From the NCBI GenBank assembly GCA_026168455.1, contig CM047426.1:49361589-49425588 (forward strand): 64,000 nt of DNA, in the 5' to 3' direction. The notes beneath the pieces were generated by a model. That model made no database searches. It saw nothing but the letters and a program-made list of their open reading frames with translations, and was not told the origin of the DNA. Positions 1 through 64,000 of the stretch are shown here, in pieces; position 1 is the stretch's first letter, and every line of letters starts with the position of its first letter. This DNA comes from Theocolax elegans. Lineage: Eukaryota; Arthropoda; Insecta; Hymenoptera; Cerocephalidae. The position numbers were made by a program, and so were the translations under genes.

Positions 1-279
1 TTATTATTATTATTATTCAGCAATACATTGTTTAGATTTCACAAACTTGTCACTGTCACGTTATCATATTATTCATTATAATTATACATCCGATTTATTT
101 ATATATCTTTTGTATTAAATACGTATATTCAGTTATTGTAATAATGATGTTTATATATTTATAGTAATCCTTCAGATTAGTATTATAATTCTTGTAAGGG
201 ATGTAAAACTAAAAATTCAGCATTATAAATGTTTAAAAATTAATTTTTTACATTTGTATAATAATATTTGTATTTTTAG
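1..279. other. AT-rich DNA, no gene seen
   Basis: This stretch is strongly AT-rich with a TTA trinucleotide run at the very start. I see no open frame, repeat or RNA gene that I can support. It ends in a T-rich tract that could serve as the polypyrimidine tract of the acceptor proposed at 278-279. Confidence 0.5.
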
Positions 280-340
280 CAGCTTACATGGGATTAGATG
301 GATACTGAAACAAGTGGAGATACTTTTCTACCATTCCAAG
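280..340 (+). CDS. Possible internal exon (unidentified gene)
   Basis: A T-rich tract ending in AG (278-279) is followed by 61 bp that is open in one frame and reads approximately SLHGIRWILKQVEILFYHSK. It ends with AAG followed by GTAAGT, a consensus 5' splice site, at 341. Seen: both splice signals and the open frame. I do not recognise the peptide, and 61 bp is too short for a confident call. It may belong to a host gene whose other exons are outside the window, or it may be chance. The opposite strand of the same area (294-518) is also open for 74 codons but has no recognisable content. Confidence 0.25.
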
Positions 341-623
341 GTAAGTGCATAAATTTTTTTGCAATGATCATACTACTAGATTCATCGTTATAAGGCAACA
401 AATATACATTTCTATTAATATTTCGGGCACTTTTCCCGGATATTTTGACCATAAGTGATCTTAATGATTTAGACCCACTCTGGAAATTTTTAGGCACTTT
501 CTGACTATAAAAAGACATCTTGTAGACAGTATTAGGTTACCAGAGTCCGGAGCAGAATTGCTGATTTTCACTATTTAAGGTTTAAATGGCTTACAAGAGT
601 GTGACAGCATACATTTATGTCTT

Positions 624-804
624 TAAAAGTATTTTTAATGAAAAGTTTGGAAAATTTTACAAAAAAAGTCATACTTATGTTTTTAGTGACAAATGCATCC
701 CCTGGGAGCTAAAAATTCAGGAGAACTACTGGATACCTCTAAAACATATTCCCACAGTTATAGCAATATTTATTTTTTTCATCTCCGATGTCACAGAGAA
801 CCAC

Positions 805-805
<1 letters not shown>
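624..805 (+). repeat. Dispersed repeat A, copy 1 (deleted form)
   Basis: This segment is nearly identical to 18747-19030, sharing the block around GTCATACTTATG and the block around GAGAACTACTGGATACC. In copy 2 these blocks are separated by about 95 bp that is missing here. The second copy has AAAAATTCA on both sides of the missing segment, and only one such 9-mer remains here, which points to a short-direct-repeat deletion. Both copies run into a TA microsatellite. No coding function is evident. Confidence 0.75.

Positions 806-857
<52 letters not shown>
806..857. repeat. (TA)n microsatellite
   Basis: About 50 bp of uninterrupted TA dinucleotides form the 3' edge of dispersed repeat A. The other copy of this repeat has the same TA tract followed by a long TG run. 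Confidence 0.95.
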
Positions 858-861
<4 letters not shown>

Positions 862-1829
862 CAGTTTGGTTGCCGCATGGATGTTTATGTTAAATATCGC
901 GGCTGCTCAGCGGTACGGTTAAACTTACCGTGTTTAAATAAACGTATTTTTCCCGCGTCGCAACGGCGGGTACCTGTTCGCTCTACCAAATCTGTTAAGT
1001 GTTAGTCTAAAACCGAGGTACTGTTTCAGATAACAATCAGGTAAAAAATTCAAATCTGAAATGGACCGCGAGACAGGGATATCGCGTTGAGCACTTGTCA
1101 ACCAGAAATATAATGTGGATTACATTTAATTACTTGAATACCGGATTAAATTCTAATAACTGAATTTATTGAAATAAAAATAAAGATAAATAACAAATAA
1201 AATATCTGATTGTCGCCGAGGTCTACGCTATTATTACAGGTCGGTAAACGGCCGACTTGTAGAGAGGGAGGGGGGGGGGAAATATCGCGAACTAATATAA
1301 TATACCCAGTCAACGGGACTGGTATAACGCAATAAGATTGTTTATTAATTAGCGAATAAAACACGATCGCGTGAAGTGATACCACTTACTCTCACTCTCT
1401 CTCTCTCTCTCTCTCTCTAACTCTCGCTGCGGTGTAGGACGAACTGTCCGTTCACCCGTGCACCGAGGTTGTGTGGATGCAGGTTGTTTCACGGTGTTGC
1501 ACCAGTCACTGCAAATGCAGGATCGGCTTGCAGTCAAAATAGACACGCGAATCGCACGGTAAAATACCGCACAGCGAAGCTGAACACGGCACGCGGGGTG
1601 CTCACACCTATCACGTGACAGGGCGGCTATCTCTCTTCACAGCGCGCGCGAATCTCCCCCTTAGCTCTCTAATCAGGTGCGCGCGCGAAGTCTATCTCGC
1701 CCGTGTAGCCACTACGAACCGAGTCGAGCCGAATCTCGCCGGCCCGAGCCGATGCGAACATTACGATACTGTTCGCTCGTGTTGCTCGAATTCGTCAAAC
1801 GGTAAGGTAAACAATAACTAACCGTTACA

Positions 1830-1863
<34 letters not shown>

Positions 1864-1864
1864 A
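862..1864. other. No gene seen; CT and TA microsatellites
   Basis: This kilobase is less AT-rich than its surroundings. It holds a CT repeat at about 1389-1418, a G-run near 1268-1279 and a TA tract at 1832-1864. The short open frames on both strands show no recognisable domain or codon bias. The moderately GC-rich part (1420-1800) could be old retroelement sequence, but I cannot assign it. Confidence 0.5.
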
Positions 1865-3555
1865 TTCTGGTTCAGGAAATTAATTCGTGTATAGCCCCGT
1901 CGGAATTTTAAAAAAATATTAATTAGGTGAGGCGTAATTAATTTTTTAAATGAGCCAATCAGAGGTCGGATTAGAGAAGAAAGTTGTACGACGTTGCCGC
2001 GCGAGACTAGTGCAACAGGTGAACGAGCGAAGCTCGCGAAAGCGAATGAACTGCAAAATATATTTTACGAGACTGATTGTACGAATAAAATGTACAATCA
2101 AGGAAATGATTTTTATTTAAGTTTGAATTAGACCGCAGACTAATAATTTCATTACTACTATTATTAATTTATTTACTAAATCTATGATATGCGTGCGTTA
2201 TAAATATGAGATTATTTAAGTTTTTAATCTCATCGTATTTAGATTAATTTATTGAAACCTTAATGACGAATTTTAAGACAATAAAATTTTGAATTGAATT
2301 AAGTTTTGGGTACAATATAGCCAATAAATACGTTTACTATAAAGATATATCGCTGCATGTTGGAAATATATTAGTTAATTTTGCAAGTATTTTGGCAATA
2401 ATATTGCTAGTGACATAATTCCTAGTCCGTGTAAAATGAAATTTAGCTCAAGCCTCAATTCTACGTTTAAAAAACATAATGCCACCGCGAGCGCTCTCCG
2501 ATGTTCGCGCACATCAAATTTTGTATTCGATGTTTGCTCTCCGACGTCCGCACTGCAAGAGCAAACGTGCTCAAAAAAAGTATTTTAGCTAAAATTACAA
2601 TTCACTGTGTGTCAGACTTAATAAATTTTTTCGAAAACTCTTGTCAAATGTTTAGGATAATAATTGCAATAGTCTGGCTGCTGAATTGAATTGAGTGTTC
2701 AATATATAAAATGCCAATGAATAACTACCATAAATTAGCAATATATTGGTAATATATCAGCAACAATATTGCTAGTAAGTTAAATCCGAGTCCGTCTAAA
2801 ATAAAATCTAACTGAACCCTCGATGAAGTAATCATCTAGCTATAGAATATCTATAATATGTTTACGTTTACCAAATTTTTTTAAACTGATTTTTTATAAT
2901 ATATTAGTATATGCTGAACAAATCGATATGAAATTAAAATTAATTGATCATATCTATACTAAAAATCGGTATTATGAGAAATCGTGGATTTATGTCACGC
3001 ATCTTAATAATTACTCGGATGACCAAAGAAAGACGTTCATTCGCGTTTTCATCCTCTTGAGGTAATAAAAGATCATCGATTCCCTTTAGTCTTCTTGTTT
3101 ATCTAGTTATTCTTACTTTAGCCTTAGACAACAGTGATTAAACGCAATTTACGCTCAGTATGGTGAAAAATCGCTTCACTTGTGCAAATAACCTCGAAAA
3201 AGGTAGAAAACCATCTCCCACAACAGTGTTATAATATACTATAATATTTGTGTTAATACCAAATCGGAGGTAATATAGAGAACCTGCAACTATAACAATT
3301 TGAAAATAAAATTAACCCTTAGAGTATCGTCATGACGTACATATGCGTCATGCTCCGACTCGCAAACATTTAATTTCATAGGAAAGATTATGTCTTGTTG
3401 AAATTTTCCAAAATAGTTTATATTTTATAACATATTAACCTCAAAATCCCACTTTCATTTCAGATTTTGAGGTTCTAATGTTATTAAATATCGTATGAAA
3501 CTATTGTGGAAGATGTTTTTTTACCTTTCTCGATGTTTTCACTTGCTTTGCTGAA
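1865..3555 (+). repeat. Large inverted repeat, left arm
   Basis: This arm is the reverse complement, with scattered differences and arm-specific insertions, of 5640-7222. Matching landmarks are GCCTCACCTAATTAATA near the outer edge, the tract around GTCGTACAACTTTCTTC, and the inner block containing CGGAGCATGACGCA. The outer match runs to about 1865. A segment at roughly 2820-3080 is not represented in the right arm. The pair looks like a very large foldback DNA element or a head-to-head insertion of two copies of one repeat. No transposase frame is visible. Confidence 0.8.
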
Positions 3556-3665
3556 AAGTAAAAAGTATTTTAGAAACTATTTCAGTAGGTATTTTAGAAG
3601 TCTCCCAAAATTAAATAGTTAAGTATGTATAATATTTCAGAAAGTGCACCCTTCATGGTTATGAT

Positions 3666-4014
3666 AAATTCCACAATAACGATTTTAAAGGGTTAAATCC
3701 AGGTTGTAATAAAATTAACAACCAATTTGATTTTAAAAGTTGTACGACGTTTCGTCTGCCAGGTTTTGCAGACCTCTTCAAGTACATAAATGTCAAACAG
3801 TTAGCAATGATCTTCCATTACTCGTAGATGACTTTGACTTGACTCTACTCATCTACGAGTAATGGAAGATCATTGCTAACTGTTTGACATTTATGTACTT
3901 GAAGAGGTCTGCAAAACCTGGCAGACGAAACGTCGTACAACTTTTAAAATCAAATTGGTTGTTAATTTTATTACAACCTGGATTTAACCCTTTAAAATCG
4001 TTATTGTGGAATTT
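3666..4014. repeat. Palindromic pair of Penelope-like terminal repeats
   Basis: Bases 3666-3831 and 3849-4014 are near-perfect reverse complements with a 17-bp loop. Each arm carries a hairpin followed by CGAAACGTCG, the signature also seen in the terminal repeats of the PLE at 58787-60145. A third, partial copy lies at about 18190-18410. Head-to-head terminal repeats are a known arrangement in Penelope-like retroelements. No protein frame survives between the arms, so this looks like a terminal-repeat-only insertion near the middle of the large inverted repeat. Confidence 0.8.
3891..3936 (+). ncRNA. Decayed hammerhead-like motif (PLE type 1)
   Basis: TTGAAGA is followed by GGTCTGC, an 8-nt loop, GCAGAC, then GAAAC. 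GTCTGC (3907-3912) pairs exactly with GCAGAC (3921-3926), as stem II of a hammerhead would, and GAAA sits directly after it. The first core base expected to be C is T here, so catalysis is unlikely. A mirror copy lies on the minus strand at 3741-3786 within the other palindrome arm. Confidence 0.5.
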
Positions 4015-4129
4015 TAGTATGTATAATAGTTTAATAAAATGTCATCCAATAAGTATGTTGGGAAGTCTTTATAAGTAATTAACTTACCACAGAACGTATT
4101 AAAAAGTCTGCCAAGTATTACTTTATTTA

Positions 4130-5580
4130 AAAACAATAAAGAAGAGAAATTTCTGTTTTATTACATTTGAAGAAATTAATTTCGAACAAATGAACATTAT
4201 TATAAATACTATTGTGTATTTATTGCTGTAAAACATAGTAGGGCTAAAAACTATAAAATAATTTATGTGTAGTATATACCTTACTGAAAAATTGTGTCAT
4301 TTATCAACAAGTACTTGTCGACTCTATTTTGATTTTAGTACTATCTATTGCGAAAACTTTGTAAGAATCGAAAAAGCTAAAATGTTATTGTTTTAAGCAT
4401 TCAATATCAATTGCCAAAGTGTGATAGAAATTAAACCATACTTGCGAAAGTTTACACCTTCGCAGAAGGTGTGTTTCGATATTTAACGTTTGGATTATGT
4501 ATTCGATAAGTTTTTTTCGAATAAAAAAAAACAATTATAGTAAGCCAAATAATTGCAGGACATATACTTTTCTGAAGTAAATGTGTTATTTTTCTACAGA
4601 AATACTTATCGATTTCATTTTGTTATTATATACCAAAGAATCGAACTCATATATATTGGCTCTATAGAAAAAAATAGGTTTAGCAACTATAATAAGAATG
4701 GAAAAAGTTTATAGATTAAATGTTTCATAATAGAGATCCACATAAATATAACATTGTGTTTCATTTTAAATTATTTTGAACATGGTGACTATCAAAAATT
4801 TATCTCACTCAACGTTGAAATAAAAATACTTCTATACATATCAAATTTAAAAAATTTCTAAATAACTTATACATTTGCCAAAGAACTGACACATTAGTTT
4901 TATTGAAATGTTAAAGGAGGTCAATAAGTATAAGTATAGAGAACAATAACGTACCAACATAATAAACATGGTTTTTATAAATTATGTAAGTAAATGTATA
5001 AATATAAAACATTCATTTCACCTAACCTGGAAATTAATAAATCCTATACCCATTACAGTTCATATAATTATTAAATATTATACAGTTGCCAAAGAATCAA
5101 ACACATATATTGCCTTAGAAAATAAATATGGTTATTTCGTAACTTTAATACGGATGGAGTATTACAGAGTTACCACTATAAAAGTTACAAAAATTACAAA
5201 ATTACTAACTGATTTTCCCACTTGTATAGAAAATAATAAAAAATTGCTTTAAAGTAGCTATAATCATTGTGTCATATATTGAATTTATCTATAAAATGTG
5301 GTAGATTTTGTTAATTAAATGTAATATATAGAACTTATTTTGCAGTGATCGGTAACAGTCGGGTAGATTAGTAGGCATCAGTATATAATATGCTATATCA
5401 CGTCAACAGATCGGATCAAAATTTAGGTACTCATATATTAATTTGTTCAAAAGTTATTTTGACCTCAAAAAGTGAATATTTTCAAATGGAATTTACTATG
5501 AAAATTTTTTTGAGATGCTGTAAGGATAGAGTCAGGTCAAAAATATATATTTTGTTTTTCATTTTTATGGTGTAAAACTT
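4130..5580. repeat. Satellite-like dispersed repeat B
   Basis: Degenerate units recur within this stretch, with landmarks such as ACTTGTCGA, GAGAACAATAA, CACATATATTG and an A-rich frame around CCTTCG. Clearly related sequence occurs at 29340-31000, 36100-36960 and 53730-53890. I see no protein-coding signal; the open frames at 4968-5252 and 5390-5575 are low-complexity. The family behaves like an interspersed satellite and may derive from the non-coding part of a transposon. Confidence 0.6.
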
Positions 5581-5639
5581 TTGTGGAACATTCGTATTAA
5601 ATTGTATATTTAGGACACTGTTCTTGTATATTTAGGACA

Positions 5640-7222
5640 CTCGCTTTGCTCGTGCAAACAACCTCGAGAAAGGTAAAAAAACATCTTCCACAATAGTTTC
5701 ATACGATATTTAATAACATTAGAACCTCAAAATCTGCAATGAAAGTGGGATTTTGAGGTTAATATGTTATAAAATATAAACTATTTTGGAAAATTTCAAC
5801 AAGACATAATCTTTCCTATGAAATTAAATGTTTGCGAGTCGGAGCATGACGCACATGTACGTCATGAGGGTACTCTATGGGTTCATTTTATTTTCAAATT
5901 GTTATTGTTGCAGGTTCTCTATATTACCTCCAATTTGGTATTAATACAAATATTATAGTATATTATAACACTGTTGTGGGAGATGGTTTTCTACCTTTCT
6001 CGAGGTTATTTGCACGACTGAAGCGATTTTTCACCATACTGAGCTTAAATTGCGTTTAATCACCGTTGCCTAAGGCTAAAGTAAGAATAACTAGATAAAC
6101 AAGAAGACTAAAGGGAATAGGGATCTCAGTTAACCAAATTGGGTAAGTTGGTGCCACAGGCAGAGCGGCCATCTAGGTATATGAAGACCGCCAGAACATT
6201 TAGGAATAATTATTAATCGCAACTTGTGTGTTATAATATTCTTTTTACATAATAAGTTTCGTGTCTTCCATAACTTTGTAACATTTACCAAATTGTCAAT
6301 ACTACCGTATTGAACACTCAATTCAATTCAACAGCCAGACTATTGCAATTATTATCCTAAACATTTGGAACGAGTTTTCGAAAAAATTTATTAATTCTGA
6401 AACACAGTGAATTGTAATTTTAACGAAAACACTTTTTTCGAGCACGTTTGCTTTTACAGTGCGGACGTCGAAGAGCGTCCGCGGCGGGTTTACTACGCGA
6501 GTACAAAATTTGATGAGCGCGAACATCAGCGAGCGCCCGCGGCGGGCTTACTACGCGAATACAAAATTTGATGTGCGCGGCATTATGTTTTTTAAGCGGA
6601 GAATTGAGGCTTGAGCTAAATTTCATTTTACATGGACTAGGAATTATGTCACTAGCAATATTATTGCCAATATACTTACAAAATTAACTAATATATTTCC
6701 AATGTGTAGCGATATATCTTTATGGTCAACGTATTTATTGGCTATATTGTATCAAAAACTTAATTCAATTCAAAATTTTATTGTCTTAAAATTCGTCATT
6801 AAGGTTTCAATAAATTAATCTAAATACGATGAGATTAAAAACTTAAATAATCTCATATTTATAACGCACGCATATCATAGATTTAGTAAATAAATTAATA
6901 ATAGTAGTAATGAAATTATTAGTCTGCGGTCTAATTCAAACTTAAATAAAAATCATTTCCTTTATTCATACAATCAATCTCGTAAAATATATTTTGCGAT
7001 TCTTTCGCTTTCGCGATCTTCGTTTCTGCTATACGCATTAGCTACGTTCAGGCGCTCGTTCACCTGTTGCATTAGTCTTGCGCGGCAACGTCGTACAACT
7101 TTCTTCAATAATCCGACCTCTGATTGACTCATTTCAAAAATTAATTACGCCTCACCTAATTAATATTTATTTAAAATTCCGACAGTGTTATACTCGAAAT
7201 AATTTCCTGCATCGGAATATAT
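5640..7222 (-). repeat. Large inverted repeat, right arm
   Basis: This is the partner of 1865-3555. It also holds a local tandem duplication of about 65 bp at 6470-6590, each unit with GGCGGG and ACAAAATTTGATG. A segment at about 6111-6310 is specific to this arm. The short open frames here are mirror images of frames in the left arm and show no domain, so I do not treat them as genes. Confidence 0.8.
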
Positions 7223-7670
7223 GCTACCTATGTTTCTGGATCACTGTATATATATTTTCAACACTGGCGTGCGTAAATTCAATTTTCGAAGCGTGTAGGA
7301 TGCTTTGAAAATAAGCAGTCGCGTTTGTGTTTTGTAATAAGATTCGTTTCTGCACGCGATGTATTGAAAGTCGCCGGCGACACAATTATCTATATTGTTA
7401 CAATAATTATGAGTGCTAAAACTACAGATTAATTGATTCGTTCATTATTATAATTTGCATATGCAGGTACTTCTTTTTGTTTTCAAATGAATTAATAAAT
7501 AATTGTTTGTACTCAAATTATTTCTTATTATAATTACATAATGTTTTTTTTTAATATGGATGATCAGCGCCCGCCCCTGGCCATCAGTCACTCGCTACAC
7601 TCGTGCCTGCAAATGCCGGTGGGCGCTGATCAATCTTTTCTCTCTCGCTGTCTCTTTCTCTCCGTCTCTC
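7223..7670. other. No gene; one GC-rich hairpin
   Basis: Apart from a hairpin at about 7559-7636, the stretch has no recognisable feature. The hairpin's ends read TGATCAGCGCCC and GGGCGCTGATCA. A CT-rich tract leads into the SINE target site at 7671. Confidence 0.6.
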
Positions 7671-8164
7671 TCTCTTGCTTCCTTTATAAATTTTTTTTTT
7701 TTTTAAATTTTTGGTAGTTTCCACGTACACCTTTTTACAGGTTTTTACGTATCCCCTACACCTTTATTCCATTTCATTCCATTTCCAATTTTACTTCCTC
7801 TTTACCCCACCTTCTCGCATTCGCCCGGGGTTATGCCCGTGGAGAGAGGGAAAACCTGTGGCCAAACCCGTTGGGATAAATGCCATTTAGGAAAACCTCC
7901 TCCGAGAAGGGCGGTGTATTCGAGAACAATTCTGTTTGGGTGGCAAGGTCACATTGCGTAGACTTTAACACCGAAACCGAATGCCTCACACCTCCCGCTC
8001 ACGTTGTGGAATGTGAAAAAACACCTAACCGATCATTTAAGCTAAGCCCGAGAACGGTCACCCATCCAAGTGCCAACCGCGCTCGGTGCTGCTTAACTTT
8101 CATGACCGGCCGAGGTGCGTTTCCGCCACTCCGCCACCGTGTCGGTTCTCTTGCTTCCTTTATA
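7671..8164 (-). mobile_element. 5S rRNA-derived SINE, complete, with 18-bp target duplication
   Basis: The element occupies 7689-8146 on the minus strand and is flanked by an exact 18-bp duplication beginning TCTCTTGCTTCC (7671-7688 and 8147-8164). Near its 5' end it contains AAGTTAAGCAGC and GATGGGTGACCG, which correspond to the box A and box C regions of eukaryotic 5S rRNA and would give an internal RNA polymerase III promoter. The 3' end is A-rich, seen as a T-run at 7690-7705. A homologous element lies at 37043-37868. The body downstream of the 5S-like head is unrelated to 5S. Copying would depend on a LINE-encoded reverse transcriptase. The open frame across it (7880-8176) is incidental. 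Confidence 0.9.
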
Positions 8165-8390
8165 TTTTTTTGTTAAACTTACCGCAACTTGTGTTAAAAA
8201 GTAGTATGCGGTACTCGTGCGGAGTAGTGTTCCCACGAGTGTGACGTTTACCGCTCGAGCGTAGCGAACTATATCTGTACTTGTATCGTAATGTACTATT
8301 GTTCCTTCGGTTTATATGTACGCGTATGCGTGTATTGTATATGTACGTATATATATATATGTATATATATATGTATATATATATATACAT

Positions 8391-9595
8391 TGTGACATGG
8401 CAGTTCTAACTGCATGTCACATACTTGATTTATATTTATATTATATATTTAATATTCCAAAGCCCTGTAGCTTATAGGAATTAATTATAAAACTCACTCG
8501 GAATCCAGATAGGCTAGACCGTGAGGAAGGAGTACGCACTCCAGCAAGATACGCATAAGCACACAAGCACACAATCACTATCCTTGTAACATTCTTGTAA
8601 ATAATTATCCGGTAGTTGAAGTTGAATCCTGAAGTAGTTGAGTGAAGTCCTGCTATAAATCCTGTTCCTTATGTCCTGGAGAAGGTGATCGTAGAAGGTA
8701 GCAGTAGAGGTAGAACATATAATATTGGACAGCGTCGACAACCAGTAAACATCCAGCCTCCTCCAAGAAGTAATGATCCTTCGTTGGTACAAAACCTCCT
8801 TCGAGTACCTGCAACAGTATTAAATAAATCATACTGAATATAAAATTAGAATTGAGGAAAGCAGTAGGTTGTCAAAACCTAGTTGCAGGTAAGGAGAAGG
8901 AGAGGTGAGTTGAGGTTAAGATCTTACTTCCACAAGAGATTAAGTTTAAAGGAAGAAACACCGCTATTTATACATTACCTCGGACAATCTAGCTGGATAT
9001 TGACTTGAGAATAGAACAGGCATCTCCGGAACCTGGTGAAGAAGAAGTAGCTGAGGAAGTCTGCAATATAGTGTTGACGTCGTCGTTCCCGCATGCCGCA
9101 CCTGAAACAAATAAACAAACTCGGACGAACTAACATTAATACAGGTTATTGTATGGAACGAGAGTATTTTACCGTTTATTGACGTTGTTCCTGTAGAAGC
9201 GACTCCGGGTTGTTCGTATCCAGCAGTTGAGACGGTGCACGGGGACGGAGGTGTTCACTGTACATAAACAAGACACGCACGCCGGATCGGCCGAGTCAAG
9301 CGAACGAGGGCCAACTGTTGCGCGTGGCGCATGCGCGCGGACTCGCTGATCGGTACATCGAGACGAACTCGGAGATTCCGAGTCGGGCCGTCGAACGAGA
9401 CGTTTCATATAAAACCTTTGTTATAGTTATTACGAGAGTGATAATATTTTTATTAATTGTTAAATTCGAGCATCTGCAGGTGAGAGTTCCTGCCTAAACT
9501 CCCTGTCTTCCAGCTTCCCGTCAAGCTGTGATTAAGCGTGTGTGTGCGGTAATCGCGTATAGTACAAAATATAAATTTTGCCACGTGAACGCGGC
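8391..9595 (+). mobile_element. Candidate LTR of a retrotransposon
   Basis: The proposed LTR begins with TGTGACAT, and its first 31 bp form a palindrome ending ATGTCACA (8391-8421). It ends just before a 13-bp match to the 3' end of tRNA-Arg at 9596. Length is about 1.2 kb. The right edge lacks the usual CA, so the border is approximate. No second LTR or internal coding region of this element is recognisable, so it appears to be a truncated remnant. Several other LTR candidates in the window begin with the same kind of terminal palindrome. Confidence 0.55.
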
Positions 9596-9608
9596 TGGCG
9601 ACCGTGAC
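9596..9608 (+). promoter_or_regulatory. Primer-binding site, tRNA-Arg type
   Basis: TGGCGACCGTGAC is complementary to the 3' end of an arginine tRNA including CCA, a primer used by several insect LTR retrotransposons. Its place directly after the proposed LTR supports the orientation and the right border of that LTR. Confidence 0.6.
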
Positions 9609-10747
9609 TAATTTGTTCGTTGATTTTGTGTATTATTATTATTTTAATTATATTAAAGTTTCTAGCTCGACTAAAAGTGTTGTTATTTTATTGTATGGGA
9701 GCCGTTCACCCTGATCCCCAGTGAACGTGTTTTAACATAGATATGCTAGGGGGAAAAGGTTTTTCGTAATTAATTTATTTAAAATAATGTTTTAAATGTT
9801 ATTATTTTTTCACTACCATGGACACCTTAAAAATTAAACAGATTCACACAACACCTTGGAGGTACTATTATAGTGCATTGGGTTTTATACCAAAAAATTA
9901 ATTATTTTTTAAATACGATTATAATTTATAAATAAAAGTTTTTACCGAACTTTAGTGTAATGAAATCAGAATAAAAATAATACAGACATATTAAATGTTA
10001 ACTGTAAATTTTAAACTATACGAATTCTTATAAAGCTTAAATTTACATTTTAATAATTATAAATGTTAATGAAAAATTAGGTTACCAAAAACAGTAAAGT
10101 GCATATACTTACTAAATTGTAGTATTAAGTAACAACTTATTAAAATTTTGGATTATTTTAAACGTATCTAAATAGTACTTCACCTCCTAAAATTAATTTA
10201 TTTAATGACGAAGGATCATCGCCAAAAGTTCTATGTCATTAATATTTTGTACTTTTAGAGTAATAAAACTTTCTTCATAAATAAATAAATTTTTGTATTA
10301 ATTTTAAAGAACTATTTATAACATTTTAGCGGCATATAAATAAAAACGTGTATCTTCCACTTCTCCCGTAATTCGTAATTTGCACCCTCTTTCAAAATTT
10401 GCGTTTTCATCCATAATTATATCCAATTTATTTTTCCCTTTAGTTACAGAGCCCATATATTTATTTTGATTATTATAAACAAATTCATTCCTTACATACC
10501 CTTCAGTTTCTAATAAATACATACTTATTTATACATACTTAATACATACTTATTTAAAATATTGTTTTATATAAATATACATAATCTACTCACTTATATA
10601 TCCATACAATTTTGAATTTTTAATTTAAAAAATATTTAAATTAAATGCTCCTAAATTAATAATTTTTGAAAAACTTTTCAAATGTAATACGTATTTTATA
10701 TTGCCACTGTTAAAATTTGAATATTTTTTTGCCATTACTGTTTATAA
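9609..10747. other. AT-rich, no recognised gene
   Basis: A purine-rich GGGGGAAAAGG at 9750-9760 resembles a polypurine tract and could be leftover retrotransposon leader. On the minus strand at 10316-10522 a 68-codon frame is open and rather charged (it includes NKYMGSVTKGKNKLD). I do not recognise it, and it is short enough to be chance or a transposon shard. The rest is AT-rich with nothing supportable. Confidence 0.45.
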
Positions 10748-11047
10748 GAGAATTTTAAAAATGCAATAATTAATGTATTTAATTTTTAAGCCATTGTATA
10801 CATCACATATGGATATTTGGAAAAGTGTATGTTATACTTGATTAATATTTATTTCATCTTCGAAAAATATTGCATCTGTATTTCATGCATTATATTCAAT
10901 TTTAGGTCCGTGATTATTATTGAGTACTTCAAGTTATATTCACAACTTTTTTTTTGCGCATGGAAAAAATACATATATTATTTATTCTTTGAAAAAACAA
11001 TTTTTAAATATATATATATATATATATTAAATGAATATTCCGCCGCG

Positions 11048-11095
<48 letters not shown>

Positions 11096-11128
11096 GTATG
11101 GTCTCTGGAACCATATATGCCCATCTAT
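10748..11128 (+). repeat. Direct duplication, unit 1
   Basis: This unit runs from AATGCAATAATTAATG to GTCTCTGGAACCATAT and is repeated at 11268-11652 in the same orientation with scattered substitutions and a shared internal TA/AC microsatellite. No coding content is evident. Confidence 0.8.
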
Positions 11129-11267
11129 GGTGAATGAAAAATTTTTATATACATTGGCATATATTAGAACCCTCAAATCTTAGATAGGATGGCGGCGAAC
11201 TATTTACATATATAATATATACATATGTGTATGTATATGTATATATATATATATATGATTATAGTAG

Positions 11268-11573
11268 AATTATTTTAAAAATGCAATAATTAATGTATTT
11301 AATTTTTAACCCATTGTATATATCACATATGGATATTTGGAAAAGTGTATGTTATACTTGATTAATATTTATTTTACCTTCGAAAAATATTGCATCTGTA
11401 TTTAAAGCATTACATTGAATTGTAGGTCCGTTATTATTATTGAGTACACATTTAAAAATTTTATGAGTTTTATCAAGAATGAGTAAACTAATACACATTC
11501 TTTCAAGTTATATTCTCAATTTTGTTTTGCCCACGGAAAAAATATATATATTATCTATATATTATATATTATA

Positions 11574-11620
<47 letters not shown>

Positions 11621-11652
11621 TATGGTCTCTGGAACCATATATGCCCATATAT
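11268..11652 (+). repeat. Direct duplication, unit 2
   Basis: This is the second copy of the unit at 10748-11128. The two are spaced by about 140 bp of microsatellite-rich DNA, and each includes a long TA tract just before TATGGTCTCTGG. The arrangement suggests a local segmental duplication or two adjacent insertions of one element. Confidence 0.8.
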
Positions 11653-12037
11653 TTCCCTAAACCCTATAAACAACATGCCAATACAAATACAAGGTACACC
11701 TTGGAATGTTGAGAAGACCATTAGCCACCAAGAGGCCACGTACAGGGCGAACAGCACTCGGAGAACCTGGAGACATCAGCTGAGTGTGAAGTCAGCACAG
11801 GAGCACAGACAGGGCACTGATGTCCAAAGCTAACGAAGACGGCCCTTGTAGCAGTCACAGCAGCATATATGAAGTAGCCTCAATACTGAAGGAGCCACAC
11901 AGCAGCAACAAACTCATACATGAAGATCACCCTGTAAAGCATGTTAATAAGTATGTTTTCAATAGTAAGGAGCAGATAGGAGTACACAAGACTGTGTACA
12001 GGAGTAGAGGTGTATAGAAGCCAGGGTTAGAGGTTAT

Positions 12038-12330
12038 GTGAGCATAAACATTGCTCACATACACTAACTAAGTAATAAGGTGCCAGATAAGATACTCCTT
12101 ACCGTGCAATAGTAGCCGCGCAGTAGACCTGAGGAGCAACATCTGGAGCCAACGTCGTGAAGAAACGTTACGGCAGCCAAAAAGCCACGAGAGAGATGGA
12201 GAGACAGAGAAAGCGACACGCACTCGCATACGCCGAGCAGCCACGACCCGTTAACCAGGGCAGTAAGGTCCTGACACCATCCACCTGAAACTAACTCAGA
12301 GACCTATTATTATTATTTTTGCCTAGGATT
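12038..12330 (+). mobile_element. Possible 5' LTR or leader of Gypsy element 1
   Basis: TGTGAGC (12038) and GCTCACA form a short terminal palindrome, as at other LTR starts in this window, and the position is upstream of a gag-like frame on the same strand. I cannot find a primer-binding site or the matching 3' LTR, because the element is cut off after integrase. The call therefore rests on the terminal palindrome and location only. The 600 bp that follow, up to 12937, are T-rich leader-like DNA without a gene. Confidence 0.3.
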
Positions 12331-12937
12331 TGCATTTATTAATTTTGTTTTTTTGGGATATAACATTTTAACAACGCCACTAACGGTTTTTTTTGCTCGC
12401 TTTTAGCCAAACTAATACATTAATAAAATTCGTTTGCATTCTTGCCAATAGCTGATTGCTTCTTACACATTAATTTGAAGTTTTTTTCTTGCATTTAGAC
12501 TAGCATATTATCAGTAAATTTTTCATTATTAAAAGCTTTTTATTAACATATTAACATTTTTTTTCTCCCTTTAACCTCTCCCCACACATTAAAGTGTACA
12601 TAGCCTATTATTAAGTAGCCTTATTATTTTTTTTACATTTATTAAGAGCCTACTCAAACAACAATTTTTAATTATTTAATTAATTGCTGCTTGCAAAGTG
12701 CTTATATTTTTTTTGTTTCAAATCGCTGTGAAAATTTTTTTTCCCCTCTCTCTTCTGCAAGTTTAAAATCTTCGTTTTAGAACGCAGCGTGGAATTTATT
12801 TATTTAAATTAATTTTTTTTTTGGAGTGCATATTATATAGTTAATACTGATTGTTTTGAATAGTACTTAGTAAAATTAAATTTTTTTCTTCTTTTACGTG
12901 AGTATCGTGCTAAGCAACTTAATAAATAGCTATTACT

Positions 12938-14959
12938 TTGAAACAAAACATTGTTATTGAGCCCATCAAAATGTCCATAAATTCTAGATTAGGTAGCAAA
13001 TTGCATTTTCTAAGTGCAGCTCAAGGCCCACCAATAATTAGGCGATGCATTAACAATTTACCTGATGGAAGAGTAGTCTTCTACGCAGGTGCAGCATTTT
13101 TAAATTTGGATATCAGCATTGCGATCATTCGTGACAGAGTAGCCCGCTACGAAATTAGACGTAATTTCGGAGACTCTGCAGCCGAATGGGATCCTCAATC
13201 AGACCAAATGTGGTTTGATGAGGAAACTGAGATAGACTTACCACAAGCAGAAACCCAACAATTATTAGAAATATATGCTGATGATTTGTCCCTGTCACTC
13301 ACACAATCAGAAGTCAGTAACTTATTGCCCCAATCCTCAAAAGCTATTTCCCAAAATTCGCAACGAAGCCAACAAGTACGCAGATAGTTGATATTCGGAG
13401 AACTGGAAACTGGACAAAGTCGTGGCCCATATCAAGACCCGATTTCAATGGAAGAATTGACGCATCAAGGACAGCAATCAACAACGCAAAATGGAATACA
13501 TCGAAGTAGCAGCCCAAATTTAAACCAAACAGACAATCAACAGCAAAATAGACTACATCCAAGTAACCAGGAGGAACCAACGAGACAAACAGCTAGTCAT
13601 CCACAAGCCCAATCGACCGTATACCCGTTAACACCTACGCCAGTGCCAGCAACAAGCCAAAACATACTAGATGCACCAAAGGAAGAAATTTTCCATACGC
13701 TACTGGACGCAACTACAGCACAATTAGCCATTAATTCCACATCCCATTACACAATACAAACCTTAGCACCCACCCTACCTAATAATCCATCCCTAGTAAA
13801 TAATTCCTTCATATAATATACTGCACCTACCACAACCTACACCACCAATACCATGTTAAATTCACAACCACAACAATCGCACTGCATCCAACAATCCGCC
13901 TTTCACCCAATTAGTACAATAGCAAGTTATGAACCACCAATGCAGCAATATATAGATGCAAGGCCAACTCGAAGGTACGAGCAAAACACCATGGATCCTA
14001 CGAGGACGATTAATAGAAATAGAATCATGCAAAGCGTGCAGTGGGAAGATGATCACCCATATAATATCCAGCAGAAAGTACAACACCGAGGCCTACAAAT
14101 GAACGATTACCCCAGCAATCAGCATTAGCAGCGAAATCAAAATGTCTACAATATTCCACGAGCACAGCCAGCCAATAACGAAACTTATGAAATTCCGTAT
14201 TCTCCTATTTCCCAAGCAAACCCAAGAACGAACCCAATTCTTATTCTACACCAACCCCAGCAGAGAAATTATAATAGCCAGCTACAATACGACTACCAGC
14301 AGCAGCCAGACCTTAATATCTTACCCACCCTTAACAGCACAAATAGATTGCAAACGACAAGATTAGACGATGCCACATTTATCAGAGAAAACAGAATGGT
14401 GGAAATTTTTAACAGGTGGCTTATATCGTTTAAGGGCAACAGGAAGAACGATCCTGAAATGTTCATACAAAATTTAAAAGAATGCAAAGAGTCGCACGGC
14501 TTCTCGGCAGAAGAAATAATGCTTTCCTTGCCAGCAGTATTGGATGAGGATTCATACGACTGGTTCAAAAGAGACAAATGCAATTGGAGAACGTTTAGCG
14601 ATTTCGTTGAAGCTTTCAAACTTCAATACGGAGTAGAAGATGCAGAAATAAGCATACGTAGAACTGCAGACTTAAGAACTCAAGAAGCTAACGAATATAT
14701 AGCAACATTGTTGCAGAAATTGAGAGGAATGTTTGATCATTTTAAGCCACCAGTTTTACTGCAAGAACAACTTGATCAAGCATACAGAAACCTGCACCCA
14801 AGTTATAGAGCAAGAATAGAAAGGCATCACTTCAATGATTTCACTGAATTACAAAGATTAGGTAAGAGAGAGGAATCCAGACGCTATCTAAATGAAGCGT
14901 ACAACCCACCTCCACCAATCACAATTTCACAACTACAAAGATTTGCTTATGTAGACTAG
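12938..14959 (+). pseudogene. Ty3/Gypsy element 1: gag-like region
   Basis: A single frame runs through this region and is broken by stops at 13385, 13814, 14126 and 14957. The N-terminal part (about 149 codons) is mixed polar. The middle is rich in Q, N, P and S. At about 14400-14640 there is a retrotransposon gag-like block with NRWLISFKG, DSYDWF and a tryptophan-phenylalanine spacing typical of the family. This protein would form the particle shell. The copy is inactive, because four in-frame stops interrupt it. It is followed after a frameshift by a zinc-knuckle region and then by pol. Confidence 0.8.
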
Positions 14960-15524
14960 CCTAAGTCGCACAAAGTAGCAGCAGTAGCAAATGAGCCAAA
15001 ACTCAAAGCTCCAGAAGCCTTACAAAACTCTGAGTCAGCAACTCCAGTAACCAATTTGAATCCACCCAAACAAACTCAGCAGCCATTCCCAAAGCGAAAC
15101 AACCCAAAGGCAAATAACAATCAGCAAAAGCAATATGTCGATGCAGTAAAGAATGAAAATGCTAATCAACAACGGACACAAGTACAACAAAATTTCAATA
15201 GAAGCAACTGGCAAAGGCAAAGACTACCAACAAAATTCTAGCAGCCAATACCATCAAAATCCCAGCAGCCAAAACCAGCAACGAAACAATCAAAATCAGC
15301 AAGCAAGTAGCCAAAATACATACTCGAACTCGAAAGCACCGATTATCTTCAATCATCCGCGCAAACAGAGCGAGCCATGCTACAGTTGCAGTAAATTGGG
15401 CCATTGGACAGCGGAATGTCCGAATCAATGCTGCCGAGGTTGCGGCACCGCCGGTGTGTACGTTAAAAATTGTCTGAGATGCAACTCAAATCAAGCAGCG
15501 GGAAACTTCAATCAGAGGAGATGA
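14960..15524 (+). pseudogene. Ty3/Gypsy element 1: nucleocapsid region
   Basis: Downstream of the stop at 14957 the same frame continues as a Q/N/P-rich stretch to about 15230, then the sensible reading moves to another frame. That frame carries a CCHC-type zinc knuckle (CYSCSKLGHWTAEC, about 15378-15420) and a second, partial cysteine cluster (CCRGC...CLRC). This is the RNA-binding nucleocapsid part of gag. A one-base shift near 15230 separates it from the upstream block. It lies directly upstream of the protease. Confidence 0.85.
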
Positions 15525-15912
15525 AGACCCGTATTTCCTCAACCCAGCTCCCTAAAGGGTCGGAGCCATCCCAAATAGCAAGTAACCAATCGCTTATTCA
15601 ACATATTCCCAATATTAACTCCAGGCATTATTTTAATCTAGAAATAAACGGCCATAAAGTAATTGCACTCTTAGACGATGGAGCAACAAAATCCTTTCTA
15701 GGAGGCAATATAGGAGCTGTAGTGCAAGATAAATCAAAAGCATCACAAAATGCCCTGTCGTTAAGGTAGCAGGCGGCACAGTTATTTCTGTCCAGGGCAC
15801 AGTCAGCATCACAATTAAGATTGATGGAGACGAAATAGTTATACCATTTGAAGTCGCAGATGGATTACATTACGATTGTATACTTGGAATTGACTTCAAG
15901 CGTAAAATTAAT
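15525..15912 (+). pseudogene. Ty3/Gypsy element 1: aspartic protease
   Basis: The reading around 15640-15715 contains ALLDDGATKSFLG, the position of the catalytic D-[ST]-G triad; here it reads DDG rather than DSG or DTG. A shift near 15745 moves the continuation into another frame, where a block ending YDCILGIDF matches the second conserved part of retropepsins (ILG-[IL]-DF). Such proteases cleave the polyprotein. The frameshift and the altered triad indicate an inactive copy. Confidence 0.75.
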
Positions 15913-16192
15913 ATGAGCATCAACTACGAAAATGACACCTGGTGGACGAATAAAGGCGTAATACACAAATTTTACCTCGAAGGCAACGATCTCAGTTGTA
16001 TTCCAGCAGTAGCAAGTATAGGAGGATTAAAGCGAGCCAACCAGGAGCAAATAGATAGAATGCACCGACTATTAGATAAATTAATTCCCCGAACACCCCA
16101 AACCCTAGGAGTAACTAAATTTAACGAACCTCAAGCTAGATGTGCAAGAAGCAGAGCCAATAAGACAGTCACGCCGCAAATATTCACCAAAA

Positions 16193-16975
16193 ATGCTTCA
16201 AGCAGGCTATGATGAAATAGATCGAATCTTAAGAGAAGACATTATAGAGCCTTCGTAGAGCCCATGGTGCAGCTATCCGGTAATCGTACCAAAAGCAAAT
16301 GGCAAATACCGCTTTTGCATTGATTACAGTCTAGTAAATGAAGTGACAAAGAAAATAGCCTATCCAATGCGCAACATGGATGATATCCTGGACCAATTGC
16401 GAGAAAGCAGATTTATCAGTAAGCTAGATTTATCACAAGCCTACCACCAAGTTCAACTAGCCCCAGAAAGCCGTGAAATTACAGCATTTGCACTCCCAGG
16501 CAAAGGACTTTTCCAATTTAAAAGAGTACCATATAGCCTAACGAACGCACCTGCCATGTTCCAGCAATTGATGGACAAATTGATTAAACCGGAATGGGAA
16601 CCACATGTGTTTGCCTACCTGGATGATATTATCATCACGACAAAAACATTCGATGAACACATGAAATGGCTCAGAATAGTTCTAGTAGCCCTAAAGAAAG
16701 CCAATCTGCAATTAAACCGAGAAAAATCTGAATTTTGCTGTCCAGAAGTCACTTATCTTGGATATAAGATAAACGAAATAGGCTTGCAAACTAACCAAGA
16801 TAAAATTAAACCAATCTTAGAGTATCCAGTACCGAAAAACTTGAAACAACTAAGATGTTTCAACGGCTTAGTGGGATGGTACTCTAGATTTATTAAAGAC
16901 TTAGCAAAGTATAGAACGCCATTAAGTTATCTAAGTAAGATAGGTGTCAGATGGCAATGGCATCAAGAGCAATAA
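16193..16975 (+). pseudogene. Ty3/Gypsy element 1: reverse transcriptase
   Basis: The frame shows the ordered RT motifs of Ty3/Gypsy elements: VIVPKANGKYRFCIDYS, then FISKLDLSQAYHQVQL, then FQFKRVPYSLTNAPAMFQ, then the catalytic FAYLDDIIITTK (about 16610-16645), and the thumb with TYLGYKI. The enzyme copies element RNA into DNA inside particles. A TAG stop at 16256 sits in the conserved EPS-SPW motif where family members usually have glutamine, and a TAA ends the block at 16973. A frameshift near 16170 precedes it. Confidence 0.93.
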
Positions 16976-17566
16976 GATGCATTTGAGAAAATCAAACTAG
17001 CCCTAACAGAAGCCCCAGTTTTAGCCCGCCCCGATTTTTCCATTCCCTTTACCCTTTAGACGGACGCAAACGATTTCGCAATAGCAGGAGTATTAACGCA
17101 AGAGATCAACAGCGAAGAGCATCCTATTTATTACGTAAGCAGGACCTTAAGTAAAGCAGAGTGTAATTACACGGTCACAGAGAAAGAATGCTTAGTAGTT
17201 TTCTGGTTCGTAGAAAGGCTGAAAGGATACCTGCTAGGTGAAAAGTTCACGGTAATCACGGATCATCATAGCCTCCTGTGGCTAAACCGACTTAAAGATC
17301 CAGCTGGTAGGTTAGCTCGTTGGAATACGATCGTGCAAAGTTACAACATAAAATTTGTACATTGCAAAGGAGTAACGCATAATGTCCCAGACGTATTATC
17401 AAGAGCCTTTGAAGAGGCAGAAGCCATAGTAGCAGCATTAACATTAAATACCAATAACCCATGGTACCAAGAGAAAATGCGAGCCGTTGCAAAATTCCCC
17501 AAAAATACCCTGACCTCAGAATTTCCAACAACGTGCTATATGCCCACCGTCCTAATCCCCTGGTAG
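16976..17566 (+). pseudogene. Ty3/Gypsy element 1: RNase H and tether
   Basis: This region continues in the RT frame. TDAND (about 17060) provides the first acidic residue of RNase H and is preceded directly by a TAG stop at 17057. The family motifs YYVSRTLSKAECNY, TEKE and TDHHSLLWL follow in order, and HNVPDVLSRA marks the end of the domain. RNase H removes RNA template during reverse transcription. The reading then shifts to the integrase frame near 17510. Confidence 0.9.
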
Positions 17567-18156
17567 ACCCCTTCATACCTGACCTAGACGCATGGAAATT
17601 AATCTTGGCAGAAAGAGATCGCGAAAAAGCCCTATATGAAGCCCATTATACGCCTCAGGCAGGTAACTTAGGTATCGACAGGACCTACGCAAAACTAGCC
17701 ACGCATTACTATTGGCTAGGCATGTATTACGATACGTGCAATTATGTAAAAGCATGCCAAGAATGCCAAGCGCACAAAAGCAGCCAACAAGCCCCACCAG
17801 GCCTAATGGAAGGACGCAACATAAGCCAGCCATGGACAATGGTAGCAGCAGACATCATGGGACCAAAGCCGCCAACGATGCAAGGGTTCAAATACATGAT
17901 CGTGTTTGAAGATCTCTTCACCCGATATAAAGAGATGAAACCTCTACGACGAGCCGATGCAAAGAGTGTTCTACAAGCCTTCGACGAATTCATTATTATT
18001 AGATGGGGTTGTCCCAAATATCTCGTAACAGATGATGGGACAGAATTTGCCAATAAATTGGTTACCGAGCGACTAACGCAATACGGAATAGTACAGACAT
18101 TCATTCCGCCATATTTTGTACAAGCAAATCCCGTAGAGCGAGTAACAGAAACATAA
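17461..18156 (+). pseudogene. Ty3/Gypsy element 1: integrase, 3'-truncated
   Basis: The frame carries an HHCC-type zinc-binding domain (paired histidines in AHYTPQAGN and ATHYYW, cysteines in KACQECQ) and most of the DDE core. AADIMGP gives the first aspartate, VTDDGTEFAN the second, and NPVERV is near where the catalytic glutamate lies. It ends at a stop at 18154 just after that point, so the C-terminal domain, the polypurine tract and the 3' LTR are absent. The element is truncated at a junction with PLE-derived sequence beginning about 18190. Confidence 0.92.
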
Positions 18157-18189
18157 ATCCGATGATAAACAGTTATTTAGCCGATGATG

Positions 18190-18410
18190 AAATCCAAAAT
18201 AACGATTTTAAAGGGTTAAACCCAGGTTGTAATGAAATTAACAACTAATTTGATTTTAAAAGTTTAAAAAAATATAAATAAATATACAAAAAACTTTAAA
18301 TAACAACAATTCACAAAAAAACACTATATATAACAAAACAATCTTTACCAAATAATTGTCAAAGAGTTAGCACTGATCTTCCATTACTCGTAGATGAGTA
18401 GAGTCAAGTG
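18190..18410 (+). mobile_element. Penelope-like terminal repeat remnant
   Basis: The start resembles 3672-3740 (AACGATTTTAAAGGGTTAAA and what follows), and the end resembles the inner part of that palindrome (ATTACTCGTAGATGA). The hammerhead-like hairpin between them has been lost and replaced by an A-rich tract. This is a degenerate third copy of the PLE type 1 terminal repeat, lying just upstream of an antisense endonuclease remnant. Confidence 0.7.
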
Positions 18411-18539
18411 AAATTTCAAAAATTGTTATTGCTATATATATAACGAAAACAAAAGTTTGACATATGTATAAGATTCGCAGAAGTACAAGGTTGTGCTCGG
18501 TCTAACCATTTTTCAAGTTCTAAGAATAATTTTCAACGG

Positions 18540-18740
18540 TTACAAGATGTTGTAAATTCTACTCAACATAACAGTATCTTCTTTCTTATTAATAGTATTT
18601 TTAGTACTTTTGATATGAAACATTTCAGAAATCAAATTTTTATAGCATAAATCAATATCTAAAACTTTAAAATTTTCAAAATCGAATTCATGATTTTTAT
18701 TCTTCTTGTGTAAACTCACAACAGATTCCGGATTACGTAA
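18540..18740 (-). pseudogene. Penelope-like GIY-YIG endonuclease, C-terminal fragment
   Basis: The minus-strand frame includes SVVSLHKKNKNHEFDFEN and a following LISEMFHI. Both align with the PLE endonuclease remnant at 59230-59415 (KNKNHQFDFEN, LISEMIFI). The Y-[VI]-G part of the domain is missing, because dispersed repeat A is joined to it near 18745. Penelope-like elements use this domain to nick target DNA. Only about 65 codons survive. Confidence 0.8.
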
Positions 18741-18746
18741 CTTACT

Positions 18747-19168
<422 letters not shown>

Positions 19169-19373
19169 TGTGTGTTTTTTTTTTTTTTTGTTTTCGGAGA
19201 GGTGGAGAAATGCTTAATGCACCATGACTGGAGCCATGCGAGACTCCCCGTGTGTGGGACTCTCCTATCGAGGGATGTCGATAGGCATACCCTCTAAAAC
19301 TCCACCTCTTTTCTTACCTTTATTCCCCCGCGGAAACCGCCGCAAGGCATTACTTCGCGGGGGGAGGCAACGG

Positions 19374-19973
19374 CTAGGTTAGCCCACTGTTGTTGCTATC
19401 GCAACTCTTCTCTCCTCTTCTCTTCTGATGAGACCCAGCCTGTCCACTACAGACGTACAGAGGGTCACTACCGCGTTCCATCCCTCCTAAAAGCCAAGCA
19501 GGCAGAGGGGACCGCTCCAAGTGATTTGAAATTGGTCCCGTTCCTCCCTGAAACGAGGACACCGTAGAAGGACGTGTTCCACGTCTTCGTCCACCCTTGG
19601 ACAAGCCGGGCACTCTGCGCTGCCCTAGACCCCTATACGAAATAGGTAGCTATCGGAAGCATCCGTGCCCGTTCAACACCTGGGTAAGCTGGAAACTGAC
19701 GAAGCCGTGTTTCCTGCTCGCCCACATCCGGATCCGCGGGATGATGCGGTAGATCCAGCGGCCGTCCCTGGCTGAGTCCCATCTCCGCTGCCACTCATCT
19801 ACGGTTCGCAATGACCATCGGTTGTGGCAGCGATTCTCTTCTAGGCGTCGCCCACCCTCACGCTGTCTTTCAGCTCTCTCGGCTGCCAGGAGGTCGAAGG
19901 GGGCGGTCCCCGCGACCACCGAGAGCGCAATGTCAGATACGGTTCGGTACGCCCGGGCCACCGTACTACACAC
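19374..19973 (-). pseudogene. R1-like ORF2: C-terminal zinc-finger region
   Basis: The minus-strand reading at 19650-19973 has the R1 C-terminal pattern SDIALSVVAGTAPFDLLA and FQLTQVLNGHGCF. After a stop and a shift, another frame gives CPACPRVDEDVEHVLLRC, a CCHC-type finger characteristic of the clade. This region is thought to help bind RNA or target DNA. A frameshift near 19970 separates it from the RT block. Confidence 0.85.
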
Positions 19974-20988
19974 CGTACGCCGCCAGACTAAGTCCGTGGT
20001 CTCTCAACCAAGTGGCGACCACTTTTATAGAGACGTCTCCGAGATATTCGATCTCTTCGACACTCTTTGCGACCACCACTAGCGCCACGTCGTCCGCGAA
20101 AGCCACCATCGAGACACCCTCCGGAAGTTGCTGCCTAAGCAGGCCGTCATAGACAGCGTTCCAGAGTAGGGGCCCAATGACCGAACCCTGCGGCACGCCT
20201 TCCGTGATGTTGTGGGAGTGCACACCGTCGTTGGTGTCGTAGAGCAGAGTACGGTCAGTCAGGTAACTCGAGGTGACCTCCCTGAGATAGAGTGGCACTT
20301 GGAAGTGCTGCAGGGACAGCATGATGTCGTCCCATCTGGCAGAGTTGAAGGCATTCCGGATGTCCAAGGTGATGATGGCACACATCCGCCTTGCACTCCG
20401 ACCAGCATTGATGGCGTTTGTGGCTATACCAACAACTCTGCCTACAGCGTCCACGGTCGATCGACCCTTTCGGAAGCCGAACTAGTTGTCGGAGAGGTCT
20501 CCGGCCCGACCGATGGCCGCTGCGAGCCTGGCGCAGATCACCCGCTCTAGGAGCTTCCCGACTATATCCAGTAGACAGAGCGGGCGGTAAGATGATGGCT
20601 CCTCCGGGGGTTTATTTCCCTTCGATAGGAGTACCAGCCTCTGCGTCTTCCACTGGCCCGGGAAGCAACCTTCTCTTAGGCATGCGTTGAATGCGTCCAG
20701 GAACAAGTCCCGAGCACTCATCGCCGCTGTCTTGACGGCCAGGCCAGGTATTCCGTCAGGCCCTGGGGCTTTACGTACGGAAATATCTTTAGCGGCCATC
20801 CTCAGTTCGGCTTCACTAATGTCTGGCGACTCGGCTGCACCAATGGTGGCCATCAGGCCCGTCTCTGCTGCCCTTTTCCGATGTTCTGGAAACAGGTGGC
20901 GGACGACTCCGTCCAGAAAAACTGGGTCGGTGGATGCAACAGCTCCCCCGGGGTTGATCTTATTTATAACCGTTTTATACGGTCTGCC
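19966..20988 (-). pseudogene. R1-like ORF2: reverse transcriptase
   Basis: RT motifs are clear in one frame: KAPGPDGIPGLAVK, LLSKGNKPPEEPSSYRPLCLL, ITLDIRNAFNSARW, EGVPQGSVIGPLLWN and the catalytic FADDVALVV. An in-frame TAG at 20482-20484 lies in the conserved stretch preceding FGFRKGRST, and another at 20989-20991 falls within HDP-GRPYK, where tryptophan is usual. Both are single transitions from the expected codon. The frame continues upstream toward the endonuclease. Confidence 0.93.
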
Positions 20989-20991
20989 CTA

Positions 20992-21430
20992 GGGGTCGTG
21001 GTTCACCTCCTCACATAGCTCCCGCCAACACCTTGTCTTGGCAGCCTTGATGGCCACCTTGAGATCCCTCCGCTTTTGTTCGTATTCTGCGGAACTATCT
21101 TGGAACCGCGGTGTTTCTCTCGCTCTTTGGTGCAGCCTTCTGGCACGCAGGCACTCAGGTCTCTTTTCTTCGATGTCCTCACTCCACCACATTATCGGTG
21201 GACGGACGCGAGGGTTAAACTTCACGGCCATAGAGGCATCGCAAGCCGCTGTTAAGGCATTCGTGAGGCCTCGTGCTTTTCGGCGGTTCCCTCCACTTTT
21301 GCCCCCTCAAGGGAGCAGAGGAACGTGGCTGGTGCCCATCTCTCTTTTGCCCCTCTTCCTGCTTTCTTTGTCCTTCCGCTAGTCAGCTGGAGCTGGTACA
21401 CGAGTGCTTGGTGGTCACTACCCGTGTAAC

Positions 21431-21474
<44 letters not shown>

Positions 21475-21622
21475 GTGTAACGATCGCTAACTTTCCAGCC
21501 GAGTCTCCCTCCCCCCATCAATCTAGGATCGACGAAGGTGAGGTCGACTATGGACGACTTGCCGGCTTTGGTGAAAGTCGGGGTTGTCCCTGTGTTAACG
21601 ATCTCCAGCCCCAGTAGAGCTA
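20992..21622 (-). pseudogene. R1-like ORF2: endonuclease C-terminal part and linker
   Basis: From the 5' cut, the minus strand reads GTTPTFTKAGKSSIVDLTF and SDHQALVYQL, typical of the last motifs (T-x-x-D-L and SDH) of AP-type LINE endonucleases. The catalytic N-terminal motifs are missing because of truncation. A 38-bp A-run insertion (plus-strand T-run at 21433-21470) splits the frame just before SDHQ. The linker MAVKFNPRVRPPIMWWSED follows. Confidence 0.85.
21420..21482 (-). mobile_element. Poly-A-only insertion with 12-bp target duplication
   Basis: A T-run at 21433-21470 is flanked by ACCCGTGTAACG at 21420-21431 and 21471-21482. The duplication plus a homopolymer is what target-primed reverse transcription would leave if only the poly-A tail were copied. 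It interrupts the R1 endonuclease frame at Y-T-G, which is read on both sides. Confidence 0.8.
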
Positions 21623-21872
21623 AGTTAAGTTAAGAGACTAAGCGACGCCGATTGACATGGCGACACTAGCGCCACACACTAACAATCACCAATATATTTT
21701 GTTTTTTAATTCTAGTTATTTAGTAAATGGCCTCACGTAGACAGATAGTGACTGTGTGCACTCTGTCATTAAAATTATATTAAAATCAATTTAGATAAAA
21801 CCATTGCATATAGCATAAATTACAATGATCAAATAATTGAAACAAATATTAGTTTTTATAAAGCACAATTCA

Positions 21873-22060
21873 AAAACTCCGTCGGTTAGGGCGTCAGGCT
21901 CGTAATCTGGAGGTCTCATATTCGATTCCCGGCCCCGGACGATTGATACAAGGACCACTAGGGAATGTATTTTCAATAAGTGCTTTCTTTACACAGACAT
22001 CGTATGGCCTCCGTCGCTGATTAGCACTAGTTGGGAGTATAAAAAAGCGACGATAATATT
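21873..22060 (+). mobile_element. tRNA-derived SINE remnant
   Basis: Bases 21873-21940 resemble a tRNA: a D-arm-like GGTTAGGGCG, an anticodon-like loop with CGT, and a T-arm-like TATTCGATTCCCGG matching the pol III B box at most positions. Stems are imperfect, and it continues into unrelated sequence ending in an A-run at about 22062. This fits a decayed tRNA-derived SINE better than a functional tRNA gene. Confidence 0.55.
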
Positions 22061-22694
22061 AAAAAAAAATGTTCAAAAACGATTATTTAACTAGAATACA
22101 TTTGGATCGTGGAAAAAAGGATTTTGAGTATGTAATAAAGTATTCAATTTAATAAATATTTTAAAATAAATAATAATAAATAAAATTTAATAAATAATAA
22201 ATAATTATTATCTTACGTTCTAACTTCCTCGATGAAGGTGTAATTCAGAATCTGGTTGATACTGTAAATTACACTGCTGAAACCTCCGATAGTCAGCCAT
22301 CTTTTAAAATAATTCAACACGTGTAACAATAAAATATATTTATATTATTTTAAACAAATATTTATGTAATTACTAGAGATTAGTAGAGATTAAATGGAAA
22401 TCAATTAGTAGAGTTTCATATAGAAATAGTAAGGAACATGAGTTGATCAGGAGATTAGGTTTCATATTCATATTTATGCATTTGGTAAATAAATGCATAA
22501 ACAATTAAATATTATATTATTTAATATTAGGAAGTTAATACGGATATGTAGCTTAATGTTAATTTATGTTTGATATTTGTCACCATTTGTTCATATTCAC
22601 TCTGTTTAAGAGTCAATCAGAATGTGAGGCGACAATAACACCGGCACACAAAAAGAAGTGGTTTGTTTAAGCAACCAGATCTATCTGTCCTTAT

Positions 22695-23730
22695 GTATTT
22701 TGACGCGCTAAATCCGAATCGGAGGTTGGTTTTTTACTCATCAAGCAACCTAAATTTTTGAATATTTTCAACATTTCTTCGACAAGTTCCATAGTTCTCA
22801 CTCTTTTTATTCCCTAAGAAGTTCTCACATACAGATTTGAAACTTTGCCATGCAGCTTTCTCAATGGCAGTCATTTTTATGTTGAAATTTTTGTCTTCAA
22901 ATAGAGCACGATTTTGAGGGCCATCAAAAAGACCTTCTTTCACTTTAGCGTCGCTTATTGCGGGAAACTTTTCTCCTAAATACTTAAAACAATCGCCATC
23001 TTTATGCAGAGCTTTAACAAACTGTTTTACTAGACCAAGTTTGATATGAAGTGGAGGAAGGAGATACTTTGATGGGACAATCAATGGTAAACGTATAATG
23101 TTCTTCGATCCTGATTCAAAATCTGTTCTAGTCAACCATATTTTTTGAACATAGTGATTCTGCCTGTCCCTGCTATCCCACGAATACAAGAAGCAGGGAT
23201 TTTTAGTAAAATCTGATTGTTGTCCTAATATCATGGTTGCAATTTTAAGATCGCCACAAACTTTCCATTTGTTTCCATGTTACATTTTAAGCGATTTTAC
23301 AAGATTTTTTGACATTTTTTCTAGGTTGGGAGGATATAAAAGTCAACTACTCACCAGATCTCATTTATACGCCTAAAATTCACGTGAACCATACATGATA
23401 CATTTACAAAAAAATGTATTGCAACAAAATTATGCTCTTAAATGCAAATTTTCACGATTTTTCGTAGTTTTTCTCGATTTTGCATAGGTTTTCACCATTT
23501 TTTCACACTTTCAAGGGCGTACGGGTACAATAAACCCTGAATTCAAATTCTGCGCATCAAAATATATAAAAATAGTGTATAATACTCTTATACAAAATTT
23601 TTTTGTCTTTAACCCACGCACTTAAATACGATTTTCAGTGATTTTTCACAGTTTTTCGCGATTTAAAAAAAATTTTGGTGGTGTTTACGTAAAACCAACC
23701 TCGGATTCGGATTTAGCGCGTCAAAATATA
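22695..23730 (-). mobile_element. DNA-transposon-like element with imperfect terminal repeats
   Basis: The ends at 22695-22736 and 23689-23730 are reverse complements, sharing TTTGACGCGCTAAATCCGA and an AACCAACCTC block. Between them the minus strand encodes the protein fragment at 22734-23234. An internal degenerate repeat of the right-end unit (TGCGCATCAAAATATAT near 23550) is also visible. The element is internally deleted. Confidence 0.6.
22734..23234 (-). pseudogene. Arthropod transposon-associated protein fragment
   Basis: A 166-codon minus-strand frame contains LLPPLHIKLGLVKQFVKAL, FKYLGEKFPAIS, AKVKEGLFDGPQNR and a later AWQSFKSVCENFLGNKKSENY. From general knowledge this motif set recurs in many copies in arthropod genomes in uncharacterised transposon-associated proteins; I cannot name the superfamily. 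It ends at a stop shortly after the NY motif, where longer relatives continue, so it is truncated. The enclosing terminal repeats support a DNA transposon origin. Confidence 0.65.
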
Positions 23731-24800
23731 TACACACAAAGAAATTTCGGCATTGGGAGATCCCAACCTAACTTGCAATTCCGTATTCCCAAATAATAGT
23801 AATTCTGAAATAACAAATAAGAGGTCGGTTAATTGAAAGACTATCCGGATTAAGGTGCTTCAATCATGAGAGCTCTGCGCTCCCAAGTTGGAATTACCGC
23901 TATTGAGTGGTGAGTTCAATATTGTAGAACCCGTATTGGGCACTATAAATGCCTATCATTGTAATTTGAAGGTTATAATATACTTCATCGTATACAGGTA
24001 TTATACATACAAATATTTTATTTTGTAATACAATCATTCTTGGGTTTACTGCACTCAAAACAAAAGATGTATACACTTCAAATACAACTCGTATTTCTTT
24101 AACCCTGACTTGGGCACGCCACGCTCCCAACTCTGGCATACAGTGTTACGGAGGGGGAATGAGAGAATTGAATGATTCTTGGTGTTCAGTTACGCCCAGC
24201 TTAGGTATACTTTTTTTAGTAATGAGCCACATTTTATAATGATTCAGCATTTTATAAATAAATACATAAACAATTATTATTTTATCTAATACAAGGGTGT
24301 TAGTTTTTTGTAAAGTACTTTTTTGTAAACTTTTTGTAAAGTATTTCTTACGTAGAACATTATCGAACAAATAGAAAAAAAAAAAATTCGCAAGTTACAA
24401 TTGAAATAAAGCAAGCATTAATGGACACTTTTTCTCTAAAATTATTCTTGCGAAAAAAAAATTGTAGTTTTATTTCACTAAAATAATAATTGCGAGTTTT
24501 TCGACGATTACATACAAGTATATTAAACGAAGCAACTATGAAGCATAGAGTATAGTAAAATAGAAATCTCCTTTACCATACAATTAAAATTTAACAATTA
24601 ATAAATAAATAATTTCTTTTACTTCAATACACTGCACAAATACGTACAGTTCTATTTGAAGTAAATATTTTCTGCATTGTTAAAGTATTTATATTATTTT
24701 AGTAAATACTCAATGGATTTAAAATTTATAATATATTTTTAACTTTAAATTTTATTAGTTTTAAGAAATTAATTCTAAATTTATATAAAAAAGGAGCAGT
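23731..24800. other. No gene seen
   Basis: AT-rich DNA with low-complexity runs. Open frames at 23900-24370 (minus) show no domain or conserved spacing. Short A-runs and near-duplicates of TTTTTGTAAA around 24310-24345 are the only local structure. Confidence 0.5.
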
Positions 24801-25325
24801 AAAAAGTGCCAGACTCAAGGAATAGAATACCTGGTACAATTGCTCATAAAAAAGAAGATTTGGAAGAAGAAAGAAAAGAGACATATGCCGCAAAAGAAAA
24901 CTTTTAACACCAGTTGATCAATCGAACTCTAATTTTCAAGCAAAATCGAATGCTATACCACAAAACGAACAATTAGCAATATAAGTAAGAACCAACTGCG
25001 ATGCATTTCCATCAACACCTCTTTCTCTATCACGTGACAAAGCCATCCGAAAAATTAATAATCTTATGGAAGACTTGTCATGTGAGAGAGAGAAAGATAT
25101 ATTGTACACAAGCTGTCAAGCAGTATTTGTTTTCATTGCAATATTCACTTACTTTTAATTAAATTTAATGCTTATAATAATTATAATCATATAATATAGT
25201 ATATGATTTTCTTAATAAATAAAAAGGCTTTATTGATATCTACGAACAAACATTTTCTTGTAGCTGACGTTTCGGACGTTTTTTAGCCGTCCCTTATCAA
25301 GGCTATAAAAACAGATTAGCAAAAA
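24801..25325 (+). mobile_element. Penelope-like type 3 element, 5' part with antisense terminal repeat
   Basis: This segment matches 44157-44700 in inverse orientation. It holds a degraded copy of a charged frame (see 44317-44676) and, from 25200, a terminal repeat with AAAGGCTTTATTGAT and a hammerhead-like hairpin on the minus strand. The RT remnant at 25572 follows in the same orientation as the frame. The order (frame, inverted terminal repeat, RT) is similar to the inverted upstream repeat of the PLE at 58787-60145. Confidence 0.65.
25263..25302 (-). ncRNA. Decayed hammerhead-like motif (PLE type 3)
   Basis: On the minus strand TTGATAA is followed by GGGACG, a loop, CGTCC and GAAACGTC. 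The two halves of stem II pair, and GAAA follows as in hammerhead ribozymes. The expected core CTGATGA is altered at two positions, so activity is improbable. The same motif occurs on the plus strand at 44175-44214 and partly at 44793-44830. Confidence 0.5.
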
Positions 25326-25571
25326 AAAAAAAATATATATACTATTAAAATTTAAGCCCGCGATTTTTTCACATTAATATACACAATATTCTTATCAAAC
25401 AAAAAACGCAGAGATGCTAATCACATTCCGGATTCAGCAACATCTCTCCAAACGCACAAAACCACTACATTCATAAAAAAACCATAAATTATTTACAAAT
25501 ACCCAATTTTAAACAAATTATTAATTAACAAGTATAAAATTTTTTTTTTTTAACACTAAAACTAATTCACT

Positions 25572-25865
25572 GTGAAAACGATTTCACTGTCTGACTCGAT
25601 TTTTCACGAAGAAAATATTAAAATAATAACTAATTTCTTACAAAACACTAATTACCCACATGAATTTATTCAAAAATATATTAATAAAAGAATTTCACAC
25701 ATAAAAAATAACATTAATACTAATATTAGCATTAATTTAATAAACAGAAATCCAATTCGGAGACCAAGACTTGTTTTACCTTTTATTAAAGGACTAACTC
25801 CGAAATTTATTTATTTATTATTAACTCCAGACATTACAATATTTTACAATAAATGTATGCTATAG
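25572..25865 (+). pseudogene. Penelope-like reverse transcriptase, thumb fragment
   Basis: The 97-codon frame contains ISLSDSIFHEENIKIITNFL and YPHEFIQKYINKR, which align with LLSDSTFHQDNLNTVKKIL and YPKCFINNAINTR in the PLE at 59468-59971. This region lies C-terminal to the RT catalytic core in Penelope-like elements. Neither the catalytic motif nor the endonuclease is present. It follows the type 3 terminal repeat by about 250 bp. Confidence 0.75.
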
Positions 25866-26055
25866 AGGTGCACACTGCACCTGTACATAGGAACTTAACA
25901 CTATATCCTAATACTAAATTAACCTAATACTATATTTAATAAGAGTTTTGCAACTTGATCAGTATAACTAATATACTGTTTAGTGCATCACTGTTACATT
26001 TTTTTTTAAACTCTTTAAATTTTTTTTTAAATGCTCATATTATTGTTTAATATTA

Positions 26056-27126
26056 TTACTCTTTTAAACATTTTTTCCTTATTTTATACCAAAATCTTGT
26101 TAACATGGCTCTAGCAGTGGTGAACATTTCTCTTGACGCATTTCTGTTTCTTGCAAAAATAATTTTCTCGATGTTGTTTAGTCTTGCAGGGCAAGTGAGT
26201 CCAACCGCACAAGAGACTCTGTAATGTGAAAACATGTCCTGATGTTGTTTTGAAGAATCACATTTACATGCTGATGTAAATACTATATCATCTATAACTA
26301 CTAGATCTTTGTATTTAGGCTGCTGTTTCAGTGGGTAAACAGAATTTGTAAAAATTTGTTTTCCTCTTATTCCCTTATCAAAATAAAAAATTGCTTTATT
26401 CGATCCAATGTAGTTTAGATCTCCATAGGACATGCGGGAAGAGTTAACTTGCTGTAATTTCTTCCCTGGTGGATTAGTGACCTTCATATTTGTGGCATTA
26501 TCTTAAGCCATTTTGTCTATTTTAGTATATACTGATTCTATAGGATCATATTTTTCTTTTACAACTTCGTCTTTAACTTTGTTACATTCTGGTGTTTCTT
26601 TTACAAAATTTATGTATTTAAAATCAGGAACTACTCGATTAATTTTAGTTTCACAGACCTTATCAAATAGATGTTTTTTGTCTTTTTCCACTGTTTTATC
26701 CGGTATAGCTTTTTGTTTATCACTCAAACTCACCACGAGCTTTGCATCTGAAACTGCAACTGAAAGTTTATATGCCTCCTCAAGAAAGTTCATATTACTT
26801 ACTTCAGTTGCAATTAGAATTAAATTGCTGATATTTTCTATTTTTTTCATTTTATTGTAGTTGTAATTAGATATTCTGCGATGCGATCGTTTGTAGTACT
26901 TGTTACATTTACCATATGTTCTAACATTAAGTAACAATTTGTCAAATACTGCCGCATCCTGTAGGACTTCCAATGCAAGATTTACACATCTAACAAATTT
27001 ATTATTTTTATCAGTTAAAAATGAATTAATTATTGAATTGTTTGCAATTACCTGATTTTTTTGACTAATTAACTTACAAAACCACATTTTTATTCGAGTA
27101 CAATCAATTTTTACTGAGTTATTCAT
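26056..27126 (-). pseudogene. Unrecognised 357-codon frame with one internal stop
   Basis: One minus-strand frame is open from an ATG at 27126 to a stop at 26056, apart from a single TAA at 26503-26505. The first 207 codons are lysine- and valine-rich with mixed helices (for example LALEVLQDAAVFDKLLL). The last 143 or so are distinct: glycine- and aromatic-rich, then cysteines in an ACKCDSS...SCAVGLTCP arrangement and a basic tail. I do not recognise the family. It lies 37 bp downstream of the LINE RT end on the same strand, but LINEs do not normally carry a frame there. Alternatives are a host gene remnant, a second ORF of an unknown element, or a captured viral gene; none can be shown from sequence alone. 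Confidence 0.5.
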
Positions 27127-27162
27127 ACTAATTCTTTATACGTTTGTCTTGATCCAGTTTTT

Positions 27163-29050
27163 TTATTTTGCTTTTCTTACTTTAATATTATCTATATTTT
27201 TAAGTTCGTTTGGTAAGATATTGTAATGACTTACTGCTCTTATATAGCTGTTCTTTGAATTGAATTTGCTACATCGACGTGGCATTTGGATATTCCTATT
27301 TCTTGTTATACTTTTTGAGTTTTTATAAATTTCTTGCAATGTACTACAATAAAAACTAAGGGATTCAAAAATAAAAAGTTTGTCAATGTTCATTGGATTT
27401 TTATCGCTTATAAATTTATTTTTATTAATTATTTTAAGTAATCTATTTTATTGATTTTGTATTACAGATTTGTTATTTGCATATGCACCACCATAAGCTA
27501 TTATTCCGTAACGGATTATACTATGGTAAAAAGCATAATACAGTGTTTTGAGAGTATCAGTGGACATGATTTTAGCTATTTTGTGAAAAATAAAAGTTAG
27601 ATATTTCGTCTTTTTGTATACTCTATGTGCTTATCCCATCTCTCCTTATGGTTCACAAAAGTTAAATATACTGTTTTATCAATATTAAGTGAAAGTTTGT
27701 TAAGTGCTAGCCAATTTGCTATTTTATTAAGATTTGAGTTCATAATTGTTTCTAGTTCTTTCTAACTATTGCTTGTTGATATTACTGCAGTGTCATCAGC
27801 ATAAGATAATATTGTATTATCTGGCATTGCTGTCAATAGATCATTTATATATATAATAAAAAAGAATGGTCCTAAAATTGTGCCCTGAGGTACTTGAGTT
27901 GTTATTTTCTCATATACACTATATGTATCATTTATTTTTACTCTTTGTTCCCTATTACTTAGATAACTTTTTATCAACTTCTGCGCTTTACCCCTAATTC
28001 CGTACCTATATAATTTAACCAACAAAATAGTATGGTTAGCAGTATCAAAAGCTTTGGCTAAATCAAGGAAAGTTATTGCTATTGGAGCGTTTGAATCTAG
28101 GTTATTGTACATTATGTTGGGTATGTAGTTTAATGCATCCTTAGTACTTTTGTTTTTCCTAAAACCATATTGGTTGTTTGCCAGTATGTTACTGCCATTT
28201 ATAAACTTAATTAATCAAGTGAATATAATTTTTTCGAAAATTTTTGAAATAAGCGAAATAGGTCTATAATTTGTTATTTTATGTTTCTCGCTACTTTTGT
28301 GAATCGGAATTATTTCTGCTGTTTTTAGTGCACTTGGCCAAGTAGTTTTTTCTATACATAAATTTATGACATGTACTAATGGTAATATTAAAAAATGAGA
28401 TAGCCATTTTATTGTTTTTGCATTAATATTATCTACTCCTCCATTTTTATTCTTTAAATTTATTATTATATTTTCGATTTCATATGCATATGTGGGTGTA
28501 ATAAAAATGCTATTTAAATTGAGTTGTGGCAATTTTAAATTTTATCGCTTAAACTTTTACCTATATTAGTAAAAAATTTGTTCATATTATTAGCAATTCG
28601 TGTAGAATTACTTATCTTCTCATTGTTTTCATTTCATTGTTCTTATATTCTTGTATTTGTTCTTTTTCATATAATTCTTTGGCTTTGTTTATAATTTTAT
28701 CTAGTACTTTAGTATAATTTCTATAGTAAAACTTATTATCTAAGCTAGGATTTTTTTCCAAAATAAATATAAACTTTCTTTAGTTTTACAGCATATCATT
28801 ACTGCACTTGTAATCCACCTATTTCTAGGATTTAATTTATTCTTATTTTTATTTATCTTTATACTCTGTTTAACTTTATTTATACAATTTTGTTTTTCTT
28901 CAATTATAGAATTTGTTGCAATATTTGGATCCTGCATATTTAAAATTTCCGTCTAATTTTCGTTGTTAGCTATTTTGATTAATTTAGTATAATCAATCAT
29001 TTTAATAGTATTATTCATCTTTGATTTTCTAATTTTTCCTATAGTCATAA
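27163..29050 (-). pseudogene. Jockey/CR1-like LINE reverse transcriptase
   Basis: On the minus strand the order is a pre-RT segment (NPRNRWITSAV, 28740-28937), an RT N-terminal block with IIPIHKSSEKHKITNYRPIS (28215-28532), a central block with ITFLDLAKAFDTANH, QVPQGTILGPFFFIIYIND and the catalytic YADDTAVI (27762-28112), and a C-terminal MPRRCSKFNSKNSYIRA (27163-27393). These are the standard RT motifs of Jockey/CR1-type LINEs. Several stops and shifts separate the blocks. The endonuclease half is absent here, but a related endonuclease remnant lies at 38680-40960. The 3' end lacks an obvious poly-A. Confidence 0.92.
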
Positions 29051-29084
29051 TCAAAGGATAGTAATCATTAAAAGAGACAGTTAA

Positions 29085-31110
29085 AGTAAATGTGTTGTAG
29101 TTAAATGTTTCATTTTACTTTTTTGTAAGAAATAACCATTTATTAACGCATAAATGAAATGATAATTAAATATTTTTATTTTATTTTTCTTTTTTATTAA
29201 TTTATGAAAATTATACACTGATGTATTAATAAAAACACCTACTAGGAAAATGTCAACATTTACAAGTATGGTTTCCAATCACACTTTGAAAAATGTTATC
29301 TGTTAAAAAAATCTTTAATTATTACTCCCGTCCTATTTCTACTTATATTTTGCTTAAATTCCATAAAAAGTTTCTGCAATTGAAAGCACTGAAATCAAAC
29401 TGTAATCGACAAGTATTTTGAATCATGCAAAAATGTCTACCAATCTGAATACAGATTTTTTTTATTAAAAGTATCTTATACTTTTACTTCTCATTTCTGG
29501 TCCTGCCATGTCTTACAGTAATAAATAAATAATATTCTAATGATGTTAATTTGTGCAAAATTAATTTCTGCAAAACTAATAAAATGGACATTTCTTCTTT
29601 TTTATTCTTTTAAATAAAATAATACTTGCACCACAAATTATTTTATTAATAATAAATTATTGGTTTATAGTATACAGTCTTGTTTCCACGCGTGGGTCTT
29701 TACACTATTTAATAATAAGCCACAAGTCGCTTTGCATAATATATTAGGCCCCTTAAATTTTAAAATAAGATAATAGCTAAGATGTATGTAATGATACATA
29801 AAATGTAACATCAGTTAATATAGTCAGAATTAACACCTATATGAAGCGGTAACACCTATTAACCAACGGTGGTGCAAGTATTATTTTATTTAAAAGAATA
29901 AAAAAGAAGAAATGTCCATTTTATTCGTTTTGCAGAAATTAATTTTGCACAAGTTAACATCATTAGAATATTATTTATTTATTACTGTAAGACATGGCAG
30001 GACCAGAAATGAGAAGTAAAAGTATAAGATACTTTTAATAAAAAAAATCTGTATTCAGATTGGTAGACATTTTTGCATGATTCAAAATACTTGTCGATTA
30101 CAGTTTGATTTCAGTGCTTTCAATTGCAGAAACTTTTTACGAAGTTTAAGTAATATATATATAAATGTTTATTTAAAATATATATTTATGGTACCATTCA
30201 AAATATTTGTCGATTTCAGTTTGATTTCAGTTCTTTCAATTTGCGAAATTTTTTATATGTAATTTTTGTAATATTAAAAAAATGTTTAATTAAAATTCAA
30301 AGAAATAGATAAAATAAGGGAGTTAGAATTAAAATTATTTATTTATCAGATAACAATGTCAGATTCAATTGCAGTATTTATTTATCAGATAACAATTTTC
30401 ACAGTTTGATTAGAATAACAATACTTGCGGGTTTTGACACCTTCGTGGAAGGTGTTTTTGATTTCAGTACTTTCAATTGCAGAAAACTATTATGGAATAT
30501 AAGTTACATATAAAAAAGGTTATTATTCTATAAAATTGTTTATCTACTGATGTAAAGCACGGGAAGGATAGGCATTGTTTATTTAAAGAAAATTAAAAAA
30601 AAGAAGTTTCCTTTTTATCAGTTTTGTGGAAATTAATTAAAACTTTTTATAGAGTTTAAGCAAAATATATAAAAGTTTAATTAAAAAAAATTCAGTGTAT
30701 GGTATGGTAAAAAATACTTGTCGATTATTCCGCTTTGATTTCAGTACTTTCTATTGCAGAAACTTTTTGGAGTTTAAGCAAAAAAAATATATAAATATTC
30801 AATTAAAATTACTTGTCGATATTTGATTTTAGTACTTTCTATTGCAGAAACTTTTTATGGAGTTTAAACAAAATATAAGTAGAAATAGGATGGGAGTAAT
30901 AATTAAAGATTTTTTTATCAGATAACATTTTTCAAAGTGTGATTGGAAACCGTACTTGCAAATGTTGACATTTTCGTAGAAGGTGTTTTTATTAATACAT
31001 CAGTGTATAATTTTAATAAATTAATAAAAAAGAAAAATAAAATAAAAATATTTAATTATCATTTCATTTATGCGTTAAAAAAATGGGACATATCTAATAA
31101 TCACTTATTC
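29085..31110. repeat. Foldback structure built from repeat B
   Basis: Bases 29340-29640 are reverse-complementary to about 29870-30150 with a central 230 bp, and 29090-29350 to 30840-31090. The right arm has extra, imperfect tandem units around ACTTGTCGAT and GCAGAAACTTTTTA (30170-30850). Related single copies lie at 4130-5250, 36100-36960 and 53730-53890. No transposase is visible. This looks like the foldback form of the satellite-like family B. Confidence 0.75.
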
Positions 31111-31680
31111 AAAGAAAAATACAACTACGGTTAACAGTGAATTACGCCACCATACCATATATCCATTAGATAATATGTACAATGTATTTTTTTCTCTTCT
31201 TGACAAGTCACAATTAAACTTGCCTAGAATAAAGAATCATCGATTTATTCCTTAAATATAATTATGTAAATCAAATATATACTATATAGTTTAGATTACA
31301 ACTGGACTGGCACATGTAATAGAAAGTTTCTTCTCGAAGCGACTAAAATTTGCCCATTATTATATTATAACACATTTGTTTATGCTATATGTGGGACTAT
31401 ATATATTTCAGTTTATAGTTAGACTTAAGACAGAACCACAATTATTTACTTACACAAAATTTGTTTCATTAATTAAATCAATGACTCAATTACAGAATTA
31501 TCCTATGTTGGTACTGTCAATTCTTTCAATTCTTATATGAATGCAGCTCTCAGTACATATTGTTTTTGAATCATGTATAAGCTGCACTTATGCAAATACA
31601 AGTAATTAACCAGAGTCAAGTGAACAACTCCAGCGAATGAATACCATCAAACAAATAAGAAAAATCCTATGAAATAAATA
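31111..31680. other. No gene seen
   Basis: AT-rich sequence without recognisable frame, RNA or repeat. It separates two foldback structures. Confidence 0.5.
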
Positions 31681-31686
31681 TATATA

Positions 31687-33251
31687 CACTCCGCATCAAA
31701 ATTATCGCAACAAGATTTTTCACAGAAAAATTGTCATTTTTTAAATGCTTGTAGCTCGGTCAATTTTCATCGTATTGAGATCATTTTTTTTTTGTTTTGT
31801 AGAGAATTATGTGCACTTTGAGGAAAAAATAATGCCTAATAGCTGCGAGATAATGCCACATTGCTATATGTTACTCAGGCCTACCAACTTCTTTATCTTA
31901 ATCAACGCAATAGTTTGCACGTTTACCTGGATTACCAAAAATTTTTTTTCAAAAAACAACAAATACCACCTTAAAGTAGACTTTTTAACGAGTATTTTAT
32001 AAAACAAGTCGACCCTCTACGACTTTTTCTGACCGAGTTATGCCATTTTAAAGATCTTCCTATGTTTTAGTCAAATACTGCCAACATCAGCATTACCCGA
32101 TGCGTACCGCGAGGAGGTTGTTGGTCGGACTTACGCATCATTGTGGCCCTGAAAAGGGCCGATTGAGTGAACCGTTTCTTACATTAAGGACCCCGCGGTC
32201 TGAATCCCCTGCAAAACAAAAAAAAATTATCTCATTGCGATTAAAATTGATCGAATTACAAGCATTCGAAAAATGGCCATGTTTCAAATGCTTGTAATTT
32301 AATCAATTTTCATTGTATTGAGATAATCTTTCTTGTCTTGTAGGGATTATGTGTTCTTTCAGGATAGCATGAATCCTAATAGCAACTACTACTAAATTAT
32401 CAGGTTACATTTAAAACAAATTCGTGCCCCGAGAACTATCTTAAAACCTCATAAACAAAGAAACCATATTGCTATTCGTTATTTTTTTTAAATTAACCCA
32501 TGAAAAGTGTAACTTTATTTAAAATTACACCTCTACATTTTCGGTACATATAACAATGCATCTCCATACTTTCGGTAAAATTATCAACTCTACCAACAAA
32601 TCAATTAAAAAATAAAGCAAAAATTTACGCCGGGATACTGGTCAAAAGTTAAGGCGAAAGCTCATTCAGCATTAATTTTGCTATACAGAGTACATAGCAA
32701 CTAAAAATTTGGAGTCAAAAAATACTGCGGAAGTGACGAGCCTTGGGGTCCCTAATGAAAGAAACGGTTCACACAATCGGTCCTTTTCAGGGCCACAATG
32801 ATGCGTAAGTCCGACCAACAACCTCCTCGCGGTACGCATCGGGTAATGCTGATGTTGGCGGTATTTGACTAAAACATAGGAAGATCTTTAAAATGGCATA
32901 ACTCGGTCAGAAAAAGTCGTAGAGGGTCAACTTGTTTTATAAAATACTCGTTAAAAAGTCTACTTTAAGGTGGTATTTGTTGTTTTTTGAAAAAAAATTT
33001 TTGGTAATCCAGGTAAACGTGCAAACTATTGCGTTGATTAAGAAAAAGAAGTTGTTAGGCCTGATTAACATATAGCAATGTGGCATTATCTCGCAGCTAT
33101 TAGGCATTATTTTTTCCTCAAAGTGCACATAATTCTCTACAAAACAAAAAAAAATGATCTCAATACGATGAAAATTGACCGAGCTATAAGCATTTAAAAA
33201 ATGACAATTTTTCGGTGAAAAATCTTGTTGCGATAATTTTGATGCGGAGTG
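31687..33251. mobile_element. Foldback element 1 (TA-flanked, 0.5 kb arms)
   Basis: The ends read CACTCCGCATCAAAATTATC and its reverse complement, with TA on both outer sides. Arms extend to about 32203 and from about 32740, so each is roughly 515 bp. The central 530 bp has a smaller palindrome near 32210-32340 made of the same arm-end motif (AATGCTTGTA). TA flanks and long inverted ends are compatible with a non-autonomous Tc1/mariner-type foldback, which is an inference. No transposase frame is seen. Confidence 0.8.
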
Positions 33252-33275
33252 TATATCGTCGCCTTAGTGCAAGAA

Positions 33276-33530
33276 GGTTCCAATTCAAATTTTTCTTCAA
33301 AAAGGGTCCAATTCAAATATTTGTTTCAAAAAGGTTCCAATTCAAATTTTCGTTTCAAAAAGGTTCCAATTCAAATTTTCGTTTCAAAAAGGTTCCAATT
33401 CAAATTTTTGTTTCAAGAAGGTTCCAATTCAAATGATTATTTCAAAAAGGTTCCAATTCAAATGTTTATTTCAAAAAGGTTCCAATTCAAATGTTTCTTC
33501 AAGAAGGTTCCAATTAAATTGTCAACTTTG
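33276..33530 (+). repeat. 29-bp tandem array, left
   Basis: About nine units of a roughly 29-bp repeat built on AAGGTTCCAATTCAAAT plus a TTTCGTTTCAAA-like spacer. Because the unit length is not a multiple of three, frames on the plus strand give repeating peptides that should not be taken as proteins. Confidence 0.95.
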
Positions 33531-33792
33531 TTTCACTAAAAATCGTATTTAAGAAGACTAGCACGTTTACATTTAATAAAGCATTCAGATGGGCTGGTCT
33601 TCGTAAATCACGACGATATAAAAAAATGAAAATAATTTTTACTTCCGTATGAAAATATTCTGTTTATTATTTAAATTTCTTATTGTTAATAATATAAATA
33701 ATAAAAATTCTCGTCTTAGACAAGAATGTAGATTAGACTGGAAAATATAATCTAATATTTAAAATGCAATAAATAGATTATTCGTCGAATCG

Positions 33793-34314
33793 TTAAGGGG
33801 ATGTCGGAGCTATAGCCTCCATCAAAAGCCGCTCGATCTCACGGCTTCGAATGGCGCTGTAGTCAGGTGTCGATTTCTACGATAAACGTACTTAAAACAT
33901 AAATTATAAATTTTACAGTTACATAGAGCTGTTGAAAGATACTTTCCCCCCTAGCTATGACTAAACTTAAGGTAATTATAATATTACTCTTGGCAGCAAA
34001 TGTTTATTTTTTTAAAGAAATGTGAAATACGTCTCTTATTCAATGAATCTATATCTGCCGTAATGCTACACGCAATGTATTTCACATTTCTTTAAAAAAA
34101 TAAACATTTACTGCCAAGAGTAATATTACACTTACCTTAATTTTAGTTATAGCTAGGGGGGAAAGTATCTTTCAACAGCTCTATGTAGCTGCAAAATTTA
34201 TAATTTATGTTTTAAGTATGTTTATCGTAGAAATCGACACCTGACTACAGCGCCATTCGAAGCCGTGAGATCGAGCGGCTTTTGATGGAGGCTATAGCTC
34301 CGACATCCCCTTAA
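33793..34314. mobile_element. TTAA-flanked palindromic MITE
   Basis: GGGGATGTCGGAGCTATAGC (33797) and its complement at 34310 are bordered by TTAA on each side (33793-33796, 34311-34314). Arms of 234 bp (33797-34030 and 34077-34310) enclose a 46-bp loop. TTAA duplication is the hallmark of piggyBac-type integration, although the GGGG start is not the commonest piggyBac end. It is nested inside foldback element 2. Confidence 0.8.
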
Positions 34315-35424
34315 TACTGTAACTGTATAGTTCGAATTTACGCCCACTTATACCAATAAATATATCTTCACTGCCTATACGATTAAAATAACTTTATTGG
34401 CTTCGTAACAAATACATATTCCCAATTGCCTATACGAATATGAATATCCATCCGTAATATCCATCCATAAAACTACGACGCGCGTAGCGGGCTTTATCCA
34501 CTATTCCACTAGTACTATTAATACACTGCGAGACTTTTTCTCTGTAAAAGACAGTGCATAGCGAACACTGTACCCGCGTGACTAAATTCATCGTTAAAAC
34601 GCATGCGCGTTACTTTGAAAAACAAGTGCCCGATCACCGCGTTTTAAGATGTTGGCGAAAACTAAGATGTAAGGTGCTCTACATCAGAAAAGACGGTGTA
34701 GAGTGAACATTATACATACGATACTAAATTCATCGAAAAAATACATTGAAAAATTATAGGGGTGGTACATCTGACTGGTTACCGACGGAGCAAAAAAACT
34801 TAATTATTACAATTATTTAATACCACCTCCTTAAGCTGATAGAAATATAAATAAAATTCTCTTATACGTATTATAGCTTAAGCGATTTATGATTAATATA
34901 AACAAAATGTTTAATCAATACTATTATTAACTATATAAATATTGAATCATAATAAACCATGCCAAAAATATAATACAGTATTAATATTTTCAACTTTTTC
35001 TTCCATTATTTTTATTAAAGTTATTACATTTAATTTGCAAAATGTTTATGCAAAATTGTAATTCAATCAAGAATCTCTTGTAGCACTGGGAGTGCTAGCA
35101 GTGCATTAGAATTTTCATATATTCCTTTAATTTCAAATATTGAAACTGTTGGTAAAAATCATATAAATTATTTTCATTTTTTTATATCGTCGTGATTTAC
35201 GAAGACCGGCCCATCTGAATGCTTTATTAAATGTAAACGTGCTAGTCTTCTTAAATACGACGATATAATTCTTCAGCAAAAATTATTTTACGAAACCGCG
35301 AAAATATTTAGATAAAAATTTTCTAATAAGAAATGCCGAGAGTTATTGAAAAGGTATTAGGTGATCAAAATTTTTAGAGATTAAGGTGCAGTCACGATTT
35401 TTAGTGAAACAAAGTTGACAATTG

Positions 35425-35690
35425 GAATCTTCTTGAAGAAATATTTGAATTGGAACCTTTTTGAAATAAACATTTGAATTGGAACCTTTTTGAAATAAAC
35501 ATTTAAATTGGAACCTTTCTGAAATAAACATTTGAATTGGAACCTTTTTGAAACGAAAATTTGAATTGGAACCTTTTTGAAACGAAAATTTGAATTGGAA
35601 CCTTTTTGAAACGAAAATTTGAATTGGAACCTTTTTGAAACGAAAATTTGAATTGGACCCTTTTTGAAGAAAAATTTGAATTGGAACCTT
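35425..35690 (-). repeat. 29-bp tandem array, right
   Basis: This is the mirror array of 33276-33530, with about nine units read as AAGGTTCCAATTCAAAT on the minus strand. Slight differences in spacer sequence (AAATAAACATTT versus AAACGAAAATTT on the plus strand) group the units into two blocks in both arrays, in matching order. Confidence 0.95.
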
Positions 35691-35759
35691 CTTGCGCTAA
35701 GGCGACGATATATTTACATACTCATAATAGTGCACTTTTTAGGTAGCCTCTCGCCACTT

Positions 35760-36960
35760 AAATTTAAATTTGTTTTGCTGTATCTTCAGAGATTTATGAT
35801 AATATTTACAAGGTAAAATGTTCCTCACAGCAAATTTGCTTTAATTTTACTTTGTACCATTAATTTTTCATTTCAGAGACGTTATTTGCTTAAAATTAAT
35901 ATACTTTAAAAATAACCCTTTCTTATTCAGTGAATTTAATATGATACACTTATAGTTTTAATTAAGCTAAATTTATTTGTAACAAATTAAATTCTATATT
36001 ATTGGGTTACTATAATAATTAACGACAACAGTACAATTTAATATTATAATTTTAGTACAACACAAGAAATTCTATTTAATTACTTAACTATATATGTTAG
36101 TTAGTGTCACTATCAAACATTTTATAGGCATGTGAAAATTACAAAATTATTAAATGCCTTTTACACTTACCAAACAACTGACACATTGATTTTATTTAAT
36201 TTAGGGGGTTCCATACTCAATTTTTGATGATTAATTAATAAAATAGTAAAACAGTATGTGAAAAAATAAGAGAAGAGGCGCCTTCGTTTATTGACAATCT
36301 AACTGTGTGCTAAATTTTAGATTAAAATATTATTGCGTTTTCGAGAAAAGTCTTACCAAAAATATCAAATCTTTTCACCTCGTTGAGGTTAGGTTTACAT
36401 TTTTGGTAAGACTTTTCTCAAAAACGCAATATAATTTTAATCTGAAATTCAGCACACAGTTAAATTATCAATAAACGAAGGCGCCTCTTCTCTTATTTTT
36501 TTACATACTGTTTTATTTACAAATTTATTACTAATAATCACGATTGCCGATAAGGTAGGGAGGATAAATATTGACTATGGCACCCCGTTAAATTTTAAAA
36601 AAGGTTTTCAATAAATATATGTAAAGAGAACAATAACTTATCAACATTCTTTTAAATTATTTAAGTCAGTACATATAACTATTAAGCAATCATTTCACTT
36701 AACGTTGGAAAGAATATCATTCTACATATGTTATAGTCCATATAATTATTAAATATTATGTACTTGGCAAAGTATCGAACACATATATTGGCTTTATATA
36801 GAAAATAAAATGATTATTCAGCAATTTTAATTAGGATAGAGAACAATAAAGTATCCACTTAATTATAATATATTGTTTTTTAAATTATTTTGGTCAATGT
36901 GGAAAACATTGAGATATCATGAGGGATTCATTATAAAAATACAAGCATAAGTCCCTTCAA
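35760..36960. repeat. Repeat B relatives with an inserted palindrome
   Basis: The stretch contains sequence related to 4560-5250 (GAGAACAATAA, AATATTATGTACTTGGCAAAG-like blocks, CACATATATTGGCTTTATA). The palindrome at 36247-36514 interrupts it. No gene is seen. Confidence 0.6.
36247..36514. mobile_element. Palindromic MITE
   Basis: AAAACAGTATGTGAAAAAAT and its near complement at 36514 bound two arms of about 115 bp with a 36-bp loop. The arms contain GAGGCGCCTTCGTTTATTGA and GGTAAGACTTTTCTC. There is no coding capacity. Superfamily is unclear. Confidence 0.8.
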
Positions 36961-37401
36961 ATAATATAAACTTAAAGCAAACACATCAAATTATATAAAT
37001 AAAATGAATTAATAATATAATAAATATAATTAAAATAATGTAACCGACACGGTGGCGGAGTGGCGGAAGCGCACCTCGGTCGATCAGGAAAGTTAAGCAG
37101 CGCCGAGCGCGGTTACTACTTGGATGGGTGACCGTTCTCGGACTTAGCTTAAACGATCGGTTAGGTGTTTTTTCACATTCCACAACTTGAGCGGGAGGTG
37201 TGAGACATTCGGTTTCGGTGTTAAAGTCTACGCAATGTGACCTTGCCACCCAAACAGAATTGTTCTCGAATGCACCGCCGTTCTCGGAGGAGGTTTTCCT
37301 AATAGGCATTTATCCCACGGGGTTTGGCCACAGGTTTTCCCTCTCCCCACGAGCATAACCCCGGGCGAATGCGTGAAGGTGGGGTAACGGGGGGAAATTG
37401 G

Positions 37402-37779
37402 AAAGAAAAAACCATCTTCCTCGTCAGAATACAGCTGGTTTTCAAATAATTTTTATATCTGTCATTTGTATCTAGAGACGAGATGCCTGGACTCTACTGA
37501 TGAGCCCACCAGGCATACTCAGGGCGAAATACAATTTTTTTCTTTCTTTTTTTTTTTTTTTTTTTTCCGTCTTATTAAGGTTTTATTAATTTCATACTAC
37601 AATCAACTAAATTTTATATTTTTGTTGACCTAGCTTGTCTTAGTCTTTTTTCAAACATTCATCCTGTGAGGTTTATTAAGTGGCTGGTATTAATACAGTC
37701 CGCCTTACTTGAGATGTAAGGAATATTTCTTTGGCTTGTAAAGATCGATAAATTCATATATCTTATAAAGAAAAAACCA
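37402..37779 (+). mobile_element. Hammerhead-bearing retroelement, copy 1 (352 bp)
   Basis: The insert 37415-37766 is bounded by a perfect 13-bp duplication AAAGAAAAAACCA (37402-37414 and 37767-37779), which fixes its borders. It has no protein frame. A complete hammerhead ribozyme lies 52-120 bp from its 5' border, followed by a T-rich tract and a 3' part with CCTGTGAGGTTT, GGCTGGTATTAATACAG and AATAAATTCAT. The same body occurs on the minus strand at 62306-62867. A 13-bp duplication implies target-primed reverse transcription. The association of ribozyme, terminal repeat and partial inverted copies suggests a non-autonomous Penelope-like or retrozyme-like element. Confidence 0.88.
37466..37534 (+). 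ncRNA. Hammerhead ribozyme (copy 1)
   Basis: All parts of a type I-like hammerhead are present. Stem III is TTGTAT (37466-37471) with ATACAA (37529-37534). The cleavage dinucleotide is UC (37471-37472). Stem I is TAGAG with CTCTA (37473-37477, 37492-37496). The core is CTGATGA (37497-37503). Stem II is GCCC with GGGC (37504-37507, 37522-37525), then GAAA (37526-37529). Loop 1 contains ATGCCTGG and loop 2 CCAGGCAT, exact complements of 8 bp, which could form the loop-loop contact that speeds hammerheads in cells. No core base is mutated, so self-cleavage after 37472 is predicted. Confidence 0.9.
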
Positions 37780-37981
37780 AAACAGGAATAAATAAAGGTG
37801 TAGCGAATACGTACGTAAAAACCCGAGAAGGGTATACGTGGAACCTACCAAAAATTAAAAAAAAAATTTATAATTAAAATGATGTAATAATATACATTTA
37901 TTTTTTGTGCAATTCTTATTAATATTATACTTTAAGATTAAAAAAAGTTATACCGTCACTTGCATGGAAATGAAAACATTG

Positions 37982-38009
37982 TTTTCATGGTTAGAATTTT
38001 ATCAATGTT

Positions 38010-38060
<51 letters not shown>
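37982..38060. repeat. (CT)n microsatellite
   Basis: A run of about 44 bp of CT dinucleotides starts at about 38013. The following 38061-38635 contains no recognisable gene. Confidence 0.9.
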
Positions 38061-38062
<2 letters not shown>

Positions 38063-38639
38063 TTCTCTCGTCTAGATGTCAAAGGTCGACATGCTAGTAT
38101 AGGATATGGGCGAATATGAAATCTTTACCTTGCAATAGTATCTGCATTGCACTACAATAAAAAATACCGAAGCGGAATAATGTGAGGTATTGGAAATAAT
38201 TACGTAAATAAATAATTTTAATTCATAACTTTTCACACAAAATCAGCCAGATGATTCAGCTGTGACAAAAGTATTCACCTGAAACTAGCTCCCTCTCGTG
38301 GCCACGTTTGAACTTCTTCTATAAGTTTTTACTTCTGTACGCGCTCTCTCACGGGCTGGAAAGCATTGTTTCTCTTTCTATCTCATGCCTTTCCTATACT
38401 ATCTCTATCTCATTTTGTTTGAAGGTGACTATATATATCAAAAGGGAGAAGATGAAAATTGAGGAAAGGAAATCAGCAAGCAATATCTTTGGCATTGATT
38501 TTCTTTATTGTGCGTAAATGAATTCGTGTAAAACTTGTTGTACAGTAAAGATTAATAAATAAGGAACGTAATGCGTGGCCAATAGCACAAATAAATAATG
38601 TAATATTGAAGTAGTTAAAAAGTAAAAATTTGGGGGGGC

Positions 38640-38705
38640 TAGTTAGTTGTATATAATGGCTCTCGCTCCTATACTTGCGTCAGGCGCTATCGCGCCTTTT
38701 GATTA
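38640..38705 (-). repeat. 65-bp dispersed hairpin element, copy 1
   Basis: On the minus strand the core reads GGCGCGATAGCGCC followed by TGACGCAAGTATA and, after about 20 bp, a TATACAACTAACTAG tail. Related copies lie on the plus strand at 52902-52968 and 56452-56517. The hairpin is conserved, with paired changes in the flanking spacer. Here it is joined directly to a LINE endonuclease remnant. Confidence 0.75.
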
Positions 38706-39135
38706 CTTCAGTTTTTATAAAGATGTTATGAATGCATGTTCCTGTATTGCAGTTATCCAGAGATGGCCTTGTTATGCCCTGAAAACCCGGTGCATATCCA
38801 CTTTCAAGTAAACTATTAAGTAATTCTTGCTTAATAGCTTCCATCTTTAACAGATCAATATTAAAATCTCCTATGATTAAATGATTTTTGGTTTTTCGAT
38901 TTTCGAAAATTAACTTCTTTATATTTAGTATAAATTCTGTTTTAGGAATATCATGTGACCTATATACAGCAGAAATTAATATTTCTTTATTATTTTCTAT
39001 AGAAATTTTGGAATTTATTATTTTTATTTTATTTATCTCAATTATTTCAGTGGTTTCTGTAATGTAGTCCTTCAAATACATAACGACACCATCTGATTTG
39101 TTTACTCTACTTGTGACATTGCACTTTTGATTCTT
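38680..39135 (-). pseudogene. LINE AP-endonuclease, distal part
   Basis: The minus-strand frame contains VNKSDGVVMYLKD, ILISAVYRSH and NHLIIGDFNIDLL, the middle motifs of LINE AP-like endonucleases (the GDFN motif holds a catalytic aspartate and asparagine). It continues the frame that starts at 40960 but is separated from it by a 1.5 kb LTR-containing insertion. The RT half is absent; the sequence runs instead into the 65-bp hairpin element. Confidence 0.85.
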
Positions 39136-39136
39136 A

Positions 39137-40635
39137 ACGAGTTGTTCCCGTAGTGCAACGTGTCACTATGGCTTACGACAAATAAATAATAATGATTAAT
39201 CAATAACAATTACCCGGTAACGAATTGAGTTATTGGGCGCCAGTTACCGGTAAAACTAACGACAAGCCGATTCAGGGTCGCGGGCTCCACGTTACCATCA
39301 CGGGAAAGATAGCGGAACCACGTTGTAAGGAATTGGATGATTTGGTCGGGTTATAAAATCAACCCCTTCAATTTCACTATAATTATTAACACTTTAATTA
39401 TTGCTACCTTAAAATATAACAATTACAAACGCATACAGAAATCACGCCGATTAATTGCTCGATGCTTTACAAATGTGTTATAACGCGCAAGTCGATTCGA
39501 AATGTTACTGATTTCCGCGCGGCTATCTAATTCACAATTTTTACGGAACGTCCTTTATCACACTCTCATACCTTACAATACGCCGTACTTCCTCACTCAC
39601 CGCAAGTCGAAAACTCTCCTTTTTATTAATGAATTGTTTATCTCTCCAGACTCGGTATTTAACCCTTGAATTTTGGGTGTTACTCGCTCCAACTGAACGT
39701 TAAATAGCTATTCTATCGCCTCAATACTTTAACTTTCCTTAAATCTCAGCGGATCTCAAAATGGCTACTACGATATGGTTTCTCGCTCAACACGTCTACT
39801 CTGTACGGCGGTTGGGGAAGGAGTCTCGTCCTTCTTCTCCAATTCGTATTATCCGCTACCGATAGTGGAGCTAGTTGTTCTCCCTTTCCGCTATCATATC
39901 CGCCAGATCGGTGGTAGTAGACGTACCGATAGTCCTCCGTAACGCCACCTATTTTCCTTCCAAATCCGCTAGTGTACGTTCGCCATTTCCTTTTATCCGC
40001 TATCTGTACAAATCCGCCAACGCCTCCACCAATGCATCGGGACAGCTGTCTATCTCCTTTCCTCTTATATTCGTACGTATGAACACCAGCCCATTCGTAG
40101 TCGATCCCCCTCCGGCGCACCGCTCTCACCCATACTCAACGTGCGCGTGCAGTGTGCGCGCCGTCACTCTCTTACTCGACGCACGCGGTCAACATCTCTC
40201 TATCTCTCTCGGTTTCGCGCGCGCACGCGGTGATCGGTGCCGTCGGCAGTTTGCCGATATTCTCGCGGTGTCGCCACGGGACGGTGTATCCGCTAGATAT
40301 ACGCGGGCTACCACGATGTCGTCAGCTGCTTCGCTCGTACCTCGTTGTCGTACGCCGTCTGTCCCGTGCTACGTGTTGTTATTAGCCGCTAATCCTTTTC
40401 TTGTACCTATCATCCTCAACAAACCGAAATTTTCCTTTTTGTCCCTTTCGCATAAGCTTTCATTCGCGATTTCCCGGTAATGAGAGTGGCCCGGGCCGGT
40501 ATATACAACTACCGCAGTCCTAACCTTCACCTGTCACTTTCCTCTATTCATCTCTCTCACACTTACTTCTCTCCATCACTTTACTATTTTACACTTACTT
40601 CTTTTCCATAATAATTAAGTGAGGCTTGCCTCACA
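39137..40635 (-). mobile_element. LTR (about 1.4 kb) plus leader inserted in a LINE
   Basis: Read on the minus strand, the insert begins TGTGAGGCAAGCCTCA, a terminal palindrome like those of the other LTR candidates. It has a TATA box (TATATACC near 40500), and reaches TGGCGCCCAATAA, a plausible primer-binding site, at 39242-39230. About 100 bp of leader follow before the LINE resumes. The interval 39770-40500 is GC-richer than the surroundings, and open frames on both strands there are incidental. I do not find an exact target duplication, so the left border is approximate. No matching internal region is present. Confidence 0.55.
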
Positions 40636-41135
40636 TACTATCGTTATAAAATATTTTATACCCATTTATTGTAAAAAACTCTTTGTGATCCAAAGTCCAT
40701 GATTCAGTACACACAATGATACTTGGTTTAACTTCTACTTCTTTTAAAAAGACTTGTAATTTATTATAATTGGCATTTAAACTTCTGATTTTAATATATA
40801 AAATTTATTCTTTTCCAAATTTCAAGTTGCCATTCAATGTAGTTAAATCATGTAAATTTGTTTCCTTTTTTATAACATTCTTTTGTAAGTCTTCTGTTAA
40901 ATTAAAAACTTGTGACATTATTATTTATAATTTGGGGATAACGTGCTCGAAGAACTGCTTCTGTGTCTTGTTGTTAATTTTGCCGATGTTGCCAGAATAG
41001 GTTGACTTCTTTCCATTGTGCGAGATAAAAAGTTATCTACTTTTCCGATATATTTTGGTACTATTGGTGTAATTTCATATTCTGTCATGTCCATATATTT
41101 TTTAATCTTTGTTTTTAAAATTTTACATTTAAGTG
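40636..41135 (-). pseudogene. LINE: end of ORF1-like frame and start of endonuclease
   Basis: The minus strand first reads a gag-like tail (ITPIVPKYIGKVDNFL, about 41060) and then SLNANYNKLQVFLKEVEVKP and SIIVCTESWTLDHKEFF (40650-40800), the opening motifs of a LINE endonuclease, with the catalytic glutamate in TESW. The reading then meets the LTR insertion at 40635 and resumes at 39135. A stop lies just before the first endonuclease motif. Confidence 0.8.
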
Positions 41136-41138
41136 TAT

Positions 41139-42185
41139 CTACTGCGATATGTTTAATATCGTATTTTGTTTTATTCTTCTCATTACTGAACTTACTGGTT
41201 TTTCAGTTATTGGATTCTCGTTTACTTGTGGTTGTTTTAATATTGCACCTATACCTTTTAAACTTGCATCTGTGTATATGTGTATTGGTAAGTCTGGATC
41301 AAATATAGTTAATACTGGTTGAGTGCAAAGGAAATTTTTCATGTATTCGAAGGCTTCTTGACATTCTTTTGACCAAACAAATTTTTGATTTTTTCTTAAT
41401 AGGTTATGCAGCGGTTCTAAAATTAGAGAAGTTTTTGGTACATATTCGTTATAAAAGTTGATGTTTCCTAGAAATTGTCGAACATTTTTCTTATTTTCTG
41501 GGACCGGAAAGTTTCTTATGGAAATTAAATTATCTCTTATCGGAGAAATTGAGTTATGTTTAATTATATGTCCTAAGTATTGCACAGAGTCCAGTGCAAA
41601 TGTGCACTTTGACAGTTTCAATCGGAATCCTTCCTTCATAATTGCATCTAATAGTTTTGATAGATGGTCTACATGTTCTTTGAAAGATTTTGAAAATATT
41701 AATATGTCATCTATGTAATTGACTGTAAAATTTGATAAATTATTTTTTCTTATTATATTGCTTAAAATTCTTTGGAAGATTTTTAAACCAAATGGTAAAC
41801 AGATCCATTGAAAATGACCTTGTTGGGTCACAAAGCCTGTTTTTCTTCTGTCTTCAATTCGTAAAGGAATAGACTAAAATGCTGAATTTATATCTAGTTT
41901 TGAAAAAAAACTGCAATTTCTTGTCTTTATTACTAGGTCTTCAATCAGTGGAAACGGTTGTGATTGAGGAATTATGATTTTATTTAAATCTCTAAAATCT
42001 ATGCATAATCTAGATTTTTTATTTTCATCTCTTTTATAAGCTAACGTTACTGGAGCAGCAAATGGGCTGTATGATTCTTCCATTAGGTTTCTTTTAAGTA
42101 ATTGTGAAATTTGTTCTTCTATTTCTTTTTTATCTTTGATTGTACATTTATATGGTCTTTTACTACAGTATTTATCTATTATCAA
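41139..42185 (-). pseudogene. Ty3/Gypsy element 2: reverse transcriptase and RNase H
   Basis: Minus-strand motifs in order: SPFAAPVTLAYKRDENKKSR, LCIDFRDLNKI, FFSKLDINSAF, then a TAG stop (41874), FQWICLPFGLK, the catalytic VNYIDDILIFSKSF, HVQYLGH-type thumb motif (VQYLGHIIKHN), VRQFLGNINFY, and the RNase H start IYTDASLKGIGAIL. The two open blocks are in the same frame and are separated only by that stop, where tryptophan is usual. The element is cut at 41139 within RNase H, so integrase is missing. Codon use is strongly AT-rich, unlike element 1. Confidence 0.93.
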
Positions 42186-42723
42186 ATCTATTCGTAGCTT
42201 CGTAATCTTTTACAGTACCTATATCATATTTATCTTTTGCAAATATATTTTTATATTTGTCTATTAGATTCTTTATTATTTTTTCTTCTTCACGTTTTAA
42301 GTGGTTTATTGAAACGTTGAAGGTGCTTATTTCGATGTGTTCATTAAAATTGATTTGATACTCATTTATTATATCATTAGATTTGGAATCTTTTTGTTCT
42401 ATCTCTAATTTTTCATTTTGTATCAGTCTGAATTTCTTTATACAATCTAATCCTATTAGAAAGTCATGTTTGAAATTTTTATTGTTAATTATGAACACAT
42501 TCATGTGATCCTCTATATTTAGAATCTTTATTTTTATTTTTATTAATCCATCTGTTTTATACACACCATTATTTGTTCTCATATTTGTTTTTTCTTTTTT
42601 TATATTATTATTTGTAGATTTTAAATTTAGTAATTTTGAATTTATTAATGTAACATTTGATCCTGGATCATAGATAGCAGATATTTTTAAAATATCATTT
42701 AATTTTATTGGGAGTTCAATCAA
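42172..42723 (-). pseudogene. Ty3/Gypsy element 2: aspartic protease
   Basis: The frame contains AIYDPGSNVTLINSKLL, where DPG replaces the usual DSG or DTG triad, and later FLIGLDCIKKF, the second conserved protease motif. A C-terminal linker (KYKNIFAKDKYDIGTVKDYE) leads into RT. It ends in a stop that overlaps the start of the RT frame by 14 bp, suggesting a one-base shift near 42185. Confidence 0.85.
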
Positions 42724-42734
42724 TGGTGGTATTA

Positions 42735-43791
42735 TTAGTTTTTTGGATTTTCATCACTTAGTTCTACGTCTAATGTTAAATTATTTACTTGTTTGACTTT
42801 ATTAATTCTATTTTCTTGATCTTTAAACCAGCATTCAGTTTCAGAATGAAAACGTGTTCCTTTTTCGTTTTCTTTACATATTTTGCAAGGTGTTTTTTCA
42901 CTTTTCTCTTTTGTGTTTGGTTTATTCTTTTTCATATCTAAATTTTTTTTGTACATTAAATGTTCTAATTTACTTTACAATCAGATCTATCAACGTTTCA
43001 TTGTCGATAGTTTTTCTTACTAGCAATAAAATTTTTTCTTTTTTTATAGAGTATTCTAACAATGAACCTGTCTGATATTTAAATGCTAATGCATATTTTA
43101 TTTGAGACCATCCTTTACTGGCAAATGTATTACAAAAATTTTGTTTCCACTCTTCCCAATTTGCTTCAATTGTAAGCTTGAGAAGTGTACAACTATACCA
43201 ATCTGCGGCCCCCTTTTCCATAATAGATTTTAAAATTTCAATTTTTTCGTTATCAATGTTTAAATCAAACCGTTTACATTCTTTTTCAAATTCAATCATC
43301 CATTGATTCGCATTCGAATTTTTACCATCAAATTTTTCAATTGTAAATTCTTTAGCTAATTTTCCAATGTTTATTTTTTTTTATTTTTCTTCGCTTTTTT
43401 CAAGTAATTTCTGTAATAGTTGTACTAATGGTATTTCTGCTGCATTCGCTGTCTCGTCACTAGTATTTTTGTTTTCAATCAATTCTTGTAAATATTCATC
43501 GTTAAATTGTACATTTCCTTCTTTATCAAAATAAGTATTTTTTAATTCTTTAGTTAAAGTAATCCATACTTGTCTCATTTGGTGTCTTTGTTTTAATGCT
43601 TTCTTTACCTTATTAAACGTAGGCGTTTTAGCGAGCTTCTCGTAGTAGATTGCATTCATGTAATCGTGTGTAATTCTATACACACGACCGCCTGGCGTGG
43701 TGAGTCTTGTTATACATAATATGTTGGATTTTCCATCCGAGGCTTTTAGCAACGTAAACTTAAATTGCAACTTGTCCATTGTGATTTTCAA
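42735..43791 (-). pseudogene. Ty3/Gypsy element 2: gag and nucleocapsid
   Basis: From 43791 the minus strand encodes a 136-codon N-terminal block ending at TAA (43381), then in the same frame a gag core with FDGKNSNANQWMIEFEKECKR-like sequence, GAADWY and NFCNTFASKGW (42970-43299). After a shift it encodes a nucleocapsid-like segment with CKICKENEKGTRFHSETECWF (C-x2-C-x9-H-x4-C; 42735-42956). The layout matches Ty3/Gypsy gag. There is at least one nonsense codon and one frameshift. Confidence 0.85.
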
Positions 43792-43839
43792 CGAGAATGT
43801 TGTTTTATAATGTTCATAGGTTATAGGTTAGAATAATAC

Positions 43840-44141
43840 ATGAATTGTTTCTCCGTAAATAACAAAGAACTTTATTATTTTATACAAAATATAATTACAT
43901 ACTTAATAAATAATGTTTATTTACCTGCAAATAACAAAGAAACAACATTCAATGTTATTATTCACAAGGTTGTCTTTCGATTACTTTTATAAAGTTTTAT
44001 TCATTGTTTTCGGTATATCTTTAGTACTAATTGACACGTGCCAATTCTTCTCTGCAAATTTTACCTGTCGGTATATTAAAAGATCTGATTTACCGACCTA
44101 CACACGCGCAATTCAAATAGACTAAGGATGTTTTCCTTACA
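43840..44141 (-). mobile_element. Possible 5' LTR of Gypsy element 2
   Basis: On the minus strand the segment starts TGTAAGGAAAACATCCTTA, an inverted terminal repeat in the style of the other LTR candidates. It contains a TATA-like TTTTAATATACC and an AATAAAGTT polyadenylation-like signal, and lies just upstream of the gag frame. I find no clear primer-binding site or matching 3' LTR, so this remains tentative. Confidence 0.4.
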
Positions 44142-44174
44142 TATATATTTTTTTTCACTAATCTGTTTTTATAG

Positions 44175-44214
44175 CCTTGATAAAGGACGGCTAATAAACG
44201 TCCGAAACGTCAGC
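44175..44214 (+). ncRNA. Decayed hammerhead-like motif (PLE type 3)
   Basis: TTGATAA is followed by AGGACG, a loop and CGTCC, then GAAACGTC. Stem II (GGACG 44185-44189 with CGTCC 44199-44203) is intact, and GAAA (44204-44207) follows. The CTGATGA core is altered at two positions, and I cannot find a stem III partner upstream, so this is a remnant rather than a predicted ribozyme. Confidence 0.5.
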
Positions 44215-44316
44215 TACAAGAAAATGTTTGTTCGTAGACATCAATAAAGCCTTTTTATTTGTTAAGAAAATCATATACTATATTATATGATTATAATTTT
44301 ATTATAAACATTAAAT

Positions 44317-44676
44317 TTAATTAAAAGTAAGTGAATATTGTAATGAAAACAAATACTGCTTGACAGCTTGTGTAAAATATATCTTTCTCTCTCTCTCACA
44401 TGATAATTCTTCCATAAGGTTATTAATTTTTCGGATGGCTTTGTCACGTGATAGAGAAAGAGGTGTTGATGAAAATGCATCGCAGTTGGTGCTTACTGAT
44501 ATTGCTAATTGTTCGTTTTGTAGTATAGCATTCGATTTTGCTTGAAAATTAGAGTTCGATTGATCAACTGGTGTTAAAAGTTTTCTTTGGCGGCATATGT
44601 CTCTTTTCTTTCTTCTTCCAAATCTTCTTTTTTTATGTGCAATTGTACCAGGTATTCTATTCCTTGAGTCTGCCAT
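44317..44676 (-). pseudogene. Basic charged frame of the PLE type 3 element
   Basis: The 119-codon minus-strand frame starts MADSRNRIPGT and has an arginine/lysine cluster (KKRRFGRRKKRD) near its N terminus. A degraded homologue with frame disruptions lies at 24801-25160, so it belongs to a repeat family rather than a host gene. It may be the N terminus of a PLE ORF with the rest deleted. I do not recognise a domain; the basic cluster would suit nucleic-acid binding or nuclear import. Confidence 0.45.
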
Positions 44677-45099
44677 TTTTTACTGCTTCTTTTTTATATA
44701 AACTTAGAATTAATTTCTTAAAACTAATAAAATTTAAAGTTAAAAATATACTATAAATTTTAAATCCACTGAGTGTTTACTAAAATAAATGATATGGGAC
44801 GGCTAAAAAATCGTCCGAAACGTCGGCTACAAGAAAATGTTTGTTCGTAGATATCAATAAAGCCTTTTTATTTATTAACAAATTCTGGACGAACGATAAT
44901 TTCTCCATCCATCTATATATGATTTTTTATCAAAATAATTTTTAAAATCCATATAATTTTCATGCATTAATATTCAATAATAGCTAAGTATTCTTGTACT
45001 TTTAAAAAATTTTGTTCCTCATTTTGTAAAAAAACTGATTCTTGAAGTAGACTTTCTGGTATTTTCAATAATACATGTATATTAAAAAAATTATACTAA

Positions 45100-45734
45100 C
45101 AAGGAGAGACCACACCCTCTGGAAAACGTATCCTTACCAAACTCTAGGGTGTTATCATATCTACTATAAAATCATGCAGAAAGCCGGAGTTTTACTGTCC
45201 AATGCCTATTTTTACGATAGATATAAGCAAATACTGAAAAATCTCGCCGAAAAAACCGTTGAGCTTGATCGCTTATAACTCAAAAATAATTGAAGGTGAA
45301 AATTTAAACTAAATCTTAAAAGAAAGCTGAGATCAAGTAGATACGTTTTGAAAAAAAGAAAGCTTAGATATCTCAACATGGTCAAAAGTTATGGGAAAAA
45401 TAAGAATTAGCCAAGATTTTATCGAAAATTTAGAGTTACAATTTGAGGATTTTTTTAGGCCAAAATTTCGTCTAATTCTAATTTCTCCCATAACTTTTAA
45501 TCATATTAAAATATTTGAGCTTCCTGTTTTTCAAAACGTATATACTCGACCTCAGTTTTCTTTTAAAATTTAGTTTATATGTACATTTTTAATTGTTTCC
45601 GAGTTATAAGCGATCAAACTTAAGGGTTTCTTCAGTGAAATTTTTCGTCATTTGCATATTTCTAACGTCAGATAGAAACCATATTTTAGAGTTCGGTAAG
45701 TTTCCCGTTTCCCAGAGGATGTGACTTCTCCTTG
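45100..45734. mobile_element. Long-arm palindromic MITE
   Basis: The ends CAAGGAGAGACCACACCCTC and CCTCTGG are matched by the complement of CCAGAGGATGTGACTTCTCC at 45734. Arms run to about 45420 and from about 45455. They share GAGTTATAAGCGATCAA-type and CATAACTTTT-type blocks in inverse order. There is no protein frame. The superfamily is unclear, because no target duplication is visible. Confidence 0.75.
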
Positions 45735-47733
45735 AGAGTACGTATACGTACATAACATTCACTATTTTTCTTATTATGATCGACTTTTATATCTAATACA
45801 TTATTAGTAATTTTTTTCCAGAAAAAGAAAAATATAAGTCTGTAAACATATGTTCCATGAACATTTTAAGGCATTAAAAGATGCATTAAGTGCTGCAACG
45901 TAATTATACATTTTGTGGAGATTTAGTGAACCAAAATCGTTTTACGTATTTTTATTCTAAGAGGGTTTATTATTTATTTTTTTAGCAAAAAAAAAAAGTT
46001 TTAGTTATTAACCATTTCGTTCATCCTTCGGTGGCAACCAATTCGTTAAACTGCTTCGTCCATTTGCAACGGAAAGTTTTAAAATAAAAGAAAAAAAGAA
46101 AAACATAAAAATTAATAAAATCAAAGCAAAAAAGATTTCATGCGTTTTATAATAAATTCATTTTTAAATTTATTGTATAAATTGAAATGAATTATTAGGT
46201 AAATAAAATCAATATCTCATGCGGAATAAACGATGATGTTGAAGCGTAGAACTGAAATCCTTTTTTTGAGTTATCGTGGGATCTTCCGTTTGCATTTTCT
46301 CACATTTTTGTATTTATCAAAAATTTAATTAATTTATGGACTTGCATGTGGTAGTGAGAGGGGTTGACAATACAACATAGATAAAAATAAAAAAAACAGA
46401 TTACATTTTCTATGGCCTCTGGCTCTTTTGTTAATTTATTTTTCCAATCATTACATGTTACAATAAAATCAAATGATATTCTCGAAAGAGTTAATAAAAT
46501 TATAATAGAACTCGTGTACGCGATACGAAAATAAAAATTTTAATTTATTTATGAATTAGATAAGCTAATTTTTATTTAAATAATAAAAATTATTTTTTTT
46601 TATTTATTCACGCGATGCGGTAGATACAATTAACCACCTCCCTCGTTCCTTGCTAAAAAGAAATTAAATTGCGGAACCACAAGGATCACCAGCCTAGCCT
46701 CAGGAAACAGCGTCATCCCGATGGATGGGGCGCACTTATGAATAAGAATCGGAACTCTTATCCGCAAAAAAAATAAATTTTCGTAGTTTTGCATAATAAT
46801 GCAGAACCACTCGGGGCCTGTCACCGCTAGGGTTATCCGGCTCCTGAGGAAAGGAAAGGAACTAGGTTTATGTACAACGCAGCATACTTACTACTGCTAC
46901 TTCCTTACGACAACCAGAATTTTCTACATTATTTAATGCCAACTGAAGACCATCACATTGAAAGATATAGATTTCATTGAGTATATAACATTAGAAATAA
47001 AGTTCATGGATTAATATTTATTTATATAAACCATCATTTATAATTTATAAGATATAAGAGGTTAATAATTAAGATGATGGAGGGATAAAACATATACTCC
47101 GAACTATGTACTATAGAAAAGGAAAATAAGGAAGAGAAATGTATAAATATTAAGAGAAATTATTATACCTACTTCAGTTGCGGTTATTGGCAATTATTAT
47201 AACAAGGATTATTATCATAACAGGGAACTAAATGCAGTTCAAGGAATGGCTGGATTACAGTGTTAAACTGCCACAGTGACAGTGAGTTTGTGCGTGTGCG
47301 TTTCTACCCCACGAATTCGTACTCCTCTCTCACGGTTTGGCTTATCTGGATTCCGAGTGAGTTATTCGATAATTCCTATAAGCCAGCGGGCTTTGGAATG
47401 CTTAAAATAAAATGCTATCTCGCAAAGTTTACATTATTTTTATTTTAATTTTTGTATTAAAAGTAATTAATAGTAAAGATGCTTAAAGAATAAACAAATC
47501 TTTGAAAAATAGTTAAGTCTAGATGAAGTCTTGGAGTAGTTTGGTATTGGAGACTATCCCATACGTTTGATTTATTAAAATTTCTGGGCTTAATGTCAGA
47601 TCTTTATAATATTAAAATTTCTCGATTTGATAAAAACATTAGCAGTATATTTTAATATGTTTATAGAGTTTATAGCATAAGGTTTTCTTGTATTAAATTT
47701 CCTAATTTAGGAAAAAAAATTTTATAAGTTTTT
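45735..47733. other. No gene seen
   Basis: Two kilobases of AT-rich DNA. A less AT-rich patch at 46620-46860 (with GATGGATGGGGCGC and GGGCCTGTCACCGC) may be a decayed SINE or exon, but I cannot place it. A minus-strand frame of 64 codons overlies that patch. At 47240-47400 another moderately GC segment has no recognisable frame. Confidence 0.45.
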
Positions 47734-48768
47734 GACCCTTAGTGAAAAAAATTGTGTAAACTTTAAAGTTTTATATCTCCGCGAAAAATTAACGTACAGA
47801 AATTGGTGACAAAGTTTTGGAAAGGTATTATTAAGCCTTTTAAAGTTCCGTTAGCTTCATTATAAAATATTTATTGTTTAGTTTTTTATAAGATCTTAAA
47901 GACAAAGAGAATATTTAAAAATTTTCATTTATATTTAATATTACGTCAGTTTTTAAGAAATTTTTTTTTAATGTAACCCTGTAAAAATAAAGGTACTTTA
48001 TTTCTCTGTCAAATGCCGTTCGGTTTACCTACCTACGATTATTTTTTTTAGTTATAAACTATAACGAGTACTGAATTCGAGTGTCGGCGCGTGTAGGTCC
48101 CTGAATTATTGGCGACGATCCAGGCTAATTGCGAATAGTAGCGCAGTGCTGAGGCTTTTGTCTCGCGCTCCCCGGACGGTGGGTTCGTGCTCGGATACCT
48201 TCATTAATTTTTTTATTCCTCATATTAAATTCGTACACCGTTACAAAACAAATTTGTAAGAAATTGACGATTTTTTTCGATCTAAAATTACTCCGCCATT
48301 TTTTGATTTAGAAAAAAATGCAAAAGAGAAAAAGGGAGCGTTTTTTAATGTATAATACGTCTACAAGGTTTGGTTTATGACATAAAAAAAGTCTTCAAAA
48401 ATTCCTATAAAATAATAATTAATTTTTTTTATATCATGTATCACTTTTTCTCTTTTGAATTTTCTTCTAAATAAAAAAATGGCGGAGATAGTTTAGATCG
48501 AAAAAGAAAGTCAATTTTTTACAAGTTTACACTAAAAAATTTTTCTTTAAAACCGGCGTGTCATTAAATATAAATAAAAATTTTTACATATTCCTTTTGT
48601 TTTTATGTTCTTATAAACAACGAAAAATATATGCTTTATAAATGAAACTAATAGTACCTTAAAGTGCTTACTAATACCTATCAAAAACTTTGTCGTCAAT
48701 TTCTGTACGTTAATTTTTCGCGGAGATATAAAACTTTATAGTTTATACAATTTTTTTCACAAGGGATC
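47734..48768. mobile_element. Palindromic MITE split by a tRNA-derived SINE
   Basis: The outer arms 47734-47978 and 48527-48768 are complementary (TATATCTCCGCGAAAAATTA and its complement), and the inner arms 48246-48340 and 48439-48533 continue the palindrome (GGCGGAG near both). The break at 47979-48245 is an insertion of unrelated, GC-richer DNA with pol III boxes. Removing it would give a nearly continuous foldback, so the SINE is younger. Confidence 0.75.
47979..48245 (+). mobile_element. tRNA-derived SINE-like insertion
   Basis: TAGCGCAGTGCT (48139-48150) fits the pol III A box, and GGTTCGTGCTC (48182-48192) matches most of the B box, about 43 bp apart, as in tRNAs. The sequence between does not fold into a canonical cloverleaf, so it is tRNA-derived rather than a tRNA gene. 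Its position interrupting a palindrome gives approximate borders. Confidence 0.6.
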
Positions 48769-49925
48769 AAAACATTACGAGTGGCAATGTATATTTGCTG
48801 TTGTTTTATAGTCATTTTTAGATTATTAAAAAATTGATTTTTGTAAATTTTGAATGTTGCAGATGATATTTTTTTAACCATGTAAATTTCGGCGTGTAGA
48901 AAATATAAAAAGTTTGCTCTTGATTTGGGGTTTTCAAATCTATTAGTTTTCAAGTTATTAAAAAAAATTGATTTTTTCTTAATTTATTGTAACTTTGAGA
49001 CTAATCGGTCGAATATGCTGAAAAAAATAGTGATGAAATCAGAGTTGGAAAAAGTATCCGTCCGAAACTTCACATCGAATAATAGAAGAATAAAATTAAC
49101 ATTGCTACAAAACAAAAAGTAAAAAGAAATGAGACGATGTTTAAGTCACTTAGAGCAATTTCACAAAATATTCGACGAAAAGTATTTGATCAGAAGTATT
49201 CAACGAATGCTTTGAATCCAATACTTTTATTTTATTTCTTTCTTCTTTCAATCGAATATAAATCTTTGTTTTTGAACAAAACTGTTCAAGACTTAGTCTT
49301 AATTGAAAAAAGTTTTTTTGTTTGATTACTAAAGAAATGAAATTGATGGGTCAAATATAGTTAAAAAAATTTATGGTAATAGAACATAATAAGGGGTAAT
49401 TTATATAAAAAATTCAGAACACCAAGTGGCACTTGAAAAAAAATTATAATATGAAAGGTTTTTTTTGAAAATTTGTATTTTGTTTTAAAGTTTCTGATAG
49501 ATGTTAATATTTAAATGCTATATACTTTTTGGTACATTATTCAGGGAAAATGTATTAATTTGTATAAAATAGATGGACTTTTAAATTAGATAATTAATGC
49601 TTTTTATTTTTTTAAATTGTGTTCTATTCCAATCTTTACATTGTCAAAAATATTATAGAAAAATTTTTTGTATGATTAATAATTTTGCATCAGCTTTTTA
49701 CTAAAGTATAAAATCGAATATTTGCATTTGTAAATTTACAAGCATTATTATATTTCACATTAATTAAAAGTGCAATTGTCACATTTTAATCCTTTCGAAA
49801 AAGTAAAATGATTCATTTTACACTTTCAAAAAGTATAATTTTTCATTTTAGAGTGTAATTATATGTAACGTTCGAGTGACGCGTAAGTAAATTATTAATT
49901 TTTGTGCCTTGATAAAAATATCCAA
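48769..49925. other. No gene seen
   Basis: AT-rich DNA. Plus-strand frames at 48925-49325 are lysine- and phenylalanine-rich as expected by composition. I see no motif or repeat. Confidence 0.5.
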
Positions 49926-50044
49926 TAGCACAGCAGGGTTGCCAGATGGCGATTTTTTCTCCTTGTTGCTCTTGCTTAATAAACATCAATATACGTAAGG
50001 GAGAAAAGGAAAAAAAATCGCTAACTGGTCACTCTGTAGCACAG
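49926..50044. mobile_element. hAT-type MITE copy 1 (103 bp, 8-bp target duplication)
   Basis: The element 49934-50036 begins CAGGGTTGCCAGATGGCGAT and ends with a near complement, GGTCACTCTG. It is flanked by exact 8-bp duplications TAGCACAG (49926-49933, 50037-50044). CAG...CTG ends and 8-bp duplications are diagnostic of hAT elements. A second copy of equal length lies at 53190-53292. There is no coding capacity. Confidence 0.92.
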
Positions 50045-52901
50045 GCTTCTCTTGTGTTTATACTATTGTTAACTCTTTGTTCCTAATAAGGAGGACAAAG
50101 TACTGATAAGTGAGCTCCCAAGTGATGAAAGCGTCTTCGGCCTTACCTTACTTAAAAAGAAATAAAAGAAAACTTTGGGCAACAAAGTAAAAAAAAACAA
50201 TAGTGTTTAATTTTTAAAAGTTTAAAATTTATTTATTTTATGTAATTGTGCTTACTTGTACGTATAAAATATGTATATATTTTATTACTGAGCGAGAGAG
50301 AGATCCTGGTGTCCCTCAAAAGAAAAAGAATCTTTAGTGAAGACTGGCGTTGGATGATTGTGTTGGCGTCCTTTTTCTAGTAGAAGACGTTGTATGAATT
50401 CTAAAATGAACTGGAAATTTTTAGTAAGTGTGTTCTGCGAGGGTGGATGGTTGCTTTTTAAAGGCTTCCTCGGAGTGTTACTTTTCTTCCCTCTTCAAAC
50501 AAAAATGGTCCCAAAATTATCGATCAGTGTCATTGGCTATCGGTCTATACGAGGGTGTGTGCCTGAATCTAATAGGTTGAAAAGGTCAACGTCTGCCCTT
50601 GAAGCGAGGGTAGGATCGGGGGTAGGAGGTCACGGAGGTGGAGGTCTTCTGTCTCCTTCTAAACGCTTGCTATTTTTTCGTGTTTTATGTCCTTGTCTAA
50701 AATCATGCTGTCTCTCTCTTATCTTCTGTGCTTTTCTACTGTTGCTCTCTCTCACTCATACATAGTATGTGGTAATTTTAAATTTTGTAACTTAAACTAA
50801 CTTTAAAAATATATAATTTTTAGAATTTTGCGCAGAGAGATATTAAATTTTAAGATATTTTCTAACAATTATTATTAGATGGTCGAAAACTAGGTAATTT
50901 TAATTTCTTTTAAAGTTGGGAAATTCGATGTTATTGACTGAAAATGATTTTCAATTTGAATAAATTAAGAGTGAATATTTATTATATATACTTCAAGTGA
51001 GTTAAAAAAAAGGTTTTAAGTAAGATAAAATTTGTATAGTGAATTACCAATTTTTGACAATCTAACATAATGTGAGAAGAATACTTTTATTTTTGATATA
51101 TAAAATTAAACTAAACTTATTGATAGTTTGTGAATATATTTATATGCTATAATAAGCTATATGCTAACACCAAAAACAAAATAAACTTATTTCTAAAAGC
51201 TTAAAAGAGGCATAAAACTATCAATTTAATTAGGATATTTTAAAATAATATATTGTGCTTCCTTATTATTAAATTAAAAATAACACACATATATTGCTCG
51301 TAAAATTTAGAATATATCCTATTTTTAAACATTAAAATTAATATGTTAAAGGTATTAACAGACGTAATTGTTAACAAAAAAGAATTTATTTCTATGTACA
51401 AAGGAAACGCATGTAACCAGTTATTCGTATTGAAGTTGATCTAATTTTCGTCCAATGTAAAATTGATATAGCTTATATGTAATCAGCATATAAGTATTGC
51501 TTAAAAATTAACATATATATATATATATATATATAATATTGCGTACTACAATGGTACATTACGTATTTTTAACAAATTGTACATTGTGAGAAAAATAAAT
51601 ACTGCATGTCTGTTTTTTTATCTAGATGTGCATGATAGAAAACATATGAAGCGACAAAATGCGCAGTTGTGCGTCGTTCTTGACTTAGGGTTTTATTTAG
51701 TTATACCCTATAGGTCTATGTAAAAAAAATGTTATTTTTCTCAAGACGCTCAGGAGAATGTTTAAGTGTTCTCCGAAAAACTGTAAATTGGAAGAGTTTA
51801 TTATCTTCAGATGTACAAATTTTTTATGCGCACAGATGTACAAGGGTCTGAGAAAGTGTCGCGTTTACTTCCTTTAGAATTTTCCTAGGGATATTATGGC
51901 GTTGATAATTTTCTCTCAATTCCGAGTTTTTTCAAGCATTTATTTTTTTTACACTTATTTATTTCGTTCAAAAATATTTTTGTTTATTTAAACAACTAAA
52001 TGATCAATTATTTTTAATTCATCTATAATAGATATGAAATGTAATAAAAAGAAATAAAGAATGTTGCTTAATTCACAAGTTTTGAATTTTATAATTAAAT
52101 TGTTGATGTCAATTAAAGAATTAACGCAAAATTTTTTATGATTGGTAAACAAGGTTAAAAAAGAATATTATTTTTAAACGAAATGTTTTCTAAACGAATA
52201 ATAAGAATTTATTTAAAAAGTATTTAATATTCTTAGACAATTATTTGTATTTTTACATACATACACATATACACGTACATATTGTACGTATCGGAGTAAA
52301 TATTTATAATGAGCACACACATATAGAGGCAAAAGCCGTCTACATATACAAACACATGTACAAAAAAAATTTAATTTAAAGGACTTATGCATACGATTAT
52401 TGTGTATTTTAAACTATATATATAGATAAACATATCTTTAATTTGGCAACCTGGCAAACATTTACTTATTTTGAGCCATTTATCAGCGTTATTACTATTT
52501 GTTTTTTGCAAGTGAAAATTCGGGTTTATAACGGTATAATTGTGCAGGTACATGGCTATAGGCAAAAAATGGCAATCTTGAAATGTCGGGCGGTTGATCG
52601 ATGCCACGAGGTTGCTATTTTATTGTCCTATTGTTAGGTGGGAAGGTTACCGAGAGGCTCGTTTACAGACCCTCTGAAGTGATCGTACTGTCAGGTGGAT
52701 TTAAAAGGATTTTAAAATATTACGAAGATCGGAAAAATTTTCCGATGACGTTACAATAAGTATTTAAACTTTTCAAAAATGTAATTTTATGCCTTGTTTC
52801 GTCTTATCTGAACAAGTAACTTTGCCAGTATAAATATTGTATTATTAATTTTTTACATTGTAGGGCTTAAAATGTGGCTTTTTATACATTTAACATGTAA
52901 A
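50045..52901. other. No convincing gene
   Basis: Open frames at 50358-50765 (plus) and 52443-52637 exist, but they lack domains and any conserved context. The first is moderately GC-rich and contains GGAGGTCACGGAGGTGGAGG-type simple sequence. The stretch is otherwise AT-rich, with short TA tracts near 51510. Confidence 0.45.
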
Positions 52902-52968
52902 TCTAAAGGCGCGGTAGCGCCTTGACGTAAGTATAAGCTTGAGAGCCATTTATACAGCTAACTAGAGC
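52902..52968 (+). repeat. 65-bp dispersed hairpin element, copy 2
   Basis: GGCGCGGTAGCGCC is followed by TTGACGTAAGTATA, AGAGCCATT and TATACAGCTAACTAG. The sequence matches the minus-strand copy at 38640-38705 and the plus-strand copy at 56452-56517 throughout its length, while flanks are unrelated. Confidence 0.8.
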
Positions 52969-53181
52969 CCTGATTTTTTATTTTCATAACTATTTTGATT
53001 AATTACATTAATTTATATGTGCTTCTATGGGGATCACTTTCTTTATTTATTTATCTTTGCTAAAATTCAATTTGGTCCAACTTCATTTGAGCACATTGAA
53101 GAAAAAGCTTGAAAAAGAAATTGCTTGCTGATTACCTTTTCTCGATTTTGCTTCTTCCCTTTTTTCGTCTCCCTATGTATA

Positions 53182-53300
53182 TATATGTCCAGGGTTGCCA
53201 GATGGCGATTTTTTCTCTTCGTTGCTCTCGTATAATAAACATCAAAATACGTTAGACAGAAAAGGAAAGAAAATCGCCAACTGGTTACTCTGTATATGTC
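53182..53300. mobile_element. hAT-type MITE copy 2 (103 bp, 8-bp target duplication)
   Basis: The element 53190-53292 shares the CAGGGTTGCCAGATGGCGAT end with copy 1 and ends GGTTACTCTG. It is flanked by exact TATATGTC duplications (53182-53189, 53293-53300). The two insertions have different duplications, so they are independent transposition events of one family. Confidence 0.92.
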
Positions 53301-53729
53301 TATAGAAAGCGAAGTGAGATAGCGATACGGGAGATGTGTGAGACGGTCAAAGAACGCGTACAGAGCTCCCAACGATTGGCAGGCGCAGAACTTCAGACGT
53401 GGCAGCGAGAAGAATCTACTGTTATATTTAGCTGTGACTGTCACGCAATATTTTTTTTTGGTTATATAAATATTATACATTTGATTTTATAATTTCTCAA
53501 TAGACTTCCCAATGACTCCAGTATAATGGATATAAATTAATACTTGTTTAAACATGATAAAATTCACTACAGCTCCAGTGATTGGAAATAAATAGTACAA
53601 TATTATATTACTCGAGTAACTGGGAAGTCCACTCAGATTATACGCAAACTATCATATGTGATGAATTGTTATCAATTGGTTTGTTTTACTTTTATTTATT
53701 TGCCAGAAAGTCTCTTGAGAGCATATCTT

Positions 53730-53895
53730 CATGTAGAAACTTTTTATGGAGTTGAAGCAAAATATAAGTAGAAATAGGATGGGAGTAAGAATTAAAGATT
53801 TCTTTAATCAGGTAACGTTTTTGAAAGGGTGATTGCAAGCCATACTTGCGAATGTTGACACCTTCGTGGAAAGTGTTTTTATACCAAATATTTCT
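53730..53895 (+). repeat. Repeat B fragment
   Basis: AGTAGAAATAGGATGGGAGTAA and the following ATACTTGCGAATGTTGACACC-like block match 30860-30980. It is a single, short fragment of the family and has no gene. Confidence 0.8.
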
Positions 53896-53899
53896 ATTA

Positions 53900-54335
53900 C
53901 AAAAATTTAAGTTTAAAAATTTGATAATGAATAAACTAATTAATGAAAATGTTAAACTATAAATAAAAAAAAAATATTTTTCTAAATGTTGTTTTCTAAG
54001 TATTAGCTCTGAAGTAGGGAACTCTTACGTAGGAGCTGCCTACGTCACGCACGCCGTCTCTCGCGAAGTGGCTCCCACGAACTACCGACCTAAGTACTCA
54101 AGCGGGATTTGTGGCGTGAGGGGGAAGGAGAGAAACGCTCGCTCACCTGGACCGTACCAGGAATACTAGGGAAAATACTGACGGGACACGCGGGTCCAAA
54201 CGTGGTGCACCACTCACCTTTGTATTTGCGAGACATCGCTCGAAACACGTTAAAACGTCGATATCAGATTATGTATTAGTCTCTGTACCAACTGCATATT
54301 TTTATAGATCTTCTCACTAATCATATATAATATCA
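53900..54335. other. No gene seen
   Basis: A moderately GC-rich stretch (54000-54240) includes CTACGTCACGCACGCC and AGGGGGAAGGAG. I see no frame, RNA or repeat I can support. Confidence 0.45.
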
Positions 54336-54489
54336 ATTCATGAATTTCTCGAAATAGTCAGAAATTCCGCATCAAATGTGGTCGTCGTAATCCGGTTTTC
54401 ACACTATTTCCTCCAATAATTTATGAGTTATAGTTATTCTCCATACATGATACCTGCATGGCTTATCTTAATTATGTCCATTATTTATA

Positions 54490-54720
54490 AAGTCAATAAC
54501 AAATTAAATATATGGGCAGTCAGATTGCCCCTACTTATAACGTGAGTAGATTTTTGGTGCAGGGGGGCAGTCAGATTGCTTTATTAATAATTTGTTTTAT
54601 TTTCAGTTAAAGTTTTTAAATTTTTTATTTTTTATTTTTTTTTTTTATTTTTATAGATTCTTCGGGGGTGATTATAAGTAGGGGCAATCTGACTGCCCAT
54701 ATATTGAATTTGTTATTGAC
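54490..54720. repeat. Short inverted repeat
   Basis: TATGGGCAGTCAGATTGCCC (54512) and its complement at 54688-54710 extend to arms of about 48 bp with a 125-bp spacer that is T-rich. A second GGGCAGTCAGATTGC copy sits inside at 54566. It is followed by the GC-rich stretch 54760-54910, which has CCAAT-type (GATTGGCTC) and TAGCAACGGC motifs and might be a promoter fragment, although no downstream gene is visible. Confidence 0.6.
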
Positions 54721-55404
54721 TGTAAGACCGATAAAAATATTAAATAATTTTTCTTCATCCCCCCGCCGAAAGTACGTGTTTCCCGGCCGCATATGGATAC
54801 GGGAAGAGCGACTTTTGCGGCCGGCCGGAGTCTCGCGCGCTCTGATTGGCTCACAGATTTTCGCGACATCGATGCATAGCAACGGCTGTAGCAACGGCCG
54901 CAAAGTTCCCAATATAACATGTGCGTTGCTTAACCTTTTAAGTAAACATTGCTAAATTATTTCAAATTTATTCATTTATTTACTACAAGCACTTTTGTAT
55001 TTCAAATGTAAAATGTATTATAATATTGCCTTATAAAATATCTTGTATAATTGTTTTGATTAATAAAACGAGAGATAGAAAGAGAGAGCGAGAGTATATA
55101 TAGAATACTTATGTAGACTGTGTTCATTCTATCTATTTCGTGTCATTTTCAAATTTCACACCATCAATTTAGTATTGATTTAATATCGGTGATGTAAATA
55201 CATGTGAAAGAAATATGTTTCATTTTTTTATGTTCAAATTTTAACAGTGCAATTGATATTTAATTACAAATGTAAATTTTATTAATGTAAAGTGGACTTC
55301 TTCTATGCACGCTGTTTATCGCAACTTTGCATTAAAACCGCTGCTAAAGTAATACGATTTTACAATAAATTTATACATGCTTATGTGTATGTTTGTTATA
55401 TTTT

Positions 55405-55485
55405 GATGCCCGCCCCCGACCAGCAAAAACCTCGCTGGTGTGGTGGCTTCGCCTCGGTTTTGCAAATGTCGGGCGGGCATCAAAA
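55405..55485. repeat. GC-rich hairpin
   Basis: GATGCCCGCCC (55405) and GGGCGGGCATC (55485) close a long stem containing AGCAAAA and TTTTGC, with GGTGGCTTCGCCTCGG toward the tip. It is conspicuous in AT-rich surroundings. Confidence 0.8.
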
Positions 55486-55694
55486 ATACAGCATGAATCG
55501 AATATAACGTCTCACGTGTCGCGTAATGCGAGGTTACCCGAAGCTTGCTCTGAAATTGGTTACGGAAAACGTAGCAGACAAATACTGTAAGATCGGGTGG
55601 TATTTTCTGTTCGTCGTAAATGATTATTTAATAATTAATATTAATTATATTATTGTATACTTTCGGACTGGGATGAAGAAAAATAGTATACGAC

Positions 55695-55800
55695 ACTCGG
55701 CCAGAATTTTGGATGCCCTGGCCTGCGTTTTATGACGACCTCGGCTTCGCCTCGGCCGTCATATCACGCAGGCCAGGAAATCCAACTTTCTGGCCATGTA
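55695..55800. repeat. GC-rich hairpin
   Basis: GGCCAGAATTTTGGAT with CCTGGCCTGCGT forms a stem with ACGCAGGCCAGG and ATCCAACTTTCTGGCC. CTCGGCTTCGCCTCGG sits at the tip. It shares the GGCTTCGCCTCGG tip with the hairpin at 55405. Confidence 0.8.
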
Positions 55801-56451
55801 TCGTAATATACTATAGTTATACTACAGTTGACATAAGTAATATTTTATTAATTTATTATTTTTAATATATGAAGCAAATTCGTCAAAAAAGTCCGAAATT
55901 CCGCCACATTGCATGTAGTCGTCGTAATCCGCTTTTCAGGCTATTTTCTCCAAGCATATACTAATTTTAGTTAGACTTTCTGTTAAATGTATTATATTTA
56001 TAAATTTTCTCATTATTCATTGATATTACTAATACATCAAGCAATTTTCTCGAAATAGTCAGAAATTCCGCTATTTTAAACGTGGTCGTCGCAATCCGGT
56101 TTTTACGCTATTTCCTCCAAGAATATACGAGTTATAATTATTCTCCGTGCAAAACCGGATTACGACGACCACATGCACTGTTGTGGAATTGCCGACTATT
56201 TTGAGAAAATTGCTTGATGTAATATCAATGGATAATGAGAAAATCTATAAATACAATGCATTTAGCACAGAGACTAACGATACTTCGAATGTATATGAGA
56301 ACAATGGCCTGAAAACCGGATTACGACGACTACATGCGATGTATCGGAATTTCTGACTCTTACGACAAATTTGCTTCCTGTATTAATAATATCAATGAAT
56401 AATGGACATAATTAAGATAAGCTATGATATAGCACAAAGAGTATCTAAAAA

Positions 56452-56517
56452 CCAAAGGGCGCGATAGCGCCTGGACGCAAGTATGCAGGCGCGTAAGCCC
56501 TTATTATACAGCTAACT
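56452..56517 (+). repeat. 65-bp dispersed hairpin element, copy 3
   Basis: GGCGCGATAGCGCC, TGGACGCAAGTATG and TATACAGCTAACTTG follow in the same order as in the other two copies. It interrupts a unit of the mirrored array. Confidence 0.8.
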
Positions 56518-56814
56518 TGCGTATATTCTTGGAGAAAATAGCCTTGAAAACCAAATAGCGACGACCACGTGCATGTGGTGGAATTTCTGACTTCGAGAAT
56601 TTTCTCGAAATAGTCGGCAAGTCCACAACAGTGCATGTGGTCGTCGTAATCTGGTTTCGCACTGAGAACAACTATAACTCGTATATTCTTGGAGGAAATA
56701 GCGTGAAAACCGGATTGTGACCACCACGTTTAAAGTAGCGGAATTTCTGACTATTTCGAGAAAATTGCTTGATATATTAGTAATGTCAATGAATAATGAG
56801 AATAGTATATTATG

Positions 56815-57495
56815 CAACTAGTGCGTAAAATGCGATTTTACGCACGCGTAGCGATCGAGTGCACGAGTGGCCGGCGAAGCCGGACACGAGTGCTTACAAG
56901 ATCGCTACAAGTGCGGAAATCGTACGCACGTGTAGCATACGATATTTTTTATCATAGTATGCGGAAAATTCGTAATTGTACAGTTCATCTACACTTTAAA
57001 AGAGAGAGTACCGCAGATTGTGGAAATGAAAGGGGAAACGGTATGGGGAGGCAGCGGGTCCAGGGCCGCAGGCCCTGGTGGGGGTTGGGGGGCGGAGCCC
57101 CCCCCGTAAATAAACTTTTACGTTTGTAATGAAAAAAATTATAATAAATATATACAATTTAAAAAAAATGATTTTTGATATGTATAAATACGTGTACTCT
57201 AGAAGGCTGCCTGAACCATACTAATTCATTTGTATACGAATTTCTACTGTGTATACCCAATAGACAATTAAGTGATTGTAGGTGTCAGTAGTTGTAGATG
57301 ATTTTGAGATTGTTCTGTATTTAATTTATCAATTTGTACGTTCGTAATAAAAAATTAAAATAAATATATTAATTTATTATTTTACGCATACTGTGCGTAG
57401 TGTTTAATATATCTTCATACTATGCTTTAACACGTCGTTTTACGCACTAAAAATGAGGCGTAAAATCGAATTTTACGCATACTATGATAAAAAAT
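56815..57495. repeat. Hairpin-rich element with GC clusters
   Basis: Near-complementary ends involve TATCATAGTATGCG (56950) and CGCATACTATGATA (57493). Internal GC-rich hairpins include GGCCGGCGAAGCCGG, CCAGGGCCGCAGGCCCTGG and GGGGGCGGAGCCCCCC (56870-57110), all with 3-4 nt loops. There is no convincing frame. The pattern of many short GC clusters in AT-rich DNA is unusual, and its origin is not clear to me. Confidence 0.65.
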
Positions 57496-57720
57496 TTATA
57501 AATATAATAGATTTATCAGAGAGTCTAACTAAAATTAGTATATTCGTGGAGAAAATAGCCCGAAAACCGGATTACTACGACCACATGCAATGTGGCGGAA
57601 TTTCGGACTTTTTTGAGAAAATTACTTGATGTATTAACAATATCAATGTATAATGTAAATATGAATATACTTGGAGATAATATTCTTAATACCGGATTTA
57701 CGACAACATAGCTTCTTACA

Positions 57721-58530
57721 TAATTGTGGAACGTGCATCAGACTTTGTCTATGACAGAAGAGCAATGATTATTGTCTTCTAACACAACAAATTAGAAAAC
57801 GCAAATTGATTTGATGACCTATCAATGTAATTATTCCTACCTTGGCCATTTAAGATGTTGCCATTGTTACATATTTTATATATCGGAAAAATTTACACTT
57901 TTCCATTGGGCCTACGATTGGTTTCCTTGATACAATCAAGTAGAAGTCATATCTGCTTAACGAATTTGACTGGATAGACTTTAGCAAATTTTGAGTTAAC
58001 TTGTTTTTCTTGCGATTTTTGAGTTAAAATGTTTTTATTAGAAGGCGACGAATTGTAAAAATTACAGCAAAGGAAACCATTGATAGCGAGATCGGAAAAC
58101 GCGAGCTTTATTCGATCGTGCCGTATAAGTTTGCGAGCATTAAATGCATGCGCGAATTATTTATTATTAATTAATTATAATTTGTGTATTAGATTTATGT
58201 ACCGTAGTATAGTAAGATAGCCTCGCGATAAACACATGCTGTCAACACGAGTTCAATAACCGGTGTTACGTAACCGCTATACATAGTCAAGTTGCGTCAC
58301 CGCTATAATTAAAAATTGCTCATCCCCTCCATAACACGACTCTAACAATTGACTTCGCGACCGGAGAGCAGAGATAACAATAAGCATGCGCACTCTCGCA
58401 GGGTCGGGTATACAAGGCGCGCCGAAACTAGCAGAAGGCAGTCTGCAGCAGGTGATGAATATAGGTGGCTGCCTACCTTTTCTTACCTAGGGCAGCCACC
58501 GTGGATATGATCGTGAGCACACGTTCGTAT
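57721..58530. other. No gene seen
   Basis: AT-rich up to about 58200, then more balanced with GAACTCGTG-like and CGCGACCGGAGAGC segments that could be the head of a SINE or LTR leading to the 18S fragment. No frame or RNA is supportable. Confidence 0.45.
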
Positions 58531-58536
58531 AGCTCC

Positions 58537-58706
58537 GATCAGGGTTCGATTCCGGAGAGGGAGCCTGAGAAACGGCTACCATATCCAAGGAAGGCAACAG
58601 GCGCGCAAATAACCCACTTCCGGCACGGGAAGGTAGTGTCGAAAAATAACTATACGGGACTCATCCGACGCCTCGTAATCGGAATGAGTACATTTTAAAT
58701 CCTTTT
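58537..58706 (+). pseudogene. 18S rRNA fragment
   Basis: From ATCAGGGTTCGATTCCGGAG through GAAACGGCTACC, CAGGCGCGCAAA, AAAAATAAC, ATACGGGACTCATCCG to CGTAATCGGAATGAGTACA, the stretch follows conserved eukaryotic 18S rRNA in order and on the plus strand. It corresponds to the 5' domain around the region preceding the 530 loop. There are several substitutions and at least one missing base, and both ends stop abruptly. It is a dislocated, decayed fragment rather than a rRNA gene. Confidence 0.9.
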
Positions 58707-58845
58707 ATCATTCCTACGTCGTAAGCATACGTCGTAATTGTAGATAGTTACCCTCCATTATTTTATTTTGGTTTTTTAAACGATCTTGTAGGGCAATTCA
58801 CAGGATGTTGAATAAATTTAATACCTTATCTTTTAATTAAAAATT

Positions 58846-58886
58846 GCGACGTTTCGTCTGATTATATTTTCAGACCTCTTCTGGCA
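58846..58886 (-). ncRNA. Decayed hammerhead-like motif (PLE type 2)
   Basis: The minus strand reads CCAGAAGAGGTCTGA, a loop and TCAGAC, then GAAACGTCGC. Stem II pairs exactly, and GAAA follows. One core base (expected U) is A. A mirror copy with CATCGC instead of CGTCGC lies on the plus strand at 60046-60085 in the other arm. Confidence 0.5.
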
Positions 58887-59229
58887 CTAATTTATTAACA
58901 GAGACACAATATTAACAATTTTTCAAATTGAACATGAACAAGAAATAATTTTTTATATAAATACACAAAAAACGCAAGAATTACCAATATTGAAAATAAG
59001 TTAAGCTCAACATCGAGCCATGTCAAATCGGACTAACCGTTAATTATAATGAGATAACAAGAAATAAACATATAGAGTATCTAACACTCTTACAATTTTC
59101 CAAGAAATTAACAGATTATTAGTATATACATACGTATATACCTATATATACTGAATGTGAGTAATTTTAACAGCCGTTACAGTATGTTCTTATACAAGTA
59201 ATTTAAACCCATTGTGTCTTCTTTTTTAT

Positions 59230-59460
59230 TTAGTGTGTTTTATGACTATTTATAAAAATCATTTCAGAAATTAACCGTTTTTTACGTACATTTTCTTTGT
59301 CTAATATTTGGACATTTTCAAAATCAAATTGATGGTTTTTATTCTTCATGTGCGTAGATACTACTGATTCAGTTGTGTGTGATTTTTTATGTTCAGAAAC
59401 TCTATCTTTTAACATTAGCTTTGTTTCGCCTGTGTAAATCGATTGAAAATTTTTACAATT
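59230..59460 (-). pseudogene. Penelope-like GIY-YIG endonuclease
   Basis: Reading from about 59460 on the minus strand, an NCKNF motif leads to SIYTGETKLMLKDRVSEH, which is the YIG-x-T...R...H core of the GIY-YIG nuclease. ESVVSTHMKNKNHQFDFEN and LISEMIFIN follow. The frame differs from that of the RT block; a one-base loss near 59470 in the CGVVYK linker explains this. The domain cuts target DNA for PLE integration. Confidence 0.85.
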
Positions 59461-59467
59461 AAATTTT

Positions 59468-59971
59468 TTATACTACACCACATGTATTTAACTTGCTAGT
59501 AGAATTTTTACCTAATTTTATTACGGAATTTAACCTATTTTCGATTTTTGGGATAATTGCTATGTTGTACTTTTTTAACAATCTACTAATTTTTTTGTGA
59601 AAATCTGTATGATATGGTAAGGGTAAGACTGTAATTACTTGTTTTTTATTTTGTTTAACAACGTTGGTCAATCTTATTTGTCGTAACCTGGTGTTAATAG
59701 CATTATTAATAAAACATTTTGGATACTTGTTGTTCCGTAAGATTTTTTTGACAGTGTTTAAATTATCTTGGTGAAAAGTTGAATCTGATAGTAGTATTGC
59801 TCGATCTATTAAATTATATATAATGTTCTTTTTTTGACGATCTGTATGATGAGAGTTGAAGTTTAAAACTCTGTCTAAATTCGATTCTTTACGATACGAG
59901 TTAGTTACAATTTTGTTGTTTTTTCTCATTAAACTTAAGTCTAAGAAGTTAATTTTATTATTTGTTTCCAA
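59468..59971 (-). pseudogene. Penelope-like reverse transcriptase, C-terminal part
   Basis: The 167-codon frame opens with INFLDLSLMRKNNKIVTNSY, matching the PLE motif after the RT palm, followed by NFNSHHTDRQKK, the diagnostic N-[FY]-x-S-x-H block, and LLSDSTFHQDN and RQIRLTNV. It ends with LNTCGVV at the start of the endonuclease linker. The catalytic YxDD region would lie upstream but is absent. The relationship to 25572-25865 is clear. Confidence 0.9.
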
Positions 59972-60317
59972 TTCATGTGTGAATTCTGTTGTTCATGTTC
60001 AATTTGAAAAATTGTTAATATTTGTGTCTCTGTTAATAAATTAGTGTCAGAAGAGGTCTGAAAATATAATCAGACGAAACATCGCAATTTTTAATTAAAA
60101 GAAAAGGTGTTAAATTTATTCAACATCCTGTGAATTGCCCTACATGATCACTATGGACACGTAGTTATTAGTATATTAAAGATCGTAAAGCTCGTAGGTC
60201 GTCTAATAATAAGACTAATCCAGATTATCTGAACGTCTTCTAGACAAGAATTGCTTAAAATACTATCATTAAAATTATTGCAAATATTGTTATTTTTTTC
60301 TATAATATAGTTAGTCG

Positions 60318-61248
60318 TTAACCCATTAATGCCGAAATAACGAAAAATTTTACTTTGACTTTGAGCTTCTAAATTTTGATGAAGCTGTAAGTATTTCTTA
60401 TTCAGACAAGTATTTTTTTATGAATTTTGATCCGCTCTACACGATAGGCCTACTTAGAAAGCTGCAAAAAAATTATTTATATTGCTTTTTTACAAATTTA
60501 CATTAAAAAATGTGATTTTTTTCTGATTTGTTTTACATAACGTCTCATTTTAGTTATTAAATGTTAGTCATTAGAGTTATTAAATGTAACTCTTTCTAAA
60601 TATGCACAAGAATTTTATTAAAAATTTTTTTTTGCAATGGCGGGCTTTCAAAATGAATAATATTAAAAAATCATTGATGAGACAGGTTGTATAATAGTTT
60701 TTTTTAGTTTATCAAGATTTAACATTTTTATATATTAATGAAAACGTATACTCAGGGGTTTTTGAGGTCGCTGATTACAAATATGATGCCAAATTTTCAA
60801 AATTCAAAATGGCGAATCCAATATGGCGGAAAATTTTTGATAAACTAGTTTTTTTTCTCGAAAATTGATGTAATGGTTATGAAAAAGTATACTCAGGGGT
60901 TTTAAAGATCGCTGATAACTAATCTGATATCAGTTTATCAAAATTCAATATGGCGAATCATTTAGTAACTCTCTTTGCATGGTTATAACAATAAAAAGAA
61001 ATTTGTATCCAACTGAAATGGGACGTTATGTAAAAAAAAATCAGAAAAAAATCACATTTTTTAATGTAAATTTGTAAAAAAACAATATAAATAATTTTTT
61101 TGCAGCTTTCTAAGTAGGCCTATCGTGTAGAGCGGATCAAAACACATAAAAAAATACTTGTCTAAATGAGAAATACTTATGCTTCATCAAAATTTAGAAG
61201 CTCAAAGTCAAAGTAAAATTTTTCGTTATTTCAGCATTAATGGGTTAA
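60318..61248. mobile_element. piggyBac-type MITE
   Basis: The element 60322-61244 starts CCCATTAATGCCGAAATAAC and ends with GCATTAATGGG, bordered by TTAA at 60318-60321 and 61245-61248. Arms are about 230 bp. TTAA duplication with CCC ends is characteristic of piggyBac. The centre holds two tandem units with GTATACTCAGGGGTTTT and CGCTGAT (60748, 60888) and AATATGGCG motifs. No transposase is encoded. Confidence 0.88.
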
Positions 61249-62015
61249 AACTTCGAAGTGTTGATAATAATTTCAAATTCCTTCCCCTAAGTGAATCCCG
61301 GAATCTGAGCAATGTCCCAGCAAAGATTCACTCCGTTAAGGTTTTATTCGCAGAAGCAGCCTGCGTTTTCCGCGTCTTTATACCGCATTTTACTTTATTT
61401 CCGCATGTAGTATAGACATTGTGATTGATTATTACCGTTATACAACAGCTTTATATTATTTTGTAATTTTCACCCTCCCTTGTTGAATTAGTAAATATTC
61501 GTTTGATAAGGGTCAATAATAAATAAATCCAATTTATTTATTATTATCCTTTAACAATCGACTATTTACTCGATTTATATTAATATTTCTGCTTTGCAAT
61601 TAATGATACCATGATGCCCCGTGGATCGCCTAGACCTCAACGGTTCTTACGAGCTCTTTAAAATTCGTCATTGGAACCTCTAAGGTCGATGCGACTGTCC
61701 CCGTCTTTATAGAGTGAGTGTTTTTAATAACTGCTCTTGACTTGCCAGGATCCATCGTTTGTCGAATCTCGTCAAAGATTTTCTCATAAGTTTACCTGAA
61801 TGTATTTTGAGCACGATACCTACTGCTTGGTTTTCTTATTGGAATTTTCTTTAAGCTCAGTCCTGTGCGATTATTCTTGCACTATTCTCCGGTTTACGTT
61901 CACCTTTGTTAATAACAATACCGAGAAAAAATTAATGCTACTTTTATAAGTGTTTAAAATTGTGTAACATTTTTATGTATTTAATTACACTTCTCATTTC
62001 TATGGTATTTTTCAG
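61249..62015. other. Probable intron sequence
   Basis: No frame or repeat is recognised. The stretch ends with ATGGTATTTTTCAG, a plausible 3' splice site for the SH2 exon, so it is likely intronic (inference). Confidence 0.5.
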
Positions 62016-62197
62016 GTGGTATCATGGAAGGTTAGATAGATTCACGGCTGAGGAACGTCTTTGGAGTGCAAGTAAAATGGGTAACTACTTAGTACGAGAA
62101 AGTGATAGAAAACCTGGAAGTTATGTACTCTCTTACTTAGGAAGAACTGGTATTAATCATTTTCGTATAACGGCTGTCTGCGGAGACTACTATATTG
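62016..62197 (+). CDS. vap: RasGAP SH2-domain exon
   Basis: A single exon bounded by TTTTTCAG (acceptor) and GTAAAT (donor, 62198) encodes 60 complete codons of an SH2 domain. It has WYHGRLDR, then AEERL, then YLVRESDRKPGSYVLSYL with the phosphotyrosine-binding FLVRES-like arginine, then HFRI and CGDYYIG at the end. The GDYYIG and ESDRKPGS wording is closest to the first SH2 domain of RASA1-type Ras GTPase-activating proteins, which switch off Ras and bind activated receptor tyrosine kinases. The exon starts with the last base of one codon and ends with the first of another, so it needs flanking exons, which lie outside the window or are too short for me to find. No stop or missing key residue is seen, so the gene looks functional. 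Confidence 0.92.
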
Positions 62198-62305
62198 GTA
62201 AATTTTATTTCTTTTCGTACACAATTAGACTGTACGCAGACATGACAGATATGAAATGTTTTCAAAAAGTTAGGTGATTTTACGATTTTATTAGGAAATA
62301 TTTAT

Positions 62306-62867
62306 TATATGATAAATGAATTTATTGATCTTTACAAGCCAAAGAAACATTCCTCACATCTCAAGCAAGGCGGACTGTATTAATACCAGCCACTTTAGAA
62401 ACCTCACAGGATGAGTGTTTGAAAAAAGACTAAGACACGCTAAGTCAACAAAAATATAGAATTTAATTGATTTAGTATAAAATTAATAAAAACTTAATAA
62501 GACGGAAAAGAAAAATTTTGTATTTCGCCCTGAGTATGCCTGGAGGGCTCATCAGTAGAGTCCAGGCATCTCGTCTCTAGATACAAATGACACATATAAA
62601 AATTTTTTGAAAACCAGCTCTATCCTGACGAGGATGACATGGGGTATATATGCCCTACCTATAGCAAACTTTAATAAGTGCCACATATTAACAGGTAGCC
62701 CCCTAACGCACTTACATAGAACTAATGTCTTAATCGTCAGAATATTGTTACATAAGGCATATCCTGTGAGGTTTCTAAAGTGGCTGGTATTAATACAGTC
62801 CGCCTTACTTGAGATGTGAGGAATGTTTCTTTGGCTTGTAAAGATCAATAAATTCATTTATCATATA
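62306..62867 (-). mobile_element. Hammerhead-bearing retroelement, copy 2
   Basis: This 562-bp copy is on the minus strand and shares the body of 37415-37766. Its ends, 62306-62412 and 62761-62867, are a 107-bp inverted repeat with one mismatch (GGCGGACTGTATTAATACC and its complement). This is an inverted copy of the element's own 3' end placed at the 5' side, as in Penelope-like elements. An extra 118 bp (62641-62758) absent from copy 1 lies between this and the ribozyme. It sits about 110 bp downstream of the SH2 exon, in the presumed intron. It has no protein frame of note. Confidence 0.85.
62518..62586 (-). ncRNA. Hammerhead ribozyme (copy 2)
   Basis: The minus strand repeats the full hammerhead of copy 1 with one loop-2 substitution. 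Stem III is 62581-62586 with 62518-62523, and the cleavage C is at 62580. Stem I is 62575-62579 with 62556-62560. CTGATGA is at 62549-62555. Stem II is 62545-62548 with 62527-62530, and GAAA is at 62523-62526. Loop 1 ATGCCTGG and loop 2 CCAGGCAT remain complementary. Conservation of every core and stem base in a second, separately inserted copy, while surrounding sequence has diverged, supports function. Confidence 0.9.
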
Positions 62868-63475
62868 ACTTATAGTGTAAAAAAGCAATAAATTCACGAT
62901 TTTTTTTAATAGTTGGTAAATTCAAATTTTAAGGAAATATTTATTAATTAATTGATATTTATGTTGTGGTATTCAGGGCCAAACAAACGTTTTTTTAATA
63001 CTTTTATCAATCGCTAGTTTTGCTAAAAAACTCACTCGTATATAATCTTCCGCATCTTGACTTAAATTATGAATTGTCGATTCATGCTTTCAGAATTATG
63101 AAAAAATGCAAATTAAGAAAGTCATATTGTTCATCTTACCCAAAATACGACATTTTAAACGAAAAAAAAGTACCTTTATTTTTATATTGAAACTTTCTGC
63201 GGATTTCTATTATTCGTAAATTTTTTCATCTATTAACACATTTATTGTTAGCAACCCAAAAACTGTTATAAACGAGTTTTTGAAAATCTTCATAACCGAC
63301 AAATTATTTATTTATTAATATCAATATAAGCAAACAGATTTTTGCTTTAGACCATTATGTTGTATGTTGCTATTTTAAAAAAATCCTAGTCAGGAATTTG
63401 TTGTGCACGGGCTGTAGCAGTTTGCATCTACCTTAACTGTAGTGGAGTTAATTTCCTTAATTTGCGGTCTCTTAA
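62868..63475. other. No gene seen (presumed intron)
   Basis: AT-rich DNA without a recognisable frame or repeat. No second SH2 or SH3 exon of the RasGAP gene is apparent here. Confidence 0.45.
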
Positions 63476-63519
63476 CCGCACACACACACAAACGCACACA
63501 CACACGCGCGCGCGCGTCG
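63476..63519. repeat. (AC)n/(GC)n microsatellite
   Basis: An imperfect CA-rich run (63479-63507) merges into a short CG run (63508-63517). Confidence 0.9.
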
Positions 63520-64000
63520 GGTTTGCTAGTCCCGCATCGTGGCGCCTCTCCAGGTGGTGGATCGGGGAATGCTTTCCAGATATGGATGGTACCGGAAAAA
63601 TCAAATATTCGGGGCGAACAAAAACCATATAGGGAATGACACTCCGAATTTAAATCAATAATGGATAGTGAGATTAAAACGACACTACCCCAAGCAGGCA
63701 CGGCAGCCTTTTAAGATCGTGCCACTAATTCCAAACGTATGAAAGCTCTGGTGGTCAGTGCTAGTCCCACGGATTTTGGGGAGACCAAACTCACATCGTT
63801 AAAACGGTAAATGCTGCGGAGGTTGGTCACTCGGCCTCTGTAGTATGAAATGCTATGTGTGACCTGCTCTCGACTGGAATGTCCAGTAACGCTGACAGAG
63901 CTTTCGTCTGATTGCGTGAGAAAATAGACGCATTGGTGGAGTTTGTTCTTAATAAGAATAATGTCCACAAAGTGCTAAAGTTTATGGCGAATGCAACAAG
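63520..64000 (-). other. Unassigned GC-richer segment
   Basis: The base composition is more balanced, and minus-strand frames at 63390-63701 and 63711-63968 are open for about 85-103 codons. I do not recognise them. The composition and the A-run-free, GC-moderate character resemble LINE or SINE debris, but no motif confirms it, and the segment runs off the window. Confidence 0.35.

Follow-up and report, generated by a model that had tools for sequence, protein, structure and literature searches.

A putative type III hammerhead ribozyme with complementary loops 1 and 2, carried in two copies by a short retroelement of Theocolax elegans

The 64,000-nucleotide stretch of Theocolax elegans DNA analysed here (the window; positions are counted from its first letter) contains two copies of a short retroelement, each with a hammerhead motif (Table 1). 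Copy 1 is bounded by an exact duplication of its target and has no inverted arm. It splits a SINE-like repeat that has flanking repeats of its own, and a second, uninterrupted copy of this repeat elsewhere in the window, 90.5% identical over 389 bp, is without the 352-bp insertion. We take the letters of the SINE-like repeat to resemble 5S rRNA; the Rfam 5S model was absent from the E-value-mode matches to a 1201-bp region and to the whole window. The 5S-like stretch upstream was also considered as a part of the ribozyme element and was ruled out, being a separate repeat represented by the uninterrupted copy.

Table 1. Positions of the two ribozyme copies, the insertions that carry them and related features of the window
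Feature	Position	Strand	Evidence
Retroelement insertion, copy 1 (352 bp), carrying the ribozyme	37415..37766	+	Exact 13-bp repeat on either side
Left target-site duplication AAAGAAAAAACCA	37402..37414	+	Exact 13-bp repeat
Right target-site duplication AAAGAAAAAACCA	37767..37779	+	Exact 13-bp repeat
SINE-like repeat split by copy 1 insertion	37044..37869	+	Own 18-nt flanking repeat, 1 mismatch
Uninterrupted full SINE-like copy	about 7688-8146	-	A-rich end, exact 17-nt flanking repeats
Putative type III hammerhead ribozyme, copy 1	37466..37534	+	Core; stems I/II/III of 5/4/6 bp; Rfam Hammerhead_3
Loop 1 8-mer ATGCCTGG	37483..37490	+	Loop comparison
Loop 2 8-mer CCAGGCAT	37509..37516	+	Exactly complementary to the 8-mer of loop 1
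Copy 2 insertion, probable extent 624 bp	62308..62931	-	Between 15-nt repeats TAATAAATATTTCCT
Putative type III hammerhead ribozyme, copy 2	62518..62586	-	Rfam Hammerhead_3 at 62517-62587, 36.7 bits
3'-terminal arm of copy 2	62305..62412	-	Matches 62761-62868 in inverse orientation (108 bp, 99% identity)
Second, inverted occurrence of this arm, on the 5' side of copy 2	62761..62868	+	108 bp, 99% identity
Separate fragment, ORFs 59230-59992	59230..59992	-	Inverted arms 58782-58941 and 59989-60149 (161 bp, 96% identity)

An earlier note on this DNA had described an intact hammerhead in what is now copy 1, and its coordinates, strand, core, three stems and cleavage site are all borne out. The core begins with CUGAUGA at 37497 and continues with GAA after stem II; stem I is UAGAG/CUCUA, stem II GCCC/GGGC and stem III UUGUAU/AUACAA, and the cleavage triplet AUC places the predicted cut after C37472, between 37472 and 37473 (AUC/U). 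Both copies have a CUGANGA...GAA core with a UH cleavage triplet, and in both of them loops close stems I and II while stem III is open, the stems of copy 2 measuring 5/5/7 bp. By topology and core, the predicted ribozyme is a type III hammerhead.

The Rfam model Hammerhead_3 (RF00008) aligns to copy 1 over 37465-37535 (+) with 34.5 bits, which corresponds to E=2.3e-5 in a search of the 1201-bp region and to E=0.0012 for the whole window; for copy 2 the whole-window value is E=0.00029. Neither copy reaches the curated gathering score of 48.5 bits (34.5 and 36.7 respectively), although the E-values are low. A default Rfam scan of the window, which applies the gathering thresholds, returned no matches because copy 1 scores under that cut-off, and E-value mode was therefore used. 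A structural descriptor (CTGANGA core; stem I of at least 4, stem II of at least 3 and stem III of at least 5 bp; loops up to 30 nt) matched twice in the window and not once in 300 windows simulated with a first-order Markov model. The identification as a hammerhead is supported by the core and the stems, by the match to Rfam and by a second copy that is almost identical.

The two ribozyme copies differ at 1 of 69 positions, an A to T change at 37508 that gives copy 2 an additional pair in stem II. Outside the ribozyme, the alignment of the two insertions shows 21 differences in 261 ungapped positions (Fisher P=0.057 against 1/69), a count that excludes gapped columns, among them a run of T after the ribozyme that is longer in copy 1. 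The smaller number of differences in the ribozyme is suggestive of constraint, not conclusive. The loop 8-mers are identical in both copies, and two copies are too few for a claim of covariation.

Copy 2 extends further than copy 1 in the 5' direction; the 121 bp that precede its ribozyme part occur nowhere else in the window. It has the two features of a Penelope-style insertion, namely inverted terminal copies (108 bp) and a short duplication (15-nt repeats), with 63 bp of unassigned sequence lying between the arm and the left repeat. Because of this spacing between the inverted arm and one TAATAAATATTTCCT repeat, the boundary on the 62931 side is uncertain. In copy 1 the 13-bp repeats are present without an inverted arm. 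The longest ATG frames are 32 aa in copy 1 and 101 aa in copy 2, the latter without a Pfam match up to E=1, and neither copy contains a reverse transcriptase or GIY-YIG ORF; copies of this kind could be either pLTR-only or truncated. Copy 2 starts about 30 bp beyond an ORF at 61936-62277 (+) that encodes an SH2 domain (Pfam E=1.1e-14), presumably an exon of a RasGAP-like gene.

The same window contains a separate fragment near 59 kb whose ORFs are flanked by inverted arms, a layout also described for rotifer Penelope elements (PMC3846280). We take its ORFs to resemble Penelope proteins; the longer one had no Pfam match and the shorter one a sub-threshold match to GIY-YIG (E=0.012), so that its assignment to the Penelope family is weakly supported. 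There is no clear sequence in common between this fragment and the type III element. In addition, CGAAACGTC occurs in hairpin contexts at six sites (3926 and 44203 and 44816 on the forward strand; 3754, 25274 and 58856 on the reverse strand), of which 3926 and 3754 lie inside an inverted repeat of 166 bp and 100% identity (3666-3831 and 3849-4014). These six motifs presumably resemble the minimal hammerheads of Penelope type.

Rotifer Penelope elements are described as having inverted terminal copies and 8- to 10-bp duplications (PMC3846280), and Penelope-like elements share with the element described here inverted terminal copies, short duplications, A/T-rich targets and an element-borne hammerhead (PMC3846280, PMC11167929). 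The hammerheads of published Penelope elements are minimal and of type I, whereas the motif described here is of type III and has no attached ORF. From the inverted ends, the duplications, the 59-kb fragment and the CGAAACGTC motifs, we consider mobilisation in the manner of Penelope elements the likeliest for the type III element. The connection to Penelope-like elements drawn in the earlier note is supported indirectly, by flanking duplications, the inverted ends of copy 2 and Penelope-like remnants elsewhere in the window.

The speed of a hammerhead depends on contacts between its loops. Loop 1 is the 14-nt ACGAGAUGCCUGGA and loop 2 is ACCAGGCAUACUCA in copy 1 and CCAGGCAUACUC in copy 2, and the exact 8-nt complements reported previously in these loops (ATGCCTGG from 37483, CCAGGCAT from 37509) are indeed there, in both copies. 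Allowing one bulged A extends the complementarity to 11 bp, with duplex energies of -19.0 in copy 1 and -17.8 kcal/mol in copy 2. When the loops were shuffled, a complement of at least 8 nt arose in 24 of 50,000 trials with the loops of copy 1 and in 30 of 50,000 with those of copy 2. A comparison set was drawn from viral and prokaryote contigs with degenerate hammerhead patterns, which gave at least 337 loci and at least 40 distinct type III candidates from outside the window. Among the 40 candidates listed the longest loop complement was 0 bp in one, 1 bp in 16, 2 bp in 18 and 3 bp in five. As loop 2 measures at least 8 nt in no more than 7 of these 40, they offer a weak standard of comparison for animal elements. 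An earlier first pass, with 32 non-window candidates among the matches listed, likewise gave complements of 3 or less. Exact scans of viral contigs with a core pattern specific to these copies and with a pattern from the 3' region found no match.

Base-paired loops as such have been published before. Loop pairing is predicted for about 40% of hammerheads, of all three types, with at least four pairs in most type II cases and tested examples of five and six; it usually accelerates cleavage, and compensatory change rescues it (PMC3088659). In the sources consulted, published loop contacts are non-canonical or short helices. In the pseudoknotted hammerheads of types I-III the pairing is predicted to bring stems I and II into line, as it would here, with at least four pairs, five and six in the tested cases, against eight exact pairs in the present motif (PMC3088659). 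A plant satellite hammerhead is likewise of type III with a stable pairing of loops 1 and 2, but it belongs to a plant viral satellite RNA (Miller & Silver 1991). Type III motifs with loop pairing are also reported from termite and dipteran genomes, and the authors searched hymenopterans, hemipterans and a cockroach for this architecture without finding it (PMC7936874). Since contacts of this kind are already known, including in type III motifs of insects, only the length of the pairing looks unusual. The suggestion in the earlier note of a distinct variant therefore keeps its force for the length of the contact and loses it for base-paired loops as a novelty (PMC3088659, PMC7936874). Two things are unusual here, the length of the loop contact and the presence of a complete type III hammerhead within an insertion of Penelope style.

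We consider it probable that the locus represents a type III hammerhead in a short retroelement without recognised coding sequence, inserted in the manner of Penelope elements. In this model transcription would run in the orientation of the ribozyme, its three stems would form, and loops 1 and 2 would pair with each other and so bring stems I and II into line. The RNA would then cut itself after C37472, which would define one end of the element RNA, and a Penelope-like reverse transcriptase/endonuclease would copy this RNA into A/T-rich sites. The two Rfam matches, the two descriptor hits as against none in the simulations and the loop complement in both copies argue for this model, as do the 352-bp insertion with its exact 13-bp duplication (absent from the other copy of the repeat), the 108-bp inverted ends resembling those of published Penelope insertions (PMC3846280) and the faster cleavage and compensatory rescue reported for paired loops (PMC3088659), while the ratio of 1/69 to 21/261 differences (P=0.057) is suggestive only. 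Against it stand the two scores below 48.5 bits, a nested fold that favours a hairpin and not the hammerhead, the lack of an attached Penelope ORF and of clear shared sequence with the 59-kb fragment, the lack of a tandem copy in the window, and the minimal type I form of published Penelope hammerheads. The model would place a full type III hammerhead in a Penelope-style insertion, where the minimal type I form is the published rule.

The preference of nested folding for a hairpin provides the main alternative. In both copies the minimum-energy nested fold is a hairpin formed from the same loop letters, which would bury the core: -21.3 kcal/mol for the 69 nt of copy 1 and, over 71 nt, -22.0 in copy 1 and -24.7 kcal/mol in copy 2. 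The hammerhead stems alone give -9.8 and -10.8 kcal/mol, and the hammerhead with pairs allowed inside its loops -15.2 and -17.0 kcal/mol, for copies 1 and 2 respectively. The hairpin of the 8-mers also forms in all four longer contexts that were folded. It is unlikely, though to be taken seriously, that the loops mainly form this nested hairpin and hide the core, giving an attenuated or two-state hammerhead; the RNA would then be mostly inactive until the order of folding, pairing with another RNA or the binding of a protein frees the core. The extension of the complement past the 8-mers, to 11 bp if one A is bulged out, would suit a hairpin better than two small closed loops, and a continuous 11-bp duplex would be hard to fit between two small closed loops. 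There is also a possible precedent for attenuation, in that the cleavage of a plant satellite hammerhead is reportedly attenuated by an alternative tertiary structure, to go by the title of the 1991 report by Miller and Silver. The hammerhead of an Anolis Penelope element, moreover, cleaves only with its own protein present (PMC11167929).

Nested folding does not score pseudoknots and hence not the kissing form, and this bears on the strength of the alternative. The duplex of the 8-mers alone amounts to -12.8, which together with the hammerhead stems would put the kissing form near the hairpin in energy, and published loop pairing usually speeds cleavage (PMC3088659). Of the kissing interaction claimed in the earlier note, the complementarity of the loops holds; the contact itself does not follow from it, since the same letters make the nested hairpin that nested folding prefers. 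Extensive pairing between the loops may either aid folding or switch the ribozyme off. A more specific proposal, which we hold to be doubtful, is a natural hammerhead with two states of similar stability, an active fold locked by the kissing contact and an inactive nested hairpin, in which the timing of self-cleavage of the element RNA would depend on the order of folding or on whether the reverse transcriptase is bound. If true, it would be a built-in ribozyme switch in a Penelope-style mobile element. With loops complementary over 8 bp (11 bp with the bulge), this type III motif would offer a compact test of whether long pairing makes a faster ribozyme or shuts it off.

A Penelope-style insertion may also be weighed against metazoan retrozymes, which are likewise short, low in G+C and equipped with a hammerhead and duplications of more than 4 bp (PMC7229834). 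On this reading the ribozyme would cut multimeric transcripts into single units, and these, as circular RNAs of unit length, would serve as templates for reverse transcription. The 352 bp and 31.5% G+C of copy 1 fall within the ranges published for metazoan retrozymes (PMC7229834), but the low G+C says little because that of the window itself is 32.9%. Metazoan retrozymes are of type I and usually in tandem, in contrast to the type III motif seen here, and we found no tandem copies of the ribozyme element in the window, which makes the retrozyme reading improbable.

Close published counterparts are the type III hammerheads of insects (termite, dipteran and Drosophila pseudoobscura) together with the delta-like RNAs of toad and termite, which have the same topology, a 5-bp stem I and Watson-Crick pairing of loop 1 with loop 2, the insect motifs being isolated in their genomes as is the case here (PMC7936874). 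They have an internal loop and an extra hairpin on helix I, a 6-bp stem II and a 4-nt GCCR/YGGC contact, whereas the present motif has a simple 14-nt loop 1, a stem II of 4-5 bp, a contact of 8 bp (11 with the bulge) and a small retroelement as its host (PMC7936874). The features of the termite and dipteran delta-like subgroup (an extended helix I with an apical hairpin, a 6-bp stem II and GCCR/YGGC) are thus not found in this motif. That the element derives from a delta-like circular RNA agent, as a fossil piece or by horizontal transfer, and is kin to the termite and dipteran hammerheads, is consistent with the 5-bp stem I and base-paired loops shared with the termite and toad motifs (PMC7936874), but it is very improbable in view of the missing hairpin on helix I, the shorter stem II, loops that read GCCU/AGGC instead of GCCR/YGGC, and target-site duplications and inverted ends that fit retrotransposition. 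Least credible of all is a chance assembly of hammerhead-like letters without ribozyme ancestry, for which the Rfam scores under the curated cut-off may be cited, notwithstanding which no such motif arose in any of 300 simulated windows, the window-wide E-values are 0.0012 and 0.00029, and the rare loop complement falls within the same 69 nt.

Elsewhere in the window, a 29-bp tandem repeat forms two arrays of opposite orientation at 33258-33524 and 35382-35729, whose complementarity reaches 96% over 248 bp.
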